DNA of 41,045 nucleotides from Candidatus Omnitrophota bacterium (GCA_024231025.1 JAAEQW010000197.1:1-41045); one strand, 5' to 3'. Counted from the stretch's first letter, positions 1 through 41,045 are shown. The notes: a model not told the origin generated them from the letters alone. Translations and numbers: made by a program.

Positions 1-54
1 TCTCCCAATAAATTTCATTCTCTCATCCATAATAACACTTTCCTTCCATGGCAT
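1..54 (-). CDS. IS481-like transposase, N-terminal fragment (MPWKESVIMDERMKFIGR...), truncated by window edge
   Basis: Reverse strand reads GGAGG RBS then ATG at 54..52; N-terminus resembles the MPWKE...MD.R..FI start of IS481-family transposases. Confidence 0.7.
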   Translation of the reverse strand, partial: MPWKESVIMDERMKFIGR

Positions 55-137
55 AGTGAGTACCTCCTTCTATGCCATAATTATAACAAAGTGTTACCTA
101 TGTCTCCGGTATATTATGTAACCCATCTCTCAGGAAG
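1..137 (-). mobile_element. Terminal segment of an IS481-like insertion sequence
   Basis: Transposase start followed outward by repeated TGTTACCTATGTCTCCGG / TGTAACCCATCTCTCAGG motifs typical of this IS type end; exact boundary uncertain. Confidence 0.55.
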
Positions 138-145
138 GGCAAAAC

Positions 146-169
146 CCGCTCTTTTGAGCGGTTTTTTTT
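146..169 (+). terminator. Intrinsic terminator-like hairpin
   Basis: CCGCTC-TTTT-GAGCGG followed by T8. Confidence 0.6.
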
Positions 170-412
170 ATTGCGCAGCTCCACGATTCCAATCGCATGA
201 GCGAAGCGAGTCGGTTTGTACCCTCAAATTATACAAGCATTTTCTGCTTAAGGGTCCCGTGCCCGAAGGGCAGCGGAATCCGGCTTGTCCCGTTAGGAGC
301 CAAAGGCGAGTTCACGGGATTGGGGCTACCAATTAATTTGTAGATATTTTTGATTTCTGCTATACTGTGATCAGTTAGACGCGGTAGAAATATCTTAAAC
401 AAGGAGCGTAAT

Positions 413-874
413 ATGGATACCCACAAACAGATGGTCGACGATATCATTAAAACAGTTAAACTTTTTCACCATTTTACTCCTGACCAAGCTGAAAAAATAC
501 TTTCCGGTTGTCAAAAAGTGAAATTAAGTGTCGGAGATATTTTAATTGAAGAGGACAGCGAAGGTGAGGAATTCTATCTTCTTTTGGCAGGGTCTTTAAA
601 AGTTATTACGAAAAAAGGCGATGTTTGCTTTGCTAATATTCGGCCGATCACAGTTGTTGGAGAAATCGCAATGCTCCTGCACCAGCCGCGTTCAGCAACC
701 GTAAAGGCAGAAAAGGATTGCCACCTGTTGCGGCTTTCACGCGAAGACCTTCAGCCGTTTTTTAAGGACGATCTTGCAATGGAGTTGCAACTATACCGTA
801 ACTTATGTGAAGTTTTATCAGAAAAACTGCTGCAAACCAATTTAATTATAAAAAAATATAGCGAAAAAGAGTAA
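413..874 (+). CDS. Cyclic nucleotide-binding domain protein (Crp-like effector domain, no HTH evident)
   Basis: Protein motifs GDILIEEDSEGEEFYLLLAGSLKV...GEIAMLLHQPRSATVKA; RBS aaggag upstream. Confidence 0.85.
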   Translation: MDTHKQMVDDIIKTVKLFHHFTPDQAEKILSGCQKVKLSVGDILIEEDSEGEEFYLLLAGSLKVITKKGDVCFANIRPITVVGEIAMLLHQPRSATVKAEKDCHLLRLSREDLQPFFKDDLAMELQLYRNLCEVLSEKLLQTNLIIKKYSEKE

Positions 875-882
875 GGGGAAAA

Positions 883-1626
883 ATGCCAAAAAAAAATAGT
901 ACTCAATTAATTTTTGTTGCAATTATTATTTCCGGAATGTTGATTGCAACTTCGATTGTTGTTGCTTCAACCATTATTTCCGATACCATGCATCGAAGTA
1001 TTGCGATTAATTCCCAACATGTTATATCGCGACTAAGCTATTTGCTAAAACAGAATCGAACAACGAAACCTCCTCCAAAGAAGCTTAAACCAGGTACGCT
1101 TCGGGTTAGTGGCGTTGGGGTGGGTGATTATCCCATTCAGGGTAAAAAACGTGCCTCGGTTTTGTTGGTTGAATTTAGTGACTTTCAATGTGGTTATTCT
1201 AAGAAATTTTATAATGATATATTTCCTGAAATCAAAAAAGAGTACATTGATACTGGAAAAGTAAAGTTTGCTTATCGTAATTTTCCCCTGAGTTTTCATA
1301 AAAAAGCGAAGCTTGGTGCGATAGCGGCGAAGTGTGCGAATAAACAGAAAAAGTATTGGCAGATGCATGATTTACTTGTTTTTGGTACCGATACTAGTGT
1401 TGATTCAATTGATAAGTATGCCAAACAACTAAAACTCAACAAGGATAAGTTTGATGCTTGTTTAGCGGATAAGAAAATAGAGGATGCAATCGATGAAGAG
1501 GCAAAAACTGCTTCGAAACTGCAGGTTAAAAGCACGCCTACCTTTTTTGTTAATGGTCGCATGATCAAAGGGGTCCATCCATTCGAGACTTTTAAGAAGA
1601 TTATTGACGAAGAGCTGGCAAGATAA
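883..1626 (+). CDS. DsbA/DSBA-like thioredoxin-fold protein with N-terminal membrane anchor
   Basis: VEFSDFQCGYSKKFYNDIFPEIKKEY...FAYRNFPL...KSTPTFFVNG; active site is CGYS rather than CPYC. Confidence 0.85.
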   Translation: MPKKNSTQLIFVAIIISGMLIATSIVVASTIISDTMHRSIAINSQHVISRLSYLLKQNRTTKPPPKKLKPGTLRVSGVGVGDYPIQGKKRASVLLVEFSDFQCGYSKKFYNDIFPEIKKEYIDTGKVKFAYRNFPLSFHKKAKLGAIAAKCANKQKKYWQMHDLLVFGTDTSVDSIDKYAKQLKLNKDKFDACLADKKIEDAIDEEAKTASKLQVKSTPTFFVNGRMIKGVHPFETFKKIIDEELAR

Positions 1627-1642
1627 CACCAAACTGAATAAG

Positions 1643-1796
1643 AATAACCAAGCGACAAGTTACAATAACCAAACAATAACCAATTATCAAGTTCGAATAA
1701 CCAAACTATTTGATTATTGGATATTGAATATTGTAATTTGTTTGTGATTTGTAGCTTGTTTCTTGTATCTTGTCTCTTGTCTATGGTCTATAACGG
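1643..1796. repeat. Degenerate heptad-periodic inverted element
   Basis: Left arm AATAACC|AAGCGAC|AAGTTAC|AATAACC|AAAC|AATAACC|AATTATC|AAGTTCG|AATAACC; right arm TTTGTGA|TTTGTAG|CTTGTTT|CTTGTAT|CTTGTCT|CTTGTCT|ATGGTCT. Confidence 0.85.
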
Positions 1797-1810
1797 TTGT
1801 GCCTTTTTTA

Positions 1811-1838
1811 TTGGATTTTTTAATGACTGTGGTATAAT
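1811..1838 (+). promoter_or_regulatory. Sigma70-like promoter of hisF
   Basis: TTGGAT-16 bp-TATAAT; ATG begins 8 nt after the -10. Confidence 0.6.
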
Positions 1839-1845
1839 TTAGCCT

Positions 1846-2607
1846 ATGCTAGCTAGGAGAATTGTGCCATGCTTGGATATAAATAAAGGGCGAGGGGTTA
1901 AGGGCGTTAATTTTGTTAATTTACGTGATGCCGGCGATCCGGTAGAGAATGCACTTATTTATGAAAAAGAAGGTGCCGATGAGCTTGTTTTCTTGGATAT
2001 TACTGCTAGCGTTGAGGCGCGTAAAACAACGGTTAAGTTAGTCAATAGAGTCGCTGAAGTTGTATTTATGCCATTTACAGTTGGTGGCGGAATTCGCAAT
2101 GTAGAAGATATACGAATGCTTCTTCTTGCTGGAGCCGATAAAGTTTCCTTAAATACCGCTGCGGTTAAAAATCCTAAATTGATCTCAGAATCAAGTGCTA
2201 TTTTTGGTTGTCAGTGCATAGTTGTTGCGATTGATGCCAAAGGTCAGGCTAAAGGCCAAAAATGGGAGGTTTTTATTAATGGCGGCAGAACGCCAACTGG
2301 CATTGACGCGATAGAATGGGCAAAAAAGGCCGAAAAACTAGGTGCCGGTGAAATTCTTTTAACTAGCATGGATTGCGATGGAACAAAAGATGGGTTTGAT
2401 ATTGCCCTTACCAAGGCTGTATCAAATGCGGTAAAAATTCCCGTTATTGCTTCAGGAGGAGCAGGTGCCATTAAACATTTTAGCGAAGTATTTACTAAAA
2501 CAAAAGCAACCGCAGGGCTTGCGGCATCGATATTTCATTTTCGAGAAATACAGATTAAAAAAATAAAACAACATTTAAAGAAGAAGGGCATTGAGGTGAG
2601 AGTATGA
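1846..2607 (+). CDS. hisF: Imidazole glycerol phosphate synthase cyclase subunit HisF
   Basis: [23 protein letters not shown]...[10 protein letters not shown]...[12 protein letters not shown]...ASGGAGA. Confidence 0.97.
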
Positions 2608-2987
2608 ACAAAGAAGCAAAAAAGAAAGTAAAAAGACCAACGATCAAGGGCGTCAAAAAACCGCAGAAAAATGTAAGAATCCCTAAATTAAAGTTTGACG
2701 AGAAAGGGCTAATCGTTGCGATTGTCCAAGACAACAAAAGTGGCGATGTCGTTATGGTTGCCTACATGAATAAAGAGTCGTTGCGGATAACTTTAAAAGA
2801 GAAGAAAACATGTTTTTGGTCACGTTCCAGAAAAGTGTTATGGAGGAAAGGCGAAACAAGCGGTCACATCCAAAAGGTGAAAAGTGTATTTTATGATTGC
2901 GATAAAGATGCCTTGCTAATTAAGGTTGATCAAGTCGGGGTGGCTTGTCACACCGGAGAATGGAGCTGTTTTTTTAGGAAAATCTAA
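2604..2987 (+). CDS. hisI: Phosphoribosyl-AMP cyclohydrolase HisI with basic N-terminal extension
   Basis: [11 protein letters not shown]...[18 protein letters not shown]...[21 protein letters not shown]; overlaps hisF by 4 nt. Confidence 0.95.
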
Positions 2988-3005
2988 TATAAAAATTTTA
3001 ATATG

Positions 3006-3156
3006 AATAACCAAGATACAAGTTACAATAACCTCGCCTGCCGGAGGGCAGGCAAACAATGACCAATGACCAAACTCAAATAACCAAACTGTTGGTCATT
3101 GAATATTGATTATTGGAATTTATTTGTATCTTGTTTCTTGATCATTGGTTATTTTT
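3006..3156. repeat. Degenerate heptad-periodic inverted element with nested GC-rich palindrome
   Basis: AATAACC|AAGATAC|AAGTTAC|AATAACC, then TCGCCTGCCGGAGGGCAGGC, then AAAC|AATGACC|AATGACC|AAACTCA|AATAACC; inverted TTGTATC/TTGTTTC words on the other arm. Confidence 0.85.
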
Positions 3157-3171
3157 AAAGGATAGGTTGTT

Positions 3172-4665
3172 ATGGAAATAGCACCAACTCAAAAAGATTT
3201 TATCAAGCTTGCAAAAAAAAATAATTTAATTGTTTTTTCTTGTAAGTTTTTTTCCGACTGGTTAACACCACTCTCTGTTTATCATGGTTTAACTAATCGA
3301 ATTAAGGGAGAGAGCTTTCTTCTTGAGTCGGTAGAAGGGGAAGAGAAGGTTTGTCATTTTTCATTTCTCGGGTTTGATTCTTTATGTGTTTTTAAGAGCA
3401 AAGGGCGTAAAATATACATAAAAGAAGGTAAAAAAGAGCATTCATTTCAAACCGCCAAAGACCCTCTATATGAGCTCAAAAAATTGATGAAGCGATTTAA
3501 AGTTGCACCTAAAGAGAATCTTCGTTTCTTTGGTGGATTTGTGGGTTATTTGGGCTATGATATGGTGCGTTTTTATGAGCCAATCGGTAAAGATTTACCA
3601 AGCGAAAAAGATGACTTTGATTCATATCTTGTCTTGCCAAAAACATTAATAATTTTTGATCACCTAAAGCAGCAAGTTGAAATTTTGTCTTTTGCACCGA
3701 CATCAGATAAAAAAAGTGCCAAAGAACTTTACCGTAAAGAAAAAGCTGCCCTTCTAAGAATTTTTGAATCAATCATTGCGCCGGTCAAATTGCCGGTGCT
3801 TTCGTTTACTCCGGCGAAATTGAAAATTACTTCCAACTTTAAGAAGAAAGATTTTATCGCCGCAGTTAAAAAAACTAAAAACTATATAAAAAATGGCGAT
3901 ATCATTCAAGCTGTTTTGTCGCAGCGTTTTTCTGCGGACTTTAAGGGAGATCCATTTACCGTATACCGTTATTTGAGAGTTTTAAACCCTTCCCCGTATA
4001 TGCTTTTTTTAAATTTTGACGGGGTAAAGCTGTGCGGATCATCGCCAGAGATGCTTTTGCGTTGCGAAAAGGGTGAGCTCATTACTCATCCGATCGCCGG
4101 CACTCGTAAGCGCGGTAAGGATGAGCACCAAGATGAAAAGCTTATCGCTTCACTCCTGAAAGATCCTAAAGAACGCGCCGAGCACGTTATGCTTGTTGAT
4201 TTGGCAAGAAACGATCTTGGCAGAATCGCTGATAAAGGAAGTGTTGAATTGCCAATATTTATGACAGTTAAAAAGTTTTCTCATGTCATGCACATCTTTA
4301 GTGAAGTTAGGGCTAAGCTGAGCGCTAAAGAGGATATTTTTTCATCCTTGATAAGTTGTTTTCCTGCGGGCACAGTTAGTGGTGCTCCAAAGGTGCGGGC
4401 AATGCAAATTATTAATGAATTAGAGCCCCAGCGACGCGGTATCTATGCTGGATCGGTTGGATATTTTTCCTTCACAAAAAGCCTAGATACTTGTATAATA
4501 ATCCGGACCATTGTTTTCAAGGGTAAAAAGGCATATGTCCAGGCGGGAGCGGGAATCGTAAGTGATTCTAAAGCAGAGAATGAATATAAAGAAACTATTA
4601 ACAAGGCAAAAGCGCAGGTTTTAACCTTAAAGCTTGCAGCAGGAATGAAAAACCAGGAGGGGTGA
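3172..4665 (+). CDS. trpE: Anthranilate synthase component I
   Basis: FFGGFVGYLGYDMVRFYE...GDIIQAVLSQRF...HPIAGTRKRG...LVDLARNDLGR...FPAGTVSGAPKVRAM. Confidence 0.95.
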   Translation: MEIAPTQKDFIKLAKKNNLIVFSCKFFSDWLTPLSVYHGLTNRIKGESFLLESVEGEEKVCHFSFLGFDSLCVFKSKGRKIYIKEGKKEHSFQTAKDPLYELKKLMKRFKVAPKENLRFFGGFVGYLGYDMVRFYEPIGKDLPSEKDDFDSYLVLPKTLIIFDHLKQQVEILSFAPTSDKKSAKELYRKEKAALLRIFESIIAPVKLPVLSFTPAKLKITSNFKKKDFIAAVKKTKNYIKNGDIIQAVLSQRFSADFKGDPFTVYRYLRVLNPSPYMLFLNFDGVKLCGSSPEMLLRCEKGELITHPIAGTRKRGKDEHQDEKLIASLLKDPKERAEHVMLVDLARNDLGRIADKGSVELPIFMTVKKFSHVMHIFSEVRAKLSAKEDIFSSLISCFPAGTVSGAPKVRAMQIINELEPQRRGIYAGSVGYFSFTKSLDTCIIIRTIVFKGKKAYVQAGAGIVSDSKAENEYKETINKAKAQVLTLKLAAGMKNQEG

Positions 4666-4965
4666 ATGTTAAAGATCAGGTTAAGAAAACCAGGGAAATC
4701 AATTAAAAGAAGGTATCATTATAAAATGGTTGTAGCTGAGGCAAGTACTGCTAGGGAGTCTAGCTTTGTTGAGCAGGTTGGCTACTATGACCCTTCTCAT
4801 AAGTTACTTAAGATTGATATTGAAAGATACGAAAAGTGGGTAAAAAGCGGCGCACAACCAACTCAGACTGTTGCGTCATTGCTCAAGCGTTATAAGAAAC
4901 AGCTGGAAGGTAAACTAAAGCCTAAGAAAACTAAGGCACGCACAAAACGCAAAAAAACTAAATAA
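4666..4965 (+). CDS. rpsP: 30S ribosomal protein S16
   Basis: MLKIRLRKPGKSIKRRYHYKMVVAEASTARES...VGYYDP; Lys/Arg-rich C-terminus; ATG abuts trpE stop. Confidence 0.95.
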   Translation: MLKIRLRKPGKSIKRRYHYKMVVAEASTARESSFVEQVGYYDPSHKLLKIDIERYEKWVKSGAQPTQTVASLLKRYKKQLEGKLKPKKTKARTKRKKTK

Positions 4966-4974
4966 AGGAGTAAT

Positions 4975-5259
4975 ATGCAACCTAATTCTGGCGCAGGAAT
5001 ACTAAACATCTTTTTCATGATGGCAGTTTTTGCCATCTGGTATTTTTTATTAATTCGTCCCCAACAGAAAAAACAAAAAGATCACCAGGCGATGATCGCG
5101 AATTTAAAGAAAAACACTGAGATCATCACGACCGGAGGTCTTCATGGCACAATAGTTAATGTCAAAGATAAAACATTTGTGTTGCGCATTGATGATGCTG
5201 CCAAAGTAGAGATAGACAAAAATTGCGTTGCTTTTGTGAAAAGTAAAAAGGAGAATTGA
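4975..5259 (+). CDS. yajC: Preprotein translocase subunit YajC
   Basis: FFMMAVFAIWYFLLIRPQQKKQKDHQAMIANLKK...ITTGGLHGTI. Confidence 0.95.
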   Translation: MQPNSGAGILNIFFMMAVFAIWYFLLIRPQQKKQKDHQAMIANLKKNTEIITTGGLHGTIVNVKDKTFVLRIDDAAKVEIDKNCVAFVKSKKEN

Positions 5260-7466
5260 TGATAAAAAAAATCGATCTAAAAATTAGGATAGTCGTTATA
5301 CTTCTATTGGTTTTGGCGAGCTTCTTTTATGTTTTTCCAACCAAAATTAAAAACGGCGACGTATCGATTAAGCCAAATATAAATTTAGGACTCGATTTAA
5401 AAGGCGGAATGTATATCTTGCTCACCGCTGATACTAGCGAAATACCCAAAGAGAAGATTTCCGATGCTATTGCCGGAGCAGTTGAGAAAATACGCCATCG
5501 AATTGATGCTTATGGCGTTTCTGAGGTTTCCATTGAAATACAAGGCAATAAGTCAATATTGGTTGAAATCCCTGGAATTGTAAACCGTGCGATTGTTGAT
5601 ACGCTGCAGGGGGTAGGAAAGCTTGAGTTCAGACTAGTTGATGATAGCCAAGAGCAGCTTATGGCTGCAATATCTGGTGATGTTGCGGATGGATATGAAT
5701 TGGTAAAGTTTAAAAAAAGCTCGCTTCTTCTCTCTAAAGAAGTGGCTGTTTCTGGTTCTGATTTGTCTGAAAGTATTCAGGGTTTTGATATGTATGGCCG
5801 TTCTGCAATAAATTTAAGGTTTAACGCCGAAGGCGCGAAGAAGTTTGCTAAAGTAACCGAAGAGAACATTGGCAAGCGATTGGCGATCACCCTTGACGGA
5901 GCCGTAATGAGCGCTCCGGTAATACAGACGGCGATATTAAGTGGTAACGGTCAAATTGAAGGCGACTTCACCCCTGACGAAGCCCGCGCGCTTGTGTCGG
6001 TGCTTAATTCGGGTGCGCTTCCGGTGCCGTTGTCTTTGGCGCAAGAGAGAAGCGTGGGTCCTACGCTTGGTTCGGATTCAATAAAGCGAGGGATCAACTC
6101 TATTTTACTGGGAGCTGCCTTAGTTGTTGGCTTTATCTTAATCTACTATCTCTTAGGCGGCATTATTGCTGTTGGGTGCTTGGCGCTTAATTTGTTGTTT
6201 GTTTTAGCCGGCCTAAATTTATTTCAAGGTACATTAACTTTGCCCGGAATTGCGGGTATGATTTTAACGCTAGGTATGGCAGTTGATGCTAACGTTTTGA
6301 TATTTGAAAGAATTCGCGAAGAGTTAGAGGCAAAGCGACCATTAACGATTGCGGTTAAAAATGGTTTTGACCGCGCAAAGCGAACGATTATCGATGCTAA
6401 CATTACTACTTTGATTGCTGCTTTATTTTTGTTTGTTTTTGGAACGGGTCCGATTAAAGGATTCGCAACAACGCTTTCTTTAGGTATCATTGCGAGTGTT
6501 TTTACGTCGGTATTTGTTGGACGCACTCTTTTTGCTATTTTTCTGGAACGAAAAGTTAAAAAGCTCCCAATGCTTAAACTTGTTCCCGCTTCGCACATAA
6601 ATTTTGTTCGATTTAGAAATGTTGCTTTAATCTTCTCGTTAATCATAATAACGTTTGGTGTATTTTCGTTTGTAGCTCGCCGCGATAATGTTTACGGTGT
6701 TGACTTTAAAGGTGGGCAAATTCTAGAATACAAATTGACTCCGCTTTCCGGAATCCAAGAGGTGCGTAGTGTTTTAAAAGACAATGGATTCAAGCAGATT
6801 GATATTCAGGAGTTCACTGATATTGCCGGTGGAGTCAGAATGCGCAGCAAAGAGGATATTGGCACAAAAATTGAAAAGGTTCTCAAAAGTAATTTTGATG
6901 AGGTAGAGGCGCTTAATGTTGACACAATAAGTCCTCGCGTTGGTAAAATTTTAAAGAAAAAAGCTCTGCTTGCGATTATTCTATCGCTACTAGGAATTTT
7001 GTTTTATGTTGTTTTTAGGTTTAAACATTTTGATTTTGCCTTTGCGGCAGTTGCGGCGTTATTTCATGATGTGCTGATTGGTATTGGCTTTCTGGCATTT
7101 TTTAACCAGTTTTCAAGTTATTATGAGGTGAATTTGCTAACAATTACCGCGCTCTTAACGATTGCTGGTTATTCAATTAACGATACTATTGTAATTTATG
7201 ATCGTATTCGAGAGATTTCTCCTAGGTTGCATAAATTATCACTAAAAGAGATTATTAATGTTGCAATAAATAATACCCTATCAAGAACAATTATTACTTC
7301 GCTAACCACAATTATGGTTGTTATATCCATGTACATTCTAGGCGGAGAAGCGTTACGCGGATTTTCATTTGTTTTATTAGTAGGTTTTATCGCGGGAACG
7401 TATTCATCGATATATATTGCTGCGCCGTTGGTTTTATTGTTTAGAAAAGCTCGCCTTCATAAGTAG
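5256..7466 (+). CDS. secDF: Fused protein translocase SecD/SecF
   Basis: SecD motifs NLGLDLKGGMYILL and GMAVDANVLIFERIREE plus SecF motifs VDFKGGQILEYK and AGYSINDTIVIYDRIRE in one ORF. Confidence 0.95.
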   Translation: MMIKKIDLKIRIVVILLLVLASFFYVFPTKIKNGDVSIKPNINLGLDLKGGMYILLTADTSEIPKEKISDAIAGAVEKIRHRIDAYGVSEVSIEIQGNKSILVEIPGIVNRAIVDTLQGVGKLEFRLVDDSQEQLMAAISGDVADGYELVKFKKSSLLLSKEVAVSGSDLSESIQGFDMYGRSAINLRFNAEGAKKFAKVTEENIGKRLAITLDGAVMSAPVIQTAILSGNGQIEGDFTPDEARALVSVLNSGALPVPLSLAQERSVGPTLGSDSIKRGINSILLGAALVVGFILIYYLLGGIIAVGCLALNLLFVLAGLNLFQGTLTLPGIAGMILTLGMAVDANVLIFERIREELEAKRPLTIAVKNGFDRAKRTIIDANITTLIAALFLFVFGTGPIKGFATTLSLGIIASVFTSVFVGRTLFAIFLERKVKKLPMLKLVPASHINFVRFRNVALIFSLIIITFGVFSFVARRDNVYGVDFKGGQILEYKLTPLSGIQEVRSVLKDNGFKQIDIQEFTDIAGGVRMRSKEDIGTKIEKVLKSNFDEVEALNVDTISPRVGKILKKKALLAIILSLLGILFYVVFRFKHFDFAFAAVAALFHDVLIGIGFLAFFNQFSSYYEVNLLTITALLTIAGYSINDTIVIYDRIREISPRLHKLSLKEIINVAINNTLSRTIITSLTTIMVVISMYILGGEALRGFSFVLLVGFIAGTYSSIYIAAPLVLLFRKARLHK

Positions 7467-7484
7467 CCGCGTTTGATTGTTGGT

Positions 7485-9368
7485 ATGCTTGATACTTTTA
7501 AGATATACATTCATAAGGTTGTCTCTATTGATGATGTGGCCGTCGAGCTCATTCGACTGCGCTACAAAAGAGTCGATCAAGTTTTTGAAGAAGGGGATTT
7601 CTCTGTTTGCGGTGACACTCTCGGACTTTTTCCCGTTAATTTCAACCATCCTTTAAGAATCGAATGGAATTTTGACACCATTGCAAAAATCTACAGCTTT
7701 GATAGGGCGCTTAATCGGAAAATTATTGATTATGAATTTCTTATTGTAATCGGCTTTGCAAAGAAAAAAAGAAAATACAAGTCGGAAGATTCCCCATTAT
7801 CGGCAGTTTTGCAAATAAAAAAAGGAGATTATGTTGTTCATAGTCGTTATGGTATCGGCAAGTTTTTAGGTACTGAAAAATTAAAAGTAAAAGAACGTGA
7901 AGGATACTATTTTGTTGTTGAATACCTCAATCAAGATAAGATGTATGTTTCCAAAGAAGAGGCGCATCTTATCCAAAAATATAGCAGTTTTGCGGCTAGG
8001 CCCCCTAAGCTTACCAAACTTGGAAGCGGCCAATGGCAAAAAATAAAAGCAAAAGTCGAAAAGGGGATTAAGGCTTTCGCGTTGGGCTTTTTGCGCATGG
8101 AGGCGCAACGAAAAATAATTGGAGGGTTTAAATATTCATCAGATGGCGATTGGCAAAAAAAATTCGAAGATGGTTTCGTCTACACCGAAACACCCGATCA
8201 ACTAAAAGCTACAATCGATGTTAAGGAAGACATGCAGCGTGCCAACTGCATGGATAGAATTATTTGCGGTGATGTTGGCTATGGAAAAACCGAAGTGGCA
8301 ATGCGCGCGGCATTTAAGACGGTGGTTGATTCCAAGCAAGTTGCTTTTATGGTTCCGACCACGGTTTTAGCTTATCAGCACTATCTTAATCTGTGTGAAA
8401 GAGTCAAAAGTTTTCCAATAAAAGTCGAGATGCTTTCACGCTTTCGCACGCCAGGCGAGCAAAGGGCAATTATTAGCGAACTCAAAGAAGGCAAAGTGGA
8501 TATTATTGTAGGCACGCACCGGATGCTTTCCGGAGATGTTAACTTTAAAGATTTAGGGTTGTTGATTATCGACGAGGAACACAAATTTGGAGTGGAACAT
8601 AAAGAACGTACCAAGCGCATGAAAGTGGGGATCGATGTTTTAACTATGACCGCAACACCTATTCCGCGCACATTGTATATGGGTCTAACCGGAGTTAAAG
8701 ATATTTCCTTAATAAAAACACCCCCTAAGCAGCGTTTAGCGATTAAAACAAAATTAATGGAGTTTTCCGCTAAAACCTTAGCGGAAATAATCACTAAGGA
8801 AATTAATCGCAATGGGGAAGTGTTTGTTGTGCACAATCGAATTGGAACAATTTTTAATTTAGCAAAAAAATTAGATCGCTTTTTGCCTAAATCAGTTAAA
8901 GTAGGAATTATTCACGGTAGGTTGCCTTCAAAAACAATTGAAAAAGTCATGCGTGACTTTATCGAACGAAAGATCAATTGCTTAATTTCAACGGCAATTG
9001 TTGAGTCGGGAATCGATATCACATCAGCAAACACAATCATTATTAACGATGCTCACCAGTTTGGGCTAGCCGATTTGCATCAGTTACGTGGAAGAGTGGG
9101 GCGGATGAATCGTCAAGCTTATGCTTATGTGGTTGTCCCGCGAATTAATGCCCTTTCTGGGGAGTCACTCAGACGATTGCGGCTAATCGAGGAGTTTTCG
9201 CACCTTGGTGCTGGTTTTGAAATCGCAATGAGCGATTTGGAATTGCGCGGGGCGGGTAATCTTCTGGGGCGCGAACAGCACGGATTTGTGTGGATGGTGG
9301 GCTTTGACCTTTATTGCCGACTCTTAAAAAAAGAGATTGAATATTTACGAGATGCCTTTAAGATATAG
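7485..9368 (+). CDS. mfd: Short Mfd-like protein: partial UvrB-like segment, CarD-type RNAP-interaction domain, SF2 translocase
   Basis: GDYVVHSRYGIGKFLG (CarD/RID), GDVGYGKTEVAMRAAF, DEEH, TMTATPIPRTL, LRGAGNLLGREQHG; only about 627 aa. ORF track start at 7473 is also possible. Confidence 0.85.
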   Translation: MLDTFKIYIHKVVSIDDVAVELIRLRYKRVDQVFEEGDFSVCGDTLGLFPVNFNHPLRIEWNFDTIAKIYSFDRALNRKIIDYEFLIVIGFAKKKRKYKSEDSPLSAVLQIKKGDYVVHSRYGIGKFLGTEKLKVKEREGYYFVVEYLNQDKMYVSKEEAHLIQKYSSFAARPPKLTKLGSGQWQKIKAKVEKGIKAFALGFLRMEAQRKIIGGFKYSSDGDWQKKFEDGFVYTETPDQLKATIDVKEDMQRANCMDRIICGDVGYGKTEVAMRAAFKTVVDSKQVAFMVPTTVLAYQHYLNLCERVKSFPIKVEMLSRFRTPGEQRAIISELKEGKVDIIVGTHRMLSGDVNFKDLGLLIIDEEHKFGVEHKERTKRMKVGIDVLTMTATPIPRTLYMGLTGVKDISLIKTPPKQRLAIKTKLMEFSAKTLAEIITKEINRNGEVFVVHNRIGTIFNLAKKLDRFLPKSVKVGIIHGRLPSKTIEKVMRDFIERKINCLISTAIVESGIDITSANTIIINDAHQFGLADLHQLRGRVGRMNRQAYAYVVVPRINALSGESLRRLRLIEEFSHLGAGFEIAMSDLELRGAGNLLGREQHGFVWMVGFDLYCRLLKKEIEYLRDAFKI

Positions 9369-9372
9369 GAGT

Positions 9373-9419
9373 CGTGAGTGGTAAGTGGTAAGTGGTAAGT
9401 GGTAAGTGGTAAGTATTAA
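9373..9419. repeat. Tandem heptanucleotide repeat (AAGTGGT)n
   Basis: gtgagtggtaagtggtaagtggtaagtggtaagtggtaagtattaag: five near-perfect 7-bp units. Confidence 0.9.
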
Positions 9420-9469
9420 GTTCGGAATACTTTTGAGCAAAAATAAATAAAGACATCAAACAAAAATAG

Positions 9470-9586
9470 TTTTCCAGGCAGGCCCTGAGACCTTAAAAGC
9501 ATGGTATCCTGAGCGAAGCGAAGGATTTTTAAGGTCGAAGCGCCAAAGAAAATCATCGCTGGATGATTTGAATGGTGCCAGGAAAA
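9470..9586. repeat. Nested inverted-repeat (multi-hairpin) intergenic element
   Basis: Outer arms TTTTCCAGGCA (9470-9480)/TGCCAGGAAAA (9576-9586, 1 mismatch); inner stem GACCTTAAAA (9489-9498)/TTTTAAGGTC (9527-9536); hairpin AAATCATC-gctg-GATGATTT (9550-9569). Confidence 0.7.
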
Positions 9587-9696
9587 TTGGTTTTTGCTTG
9601 GTGTCGGCTATAAGCATATTTTGGCTATTGCCTGTGGATTGTATATTGTAATTTCTTGTAAATTAAAATCTGTTTTTAATCATTAAGGAGAGGATA

Positions 9697-10584
9697 GTGA
9701 AGAAAATTTTTTGGATAATCATTTTAAGTGCAGCATTTTCAGTTCAAGCAGAAGAAGTCAATCGGGTGGTTGCCATGGTAAATAGCGAAATTATTACCAG
9801 TAAGGATTTAGACGATTACTGCAAAATGGTCAAATATCAATATGTTAGCCAGGAAAACGATTTTTTTGCGGTTGATAAGGATTTTAGAGGTAATGCCCTA
9901 GAAAAGTTAATCGAAGATAAGCTTATTTTAGCTGAAGCCAAGAAAGACGAAAAAATAATCATTGATGACGAATGGGTCGATGAACGCATTGAAAGTGCCA
10001 TTAAGGCTTATCAGTCGCGAGAGCTCTTTGAAGCGTCGCTGGTAAAACATGGTTTAAATAATACTATCTTTCGTAAGAGATTTGAGAGTCAGTTTCTTGT
10101 GCGAACCGCAATGCAGAAAAATATTACTTGGAGAGTTTCGGTATCGCCGCAGGAAATCATGCAATATTATAATGACCATAAGGATGATTTTCGCCATCTC
10201 CCTAAGTATGCTTTTTGGATGGCAACTTTTGAAGATGATGAGTCCTGGGATAAATTTTATAAATTTTTTCAGGAAAAGGGAATCATTGAAACTTCAGTAA
10301 TTTTTTCCGATAGCTTAAGTAAAATTGAGTCAACGCTTGGTGAGCTGCGCGAAGAATTTGCCACTACTATCGAAAAGTTAGAGCCAGAGGGTTACACACC
10401 GGTTGACTTAGACGGAATAAAGTATTTCTTTTACCTTATCGACGTTTCCGACACTAGGCCAATGGAGTTGGAAGATGCTCGAACGCAAATTAAGGCTATT
10501 CTTTGGGATAAAAAATTTAAAAAGCGATACAAAGAGTGGGTTGGTCTGATAAAAGGAAAAGCGGTTATTAAAATTTACGATTAA
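9697..10584 (+). CDS. SurA N-terminal domain periplasmic chaperone / degenerate peptidyl-prolyl isomerase
   Basis: Signal peptide then VNRVVAMVNSEIITSKDLDDYCKM..., LIEDKLILAEAKK; upstream of pdxA-rsmA. Confidence 0.8.
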   Translation: MKKIFWIIILSAAFSVQAEEVNRVVAMVNSEIITSKDLDDYCKMVKYQYVSQENDFFAVDKDFRGNALEKLIEDKLILAEAKKDEKIIIDDEWVDERIESAIKAYQSRELFEASLVKHGLNNTIFRKRFESQFLVRTAMQKNITWRVSVSPQEIMQYYNDHKDDFRHLPKYAFWMATFEDDESWDKFYKFFQEKGIIETSVIFSDSLSKIESTLGELREEFATTIEKLEPEGYTPVDLDGIKYFFYLIDVSDTRPMELEDARTQIKAILWDKKFKKRYKEWVGLIKGKAVIKIYD

Positions 10585-10586
10585 AC

Positions 10587-11513
10587 ATGTCGGCTAAAGT
10601 ACTCATAACCACCGGTGATCCCGCAGGCTGTGGACCGTTAATCACTGTAAGGGCGGTAAATAAGCTAAAAAATAAGGGTTTAAAATTTTACATTGTTGGT
10701 GATCAGGCAATTATTTCAAAGGTGGGCGGTTATTCCCGTATCAAAAATCACATCACATTTATTGATTTAAACACTCCTGGTATTGAAAAACTAAAAGCCG
10801 GCTATGCTTCTAAGTTAGGAGGTCAGGCTAGCTTAAACTATTTAAAAATCGGCCTTGATATTATGCGCAAAGAAAAGATTAAGCGCATTGTTACCGCCCC
10901 TATATCGAAAGAGGCTGTCCAGTTGGTCGATCCTGAGTTTTGCGGACACACCGAGTACTTAGCCAATCACTTTAACATCAGTAATTTTGCAATGATTATG
11001 GCTTCTTCATTAATTAAAGCTGCTTTATTCACTCGCCACATTCCGCTTTCTTCTGTCAGAAAGTATATAAAGAGAAAAGATATTTGTGCAACTATTAATT
11101 TAGTTCACAAAACCCTACAGAAAGTATTTAAAATAAAAAGCCCTCGGATTGGGTTTGCTGCATTTAATCCCCATGGCGGGGTTGATACTTATCTTGGCAA
11201 AGAAGAAAAAACCATTCTTCAAGCGATTAAAGATAGCGCCAAGGCGGTAACTGGTCCGATTGCGGCGGATACAATTTTTACTTTGGATAATCTTATAAAT
11301 TTTGACTGTATTATTTGCCTATATCACGATCAGGCAATGATCCCCTTTAAACTGCTATCGTTTAAAGATGGTGTAAATTTTACCGCGGGCTTGCCGATAA
11401 TCCGCACTTCACCGGCGCATGGAGTTGCTTATAAATTAATTAAAAGTGGTTCTTTGCCATTTTCATCATCAATGGAGGCGGCGATAAAACTTGCCTCTAG
11501 TTTATCGGTATGA
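10587..11513 (+). CDS. pdxA: 4-hydroxythreonine-4-phosphate dehydrogenase
   Basis: ITTGDPAGCGPLI...TAPISKEAV...GHTEYLA...FNPHGG...GPIAADTIF...CLYHDQAMIPFK. Confidence 0.95.
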   Translation: MSAKVLITTGDPAGCGPLITVRAVNKLKNKGLKFYIVGDQAIISKVGGYSRIKNHITFIDLNTPGIEKLKAGYASKLGGQASLNYLKIGLDIMRKEKIKRIVTAPISKEAVQLVDPEFCGHTEYLANHFNISNFAMIMASSLIKAALFTRHIPLSSVRKYIKRKDICATINLVHKTLQKVFKIKSPRIGFAAFNPHGGVDTYLGKEEKTILQAIKDSAKAVTGPIAADTIFTLDNLINFDCIICLYHDQAMIPFKLLSFKDGVNFTAGLPIIRTSPAHGVAYKLIKSGSLPFSSSMEAAIKLASSLSV

Positions 11514-12274
11514 GACTTAACCATAAACTTGGCCAAGTTTTTTTAAAAGAGGCGCGCTCCATTAGGCGAATAGTTAATGCGATTGACATCAAGGATAAAG
11601 TTGTTTTAGAGATCGGTCCGGGTAGCGGTCGGATAACTCGCCATCTCCTGAAACAGGCCAAAATGGTGCATTGCGTGGAGGTCGATCGGCGATTAGTTGA
11701 TTTTTTGGATAAAGAATTTACTACTTATGCGAATTTTAAACTTAATCACTGCGATATTTTAAAATTTCCGCTAAAAAAAGTAGGAAAGCGCCTTGTAATT
11801 TTTGGAAACATACCGTATCAAATCAGTAAAAAAATAATTAATTATTTAATTGATCATCGCAAGTTTATCTCAGTTGCGTATTTAACTTGCCAGAAGGAGT
11901 TTAATCAAAAATTAGTTGCTTTACCGTCAAGCGGCCAATATGGCGCTTTGAGTTGTTATTGCCGGTATTATTGTGACGCGAAAGTCTTATTTAATATTGG
12001 CGCGCGGGCTTTTTCTCCGAAACCAAAAGTTGACTCATCATTGATTAAAATGAGTTTTGATCGTAAACCGCTGTTGGATGTAAGGGAGGAAGTAGCCTTT
12101 TTTGAGTTTGTCCGCAAGGCGTTTTCAACGCGGCGCAAAAAACTCATAAACTCACTCAAACTAAAGCGAGGGCGTGAATTGTTAGAAGAACTAAATATTA
12201 ACCCGGGCGTACGCGCCCAAAACCTCTCACTGGAGGATTTTGTTAAGTTGTTTAAAAACGACAGTAAGTTTTAA
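11510..12274 (+). CDS. rsmA: 16S rRNA dimethyladenosine transferase
   Basis: LGQVFLKE...VLEIGPGSGRITRHLL...VEVDRRLVDFL...IFGNIPYQIS...FSPKPKVDSSLIKM. Confidence 0.95.
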   Translation: MRLNHKLGQVFLKEARSIRRIVNAIDIKDKVVLEIGPGSGRITRHLLKQAKMVHCVEVDRRLVDFLDKEFTTYANFKLNHCDILKFPLKKVGKRLVIFGNIPYQISKKIINYLIDHRKFISVAYLTCQKEFNQKLVALPSSGQYGALSCYCRYYCDAKVLFNIGARAFSPKPKVDSSLIKMSFDRKPLLDVREEVAFFEFVRKAFSTRRKKLINSLKLKRGRELLEELNINPGVRAQNLSLEDFVKLFKNDSKF

Positions 12275-15200
12275 TAACTTCCTGCTTTAGCGCGCAATGA
12301 TGTTTCGCTAAAGATGTCTTTGATTTCTAAAATTTGCGCTTCAAACCCCGGGAAACTATCAATTGTTTGCCGGTCAACCTTATAGCTGTCGAAAACAGTC
12401 ATTCCTTGACCTTGAAGCTTAAGGGTAATTTCTCTAGTTAAGTCGATACCGCCAACTGCTGTATCTTCGGTTGTTGTTGCACCTGCTTTTTCGTGTGCAT
12501 CTAAAAGCGTTTCCATGTGTGCCGGCGATGCATCTTCAACTGTAACGTTAATTCCGAGGTTATCTTCAAGGAATTTTTCCAGTGCCTTAGGGTCTTTTTT
12601 GTCGGAAGGATTATCATTTTGTAAGTGTTCCCAAAGATTGCTGAGGCGGCTTGGATTGTAGCTCGCGGCTAAAGCCTCATTAATGAATGTCTCTAGTGAT
12701 TCTATCTGATCGGCTAATTCGCTTGGTAGATTATTTCTGCCAAAGGCCCATGAAATCGCAAAGATATCGGCATAATGATCCTCTAACTCAGCAAATGCTT
12801 TTTGACTCATTATGGGTATAAATGGTGGTTCTTCAAACCGTAGTTGACTGGTAAATTCAGGGTGGTGGTTTACAGAACCTGAGCCTGGAGCAAGTAATGT
12901 AGATGGTGGTTGTTCAAGCCGTCCTTGGCGGTGAATTTCAGTAGGTGGTCCTTCAAGTCGTAGATCTACAGCAGATTTGCGCCAGTCACTAAGGTCAGAG
13001 TGAGAGGGGGTAGTAATAACACCGCTTCTCATATGTTCATTCACGATTTCCATCAGAAAATGGCCGGTTTCATGACCGTCAATCAAGCGTCGTGCTTGTT
13101 CTGGGGTTACTTCATCAACGTTATAACCTAATCTTGCGAGATCTTCTTTGTGAGCCTCTAGAATTTCCTTTGTTTGTTCAGGGTTTCGAAGGAGGGTTGT
13201 GCCGCTTTCATTAGCGACAAACAACCCTTGAAGAGTTTTTCTGCCCCGAACCATTAGCACTTTTGTTTGAATGAGTGGCTTGGCTGGTGCTTGTGGACTA
13301 GCGGGTCCGAGGTTTTTTACCGTTATATGTATCTTCCCATCATTCTTTTTGCTCCAGGTCACTTCAAGCGTTATGCTGTTGTCATATGGCTTTTTTCTTA
13401 GTGCGGCGGCGATTGCCTTGCCAACGGCTCTTCCGTGTTCTTTGTTTAAATCTGATAACGGGTCAATGGCCGCTTTCATAATTCCGCCGTAATTTCCTTT
13501 TAGACCAGTTGTTCCGCTTGAAGGTTCGATTGTGCCGATTTTTTTTATTTCAATGGATATTTTTCCGTTGGTGTTGTGAGCGGTTATTTGAATTTTATCA
13601 CTCTCTTTAAAATTTGTGCGCGTCAGTGCGCCTTTAATTGCATCAGCAGTTGGTTGACCATATTCGATTGCGATTTTTCCAAGTTCGGCCATAATTCCGG
13701 GAACGTTTCCTACCCAGCTCGGAATCTTTGTGTTTTTGATGTCAACAGTGTAAGCAAAAGCATAACCCTTTCTTGGGTTTAGAACTTTTGCTGGACCTTG
13801 TTTTTTTACATCTTTAGGAGGTTGGGGGGGGGTTTTAGTTGGTATTACTCGTACACCATTTCGCGTAAAAGTTATCCAAAAGTATAATTTACCATTTGCT
13901 GTGGTATATTCTTTTTCGTGAGATTGTAATTCGATGGAAGCTTTTTCTCTTAGAAATGCACTTGTGTCACTTAAATTAAGTTGCATAATACTCACCAGAA
14001 GGTCAGAATAAGTTCCGCCCATGATTAAGGCGTCTTCTTCAACCTTTGGTGTTTTGTCGGGGTTAAATTGAGCAACATGGCCGCTGGCATCGGTGTTGCC
14101 GGTAAAGTCCATGTATTCATCTTGAGCTTTTGGCGCTTTTGCCATAGTTAGAGCTACGGTAGCGATTATAATTGCAAGAATTGATTTAAAAGTTTTTCCA
14201 ATCGTGCTGATTTTTGACATTTTATCGATTGGTTTTGTTCCGCTAGCTACAACGTCGCTTGTGTCAGCTACTATACCTCCCGAAAAATATCTGCGATTTG
14301 TGTATTGATTGGAGGAGGGGTCGTAATCCTTTTTAACATAATCATAAAGTCCTGTTTTGTACATTTCAACATATTGGTTATATATTTTTTCTTTTGCGTT
14401 GGGGTCGTCGGCAGTAACACCGGCTATCTTTTTTTTGTTTGCCGCAAGTTGGCTAACAATATGATCCTTAAGTTTCTTCTTAAACCACGTCGCAAGCAGT
14501 AGCGAGCGGTATATCTGGCGCAATTTAGCAAAGTTTTTGCCTTCGTTTACATCGCGTTCTATTTCCGGCAATATTACTTCGCGCATTATTTTTGAAGCAA
14601 TGTCATTTACGGCGTGCGGTTTACGTTCACTTTTATCTGTTAACTGTTTACTGTTGCTCAGCGCAAGATAATCTTGTTCCATCATTACTTTCAACTTACT
14701 TTCGGTGATGAATGCTTTATCCTTATCTTCATAAATACTTGCGCTTTCCGGCATGATCCATACCTTATTAAAGGTGTCAATTGGAATATTGGCGGTTCCG
14801 TAGGTTTCTTCGGCTTTTGCGTATATCTTTTGCCAATATTGCTGACCCAAATCTCCATCAGGGTAAATTAATGAAGAAGATAGCTTTTTTAACACATAAT
14901 CCTGAGCAAGCATATCCTGACCAAGATCGGTGCGACCAAGTTCGTTGGGAACAATGCGATCGGCTTCGACCGGGGAAAGGTTAACCCATAAGTCTTCTTC
15001 CGGCACCGTAAGACCGGCTAAGAAGTAATTTACGAGTGTTGCCGCTTCGTTCTTTAATTCTTCATCGCTTAAGATTTTATCCCCTTCTTCCATGATAAAT
15101 TCAAATTTAAAGGGGTTATCGGCGTATAATTTGATCCCCGAAAGCACTGGAGGCTGACTTTTATTGCTGGTATCGAGCAATTCTGCCGGTTTTTCCAGAG

Positions 15201-15339
15201 TTGCAGTTTGGGGGGTGTGTGCCGTATTTGGCCGATTTTGGATAATAACTGCGCTTGCACCGGCCGCGATGGCGATAATTAGGCAAACTGCGATAAAATT
15301 GAACGACGAATTCCCTTTTTTGAAGATAGTATGTCTCAT
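12271..15339 (-). CDS. Large envelope/secreted protein with prepilin-like N-terminus, conserved 'LWVNLSP' region, RRYFSGG motif, second hydrophobic segment and HExxH-containing C-terminus
   Basis: 1022-aa ORF; N-terminal KKGNSSFNFIAVCLIIAIAAG; GHETGHFLMEIV; paralogous to the CDS at 39492. Confidence 0.85.
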   Translation of the reverse strand: MRHTIFKKGNSSFNFIAVCLIIAIAAGASAVIIQNRPNTAHTPQTATLEKPAELLDTSNKSQPPVLSGIKLYADNPFKFEFIMEEGDKILSDEELKNEAATLVNYFLAGLTVPEEDLWVNLSPVEADRIVPNELGRTDLGQDMLAQDYVLKKLSSSLIYPDGDLGQQYWQKIYAKAEETYGTANIPIDTFNKVWIMPESASIYEDKDKAFITESKLKVMMEQDYLALSNSKQLTDKSERKPHAVNDIASKIMREVILPEIERDVNEGKNFAKLRQIYRSLLLATWFKKKLKDHIVSQLAANKKKIAGVTADDPNAKEKIYNQYVEMYKTGLYDYVKKDYDPSSNQYTNRRYFSGGIVADTSDVVASGTKPIDKMSKISTIGKTFKSILAIIIATVALTMAKAPKAQDEYMDFTGNTDASGHVAQFNPDKTPKVEEDALIMGGTYSDLLVSIMQLNLSDTSAFLREKASIELQSHEKEYTTANGKLYFWITFTRNGVRVIPTKTPPQPPKDVKKQGPAKVLNPRKGYAFAYTVDIKNTKIPSWVGNVPGIMAELGKIAIEYGQPTADAIKGALTRTNFKESDKIQITAHNTNGKISIEIKKIGTIEPSSGTTGLKGNYGGIMKAAIDPLSDLNKEHGRAVGKAIAAALRKKPYDNSITLEVTWSKKNDGKIHITVKNLGPASPQAPAKPLIQTKVLMVRGRKTLQGLFVANESGTTLLRNPEQTKEILEAHKEDLARLGYNVDEVTPEQARRLIDGHETGHFLMEIVNEHMRSGVITTPSHSDLSDWRKSAVDLRLEGPPTEIHRQGRLEQPPSTLLAPGSGSVNHHPEFTSQLRFEEPPFIPIMSQKAFAELEDHYADIFAISWAFGRNNLPSELADQIESLETFINEALAASYNPSRLSNLWEHLQNDNPSDKKDPKALEKFLEDNLGINVTVEDASPAHMETLLDAHEKAGATTTEDTAVGGIDLTREITLKLQGQGMTVFDSYKVDRQTIDSFPGFEAQILEIKDIFSETSLRAKAGSY

Positions 15340-15493
15340 TTTTCCTCCTGTTTTGTAGTGTTTTCTTTATCTTATTTCACCTAAATATAACATTTTATTA
15401 CCCTAATAACAAGGCGATTTACCCCACCAATGAAAACGTTTTCACCACGCTACCTTTCCGTAAAAGGGGTCAGGTCTTTCTTGTTTCACGTTA

Positions 15494-15729
15494 AAATTAC
15501 AAATAACAAATTCCAAATTACAAACAAATTACAATAAACAATTTCAAAAACCAAAACGGGTTTTATTTTTTGGTATTGCCTGCCCGCCGGATTGGCAGGC
15601 GGGTAATTTCGTAATTTGACATTGTTTGTGATTTGATATTTGTGATTTGGTGCTTATTTGATTATTGTTTCTTGTATCTTGTACCTTGTCTTTGGTCCAT
15701 TGTCTATGGTCTTTGGTCTATAATCTGTG
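15494..15729. repeat. Degenerate heptad-periodic inverted element with nested GC-rich palindrome
   Basis: AAATTAC|AAATAAC|AAATTCC|AAATTAC|AAAC|AAATTAC|AATAAAC ... TGCCTGCCCGCCGGATTGGCAGGCGGG ... TTTCTTG|TATCTTG|TACCTTG|TCTTTGG|TCCATTG|TCTATGG|TCTTTGG|TCTATAA|TCTGTGG. Confidence 0.85.
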
Positions 15730-15731
15730 GT

Positions 15732-15916
15732 TGGTGCCTCCGGTAAAATAGCTATTTGTTGCTTCGCACATGAGTCCTTTGATTGTAATCAGTGAAAAGT
15801 CGATAGGCATAATGCTCGCAACAAAGAACTCCACGGCTCCGCGTGTGGAGGCGAACCGGACATCAAGCCTTCGCAAAAATAGATTTCACCTGCGGCTAAT
15901 CTTGCCTATCGTTTTT
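15732..15916. repeat. 185-bp dispersed structured repeat, copy 1
   Basis: Aligns without gaps to 37272-37456 (11 mismatches by eye). Confidence 0.92.
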
Positions 15917-15973
15917 CCGGATTTTCCGAACTTAAAACCTGCTTGCCGGCAGGCAGGCTTATAACTTATAACT
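15911..15973. repeat. Short dispersed repeat with GC palindrome, copy 1
   Basis: gtttttccggattttccgaacttaaaacctgcttgccggcaggcaggcttataacttataact; near-identical at 16205-16269. Confidence 0.85.
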
Positions 15974-16108
15974 AAGCATGCTTTTGCGTTTTTAGCTGAT
16001 TTCACCTGCGGCTAATCTACCCCCTGCTCGTGTCTTGTTTTGTTTCTTCCAGAACCGCTTATCCAGCCCCGGCGAGGCTGGCTTTCGCTCGGCTTCAAAC
16101 CTTCGCTC

Positions 16109-16128
16109 TTTTTGACTATCGTCAAAAA
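16109..16128. terminator. Perfect hairpin TTTTTGAC-tatc-GTCAAAAA
   Basis: 8-bp perfect stem, 4-nt loop; function uncertain. Confidence 0.35.
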
Positions 16129-16204
16129 ACCATGCCCGCTTACGGTTTTCAGACGTTCTTTTAGAAATCAAAACAAGCCACTTTTTGGCCTTTAGTCTAT
16201 AGAG

Positions 16205-16269
16205 GTTTTTTCCGGATTTTCCGGACTTAAAACCTGCCTGCCGGCAGGCAGGTTTATAACTTACAACTT
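16205..16269. repeat. Short dispersed repeat with perfect 26-bp palindrome, copy 2
   Basis: AAACCTGCCTGCCGGCAGGCAGGTTT at 16230-16255; flanks match copy at 15911-15973. Confidence 0.88.
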
Positions 16270-16313
16270 AAAACTAGACTACTGGTCTCCGGTCTATCCG
16301 GTGCTCTATCCTG

Positions 16314-16342
16314 TTGACACGTATCATTTTTTGCGATATATT
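16314..16342 (+). promoter_or_regulatory. Sigma70-like promoter of proC
   Basis: TTGACA-17 bp-TATATT; ATG 10 nt after the -10. Confidence 0.65.
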
Positions 16343-16351
16343 ACCCTTTCT

Positions 16352-17158
16352 ATGAGAGCTAAAATCAAACTAGGCATTATTGGATTTGGTAATATGGGCA
16401 AAGCGATAAGCGATGCTTTTTGTGCGGATAAAAACTACACAATTCATGCTTATGATCAAGATCGGGCCAAAACTCGCCGTGTTAAAAAAGTCTCTGTTGC
16501 CAACAGCGCTCAAGATGTCATTTCGTTGTCTGATATACTTATTTTAGCCATAAAACCACAGGATTTACCACAGTTTTTAAAAGATTGCGGTGCTGACTTA
16601 GCGAGAGGCAAGCCGCTACTTATTACTATTGCCGCGGGTGTTTCAACTAGGTATTTTGAAAAAAATATAAAAGGCGTGCGAGTAATAAGAGTTATGCCCA
16701 ATTTGGCAGCCAAAATACGTGAGTCAGTTTCTCTTATTTGCAAAGGAAAAAACGCGAAAAAAAGTGATTTTCTCAAGGCGAAAATGATTTTTTCCGGCGT
16801 AGGGGAGCTTATTGTTGCATCGGAGAAACTTATGGATAAGGCAAGTAGTATAAGCGGTAGCGGCCCTGGATTAGTTTTTTATATTATGAATTGCATGTAT
16901 GAGAGTGCGCATGCTTTGGGTTTTAAAAAGAGTGATGCGAAAAAAATGGTTCTACAAACATTTTTTGGTTCGGTTAAATTAGCTAAACTTTCGAAAGATG
17001 ATTTCAAATGTTTGGTAAACCAGGTTGCTTCAAAAAAAGGAACTACCCAAGCTGGTCTTAAGTCATTTAAATCGGATAAATTAAATCAAGTTATTAATCG
17101 AGGTGTAAACGCTGCTTACACAAGAGCAGCGCAATTGTCACAGCGTTATGGGGGGTAA
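16352..17158 (+). CDS. proC: Pyrroline-5-carboxylate reductase
   Basis: KLGIIGFGNMGKAI...ILAIKPQ...VIRVMPNLAAKI...ISGSGPGLVFY...TTQAGLKSF; start chosen at internal ATG downstream of the promoter. Confidence 0.93.
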   Translation: MRAKIKLGIIGFGNMGKAISDAFCADKNYTIHAYDQDRAKTRRVKKVSVANSAQDVISLSDILILAIKPQDLPQFLKDCGADLARGKPLLITIAAGVSTRYFEKNIKGVRVIRVMPNLAAKIRESVSLICKGKNAKKSDFLKAKMIFSGVGELIVASEKLMDKASSISGSGPGLVFYIMNCMYESAHALGFKKSDAKKMVLQTFFGSVKLAKLSKDDFKCLVNQVASKKGTTQAGLKSFKSDKLNQVINRGVNAAYTRAAQLSQRYGG

Positions 17159-17159
17159 T

Positions 17160-18035
17160 ATGGAGAGGATTGGTGTTATTGGTGGAAGCGGACTTTATCA
17201 ACTTGATGGTATAGAAAAAAAGGAAGAAATTACGCTTGAAACACCTTTTGGTGCGCCTTCAGATAAATTTACACTCGCAGAGTTAAACGGCCGAGAGGTA
17301 GTATTTTTACCGCGTCATGGGAAAACTCATGCGATTAATCCGTCGTGCATCAATTATCGTGCTAATATTTATGGTATGAAAAAATTAGGAGTCGGGCACA
17401 TCATATCAGTTTCGGCGTGCGGCTCGTTAAAGAAAGAGTTAAAGCCTTTAGAGTTTGTTATTGTTGATCAGTTTGTTGATCGCACAAATAAAAATCGTAA
17501 AAGTACATTTTTTGACGATGGAGTAGTGGCACATATTGGATTTGCTAATCCAGTATGTGAAAGCTTGGCTCGATGCGTTTTAGATGCTGCTAAAAAAGTT
17601 GGAGTAGTTGCGCATTTTGGAGGAACCTATATAAATATGGAGGGCCCTCAATTTTCTACTTTGGCTGAATCTAATTTATATCGCAGTTGGGGGATGGACA
17701 TTATCGGGATGACGAATATGATTGAAGCTAAATTAGCCCGTGAGGCCGAAATTTGTTATGCGACATTGGCGGCAATTACCGATTACGACTGTTGGTGCCA
17801 AAGCGAAGAAACCGTAACTGTTGATATGATTTTGGAAAATTTACGAAAAAATGTTGATAACTCTAAGAAAATTTTAAAAGAAGTGATTTCTATGGTCGGT
17901 GAAGAGCGAACTTGCGAGTGTAAAGATGCGCTAAAATATGCGATTGTAACTCAGGCGCAATTTATATCTAATGAGGTAAAAAATAAACTCCAAGTAATCG
18001 CGGGAAAATACATTAATGAATCTAAGAACTTGTGA
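17160..18035 (+). CDS. mtnP: 5'-methylthioadenosine phosphorylase family
   Basis: RIGVIGGSGLYQLDGIE...FLPRHGKTHAINPSCINYRANIYGMKKLGV...NMEGPQFSTLAES...GMTNMIEAKLAREAEICYATLAAITDYDCW. Confidence 0.93.
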   Translation: MERIGVIGGSGLYQLDGIEKKEEITLETPFGAPSDKFTLAELNGREVVFLPRHGKTHAINPSCINYRANIYGMKKLGVGHIISVSACGSLKKELKPLEFVIVDQFVDRTNKNRKSTFFDDGVVAHIGFANPVCESLARCVLDAAKKVGVVAHFGGTYINMEGPQFSTLAESNLYRSWGMDIIGMTNMIEAKLAREAEICYATLAAITDYDCWCQSEETVTVDMILENLRKNVDNSKKILKEVISMVGEERTCECKDALKYAIVTQAQFISNEVKNKLQVIAGKYINESKNL

Positions 18036-18060
18036 TGTTATTGCCTCGCTTTTGGCGAGA

Positions 18061-18109
18061 GTCTATGGTCTATGGTCTATGGTCTATAGTCTATAGTCTA
18101 TAGTCTATG
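18061..18109. repeat. Tandem heptanucleotide repeat (GTCTATG/A)7
   Basis: Seven consecutive 7-bp units directly upstream of the RBS of the PfkB gene. Confidence 0.95.
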
Positions 18110-18124
18110 ACCGGAGGTCAAATA

Positions 18125-19024
18125 ATGAGTCTTTTAGTAGTTGGATCAGTAGCGTTGGACACGGTAAAAACCCCTTTCGGTAAACATAACGATATCTTAG
18201 GGGGGTCGGCGGTATATTTTGGAGTTTGCGCCGCGCACTTTACGAAAGTGAATTTAGTTGCTGTTGTTGGTCGTGATTTTCCAAAAAAACATACCAGTCT
18301 TTTGCGAAGTAAAGGCATTGACCTAAGAGGGTTGGAAGTTGCGCCGGGGAAAACTTTTCGCTGGGATGGCGAGTACGGATGGGATTTTAGTGATGCGAAA
18401 ACAAATTCAACCCATCTAAATGTTTTTGCTGATTTTCAGCCGAAAATACCTGATGAATACAAATCTTCAAAGTATTTGTTTTTAGCTAATATCGATCCGA
18501 CTTTGCAGGAGAATGTTCTCGACCAAGTTAAAGGTGCAAAGCTGGTTGCCTGTGATACTATGAATTTTTGGATCGAAACTAAGCGCAAGCAACTTCTGAA
18601 ACTTTTAAAAAAAATCGACCTTTTCTTTTTAAACGAATCGGAAGCTCGTCTTCTTAGCGGAGAAAAAAGTATTTTAAAAGCGGCGGCTGCAGTTCTTAAA
18701 ATGGGACCAAAACGAATCATTATAAAAAAAGGTGAGCACGGGTCGCTGATGTTTTCTAAGGGGAAGATTTTTTCTGTTCCTGCATCGCTGCTTGATAGTG
18801 TTGTTGATCCGACTGGCGCCGGTGATACATTTGCTGGGGGGGTAATGGGTTATTTAACAGAGTGTGGCTCTCTTAGTGAAAGTTCATTTCGAACAGCGAT
18901 CACTTATGGCGGCGTGATGGCAACCTTTGCGGTGGAAGATTTTAGCCTTAATCGATTAAAAAAAGTAACCAAAAGCGATATCGCAAAAAGACTCAAACGA
19001 TTTAAGAGTCTCACATGTTTTTAG
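18125..19024 (+). CDS. PfkB-family carbohydrate/nucleoside kinase
   Basis: LLVVGSVALDTVKTPFG...LGGSAVYFGVCAAHF...VDPTGAGDTFAGGVMGYL; RBS ggaggt. Confidence 0.92.
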   Translation: MSLLVVGSVALDTVKTPFGKHNDILGGSAVYFGVCAAHFTKVNLVAVVGRDFPKKHTSLLRSKGIDLRGLEVAPGKTFRWDGEYGWDFSDAKTNSTHLNVFADFQPKIPDEYKSSKYLFLANIDPTLQENVLDQVKGAKLVACDTMNFWIETKRKQLLKLLKKIDLFFLNESEARLLSGEKSILKAAAAVLKMGPKRIIIKKGEHGSLMFSKGKIFSVPASLLDSVVDPTGAGDTFAGGVMGYLTECGSLSESSFRTAITYGGVMATFAVEDFSLNRLKKVTKSDIAKRLKRFKSLTCF

Positions 19025-19032
19025 GATAACCC

Positions 19033-21783
19033 ATGAATTACAAAGATACTTTAAATTTACCAAAAACATCTTTTTCGATGAAGGCGAATTTGCGTCATTT
19101 AGAGTCCAATATCCTTTGTTATTGGGAAAATTTAGACATATATGGCAGAATACGCCAGGCGCGTAAGGGTAAGGAAAAGTTTATTTTACATGATGGTCCA
19201 CCGTATGCCAATGGACTCATTCATATCGGACATGCTTTAAATAAAATTCTTAAAGATATTATTGTGCGATTTGAATTTCTAAATGATTTTGATTGTCCGT
19301 TTGTTGTTGGTTGGGATTGTCATGGTCTTCCTGTTGAGCACCAACTTTTCAAAAAATTAGAGTTAACCAAGCACGATGTTGATGTTATTGACTTTCGAAA
19401 ACAGGCGAAAGAATTTGCACTGAAGTATGTAGAACTACAAAAAGAAGATTTTAAGCGTCTTGGTATATTCAGTGACTGGAATAATCCTTATCTAACATTA
19501 AATACCGATTACGAATATGGCGCAATGAAGCTTTTAGAATACCTCGTTGGTGAGGGGTTTGTTTATCGCGGCAGAAAACCGGTTAATTGGTGCCCTACTT
19601 GCGAAACCGCTCTTGCCGAAGCTGAAGTGGAATATGCAGATAAGCAATCTCATTCAATATTCTTTTTGTTTGAAGTTATAGACGACAAAGGAATAATTAA
19701 TTCCAAAGATGCAAATTTTTTGGTTTGGACAACAACCCCTTGGACCGTTGTTTCCAACGTGGCGGTTGCCGTTCATCCAAAATTGGAGTATTGCTTAGTT
19801 GCCTTTAATCAAAAAACAATTATTCTGGCAAAAGATTTAATTGCCGATCTTGCGAGTCGTTTTGGCGTAGAATTTAAAGTTTTGAAAACGTTCAAAGGTA
19901 TCGACCTTGAAGGGATAAAATTAGCGCATCCGTTTTTGGATCGCCAATCTCCGGTGCTTTTGGCAGATTTTGTTTCTAACGAGGACGGAAGTGGATGTGT
20001 GCACATTGCGCCGGGTCATGGTCAGGAGGATTTTTCCCTAACAAAAAAATACTCTTTAGAGGTGTTAATGCCGGTCGATGATCGAGGAATTTTTCAAGAA
20101 CCGGCTGATTTTGTGGGGCAAGATGTCAAACAGGCAAACGAAACAGTTATTGATAAATTAAACACAAATGGCCGCTTAATTAAGAATGAAAAAATCAATC
20201 ACTCCTATCCTCATTGTTGGCGTTGCAAGAATCCTATAATTTTTAGGGCTACATTTCAATGGTTTCTTAATGTTGACCATAATAATTTGCGTGGCGAATC
20301 CTTAAAGGAAATTGAAAAAGTTAAATGGATTCCGCCATCTGGATTTGATCGTATGAAAGGCATGCTTTTAACTCGTCCCGATTGGTGCCTTTCACGCCAA
20401 AGGTTGTGGGGGATACCAATTCCGTCGATTAAGTGCGATTCATGCGATGAAGTTATTCTAGATGCAAAAATCATTTCTAATGTTGCAGAAGCCTTCAAAA
20501 AAGGCGGATCGGATTCTTGGTTTAGTTGTGATGTCGGAGAATTTCTTCCAAGTGATTTTACTTGTTTTAAATGCGGTGGGAGTAATTTTTCGAAGGGGTT
20601 TGATATTTTAGATGTTTGGTTTGAGTCGGGTGCCAGCTTTCTTTCGGTTGTTAAGAATAATCCCGATTTAAATTATCCCGCTGACCTTTATCTTGAAGGG
20701 AGCGATCAGCATCGTGGGTGGTTTCAGGTGTCACTAATTCCCTCAGTCGCAAAAGAAAAAATCGCGCCTTTTAAAACAATTTTAACCCACGGTTTTGTTG
20801 TTGACAAAGATGGCAAAAAAATGTCTAAGTCGCTTGGTAATGTGATATCTCCTCAGGAAATTATTAAGGATTACGGCGCCGAGATTTTACGCTTGTGGGT
20901 GGCATATAGCGACTATAGCGAAGATGTAAAAATCTCTGATGATATTGTAAAGCAGCTTGTTGATATGTATCGTAAGATTCGCAACACAATTCGTTTTATT
21001 TTAGGAAGTATTTACGATTTTGATCCTGATCAAAATTCTCCTCAATATGATTCTCTCCTAGAAGTTGATAAATACATGCTTTCAGCGACGATGCTATTTG
21101 CCGACGATGTAATAGCTTCATACAATGATTTTAGTTTTTACAAGGTGTGCCAGAAGATTTTTAACTTTTGTAATCAAACCCTGAGTTCTTTTTATCTTGA
21201 CATCTTAAAAGATAGGTTATATACTTTTTCTCCGAATTCGCACGAGCGCCGCTGCGCGCAATTTGTTCTTTGGCACATTATCAAATTACTCTTAAAGATA
21301 ATCGCTCCGATACTTTCATTCACTGCCGAAGAGGCTTATTTTGCTTGTAAAAGCATAAAAAATAAAGAGGATTCAATTTTTATAAGCACCTTCAAAGAAG
21401 ATATTAATCGTGATTGGATCGATGAAAAACTAATGACCCGCTGGCAAAAGATACTCGCATTACGTGAGGCTGTCTATAAAGAGATCGAAAAAGCCAGAGA
21501 GGTTGCTACCGTTAGGAGTTCGCTTGAAGCCGGAATTGTTATTTTGTGCGCGAAAGAGGATTATATTTTGTTTGATGGGTGTCGCGATATGCTTAAGGAA
21601 CTATTTATTGTTTCTGATGTTGCAGTAAAAGAAGGTGACTATCAGATTATCGTTAATAAAGTTTCTGGCGAGAAATGCCCTCGTTGTTGGAATTGGTGCC
21701 AGGATATCGGTAAAAGTAGCGAATTCCCCGATGTCTGTTTACGTTGCGCTGAGGTGTTAAAGGATATTAAGAATACAGCATAA
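19033..21783 (+). CDS. ileS: Isoleucyl-tRNA synthetase
   Basis: HDGPPYANGLIHIGHALNK...WDCHGLPVEHQ...DKDGKKMSKSLGNVISPQE; C-terminal CPRCWNW...CLRCAEVL zinc site. Confidence 0.97.
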   Translation: MNYKDTLNLPKTSFSMKANLRHLESNILCYWENLDIYGRIRQARKGKEKFILHDGPPYANGLIHIGHALNKILKDIIVRFEFLNDFDCPFVVGWDCHGLPVEHQLFKKLELTKHDVDVIDFRKQAKEFALKYVELQKEDFKRLGIFSDWNNPYLTLNTDYEYGAMKLLEYLVGEGFVYRGRKPVNWCPTCETALAEAEVEYADKQSHSIFFLFEVIDDKGIINSKDANFLVWTTTPWTVVSNVAVAVHPKLEYCLVAFNQKTIILAKDLIADLASRFGVEFKVLKTFKGIDLEGIKLAHPFLDRQSPVLLADFVSNEDGSGCVHIAPGHGQEDFSLTKKYSLEVLMPVDDRGIFQEPADFVGQDVKQANETVIDKLNTNGRLIKNEKINHSYPHCWRCKNPIIFRATFQWFLNVDHNNLRGESLKEIEKVKWIPPSGFDRMKGMLLTRPDWCLSRQRLWGIPIPSIKCDSCDEVILDAKIISNVAEAFKKGGSDSWFSCDVGEFLPSDFTCFKCGGSNFSKGFDILDVWFESGASFLSVVKNNPDLNYPADLYLEGSDQHRGWFQVSLIPSVAKEKIAPFKTILTHGFVVDKDGKKMSKSLGNVISPQEIIKDYGAEILRLWVAYSDYSEDVKISDDIVKQLVDMYRKIRNTIRFILGSIYDFDPDQNSPQYDSLLEVDKYMLSATMLFADDVIASYNDFSFYKVCQKIFNFCNQTLSSFYLDILKDRLYTFSPNSHERRCAQFVLWHIIKLLLKIIAPILSFTAEEAYFACKSIKNKEDSIFISTFKEDINRDWIDEKLMTRWQKILALREAVYKEIEKAREVATVRSSLEAGIVILCAKEDYILFDGCRDMLKELFIVSDVAVKEGDYQIIVNKVSGEKCPRCWNWCQDIGKSSEFPDVCLRCAEVLKDIKNTA

Positions 21784-21819
21784 CTTTCAAAAGTTGTAAC
21801 GGATATACTAGGAGGAATA

Positions 21820-22392
21820 ATGAAGAAAAAAGTAGTAAAACCTAAGAAGAAAATTGTTAAAGCAAAAAAATCAGTAAAGAAAAAGGTCGTTAAACCACTT
21901 AAGAAAAAAACTGTTAAATCTCCTAAAAAGAAGGTTGCCACACCGGCTAAGAAAAAAATAGTTAAAAAGGTTGCCGCAAAACCCAAAGCAAAAGTCAGCA
22001 AAAACCTTTTTGATAGAAAAGAGTTAAAATATTTTAAAGGAAAGCTTTCAGAGCTCAGAACCGATATTATGTCGCAAATTCGTGAGATTTCCGAAGAGAG
22101 GCTTATGAAGTCGCAAAAAGAGCTTTCCGGTGATATATCTGGATACTCACTGCACTTGGCTGATTTGGCTTCTGACAACTATGAGCGTGAGTTTAATTTT
22201 AGTCTTGTATCGGGCGAGCGCGAAATTCTTCTAGAGATCGAAGCGGCCCTTAAGCGTGTATCTGATGGCAAAGAATATGGAACATGCGAGATGTGCAAAA
22301 AGCCGATTGGCAAGACCCGCTTAAAGGTTATCCCATATTCTAATTATTGCCGAAAGTGCAAAGAACAGGTAGAGAAGAATAGTCGAACATAG
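21820..22392 (+). CDS. DksA/TraR-type zinc-finger protein with Lys/Pro/Val-rich histone H1-like N-terminus
   Basis: N-terminal KKKVVKPKKKIVKAKK... repeats; C-terminal YGTCEMCKKPIGKTRLKVIPYSNYCRKCKE. Confidence 0.9.
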   Translation: MKKKVVKPKKKIVKAKKSVKKKVVKPLKKKTVKSPKKKVATPAKKKIVKKVAAKPKAKVSKNLFDRKELKYFKGKLSELRTDIMSQIREISEERLMKSQKELSGDISGYSLHLADLASDNYEREFNFSLVSGEREILLEIEAALKRVSDGKEYGTCEMCKKPIGKTRLKVIPYSNYCRKCKEQVEKNSRT

Positions 22393-22856
22393 TGAAAAGA
22401 ACAATTCTTTTTGTTTCTGTTGCTGTATTTACCGTTGATTTTTTTGTTAAAAATTATTTTCGTCTCAATCACGCCTTTAAATCAATTCCTGTAATCAAAG
22501 ATATATTTCATCTTACTGTGGTGTTTAATCGAGGGGCCGCTTTTGGCATTTTGCAGGGAAAAACACTTTTCTTAATTATTTTTAGTCTTATTCTTATAAT
22601 TCTGTTTGGTTTTTTCATCTGGAAAGAAAATGAAAAGCGAACAATTTTTCTTGTGTCGTATGGTTTAATTTTCGGCGGTGCTTTATCTAACCTTTATGAG
22701 CGAATTTTTTTAGGGTTTGTTGTGGATTATATTGATTTAAGGGTATGGCCGGTGTTCAATATTTCTGATTCCTGTATAACGATAGGGATCGGCCTTATTT
22801 TCTTTAAAACACTTTTTGGGTCTCGTAAAAATGAAAAAAACCATAATTGTTCCTGA
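22392..22856 (+). CDS. lspA: Lipoprotein signal peptidase (GTG start overlapping upstream stop)
   Basis: TVVFNRGAAFGILQG...GGALSNLYERIFLGFVVDYIDLRVWPVFNISDSCITIG. Confidence 0.93.
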   Translation: MKRTILFVSVAVFTVDFFVKNYFRLNHAFKSIPVIKDIFHLTVVFNRGAAFGILQGKTLFLIIFSLILIILFGFFIWKENEKRTIFLVSYGLIFGGALSNLYERIFLGFVVDYIDLRVWPVFNISDSCITIGIGLIFFKTLFGSRKNEKNHNCS

Positions 22857-23727
22857 AGCCTTTACGGGCATGCGATTAGATAAGTTTTTAGATGAGCAAA
22901 TTCAATCTCTTTCCCGAGCGAAGATTACCAATCTAATAAAACAAAAGTTGGTACTTGTAAATGCTAACCCTTCTAAGCCTAGCTTTCAACTAAAAGGAAG
23001 GCAAGAAGTTAGTATAGTTATTCACAAACAAAAAGATGAGTTGAAACCTTACGATTTTAAGGTTAATATTGTTTATGAGGATGATTTACTGATTGTTGTT
23101 GATAAACCGTATGGGTTAACGGTACATCCGCCTCATTTTGGCGTAAATGACACCTTAGTTAATGCGCTAATTTATTTGAAAAAAAAGTTGTCAGCAATAT
23201 CTCCTTTGCGGCCGGGAATAGTGCATCGGCTTGATAAGGAAACCAGCGGCCTTATGGTGATCGCAAAAACCGATAGTTGTCATGCGGCTTTGTCGGCGCA
23301 ATTTAAAGATCGCAAAGTTGATAAAGTTTATCGTGGAATTTGCTGGGGGCAGTTTAAGGAAGATTTTTTAACGGTTGATTTGCCGATTGCTAGAGATGCT
23401 AAAAATCGCCTTAAAATGAGGGTAAGCTTTAAGGATTCTAAGTGCGCACACACTGATGTTTCGGTTATGCGTCGTTTTAATGATGCGACTCTTCTTGGGA
23501 TTAAGCTGCATACCGGACGCATGCATCAGATTCGCGTGCATCTAAAATTTTTGGGTTATCCAATAGTTGGCGACACTAAATACGGCAAAAAAAAAGATAA
23601 ATACAAAAAATTATTGCTTCATTCGTTTATGCTCAAGTTTATTCACCCTGGTAGTGGCAGGCAATTAGCCTTTACTTCTAATTTACCGGATAGATTTGAG
23701 AGCTTCATTAAGGAGAGAGATGTATAA
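22831..23727 (+). CDS. rluD: RluD-type rRNA pseudouridine synthase
   Basis: S4 domain then RPGIVHRLDKETSGLMVIAKT...LHTGRMHQIRVHLKFLGYPIVGDTKYG. Confidence 0.92.
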   Translation: MKKTIIVPEAFTGMRLDKFLDEQIQSLSRAKITNLIKQKLVLVNANPSKPSFQLKGRQEVSIVIHKQKDELKPYDFKVNIVYEDDLLIVVDKPYGLTVHPPHFGVNDTLVNALIYLKKKLSAISPLRPGIVHRLDKETSGLMVIAKTDSCHAALSAQFKDRKVDKVYRGICWGQFKEDFLTVDLPIARDAKNRLKMRVSFKDSKCAHTDVSVMRRFNDATLLGIKLHTGRMHQIRVHLKFLGYPIVGDTKYGKKKDKYKKLLLHSFMLKFIHPGSGRQLAFTSNLPDRFESFIKERDV

Positions 23728-25027
23728 AATAAAACCACTGGAAAACTTAAAGAAGGAAATCAGCATACCGCCGGATAAGTCTATTTCCCATCGTGCGGCT
23801 ATGGTGTCTTCATTAGCGCGTGGTAAAACTGTGGTTGCTCCATTTTTAATGAGTGACGACACCCTTGCTACTCTTGATTGCCTTAAAAAATTAGGAATTA
23901 AATTCAAATTAGCAAAAGATGCTACACTTACGATTTGCGCCGCAGGCATGCATTTTCCACGTAAGCAAAAGGTTCAACTTTACGCAAAGGAATCGGGAAC
24001 CACGATTCGTATTTTGAGTGGATTGCTTTGTGCGCAAAAATTTACTTCTGTTTTTAAGGCTGCGCCTTTGTTGCGAGCGCGGCCAATGCTGAGAATCATA
24101 ACCCCACTAAGAGAAATGCAAGCTTGCATAAAAGGTGTCAAGAGAGCGGAAAACGAATACCCTCCGTTAACGATAAGTAAAACTAAAAAACTACGTAGCG
24201 GAAAATTTAAATTGAAGATTGCCAGTGCTCAAATTAAATCAGCAATAATGTTAGCGGCACTGTACGCTGATAAGCCAACTATTATACGTGAGCCTTATCA
24301 GTCGCGAGACCATACCCATCGAATGCTCTCATTATTTAGAGCCGATGTCGCCAAGCGTGATCGAGAAACGATTGTGAATCCCACAAAGAAGCTTATTTCA
24401 CCTAGAAAAATATTTATTCCAGGAGATTTTTCTTCCGCGGCATTTTTCATTGTATTGGGATTAATTATGAAAAAAAGTGAACTTTTAATCAAAAATGTTA
24501 ACGTTAATCATACTCGTTGCGGATTGCTGAATGTTTTAGAACGAATGGGAGCCAATATTAAGATTATGAATAAAACAAATGACTATGAGCCTTATGCCGA
24601 CATCTTAGTAAAAAGTTCAACCCTTCGTGCGACAACCGTTTCGGAAAATGAAATACCGTTGATGATTGATGAGATTCCTATACTTTGCGTTGCTGCTTCT
24701 TTTGCTAAGGGGCGAACATGTATTTTTGGAGTCAAAGAGCTGAAAGTAAAGGAAACTGATCGAATTAAATCAATGGTTTCGAATTTGAAACGCGCTGGTG
24801 TTGATATATGGGGAGGCGCTTGCGGTTTAGGCAATCAAGGTATTGTGATTGGTGGCTTAGGAGCGCTTAAGAAAGCTAAGTTCAATAGCTTTTCTGACCA
24901 TCGTACTGCAATGAGCTTAATTATTTTTGCAATGGCCAGTGGCCGGGAATATGCACTCGATAATGTTAAATGCATCAACAAATCCTTTCCAGAATTTCTA
25001 GACGTTATAAAGTCACTTTATAGTTGA
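23720..25027 (+). CDS. aroA: 3-phosphoshikimate 1-carboxyvinyltransferase (EPSP synthase)
   Basis: IPPDKSISHRAAMVSSLA...ESGTTIRILSGLL...IPGDFSSAAFF...VKETDRIKSM...SDHRTAMSL. Confidence 0.95.
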   Translation: MYKIKPLENLKKEISIPPDKSISHRAAMVSSLARGKTVVAPFLMSDDTLATLDCLKKLGIKFKLAKDATLTICAAGMHFPRKQKVQLYAKESGTTIRILSGLLCAQKFTSVFKAAPLLRARPMLRIITPLREMQACIKGVKRAENEYPPLTISKTKKLRSGKFKLKIASAQIKSAIMLAALYADKPTIIREPYQSRDHTHRMLSLFRADVAKRDRETIVNPTKKLISPRKIFIPGDFSSAAFFIVLGLIMKKSELLIKNVNVNHTRCGLLNVLERMGANIKIMNKTNDYEPYADILVKSSTLRATTVSENEIPLMIDEIPILCVAASFAKGRTCIFGVKELKVKETDRIKSMVSNLKRAGVDIWGGACGLGNQGIVIGGLGALKKAKFNSFSDHRTAMSLIIFAMASGREYALDNVKCINKSFPEFLDVIKSLYS

Positions 25028-25060
25028 GCTAAATCGCTCTTGCCCTAAACTCATAAAATC

Positions 25061-25089
25061 TTGTAAAAACCACTACTGTATAATATAAT
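25061..25089 (+). promoter_or_regulatory. Sigma70-like promoter of response regulator gene
   Basis: TTGTAA-17 bp-TATAAT; ATG 7 nt after the -10. Confidence 0.5.
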
Positions 25090-25095
25090 AAAAAG

Positions 25096-26649
25096 ATGGA
25101 AAAGAAGGCAAAATTACTAATAGTTGAAGACGAAAGTGACTTTCGTAAAACCTTAGTTAAGGTGCTTAATAAAGTGGGCTATGACACCTTCGGCGTGTCC
25201 GATGGGCGTCAAGCAATTGATGCGGCGGCGAAAGATGATTTTGATTTAATTATTACCGATGTCAGGCTTCCGGGGCAGCTAGATGGAATTGAGGCTATTA
25301 AAAAAATTAAAGAAATAAAGCCTGATGTTCGCACCGCGTTTATCGTTATGACCGCTTATTCCGGAGATGACGCGCCAATTCGGGCAATAAAAGTTGGAGT
25401 TGGTGATTATATTTTTAAGCCGTTTGAAGTGGAACATTTCCTGCATAGTGTTGATAGGAGCTTGGCGGTTAGTCGTCTCGAAATGGAAAAAGATATCTAT
25501 TTGGCGCAAATCGAAAGGATGAAGGTCGAACTGGAAAAACATAGTCATGAACTGGCGGAGAGAGTAAAAGAAAAAACCAGCGCTCTTGAGCTTATGTTTG
25601 CCATTGGAAAAGAAATTAGCTCATCATTGAAATTAAATGAAGTTCTTTCAACTATTGTTGATCGCACCGCAGAAACAATTGGAGCGGATATTTGTTCAAT
25701 ACTTCTTACTGATGAGATTAAAGAAGAGCTTTATGTTGCGGCAGCCAAAGGCTTACCGAAGGATATTATTCCGACGATGCGAATGAAATTCGGTGATAAT
25801 ATTTCAGGATGGGTATTAAAGCATCGTGAACCTATCTTGGTGGATGATATCGAAAATTTTGCGCGCTTTAAGGAAAGTATTCATCGCAAATACTATACAG
25901 GGTCTTTTATTAGTGTTCCCTTGATTTTTAAAGAAAAAGTTATTGGAATAATTAATGTTAGCAATAAACGCAATAAAGAAAAATTTAACAGTGATGATTT
26001 TGCTTTTATAAAAAGTATTGCTGACCACGCCTCAGTAGCGATTGCTAATGCCCGTTTTTACAATGATTTAAAAGGAGTATATCTTCAGATAGTAACTGCG
26101 TTAAACTCGGTTATTGAAATTAAGGATCACTACACCAAAGGACATTCGGAAAGAGTAACTAAATATGCCAGCATGATTGCCGGCGCCATAGGCATGTCAG
26201 ATTCCAGGATGGAAGTTTTAGAAACTGCGTGTCAACTGCATGATCTGGGTAAGATTGGTGTACATGATTACGTTCTTACAAAAACAGAGAAATTAACTGA
26301 TGATGAGTGGTGTGAAATGAAGCTTCACGCTGAAAAGGGAGCTGAAATATTAAAACCACTTACATTTTTAAGTAGTGCGATTGCAATGGTTGAGCAACAC
26401 CATGAACGCTATGACGGGGGAGGGTACCCTAATCAGGTTAAAGGCGAAGATATAATTTTTGAGGCACGAATAATGGCTATTGCTGACAGTTTTGATGCGA
26501 TGACTACTGATCGGCCGTATTCTAAGGCTTTCACTCTTTCCCAGGCTACTGAAGAGCTCCAGAAATGTAAAAATGCCCAATTTGACCCGAAGATTGTTGA
26601 TGTTTTCATTCAAATCCTAAAAGAAAATCCTGACTTGCTAACCAAATAG
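25096..26649 (+). CDS. Response regulator: REC - coiled coil - GAF - HD-GYP phosphodiesterase
   Basis: LLIVEDESDFRKTL...IITDVRLPG; GAF; HSERVTKYA...LHDLGKIGV...HHERYDGGGYP. Confidence 0.95.
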   Translation: MEKKAKLLIVEDESDFRKTLVKVLNKVGYDTFGVSDGRQAIDAAAKDDFDLIITDVRLPGQLDGIEAIKKIKEIKPDVRTAFIVMTAYSGDDAPIRAIKVGVGDYIFKPFEVEHFLHSVDRSLAVSRLEMEKDIYLAQIERMKVELEKHSHELAERVKEKTSALELMFAIGKEISSSLKLNEVLSTIVDRTAETIGADICSILLTDEIKEELYVAAAKGLPKDIIPTMRMKFGDNISGWVLKHREPILVDDIENFARFKESIHRKYYTGSFISVPLIFKEKVIGIINVSNKRNKEKFNSDDFAFIKSIADHASVAIANARFYNDLKGVYLQIVTALNSVIEIKDHYTKGHSERVTKYASMIAGAIGMSDSRMEVLETACQLHDLGKIGVHDYVLTKTEKLTDDEWCEMKLHAEKGAEILKPLTFLSSAIAMVEQHHERYDGGGYPNQVKGEDIIFEARIMAIADSFDAMTTDRPYSKAFTLSQATEELQKCKNAQFDPKIVDVFIQILKENPDLLTK

Positions 26650-26723
26650 ATATTTAATACGCAATAGTCGAAAGTTAAATTTGTATTTTAAACAAGATAT
26701 GCCGATATGACCGTAGAATGTAA

Positions 26724-26837
26724 AACGAAAAACGCAGAACTAAAACGTAAAATTTAAAATTAAATACACTCTATATTTCGGAAAAAAATTTTTAATTTTG
26801 AATTATGGTTTTTCGCTCTTAGTTTTTCGTTTTTAGC
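26724..26837. repeat. Degenerate heptad-periodic inverted element, A-rich family copy A
   Basis: AACGAAA|AACGCAG|AACTAAA|ACGTAAA|ATTTAAA|ATTAAAT ... TTTTTAA|TTTTGAA|TTATGGT|TTTTCGC|TCTTAGT|TTTTCGT|TTTTAGC. Confidence 0.88.
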
Positions 26838-26863
26838 TAATCAAATAGGACGATTAAACGATT

Positions 26864-29629
26864 ATGGAAATGCCAGCGCAATACAATCCGAAGGAAGTCG
26901 AAGAAAAAGCTTACCGTAAGTGGGCCAAGGAGAAGTTGTTTGCCGCCTCTGTAGCGGAAAATAGCGATCCTTTTTCGATTGTTATACCACCGCCGAATGT
27001 TACCGGGATTCTTCATATGGGTCATGCGCTAAATAGTACGATTCAAGATGTTATGATCCGTTTTAAGGGGATGAAGGGTTGCCAATCCCTTTGGATGCCT
27101 GGTACCGATCATGCCGGTATCGCTACCCAAAATGTCGTTGAGCGAAATTTGGCGAAAGATGGGCTTAAAAAGGAAGATCTTGGCCGCGATAAGTTTAACG
27201 AAAAACTTTGGGAATGGACAAATAGTCATGGTTCTACAATAATTAGTCAGCTTAAACGTCTTGGTGCGGCTTGTGATTGGGATCGAACTCGCTTTACGAT
27301 GGATGATGCTTATTCTGATGCGATAAAGGAAGTTTTTGTTACGCTTTACGAGAAAGGCTTGATATACAAAGGTAACTATATCATAAATTGGTGTCCGCGC
27401 TGCAAAACTGCTCTTAGTGATGAGGAATCACCGCATCGAGATATAGATGGATGGCTTTACTATATTAAATACCCCGTGAGCAGACCAGAGGCGGATAATC
27501 AGAAAGCAGAATCATATATAGTTGTTGCTACGACCAGGCCCGAAACAATGCTCGGTGATACTGCAGTTGCGATTAATCCTAATGATTCGCGCTATGATTA
27601 TTTAAAAGGTAGTGACGTTATATTGCCGATAGTTAATCGCAAGCTTAGAGTTATTGAGGATGAAGCGGTTGACCCTGAGTTTGGTACGGGTATCGTTAAA
27701 GTTACCCCCGCGCATGATCCAATTGATTTTGCAATGGGGAAAAAACATAATTTGGAATTTATCAATATAATGAATGCCGATGCTACCCTTAATGATAATG
27801 CTACAGCGATGTTTGCCGGGATGGATCGATTCCGAGGGCGTCAGGCATTGTTGGATATTCTTTACGAAAAGAAATTAATAGAAAAAAAAGAACCGTACAA
27901 AATTGCTGCGGGGCACTGCTACCGGTGTAATACGATTATTGAACCGTGGGTTTCTGCGCAATGGTTTGTTAAAATGAAACCGTTAGCGCAAAAAGCAATT
28001 AAAGTGGTAGAGGACGATGAGGTTAAATTTTATCCGCCGCGCTGGAAGAAAGTATACCTTAATTGGATGTATGATATTCATGACTGGTGCATTTCCCGCC
28101 AGATCTGGTGGGGGCATAGATTGCCGGTATATTACTGCAAACAATGCCTTAATCAAACCGGTAATCAGACCATAGACCATAGACAACAGATTGTAGACCA
28201 AAATTCAAAAACAAAAAATAATAAAGAGAGCAATGTTGGAATAATTGTTAGTCGGGATACTCCGGATAAGTGTCCGAGCTGTGGAGGAAGCGATTTAGTT
28301 CAGGAAGAGGATGTCCTAGACACTTGGTTTTCAAGTTGGCTTTGGCCATTTGCAACTTTTTATTGGCCATTTGGGAAGACCATAGACCACAGACCACAGA
28401 CCATAGACCTGGAAACGAAAAGAGAAGAATTAAGCTACTTCTATCCGACGAATATTTTGGTTACTGCTTCAGAGATTTTATTTTTCTGGGTTGCTAGAAT
28501 GATTATGGCGGGAATGGAGTTTATGGGTGAGATTCCATTTCGTGATGTATTGATTCATGGAACAGTGCGCGATGAGTACGGAGTAAAAATGTCGAAGTCA
28601 TTAGGCAACACCATTGACCCATTGGAGATTATTGATAAATTTGGTGCTGATGCCTTGCGTTTCTCTTTGATGTTTTTAGCTGCCAGTGGATCGGACATTT
28701 ATCTTTCCGAAGAAAAATTTTTAATCGGAAGAAATTTTTGCAATAAGATATATAATAGTGCACGCTTTTTATTTTTAAAAATTAAAGAAAACAATCTAGT
28801 AGTAGATAATCTCAATTTGGATAGTTTGAATGAAATCGACCGTTGGGTTCTTAAAGAATTAAACCAAACTATTGAAGAGGCTTCAAAATATTTAGAATCG
28901 TATCGAATTAATGAAGCGACTAAACGAGTGTATGACTTTTTTTGGCATACATTCTGTGACTGGTATTTAGAAATAGTTAAAGACGATTTTACTTTACCTA
29001 AGGCAAAAGTTTTGATCCATACATTGATCAGTACTCTAAAAATGCTTCATCCGATTATGCCTTTTATTACTGAAGAAATTTTCGAAGCGGTTGGCAAAAA
29101 CACAAAGTTAACCCAAGAGAGTAGCATTATGGTAGCGTCTTGGCCTAGGAAAACAGAGCTGAACATAGACGCCCGCAAAGAAGAAATTACGAAATCACTT
29201 TTTAATACAATTAAAGAAATGCGTAACATAAAAACCGACCTTGGTCTTGGAACAAAAAAAGTTAAATTAAAAATTAAGATCACAAGTGACACAAAAGATG
29301 TTTGGGCGAAAAATGAATCATGGATTAAGAGGCTTACGATTTTAGATACTATCGAAATTTGTGAGGACTTAAATCGTGTTCTTTATCGAAACGATTTCTG
29401 GGAATTGAATTTTGACATCGATGACATCGATAAAAGCACTTTTGTTGCGTCTCTAGATAAAAAAATAAATCATGCGAAGGGATTTTTAAGTAAGGTTTCT
29501 AAAAAATTAGAAAACAAGCGTTTTATAGAAAACGCTCCGGGCGATACAGTAGAAAAAGAAAGACTTAAATTCAAACAGACATCTGCACAAAAGAGCCGTT
29601 TGCAGGAGTTACGTGATGCATTTAAATAA
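26864..29629 (+). CDS. valS: Valyl-tRNA synthetase, with two heptad-repeat-derived peptide segments
   Basis: PPPNVTGILHMGHALN...WMPGTDHAGIATQ...EDVLDTWFSSWLWPF...GVKMSKSLGNTIDP. Confidence 0.97.
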   Translation: MEMPAQYNPKEVEEKAYRKWAKEKLFAASVAENSDPFSIVIPPPNVTGILHMGHALNSTIQDVMIRFKGMKGCQSLWMPGTDHAGIATQNVVERNLAKDGLKKEDLGRDKFNEKLWEWTNSHGSTIISQLKRLGAACDWDRTRFTMDDAYSDAIKEVFVTLYEKGLIYKGNYIINWCPRCKTALSDEESPHRDIDGWLYYIKYPVSRPEADNQKAESYIVVATTRPETMLGDTAVAINPNDSRYDYLKGSDVILPIVNRKLRVIEDEAVDPEFGTGIVKVTPAHDPIDFAMGKKHNLEFINIMNADATLNDNATAMFAGMDRFRGRQALLDILYEKKLIEKKEPYKIAAGHCYRCNTIIEPWVSAQWFVKMKPLAQKAIKVVEDDEVKFYPPRWKKVYLNWMYDIHDWCISRQIWWGHRLPVYYCKQCLNQTGNQTIDHRQQIVDQNSKTKNNKESNVGIIVSRDTPDKCPSCGGSDLVQEEDVLDTWFSSWLWPFATFYWPFGKTIDHRPQTIDLETKREELSYFYPTNILVTASEILFFWVARMIMAGMEFMGEIPFRDVLIHGTVRDEYGVKMSKSLGNTIDPLEIIDKFGADALRFSLMFLAASGSDIYLSEEKFLIGRNFCNKIYNSARFLFLKIKENNLVVDNLNLDSLNEIDRWVLKELNQTIEEASKYLESYRINEATKRVYDFFWHTFCDWYLEIVKDDFTLPKAKVLIHTLISTLKMLHPIMPFITEEIFEAVGKNTKLTQESSIMVASWPRKTELNIDARKEEITKSLFNTIKEMRNIKTDLGLGTKKVKLKIKITSDTKDVWAKNESWIKRLTILDTIEICEDLNRVLYRNDFWELNFDIDDIDKSTFVASLDKKINHAKGFLSKVSKKLENKRFIENAPGDTVEKERLKFKQTSAQKSRLQELRDAFK
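28167..28201. repeat. Heptad tract inside valS, tract 1
   Basis: AGACCAT|AGACCAT|AGACAAC|AGATTGT|AGACCAA, reverse complement of the intergenic GTCTATG words; encodes QTIDHRQQIVDQ. Confidence 0.9.
28377..28411. repeat. Heptad tract inside valS, tract 2
   Basis: AGACCAT|AGACCAC|AGACCAC|AGACCAT|AGACCTG; encodes KTIDHRPQTIDLE. Confidence 0.9.
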
Positions 29630-30488
29630 TAAACTAAAAACTTTAATTAGAGCTGCTTTACTTGAGGATGTTGGTAAAGGCGATTTAACGACCAAATTTA
29701 CTGTTAGTGAGCGCGCTGTTGGTGAGGCGGTAATTATTGCTAAAGAGAAAGGCATTCTTTGCGGATGCGACCTGATAAAGGCGATTTTTAAATATCAAGA
29801 TAGTAAAATTGCTATCAAAACTTACTGCAAAGATGGTGCTGTTTTACGTAGAGGGCAGCGAGTTATGGCACTTAATGGAAGGTTGCGTTCTATTTTAACC
29901 GGCGAAAGAGTTGCGCTTAATTTCTTGTCGCTTCTTTCGGGTGTTGCCACTGAAACTAAAAAACTTAAAAGTGCGACTAAAGGGCTGAAAGTCAAAATAT
30001 TAGATACACGCAAAACAACTCCTAATTTACGTATGTTGGAAAAATACGCGGTTAGTGTTGGTGGTGGAGCAAATCACAGGGTAAGCCTGAGCGATGGAAT
30101 TATAATTAAAGATAATCATCTTCGCGCGGGAGGTGTTATTGCAGAAGGTAAGCTAGACGCTGAAAAACTAAAGAAAATAATTTCATGTTTACGTAAAGAA
30201 ACCAATTTAAAAATTGAAGTAGAAGTGGAAAACTTTGAAGAGTTTAAAGGGGTACTTAAGTGTTGCCCTTCAATTATAATGCTGGATAATTTTTCCATTA
30301 GCAATCTCAGAAAAGCAGTTACTTTTCGCAACTTACATTATCCAAAAATTAAACTAGAAGCATCCGGAGGCGTTAATTTAAAAACAATTAGAAAAATTGC
30401 CTTAACCGGTGTTAATGCTATTTCTGTTGGTAGCATCACTCATTCTTCTCGCGCTTTAGATTTTTCTTTAGAAGTAATTGAGCGCTAA
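29616..30488 (+). CDS. nadC: Nicotinate-nucleotide pyrophosphorylase (carboxylating)
   Basis: LEDVGKGDLTTKF...GERVALNFLSLLSGVAT...ILDTRKTTPNLRMLEKYAVSVGGGANHR...IIKDNHL. Confidence 0.95.
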   Translation: MHLNNKLKTLIRAALLEDVGKGDLTTKFTVSERAVGEAVIIAKEKGILCGCDLIKAIFKYQDSKIAIKTYCKDGAVLRRGQRVMALNGRLRSILTGERVALNFLSLLSGVATETKKLKSATKGLKVKILDTRKTTPNLRMLEKYAVSVGGGANHRVSLSDGIIIKDNHLRAGGVIAEGKLDAEKLKKIISCLRKETNLKIEVEVENFEEFKGVLKCCPSIIMLDNFSISNLRKAVTFRNLHYPKIKLEASGGVNLKTIRKIALTGVNAISVGSITHSSRALDFSLEVIER

Positions 30489-30502
30489 TACCATTTTGCT
30501 TT

Positions 30503-32494
30503 ATGGAAAAATTTAAACTCCTTAGCAAATTTAAACCCACTGGCGATCAGCCGCAAGCAATTAAAAAAATAGTTAAAAATATCCTAGAAAAAAAACAACA
30601 CCAAACGCTTCTTGGCGTTACAGGTTCCGGAAAAACCTATGCTCTCGCCTGTGCAATCGAAAAGCTAAACCGTCCGGTTCTTGTTATCTCGCATAATAAA
30701 ACACTCGCTAGTCAGCTTTATGCTGAATTTAAAGGATTTTTTCCTAATAATGGTGTTGAGTATTTCGTAAGTTACTACGATTACTATCAACCCGAGAGTT
30801 ATATTCCCCAAACTGACACATATATTGAAAAAGATGCCTCAATCAATGAGAAACTTGATCGCTTGCGTTTGTCTAGTACAAGCTCGCTTGCCCTGCGCCG
30901 CGATGTTCTGGTGGTTGCGTCAGTGTCGGCTATATATAACCTTGGTTCGCCGCAGGATTATCAAAATCTAACCGTTTCTTTGAAAGTTGGTGAAAACACC
31001 TCTCTAGAGGAAGTGCTAAAGAAGCTTATTAGTATACAGTATGAGAGAAACGATATTGATTTTAAGCGCAGTACTTTTCGCGTGCGCGGAGATACTGTCG
31101 ATATTTTTCCTGCGTATAAGGAAATTGCGTATCGAATTGAATTCTTCGCTGATTCTATCGAAAAAATTTACGAAATTAATCCAATAACCGGCAAAAGAGG
31201 AAATAGTTTTACCACGCTTGGCATATATCCAGCTAAGCACTTTATGATTGAGGAAGGCAAAATTAATAGCGCGATTACAACAATTACCGCTGAACTAGGA
31301 GAACGCCTAAAAGAGCTAAATTCACAGGGAAAAATGCTCGAAGCCGAACGACTAAAGCGCCGCACTCTTTACGATGCCGAGATGTTAAAAGAATGTGGGT
31401 ATTGTTGTGGTATCGAAAACTATTCACGTCATCTATCGAATCGCCCCGGCGGATCCCGTCCATTCTGCCTTTTAGATTATTTCCCTAGTGATTTTATTAC
31501 AATCGTCGACGAGAGTCATGTTACGATTCCTCAAATAAGAGGAATGTTTGCCGGTGATAAATCTCGAAAACAAACCTTGGTTGATTTTGGGTTTCGTCTT
31601 CGCTCATGTCTAGATAATCGTCCCCTTAAATTTGATGAGTTTATGGAGCTAACTAAACAAATTGTTTTTGTTTCGGCAACGCCGTCAGATTTTGAAATTG
31701 GGCTTTCAAAAAATGATGTAATTGAGCAAATTATTCGTCCAACAGGAATACTTGATCCGGAAATTAAAGTGCGCAAAACAGAAAACCAAATCGATGATCT
31801 GATAAAAGAAATTAAACTGCGCATAAAAAACAAAGAAAGAACATTAGTTACTACTTTAACTAAACGTATGTCTGAGGATTTGAGCCAATATTTAAAAGAA
31901 GCGGGGATAAAAACAACCTATATGCATTCGGAAATCAATACCCTTCAAAGAACACAAATCTTAAAAGACTTGCGCTTAAAGAAGTTTGACTGCTTGGTTG
32001 GGATTAATCTTTTGCGTGAAGGCTTAGACCTACCGGAAGTCTCACTTATTGCAATTTTAGATGCCGACAAAGAAGGTTTTCTTCGTTCGGCAACATCTTT
32101 AATTCAAACTGCTGGACGTTGTGCGCGCAATGTGAATGGTTTGGTTTTGATGTATGCAGACACTATTACAAAATCAATGGATAAAGCCATAAAGATAAGT
32201 AGACGAAGAAGGGATCTTCAACTAAAATATAATGAGGCCAATAATATTACACCAAAGAGCATTACTAAAAGCATAAACGAAGGTATTGAGATGCACCTTC
32301 GCCAAGAAGATAGCATAGAGCAACGACTTGATTTTAATGATAGTGCGATTGAGTTGCGTAATATTGTTGCTCAATTAGAGAAAGATATGTATATTGCGGC
32401 AAAGAATTTACATTTTGAACGTGCTGCGCAATTGCGTGACAAAATTAAAGAATTGAAAGAACTTGTAAAAAGCGGTAATTATGATCATAGTTGA
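30503..32494 (+). CDS. uvrB: Excinuclease ABC subunit UvrB
   Basis: GDQPQAIKKI...LLGVTGSGKTYALA...VSYYDYYQPESYIPQTDTYIEKDASINEKLDRLR; C-terminal UVR motif. Confidence 0.97.
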   Translation: MEKFKLLSKFKPTGDQPQAIKKIVKNILEKKQHQTLLGVTGSGKTYALACAIEKLNRPVLVISHNKTLASQLYAEFKGFFPNNGVEYFVSYYDYYQPESYIPQTDTYIEKDASINEKLDRLRLSSTSSLALRRDVLVVASVSAIYNLGSPQDYQNLTVSLKVGENTSLEEVLKKLISIQYERNDIDFKRSTFRVRGDTVDIFPAYKEIAYRIEFFADSIEKIYEINPITGKRGNSFTTLGIYPAKHFMIEEGKINSAITTITAELGERLKELNSQGKMLEAERLKRRTLYDAEMLKECGYCCGIENYSRHLSNRPGGSRPFCLLDYFPSDFITIVDESHVTIPQIRGMFAGDKSRKQTLVDFGFRLRSCLDNRPLKFDEFMELTKQIVFVSATPSDFEIGLSKNDVIEQIIRPTGILDPEIKVRKTENQIDDLIKEIKLRIKNKERTLVTTLTKRMSEDLSQYLKEAGIKTTYMHSEINTLQRTQILKDLRLKKFDCLVGINLLREGLDLPEVSLIAILDADKEGFLRSATSLIQTAGRCARNVNGLVLMYADTITKSMDKAIKISRRRRDLQLKYNEANNITPKSITKSINEGIEMHLRQEDSIEQRLDFNDSAIELRNIVAQLEKDMYIAAKNLHFERAAQLRDKIKELKELVKSGNYDHS

Positions 32495-33215
32495 TGTTGG
32501 AAATACAACAATTCATTTTGCTTGGGAGAGAAAGCGCAAAATTCGAAAACATTTTAAATTAGAAACGCAAAAGGCAACATCTGCGTCAATAAGAAAAGTT
32601 TTGCTTTCTACCTTCGATAAGGATATCGTGGTTTGTTCGGTTGTTCCTGCCATAACCAAGCTATTTAAAAAAAAATTACCTAACGGAAAAAAGGTTTATA
32701 TCGTTGGTCAGAACATAAAAGTTCCGATTAAATCTTTTTATGATAAGCGCACAATTGGCATGGATCGATTGGTGGCAGCATTTGCCGCTAAAGTATTTTA
32801 CCCGTCGACACGTTTGGTTATTGATTTTGGTACCGCTATTACTTTTGACTTTTTGTCAAAAAATAATGATTATCAAGGGGGTCTAATCTTGCCGGGTATT
32901 GGATCAACGTTGAAGGTTTTTTCGGGATGTGCTCTTCTTCCATATAAAATAAATAAAAAAAGAAAGCAACATCTTGTGCCACGTGACACGCATGAAAGCA
33001 TAAATCAGGGGGTAGACGAAGGATTTTCATGTATGGTTAACGGCATGGTTGAGAAGTACCGCAAGAAATTAAAATTTAAGAAAACCGACAAAATTGTTAT
33101 CACCGGTGGTGAAGCCGAAACAATCATGAAATATTTAAAATTTACCAACATTTACGACAAGAATCTCATCCTTAACGGTCTAGTCGCACTTAGATGCTTG
33201 ACCAGTGAGTCATAA
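32481..33215 (+). CDS. coaX: Type III pantothenate kinase
   Basis: MIIVDVGNTTIHFA...GMDRLVAAFAAK...LVIDFGTAITFDFL...GGLILPGI. Confidence 0.92.
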   Translation: MIIVDVGNTTIHFAWERKRKIRKHFKLETQKATSASIRKVLLSTFDKDIVVCSVVPAITKLFKKKLPNGKKVYIVGQNIKVPIKSFYDKRTIGMDRLVAAFAAKVFYPSTRLVIDFGTAITFDFLSKNNDYQGGLILPGIGSTLKVFSGCALLPYKINKKRKQHLVPRDTHESINQGVDEGFSCMVNGMVEKYRKKLKFKKTDKIVITGGEAETIMKYLKFTNIYDKNLILNGLVALRCLTSES

Positions 33216-33267
33216 AGCATTATTTTCCAGCCATTTATGAATTTTTCAAAAAGCTAATAAAAAATTC

Positions 33268-33295
33268 TTGACAATAAATGTTGCTTTAGTATAAT
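33268..33295 (+). promoter_or_regulatory. Consensus sigma70-type promoter of groES-groEL
   Basis: TTGACA-16 bp-TATAAT. Confidence 0.8.
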
Positions 33296-33321
33296 TATCA
33301 CTCCCCAAGGGAGATTGCTAA
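33295..33321 (+). promoter_or_regulatory. CIRCE element (HrcA operator)
   Basis: TTATCACTC-N9-GATTGCTAA vs consensus TTAGCACTC-N9-GAGTGCTAA: one mismatch per arm, exact 9-bp spacer. Confidence 0.85.
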
Positions 33322-33353
33322 TTATGGGTTGTTACAAATTATAGGAGGTAGCA

Positions 33354-33640
33354 TGAAGATTAATCTGTTAGAAGATCGGGTGCTTATTGAGCAGTCGAAG
33401 GGCTTGGAGAAAACAAAGGGCGGAATTGTCCTTCCTGATAGTGCGCAAGAAAAGCCACAAGAGGGTAAAATTGTTGCTGTTGGCGAAGGTAAGAAAAACG
33501 ATGATGGCAAATTGGTTGCTCTTACGGTAAAGGTAGGAGATAAGGTGCTCTATGGGAAATACTCTGGAACCGCGCTTAAGGTGGACGATGAAGAGTATAT
33601 TATGGTTCGTGAAAGTGATGTTGTCGCAATATTGGGCTAG
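33354..33640 (+). CDS. groES: Co-chaperonin GroES
   Basis: MKINLLEDRVLIEQSKGLEKTKGGIVLPDSAQEKPQEGKIVAVGEG...GDKVLYGKYSGT; RBS taggagg. Confidence 0.96.
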
Positions 33641-33657
33641 ATGGTACTTCGGGACGG

Positions 33658-33719
33658 AACCCTCAGTGCCAATAAAATTTAGGGAATAACCCTAGACAAC
33701 AATAATTTTATTGGAGGTT
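33658..33719 (+). promoter_or_regulatory. Candidate RBS-sequestering RNA structure upstream of groEL
   Basis: CCAATAAAATT (33669-33679) pairs AATTTTATTGG (33704-33714), overlapping the GGAGG RBS (33713-33717); AACCCT (33658-33663) could pair AGGTT; inner hairpin TAGGG-aataa-CCCTA. Confidence 0.5.
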
Positions 33720-33721
33720 GA

Positions 33722-35383
<1,662 letters not shown>

Positions 35384-35401
35384 AACGCCGAAAAACTAAA
35401 G

Positions 35402-35441
35402 AAAACCCATGTACACCTACGCGGTGTACATGGGTTTTTTT
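35402..35441 (+). terminator. Intrinsic terminator of groESL
   Basis: AAAACCCATGTACACC-tacgc-GGTGTACATGGGTTTT perfect 16-bp stem followed by T-tract. Confidence 0.92.
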
Positions 35442-35442
35442 A

Positions 35443-35470
35443 TTGACAATGGCGGTTAAGCCGTTATAAT
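35443..35470 (+). promoter_or_regulatory. Consensus promoter of glycosyltransferase gene
   Basis: TTGACA-16 bp-TATAAT; ATG 9 nt after the -10. Confidence 0.75.
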
Positions 35471-35478
35471 TGTGCACT

Positions 35479-36294
35479 ATGAAAATAAGCATGATTGTTT
35501 TAACGAAAAATGAGAGTAGCCGGATAAAAGAATGCCTCGAAAGCATGCATGGTTGGGCCGATGAAATCATAATTGTCGACGACGAAAGCACCGACGATAC
35601 CTGTCAAATTGCCTCTAATTATACTGACAAAATTTTTAAACGTAAAATGAACCTTGAGGGACAGCAAAGAAATTTTGGTGCCTCTAAAGCCAGCAATGAT
35701 TGGGTTATGATGATTGACAGCGATGAGCGCATGACTTCTGAATTGCAGCAAGAGATAGAAGAGCGCCTAGCCGACAGCGACGAAAAGACGGTTGCCTATT
35801 GGGTTCCCCGCAGAAATTATATCGGCAATTACTGGTTGCGCTATGGCGGTTGGTATCCTGCAGCGCACATAAAGGTGTACAAAAAAGGATATCTGACTTG
35901 GAGAGAAGGCGCGCATGAGTTGGTGCATCCTGGTATAGATATTAAGGATGGCTACAAGGGTACGACGCTAACAAAAGATCTTATTCATTACAACTTTAAA
36001 AATATTGAAGATTATATCAGCAAGGTAAATCGCCAAACAACACTAGACGCTCTTAAGTGGCACATTACTGGCAAGAAGATTAGTTTTTTTCGTGCTATAT
36101 GGAAAACTTTCGATCGTTTCGGTCGTCGTCAGATAAGAAAAAAGGGGCACAAGGACGGCTTTTATGGTTTTGTTGCATCTTCATTAAGTGGTCTTTACCA
36201 ATTTTTTACTTACATCAAATTCTGTGAAATAAAAAAATACGGTTCCTACCTTGATATTATTGAAAATAAAAAATCAATAAGCACGGATGCTTAA
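35479..36294 (+). CDS. Family 2 glycosyltransferase, LPS core type (WaaE/KdtX-like)
   Basis: KISMIVLTKNESSRIKECLESMHGWADEIIIVDDESTDDT...WVMMIDSDERMTSEL. Confidence 0.92.
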   Translation: MKISMIVLTKNESSRIKECLESMHGWADEIIIVDDESTDDTCQIASNYTDKIFKRKMNLEGQQRNFGASKASNDWVMMIDSDERMTSELQQEIEERLADSDEKTVAYWVPRRNYIGNYWLRYGGWYPAAHIKVYKKGYLTWREGAHELVHPGIDIKDGYKGTTLTKDLIHYNFKNIEDYISKVNRQTTLDALKWHITGKKISFFRAIWKTFDRFGRRQIRKKGHKDGFYGFVASSLSGLYQFFTYIKFCEIKKYGSYLDIIENKKSISTDA

Positions 36295-37042
36295 CTACCA
36301 CAAAACACGACTTTATCAATCTTTTAGTTGTTTTTCCACAGCTTTTAAAAGCATAAAACGCAACTTTCAGGCGAAGAAATTTGAAAGTGAAGTTTCAATT
36401 TTAAACAAGTTCATATCCAAAGGAAGTGTGTGTGTCGACATTGGCGGAGCTTACGGTCGTTATGCGTTTGCGATGTCTAAACTAGTTGGTCAAGCTGGGC
36501 GGATACATAGTTTTGAGCCAGGTAAGTATAGCTTCAATGTTTTATCAACAGTAGTTAAATTTTGTCGATTAAAAAATGTAACCATTACTAAAAAGGCTCT
36601 TTCAAATAGTTCCGGGAGTATAAAACTATTTAGTCCAGTCAAGCAGAGTGGAAGAATTGGTCCGTCGTTAGCGTATATCGCTGATCGAGGGTTATCCGAT
36701 GCCCTAAGTGAAGAGGTAGAAATGACAACACTCGATGAGTATTGTTCAAAAAATAATATCAACCACGTTGATTTTATTAAATGTGATACTGAAGGTGCGG
36801 AATTACTGGCTTTTCATGGTGCCAGAGAAATGATCGCTAAGTGTAAGCCGGTTGTGCTTTCAGAGGTTGATAAGGGCCATTTAAGCCGCCATAACCACAC
36901 TCCTGCGCAAATGTTTCAGTTTTTTTCCGATATGGGGTATGTTGCCTATATATACCGAAACAGCAAGTTTACCTTGGTAAACTCACTAAATGACGACGCT
37001 AACTACTTTTTTGTTCCATCCGCAAGAGAAAATCTCGCATAA
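36287..37042 (+). CDS. FkbM-family methyltransferase
   Basis: VCVDIGGAYGRYAFAMSKLVGQAGRIHSFEPG...LDEYCSKNNINHVDFIKCDTEGAELLAFHGA. Confidence 0.9.
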   Translation: MLNYHKTRLYQSFSCFSTAFKSIKRNFQAKKFESEVSILNKFISKGSVCVDIGGAYGRYAFAMSKLVGQAGRIHSFEPGKYSFNVLSTVVKFCRLKNVTITKKALSNSSGSIKLFSPVKQSGRIGPSLAYIADRGLSDALSEEVEMTTLDEYCSKNNINHVDFIKCDTEGAELLAFHGAREMIAKCKPVVLSEVDKGHLSRHNHTPAQMFQFFSDMGYVAYIYRNSKFTLVNSLNDDANYFFVPSARENLA

Positions 37043-37088
37043 AACAAGGGTAAAAGTTTCTCATTGCGACTTTTACTCTATATTTTCT
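37034..37088. repeat. 55-bp direct repeat copy 1, overlapping methyltransferase stop; contains hairpin GTAAAAGT/ACTTTTAC
   Basis: 53/55 identical to 37161-37215. Confidence 0.92.
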
Positions 37089-37105
37089 GCTGTGGTAAAT
37101 CACCT

Positions 37106-37126
37106 GGTCTGGCTTCGCTCCAGACC
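37106..37126. other. Perfect hairpin GGTCTGG-cttcgct-CCAGACC
   Basis: 7-bp stem between the two 55-bp direct repeats. Confidence 0.6.
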
Positions 37127-37160
37127 TACGTTACGCGCTGATATAAACATCGCTATTTCC

Positions 37161-37215
37161 CTCGCATAAAACAAGAGCAAAAGTTTCTCATTGCGACTTT
37201 TACTCTATATTTTCT
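37161..37215. repeat. 55-bp direct repeat copy 2
   Basis: ctcgcataaaacaagagcaaaagtttctcattgcgacttttactctatattttct. Confidence 0.92.
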
Positions 37216-37271
37216 AAAAATCCGTACCAGGTATCAATTAATTGAGGTAACCAATAGCTAATGCGGTGAGC

Positions 37272-37456
37272 TGGTGCCTCCGGTAAAATAGCTATTTGTT
37301 GCTTCGCGCATGAGTCCTTTGAATGTAATCGGCGAAAAGTCGATAAGCGAAATGCCCACAACAAAGAACTCCACGGCTTCGCGCGTGGAGGCGAACCGGA
37401 CATCAAGCCTTCGCAAAAATAGATTTCACCTGCGGCTAATCTTGCCTATCGTTTTT
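37272..37456. repeat. 185-bp dispersed structured repeat, copy 2
   Basis: Ungapped match to 15732-15916. Confidence 0.92.
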
Positions 37457-37478
37457 GGGAGTTTGGTAACGAGGTATT

Positions 37479-37606
37479 AACGCAAAACTAAAAGCGCAAA
37501 ATGCAAAGCCATAGCGTAAAATTTAAAAGTAAATAAACTCTTTATTTCGGAAAGAAATTTTGAATTTTGAATTATGGTTTTTCGCTCTCAGCTTTTTGTT
37601 TTTAGC
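37479..37606. repeat. Degenerate heptad-periodic inverted element, A-rich family copy B
   Basis: AACGCAA|AACTAAA|AGCGCAA|AATGCAA|AGCCATA|GCGTAAA|ATTTAAA ... TTTTGAA|TTTTGAA|TTATGGT|TTTTCGC|TCTCAGC|TTTTTGT|TTTTAGC. Confidence 0.88.
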
Positions 37607-37772
37607 TAATTCCTTAATCCTTATGACTTATGACTGTACAAGGATTATAAACGTGTTATTGAAGGACTTGACCCCGTAAATATGCTCCAAGCCAGCGAAC
37701 TTGAAAATATTAGCCTTATGTGATATGATAAAAGGGTGTTGTGATCGAAATTATTCAATCCAGGCATAACTT

Positions 37773-39125
37773 ATGGTGAAAAATACATTCTACCTAAACA
37801 AAACTACCGCTGATCAATTAGGCACCGGGCTTTTTAAATATTCTTTAGTGCCCAAAGAGAGGTTTATTATTTGCAATACCACTCTTTGTGAAATGCTGAA
37901 TTATCCTAACAAGACTGAATTAAAGAAAAAACGTTTAGGAGATTTTTTTGCGAATCTCAACGATCGAGATAATTTCTTTGGAAGTTTACGTAAGGATGGG
38001 CAGGTCAAGTTTTTTGAAACAATTTTTAAGGATAACGAAAATAAAACAATTTGGGTTATGATTAGCGCTTGCAAGGTGACAACACCCGGCAATGGTGAGT
38101 ATGTTGAAGGTATTATTGAAAATGTTGATTCACGCAAGGAGATGGAACGTAACCTTTCACTTGAGCAAGATCTTTTGCAGGGAGCTCTCGACAGCATTCC
38201 CGATGCCATATATTTTAAAGATTTAGAAAATCGCATCATCAAAGTAAATAAATTTTACGCTAAAGGCGTTGGTCTTAAGCCTACGGAGATCGTAGGTAAA
38301 ACCGATTATGATTTTTTTCCTGAAGACCAGGCTCGGCAAATGGCAACCGATGATCAAGGCGTTATTGAAACCGGGGTTCCAATTGTTGGTAAAATAGAGC
38401 GCACATTGCTTCCTGATGGAACTTGGAACCAGGTAATAACCACAAAGATACCAATATACGATCGGCTTGGCGAAACTGCTGGAACAATGGGGGTTACCAG
38501 AGACATGACCGCCTATGCCAACATGGAACGTGAGCGTCTTACCATGTTGGTTAACACTTTAAAAGTGTTGGGTAAGGCATTGGAGATGCGCGATCCGTAC
38601 ACATTTAGTCATACTCGGTGTGTTGCAACTATTGCTGAAAAAATTTCAGGTGTTTTGCAATGGGATGAAAATAGAATGTTGGGAATGCGCTTGGCCGGAG
38701 AGCTTCATGATCTTGGTAAAATCGGCATACCTTTAGATATTCTAAACAAACCCGGTAAGCTTAATAATCTTGAGTATGGATTGATTCGTGAGCATGTTGG
38801 TAATTGCTATAACTTAATAAAGGACATTAAATTTCCTTTTCCTTTAGCTGAAACAATTTATCAACACCATGAACGTCTTGACGGGTCAGGGTATCCCAGA
38901 AAATTACCTGCCAATAAAATTCTTCCTGAGGCACGCATTCTAGCGGTTAGCGATGTGCTAGAGGCGATGACTCATCATCGTCCGTATCGAGAGGCCCTCG
39001 GAGTTAATGCCGCGATGGCAGAACTTAATGAAGGTGTCGGTACTAAATACGATGGCGACATTGTTAAAATTGTTTCGCAACTACTAAAAGCAAACCACAA
39101 CAAACCTTTCTGGTTGGACGATTAA
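37773..39125 (+). CDS. Tandem PAS sensor with C-terminal HD-GYP domain
   Basis: DSIPDAIYFKDLENRIIKVNKFYAKGVGLKPTEIVGKTDYDFFPEDQA; HTRCVATIA...LHDLGKIGIP...HHERLDGSGYP. Confidence 0.93.
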   Translation: MVKNTFYLNKTTADQLGTGLFKYSLVPKERFIICNTTLCEMLNYPNKTELKKKRLGDFFANLNDRDNFFGSLRKDGQVKFFETIFKDNENKTIWVMISACKVTTPGNGEYVEGIIENVDSRKEMERNLSLEQDLLQGALDSIPDAIYFKDLENRIIKVNKFYAKGVGLKPTEIVGKTDYDFFPEDQARQMATDDQGVIETGVPIVGKIERTLLPDGTWNQVITTKIPIYDRLGETAGTMGVTRDMTAYANMERERLTMLVNTLKVLGKALEMRDPYTFSHTRCVATIAEKISGVLQWDENRMLGMRLAGELHDLGKIGIPLDILNKPGKLNNLEYGLIREHVGNCYNLIKDIKFPFPLAETIYQHHERLDGSGYPRKLPANKILPEARILAVSDVLEAMTHHRPYREALGVNAAMAELNEGVGTKYDGDIVKIVSQLLKANHNKPFWLDD

Positions 39126-39152
39126 AATCTTCTCGAATCTTCTAATTTTTTT

Positions 39153-39249
39153 CCACTAAACCAATGCATCATAATGCCCAGCCATAGCCATGAGTAAAAT
39201 CCGGGAATACATTATGTGTAATCCTGCGAATTGGGACATGGATGTGTAA
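39153..39249 (+). pseudogene. Decayed RAYT/Y1-type (REP-associated) transposase remnant
   Basis: Frame fragments PLNQCIIMPSHSHE (cf. IMPNHxH) and MSKIREYIMCNPANWDMDV* (cf. KIRxYIxNNPxxW) adjacent with the intervening part missing. Confidence 0.55.
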
Positions 39250-39491
39250 TTACTCTAAAAAGATACTGGAATATAAAACGGCAAATGAAAAAAACTCTCG
39301 AAATAAGTTACTTTTTTTAGTGATCTATCATACCGTAATCAAATATTACCGTAGACTAGGATACGCCGTATTCTACTTGTGGAAGCGCTTTCATAAGGAT
39401 GGGCAAATGTACTTGAAAAACACTGACTGCATATGGTATATTTAATCGGGGAGATTAGAATAGTACAAATTCTCTAAACTGGAGAAATAAA

Positions 39492-41045
39492 ATGTTAAAA
39501 AACGCTATGTTTCGAAGGGGAAGTTTATCTTTTGAAGCAGTTTGCTTAGCAATCGTGGTTTGTTTTGTAGTGGGTATAGTATTTGTTGCCAAGGTTAAAA
39601 CTCCCGGTCAAGTTGGTTTAGTCAATAATGCTCACGCTGCAGTATACGGACTTCCTATACCAACAAAGTTGCTTCCGGTTACAGATAATCGCTCATATCC
39701 ATTGTTAAAAGGGATAAAAGTTAATCCCAAAGACCCTTTCCATTTAGAGTTTATCATTGATAGTCAGGATAAGGATGAAATTAGCAAAGAAGAGTTCAAT
39801 CGTTTGGTTGAGTATTTCCTGGCAGCTTTAACTACTCCGCAAGATGAATTATGGGTTAATCTATCACCTCATGAGCAGGATAGGGTTATTCCTCAGGATT
39901 TAAGCTATACAGAACTAGGAAAAGATTTATTAGGTCAGGACTACATCCTAAAGCAATTAACCTCATCTTTAACCTATCCGGAAACCGAACTGGGTAAAAA
40001 ATACTGGAAAAGACTACATGAAGAAGTCTATCAATTAGCCGGAACCACTAATATACCAATTAATACCTTTAACAAGGTATGGATTGTGCCCAAAAGCACT
40101 AGGATCTATGAAAAGGATAATGTTGCTTTAATTACTGAGGCAACCCTTAAGGCAATGCATGAGGAAGATTATTTTGCTTTAGATAAAGGAACAGCAAGCA
40201 AAGATCAGGATAAATCAAGTAAAATCAATAAACTATCTGCGAAGGTCTTAAAAGAGATTGTTCTTCCGGAAATTGAGTATAATATAAATCACGGCGAACA
40301 TTTTGCCAAATTAAGACAGATGTACCACTCCTTAATTTTGGCTGCGTGGTTTAAAAAGACTCTCAAAGATTCAATCTATCAGCACTATATTGACCAGAAC
40401 AAAGTTGAAGGTATCGATTTAGAAGATAGGGGGGCTAAAGATAAGATTTTTAATCTTTACGTTGAAGCCTACAAAAAAGGCGTCTACGACTATATCAAAA
40501 CCGACAAAGAGCCACAAACTAGTAAAAAACTAAGACGCAGGTACTGTTCAGGAGGTATACCAGCAGGAGAATTCGGTAATGTTGATGTCGTAACCCATGA
40601 TAATGAAAATGAAGCTGCCCTTGTCAGTGAAGAAATGAAAAAGAATGGCGCTGAGATGGGCACAGTCGGTCTAACCGGATCAAACGGCGAGAACCTAGAA
40701 GGAGACTCTACCGAAATAAATGTAACCGAAGTTGTCGGTTTCGATAACGTAGTAGAAGCGATGCGTGAGGAACACAAGCGCACAGGCAAAAAAATAAGAG
40801 CAGAATTCAATGGTGTCATTCTCGAGTTTACCGGTGAAGAAAGTAACGAAGATATGCTCAATGGCTTTAGGGAAAAGTGGAGTCAGAAAAATAAGGCGCA
40901 TAGAGATTCACCTGAAGGGCAAGCAGCTAAAAAAGAGAGAGAGGAAGCTGCCAGAGCATCAAACGAGAAAAAACAAGCATGGGAAAGTAAATTTGGAGAA
41001 TATAAAGAAAGTGATCCTGTTCGATGGATTGAAGCTTATTTGCAA
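39492..41045 (+). CDS. Second large secreted protein with prepilin-like N-terminus and 'LWVNLSP' region; truncated by window end
   Basis: Open from ATG 39492 to the edge; MLKNAMFRRGSLSFEAVCLAIVVCFVVG...ELWVNLSPHEQDRVIPQDLSYTELGKDLLGQDYILKQLTSSL...RRRYCSGG; alignable to the 12271-15339 product. Confidence 0.9.
   Translation, partial: MLKNAMFRRGSLSFEAVCLAIVVCFVVGIVFVAKVKTPGQVGLVNNAHAAVYGLPIPTKLLPVTDNRSYPLLKGIKVNPKDPFHLEFIIDSQDKDEISKEEFNRLVEYFLAALTTPQDELWVNLSPHEQDRVIPQDLSYTELGKDLLGQDYILKQLTSSLTYPETELGKKYWKRLHEEVYQLAGTTNIPINTFNKVWIVPKSTRIYEKDNVALITEATLKAMHEEDYFALDKGTASKDQDKSSKINKLSAKVLKEIVLPEIEYNINHGEHFAKLRQMYHSLILAAWFKKTLKDSIYQHYIDQNKVEGIDLEDRGAKDKIFNLYVEAYKKGVYDYIKTDKEPQTSKKLRRRYCSGGIPAGEFGNVDVVTHDNENEAALVSEEMKKNGAEMGTVGLTGSNGENLEGDSTEINVTEVVGFDNVVEAMREEHKRTGKKIRAEFNGVILEFTGEESNEDMLNGFREKWSQKNKAHRDSPEGQAAKKEREEAARASNEKKQAWESKFGEYKESDPVRWIEAYLQ

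What the first reader, a model, noticed from the sequence alone, without database searches (positions are those of the whole stretch)
12271..15339. Paralogous prepilin-like giant proteins with shared N-terminus and divergent C-termini
This product and the truncated one at 39492 share GIK...PF..EFI, (E/D)LWVNLSP.E.DR, LGQD..L(A/G)QDY(V/I)LK(K/Q)L(S/T)SSL.YP, NIPI(D/N)TFNKVWI.P.S, a WFKK(K/T)LKD segment and a basic-RR(Y/R)(F/C)SGG motif, then diverge. Both begin with a short basic stretch, G, about 5 residues (E at +5 in the second) and a hydrophobic helix, like class III prepilin signals. Shared trafficking module plus variable C-terminus is the layout of polymorphic effector or surface-protein systems.
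Basis: partly seen in the sequence, partly recalled or inferred. Interest (0 to 1): 0.75.

Follow-up and report, generated by a model that had tools for sequence, protein, structure and literature searches.

The report
Exported proteins with swappable middles
The reported protein belongs to a large, unnamed family of exported proteins in Omnitrophota bacteria, in which a fixed front module and a fixed tail tag frame an interchangeable middle that can be a protease-like domain, a metabolic enzyme or something unknown; this suggests a modular system for putting many different proteins outside the cell.

Summary
The gene (window 12271-15339) lies on the MINUS strand. It shares a ~300-residue exported module with the gene at 39492 and with about 40 others in the same 2.5-Mb genome (45 pieces, 8.7% of the assembly). 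The layout is not shared start plus variable C-terminus. Nearly every complete member also ends in a second shared element, a ~60-residue tail beginning with an invariant GG (GGID-type motif). The variable part sits between two double-glycine joints (..RRYFSGG | payload | GGID..), and similarity falls to background at both. The same holds across Omnitrophota: 74 of 81 3'-complete ORFs have the tail. The prepilin reading fails: relatives carry ordinary Sec or lipoprotein signals. The front module is a confidently predicted fold with no PDB, Pfam or NCBIfam match. Distant homologues occur in wall-anchored Streptomyces proteins with toxin-like N-terminal parts. Payloads are enriched in HExxH (metallopeptidase-type) motifs and include enzymes with intact active-site motifs, even central-metabolism ones. 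Best reading: a Sec-exported, two-ended carrier family whose cargo is swapped as a cassette. Release of the cargo at the glycine joints is plausible but untested.

The parts
12271..15339 (-). Family member P0001, 1022 aa, single gene
   Evidence: Translation; family search
15241..15297 (-). N-terminal hydrophobic segment (Sec signal or signal anchor), preceded by FKKGNSSFNF
   Evidence: Hydropathy; family comparison
14275..15162 (-). N-module of P0001 (aa 60-355), the shared exported module
   Evidence: Alignments A1 and A3; AlphaFold2 pLDDT 83, pTM 0.82
14275..14283 (-). SGG joint at the end of the N-module; similarity ends here
12454..14274 (-). Payload of P0001 (aa 356-962), no Pfam or NCBIfam match
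   Evidence: related payloads only in L047, L048 and L063 of the same genome
14134..14190 (-). Second hydrophobic segment directly after the N-module (TFKSILAIIIATVALTMA)
   Evidence: Hydropathy
13060..13074 (-). HETGH, zincin-type HExxH motif in the payload
   Evidence: enrichment
12757..12789 (-). ELEDHYADIFA, possible third-ligand region; the homologue L047 has HETAH..EKLADIFA
   Evidence: motif level only
12274..12453 (-). C-module (tail tag) of P0001, aa 963-1022, starts GGIDLT
   Evidence: Alignments A2 and A4; genome search with A2, E 9.7e-17
39492..41045 (+). Second family member P0002, cut by the contig end; the ORF on contig C127, overlapping by 130 identical bases, ends in a GGIDL tail
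39669..40556 (+). N-module of P0002 (aa 60-355), ends RRRYCSGG

Best explanation
P0001 is one of about 40 members, in this genome, of a Sec-exported two-ended carrier family. Each member has a signal peptide or anchor, then an N-module of about 300 residues that ends in RRY(Y/F)SGG, then an exchangeable payload, then a tail tag of about 60 residues that starts GGID(L/F). Shown by sequence: the two constant ends, their occurrence in the same genes, the sharp joints, purifying selection in one orthologous pair, and Sec-type signals in relatives. Inferred: the N-module holds or sorts the protein outside the inner membrane, the tail is a recognition tag or a strand that needs a partner, and new payloads are spliced in between as cassettes. 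Less certain: the two GG joints are cut so that the payload is set free to act outside the cell. P0001's own payload is most likely a metallopeptidase-like domain (HETGH plus ADIFA). Most likely role: exported enzymes and effectors used on neighbouring or host cells.
For: About 40 N-module genes in the genome, open frames up to 6585 aa. Tail-module profile hits 36 places in the genome, 34 of them at E below 1e-6: nearly all at the 3' end of an N-module frame, the rest in frames cut by a contig start or in a broken copy. In other Omnitrophota 74 of 81 3'-complete N-module ORFs carry the tail. In genome G241, 37 N-modules and 36 tails; matching frame lengths put 35 pairs in one frame. Joint sharpness over 131 members: 51.9% mean identity in the 60 aa before SGG, 18.1% in the 60 aa after it, background 17.1%; pairs with 70-100% identical modules still have a median of 18.3% after the joint; same picture at GGID, 31.8% against 17.4%. 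Two own-genome genes are 87% identical at DNA level for 467 bases, up to the SGG codons at 468, then unrelated. All four Gly codons are used at the joints, so in this genome the motif is held at protein level. dN/dS for the pair L122/L128: N-module 0.034, payload 0.214, tail 0.088. Sec signals in relatives. HExxH: 19 seen against 1.7 expected, and 19 against 1.9. Streptomyces homologues, hhalign E 9e-32, with cargo upstream of GGID and a sortase-like tail.
Against: No cleavage, export or activity was measured. The N-module has no conserved Cys or His, so it is not an obvious protease. Payloads such as GAPDH+TIM, radical SAM and DnaJ normally need the cytosol, which is hard to square with Sec export. 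Some payloads bring their own hydrophobic or lipobox-like segment right after SGG, so final topology is unclear. 7 of 81 ORFs lack a recognisable tail (some hold N runs or a diverged end). dN/dS rests on one clean pair. Zincin assignment is by motif only.
Confidence: 0.6

Rival explanations
1. Static two-ended surface proteins. N-module and tail both attach to the envelope or to each other, the payload loop is displayed as part of a cell coat, and nothing is cut.
For: Both ends are conserved. The tail alone gives a poor model without strands (pTM 0.21), as a segment that needs a partner would. Omnitrophota giant proteins have been proposed to form a coat or adhesins (PMC10066038). Streptomyces homologues end in a TM or sortase-type anchor.
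Against: Payload enzymes keep their active-site motifs and HExxH is enriched, more than a passive coat needs. No conserved second anchor at the tail.
Confidence: 0.25
2. Classical polymorphic toxin system used against competitors: trafficking part plus variable toxin with an immunity gene.
For: Variable cargo on a shared export module. Streptomyces homologues carry toxin-like N-terminal parts, with a REase-like ExK motif or an HSE..CxxC deaminase-like motif (Pfam silent). Fic and kinase payloads.
Against: Payload is in the middle, not at the C-terminus. The P0001 gene stands between ksgA and proC, with no immunity gene beside it. Most recognised payloads are metabolic or signalling enzymes, not known toxin domains.
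Confidence: 0.08
3. Gene junkyard: mobile or repetitive DNA fuses captured genes between two spreading end modules, and the payloads mostly do nothing.
For: Haphazard payload mix; internal Tat- or lipobox-like signals inside giant frames; palindromic repeats read in frame inside the N-module.
Against: Intact frames of thousands of codons in dozens of genomes; payload dN/dS 0.214 in an orthologous pair; active-site motifs intact.
Confidence: 0.05
4. Prepilin-type proteins processed by PilD and assembled or secreted by the pilus/T2SS machinery.
For: Basic-G-short-hydrophobic start in part of the own-genome members; the genome does have prepilin-like genes.
Against: G/A split at -1, K or R mostly at +5; no PF07963 match on the window contig; Sec or lipoprotein signals before the same module elsewhere.
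Confidence: 0.02

Closest known systems
Unnamed Streptomyces wall-anchored proteins, e.g. WP_121549542.1, WP_251091514.1, WP_331747086.1, WP_266737726.1
   Same: Homologous core over about 290 columns (hhalign probability 99.9, E 9e-32); Sec-like start; variable toxin-like cargo; cargo followed directly by GG(I/V)DF; core followed by GGVD(L/F)S, which aligns with the SGG joint
   Different: Cargo lies before the core; one or few copies; TM or LAxTG-type C-terminal anchor; no giant frames; only 24-31% identity by tblastn
Polymorphic toxin systems (Zhang et al. 2012, PMC3482391; from its abstract and own knowledge)
   Same: Shared export part joined to exchangeable cargo domains, diversified by recombination
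   Different: Cargo framed by constant modules on both sides; no immunity gene beside the window genes; cargo largely metabolic enzymes, metallopeptidase-like or unknown
Giant ORFs of Omnitrophota (Seymour et al. 2023, PMC10066038; West-Roberts et al. 2023 preprint, not readable here)
   Same: Same phylum, very long frames (up to 8365 aa, about 25 kb, in this family), few annotated domains, predatory or host-dependent lifestyle proposed
   Different: No shared two-ended architecture was reported in the passages read; most members here are ordinary-sized (800-3000 aa)
Gigantic Omnitrophota proteins noted in the Lipocone study (PMC12419801)
   Same: Metallopeptidase, kinase/receiver, methylase and polysaccharide-enzyme domains in one secreted protein, read as anti-prey effectors
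   Different: That study is about the lipocone domain; no constant N-module or GGID tail is described in the passage read

Membership tests
Type IV prepilin / pseudopilin (class III signal) | G at -1 and E at +5 before a hydrophobic helix | tested here: not met
   36 own-genome members: G 15, A 14 at -1; E only 6 at +5
Type IV prepilin / pseudopilin (class III signal) | Match to the prepilin N-terminal profile PF07963 | tested here: not met
   18 hits in the genome, none on the window contig; Pfam on P0001 and P0002 gives nothing
Polymorphic toxin system | Shared trafficking module with exchangeable cargo | tested here: met
   sharp joints, unrelated payloads on near-identical modules
Polymorphic toxin system | Cargo at the extreme C-terminus | tested here: not met
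   Constant GGID tail in 74 of 81 complete ORFs
Polymorphic toxin system | Adjacent immunity gene | tested here: not met
   P0001 is flanked by ksgA (RrnaAD) and proC (P5CR) with no small gene of 80 aa or more between; tested only for the window member
Polymorphic toxin system | Cargo is toxic to competitors | not testable with these tools
   Needs expression in a laboratory strain
T9SS, PEP-CTERM or sortase-sorted proteins | Match to curated C-terminal sorting-signal models, or a C-terminal TM tail | tested here: not met
   NCBIfam: no family for P0001 or P0002; no TM segment in the tail. One Streptomyces homologue has a sub-threshold LAETG match
Zincin-type metallopeptidase (payload of P0001 only) | HExxH zinc-binding motif | tested here: met
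   HETGH at aa 756-760; payloads enriched in HExxH 19 against 1.7 expected
Zincin-type metallopeptidase (payload of P0001 only) | Profile or fold match to a peptidase family, with a placed third ligand | tested here: inconclusive
   No Pfam match; fold not predicted for lack of an admissible alignment
Streptomyces-type GGID core family | Homologous core between GG(I/V)D motifs | tested here: met
   hhalign E 9e-32 over 290 columns

The most novel reading that the evidence does not exclude
An undescribed export-and-release system: a new fold (N-module) and a GGID tail frame any protein as cargo, the cargo is exchanged as a cassette at two double-glycine joints, and cutting at those joints frees active enzymes, including copies of central-metabolism enzymes, outside the cell or inside prey or host.
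Probability: 0.25. Interest if true: 0.88.

Novelty: new variant of a known kind. Interest (0 to 1): 0.72.

Why it matters
The family takes up almost a tenth of this genome (8.7% of the assembly) and a similar gene number in others (37 in G241), yet has no Pfam or NCBIfam model and no PDB fold match. It gives a handle on Omnitrophota giant proteins, which have been called poorly conserved and of unknown function: the ends are conserved and can be modelled, so members can be counted, classified by payload and tested. It links a host-dependent candidate phylum with Streptomyces wall proteins through one shared module, and it raises the concrete question of why a bacterium would export GAPDH, enolase or hexokinase.

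Tried and rejected
Prepilin processing: rejected. Mobile-element or phage origin of the module: no match in phage records, only 5 weakly informative viral-contig loci whose genes look like the chromosomal ones, and only Streptomyces in plasmid records. Known fold for the N-module: PDB best E 7.9e-3 with TM 0.14; BFVD nothing; profile against PDB sequences nothing. Known fold for the tail: AlphaFold2 model too weak (pTM 0.21), so not searched. Homology of the tail to the opening hairpin of the Streptomyces core: only suggestive (E 5e-4, probability 31%); no support against the Omnitrophota N-module itself (E 0.15). Payload copies replacing housekeeping genes: rejected, the genome has separate gapA and tpiA. 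Payload GAPDH is 45% identical to own gapA, too distant to name a donor. Distribution in other phyla through the genome search: not possible, handles are restricted.

Full report
WHAT IS THERE. The frame at 12271-15339 is on the minus strand. It encodes P0001, 1022 aa, convergent with the ksgA gene, with which it shares four bases. The second gene, 39492-41045 plus strand, runs off the window, which is a whole contig (C197 of the window's assembly). Pfam and NCBIfam know neither protein.

FAMILY SIZE. Searching the window's own genome with P0002 gives about 40 genes with open frames from a few hundred to 6585 aa. I fetched them and found 46 pieces carrying the module, a few of them contig-end fragments; together they make up 8.7% of the assembly. 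In a phylum-level sample, 144 of 392 genomes have matches, with open frames up to 8365 aa. In three sampled genomes the scored matches were 88 (fragments included), 37 and 4. All 80 named loci fetched come from MAGs, nearly all labelled Omnitrophota; one is labelled only 'bacterium'.

TWO CONSTANT ENDS. The N-module alignment (A1, 36 sequences) ends in a near-invariant RRY(Y/F)SGG. A profile of this tail finds 36 places in the genome. Nearly all lie at the 3' end of N-module genes; the remainder are in frames cut by a contig start, or beside a broken copy, so the two modules go together. In other Omnitrophota 74 of 81 3'-complete N-module ORFs end in it. In G241, 35 of 37 N-modules have a tail in a frame of the same length. 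P0001 has it at aa 963-1022.

THE JOINTS ARE SHARP. Over 131 members, the 60 residues up to SGG are 51.9% identical on average and the 60 residues after it 18.1%, where random payload pieces give 17.1%. Even pairs with 70-100% identical modules have a median of 18.3% after the joint. The same step is seen at GGID, 31.8% against 17.4%. Two own-genome genes with 87% identical DNA lose similarity at the SGG codons, base 467 of 468. All four Gly codons are used at the joints in the own genome, so the glycines are kept at protein level; in the named loci the second GGID glycine is mostly GGT. I read this as cassette-like exchange of the middle. In an orthologous pair from two MAGs, dN/dS is 0.034 for the N-module, 0.214 for the payload and 0.088 for the tail, so in that pair all three parts are under purifying selection.

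PAYLOADS. Of 37 payload pieces scanned from the own genome only about 14 hit Pfam: GAPDH and TIM in one protein, aldo/keto reductase, phosphoglucomutase, MutS domain V, PPDK, radical SAM, DnaJ, histidine-kinase ATPase domains, HAD, HEAT repeats, transglutaminase, methyltransferases. In 58 payloads from other Omnitrophota: enolase, glutamate and alanine dehydrogenase, FBPase, hexokinase, TIM, PPDK, response regulator, protein kinase, Fic, trypsin-like and others. Active-site motifs of the GAPDH, aldo/keto reductase, phosphomutase, DnaJ, radical SAM and MutS payloads look intact by eye. The genome also has its own gapA and tpiA, so these are extra copies; the payload GAPDH is 45% identical to gapA. 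HExxH is strongly enriched: 19 against 1.7 in shuffles (own genome, 10 of 39 payloads) and 19 against 1.9 (others, 16 of 100); non-family ORFs nearby have 10 in 192 kaa. P0001 carries HETGH and EDHYADIFA; its own-genome relative L047 has HETAH..EKLADIFA. I take P0001's payload as metallopeptidase-like, at motif level only.

EXPORT SIGNAL. The prepilin idea fails. In the own genome the -1 residue is G or A equally and +5 is mostly K or R. PF07963 finds 18 places in the genome, none on this contig. In other Omnitrophota the same module follows ordinary Sec signals such as ..PLVQAQDYRLPMPGV, and two own-genome members have lipoprotein-type starts. Some payloads carry a further hydrophobic or lipobox-like segment just after SGG, P0001 among them. 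This looks like captured genes that kept their own signals, and it leaves final topology open.

FOLD AND DISTANT RELATIVES. AlphaFold2 gives the N-module of P0001 with pLDDT 83 and pTM 0.82. Foldseek finds nothing in PDB or BFVD; AlphaFold DB could not be searched. The tail alone gives no confident fold. tblastn against plasmid records found six Streptomyces proteins, confirmed by profile alignment (E 9e-32). They are Sec-type proteins with a variable N-terminal part (REase-like ExK in three, HSE..CxxC deaminase-like in two, unknown in one, by motif; Pfam silent), then GG(I/V)DF, the core, GGVD(L/F)S and a TM or LAxTG-type end. So in both phyla cargo ends directly at a GG(I/V)D motif, and the Omnitrophota SGG joint aligns with the second Streptomyces GGVD.

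MECHANISM. Shown: architecture, joints, signals, selection in one pair, motif enrichment. Inferred: export by Sec, cassette exchange, role of the N-module as holder or sorter and of the tail as tag or partner strand. Speculative: cutting at the glycines to free the payload. The ecological role, acting on other cells, rests on published proposals that Omnitrophota are host-dependent or predatory (PMC10066038; PMC12419801).

NOVELTY. I searched the open literature held here and found giant Omnitrophota proteins described but no shared two-ended family. A 2023 preprint on giant genes could not be read. I rate it a new variant of a known kind (modular exported effector families), with a fair chance of being more.

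Noticed in passing
G000 contigs C90, C116, C148, C274, C297, C327, C336, C357 (loci L044, L063, L067, L069, L062, L068, L049, L070, L065): A palindromic element CGGGGACATGTACCG..CGGTACGTGTCCCCG is read in frame inside the variable loop of the N-module. 16 exact copies of its half-site in the genome, about 10 of them inside N-modules; none in the window. It resembles palindromic elements inserted in proteins in Rickettsia (own knowledge).
   Followed up: partly
L051, L047:1625-5848, L061, L070, L052 (around aa 5112), window 14134-14190: Lipobox-like, Tat-like or plain hydrophobic segments directly after SGG or deep inside giant frames, as if captured genes kept their own signal peptides.
   Followed up: partly
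L054 (C150:43414 onward), aa about 1600-2420: GAPDH and triosephosphate isomerase domains in one exported giant frame, while standalone gapA and tpiA sit on contig C120.
   Followed up: partly
L069 (C148), aa 572, 1810, 3036: The same piece GVGAHELFHIQD occurs three times in one 4163-aa frame: an internally repeated metallopeptidase-like unit.
   Followed up: no
L194-L199 (Streptomyces plasmid records): Unnamed secreted, wall-anchored proteins with toxin-like N-terminal parts (ExK nuclease-like, deaminase-like) that no Pfam model matches.
   Followed up: partly
C274:56753-62549 (L042): One family member appears broken by a frameshift between N-module and tail: frame of 499 aa followed by one of 1541 aa.
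   Followed up: no
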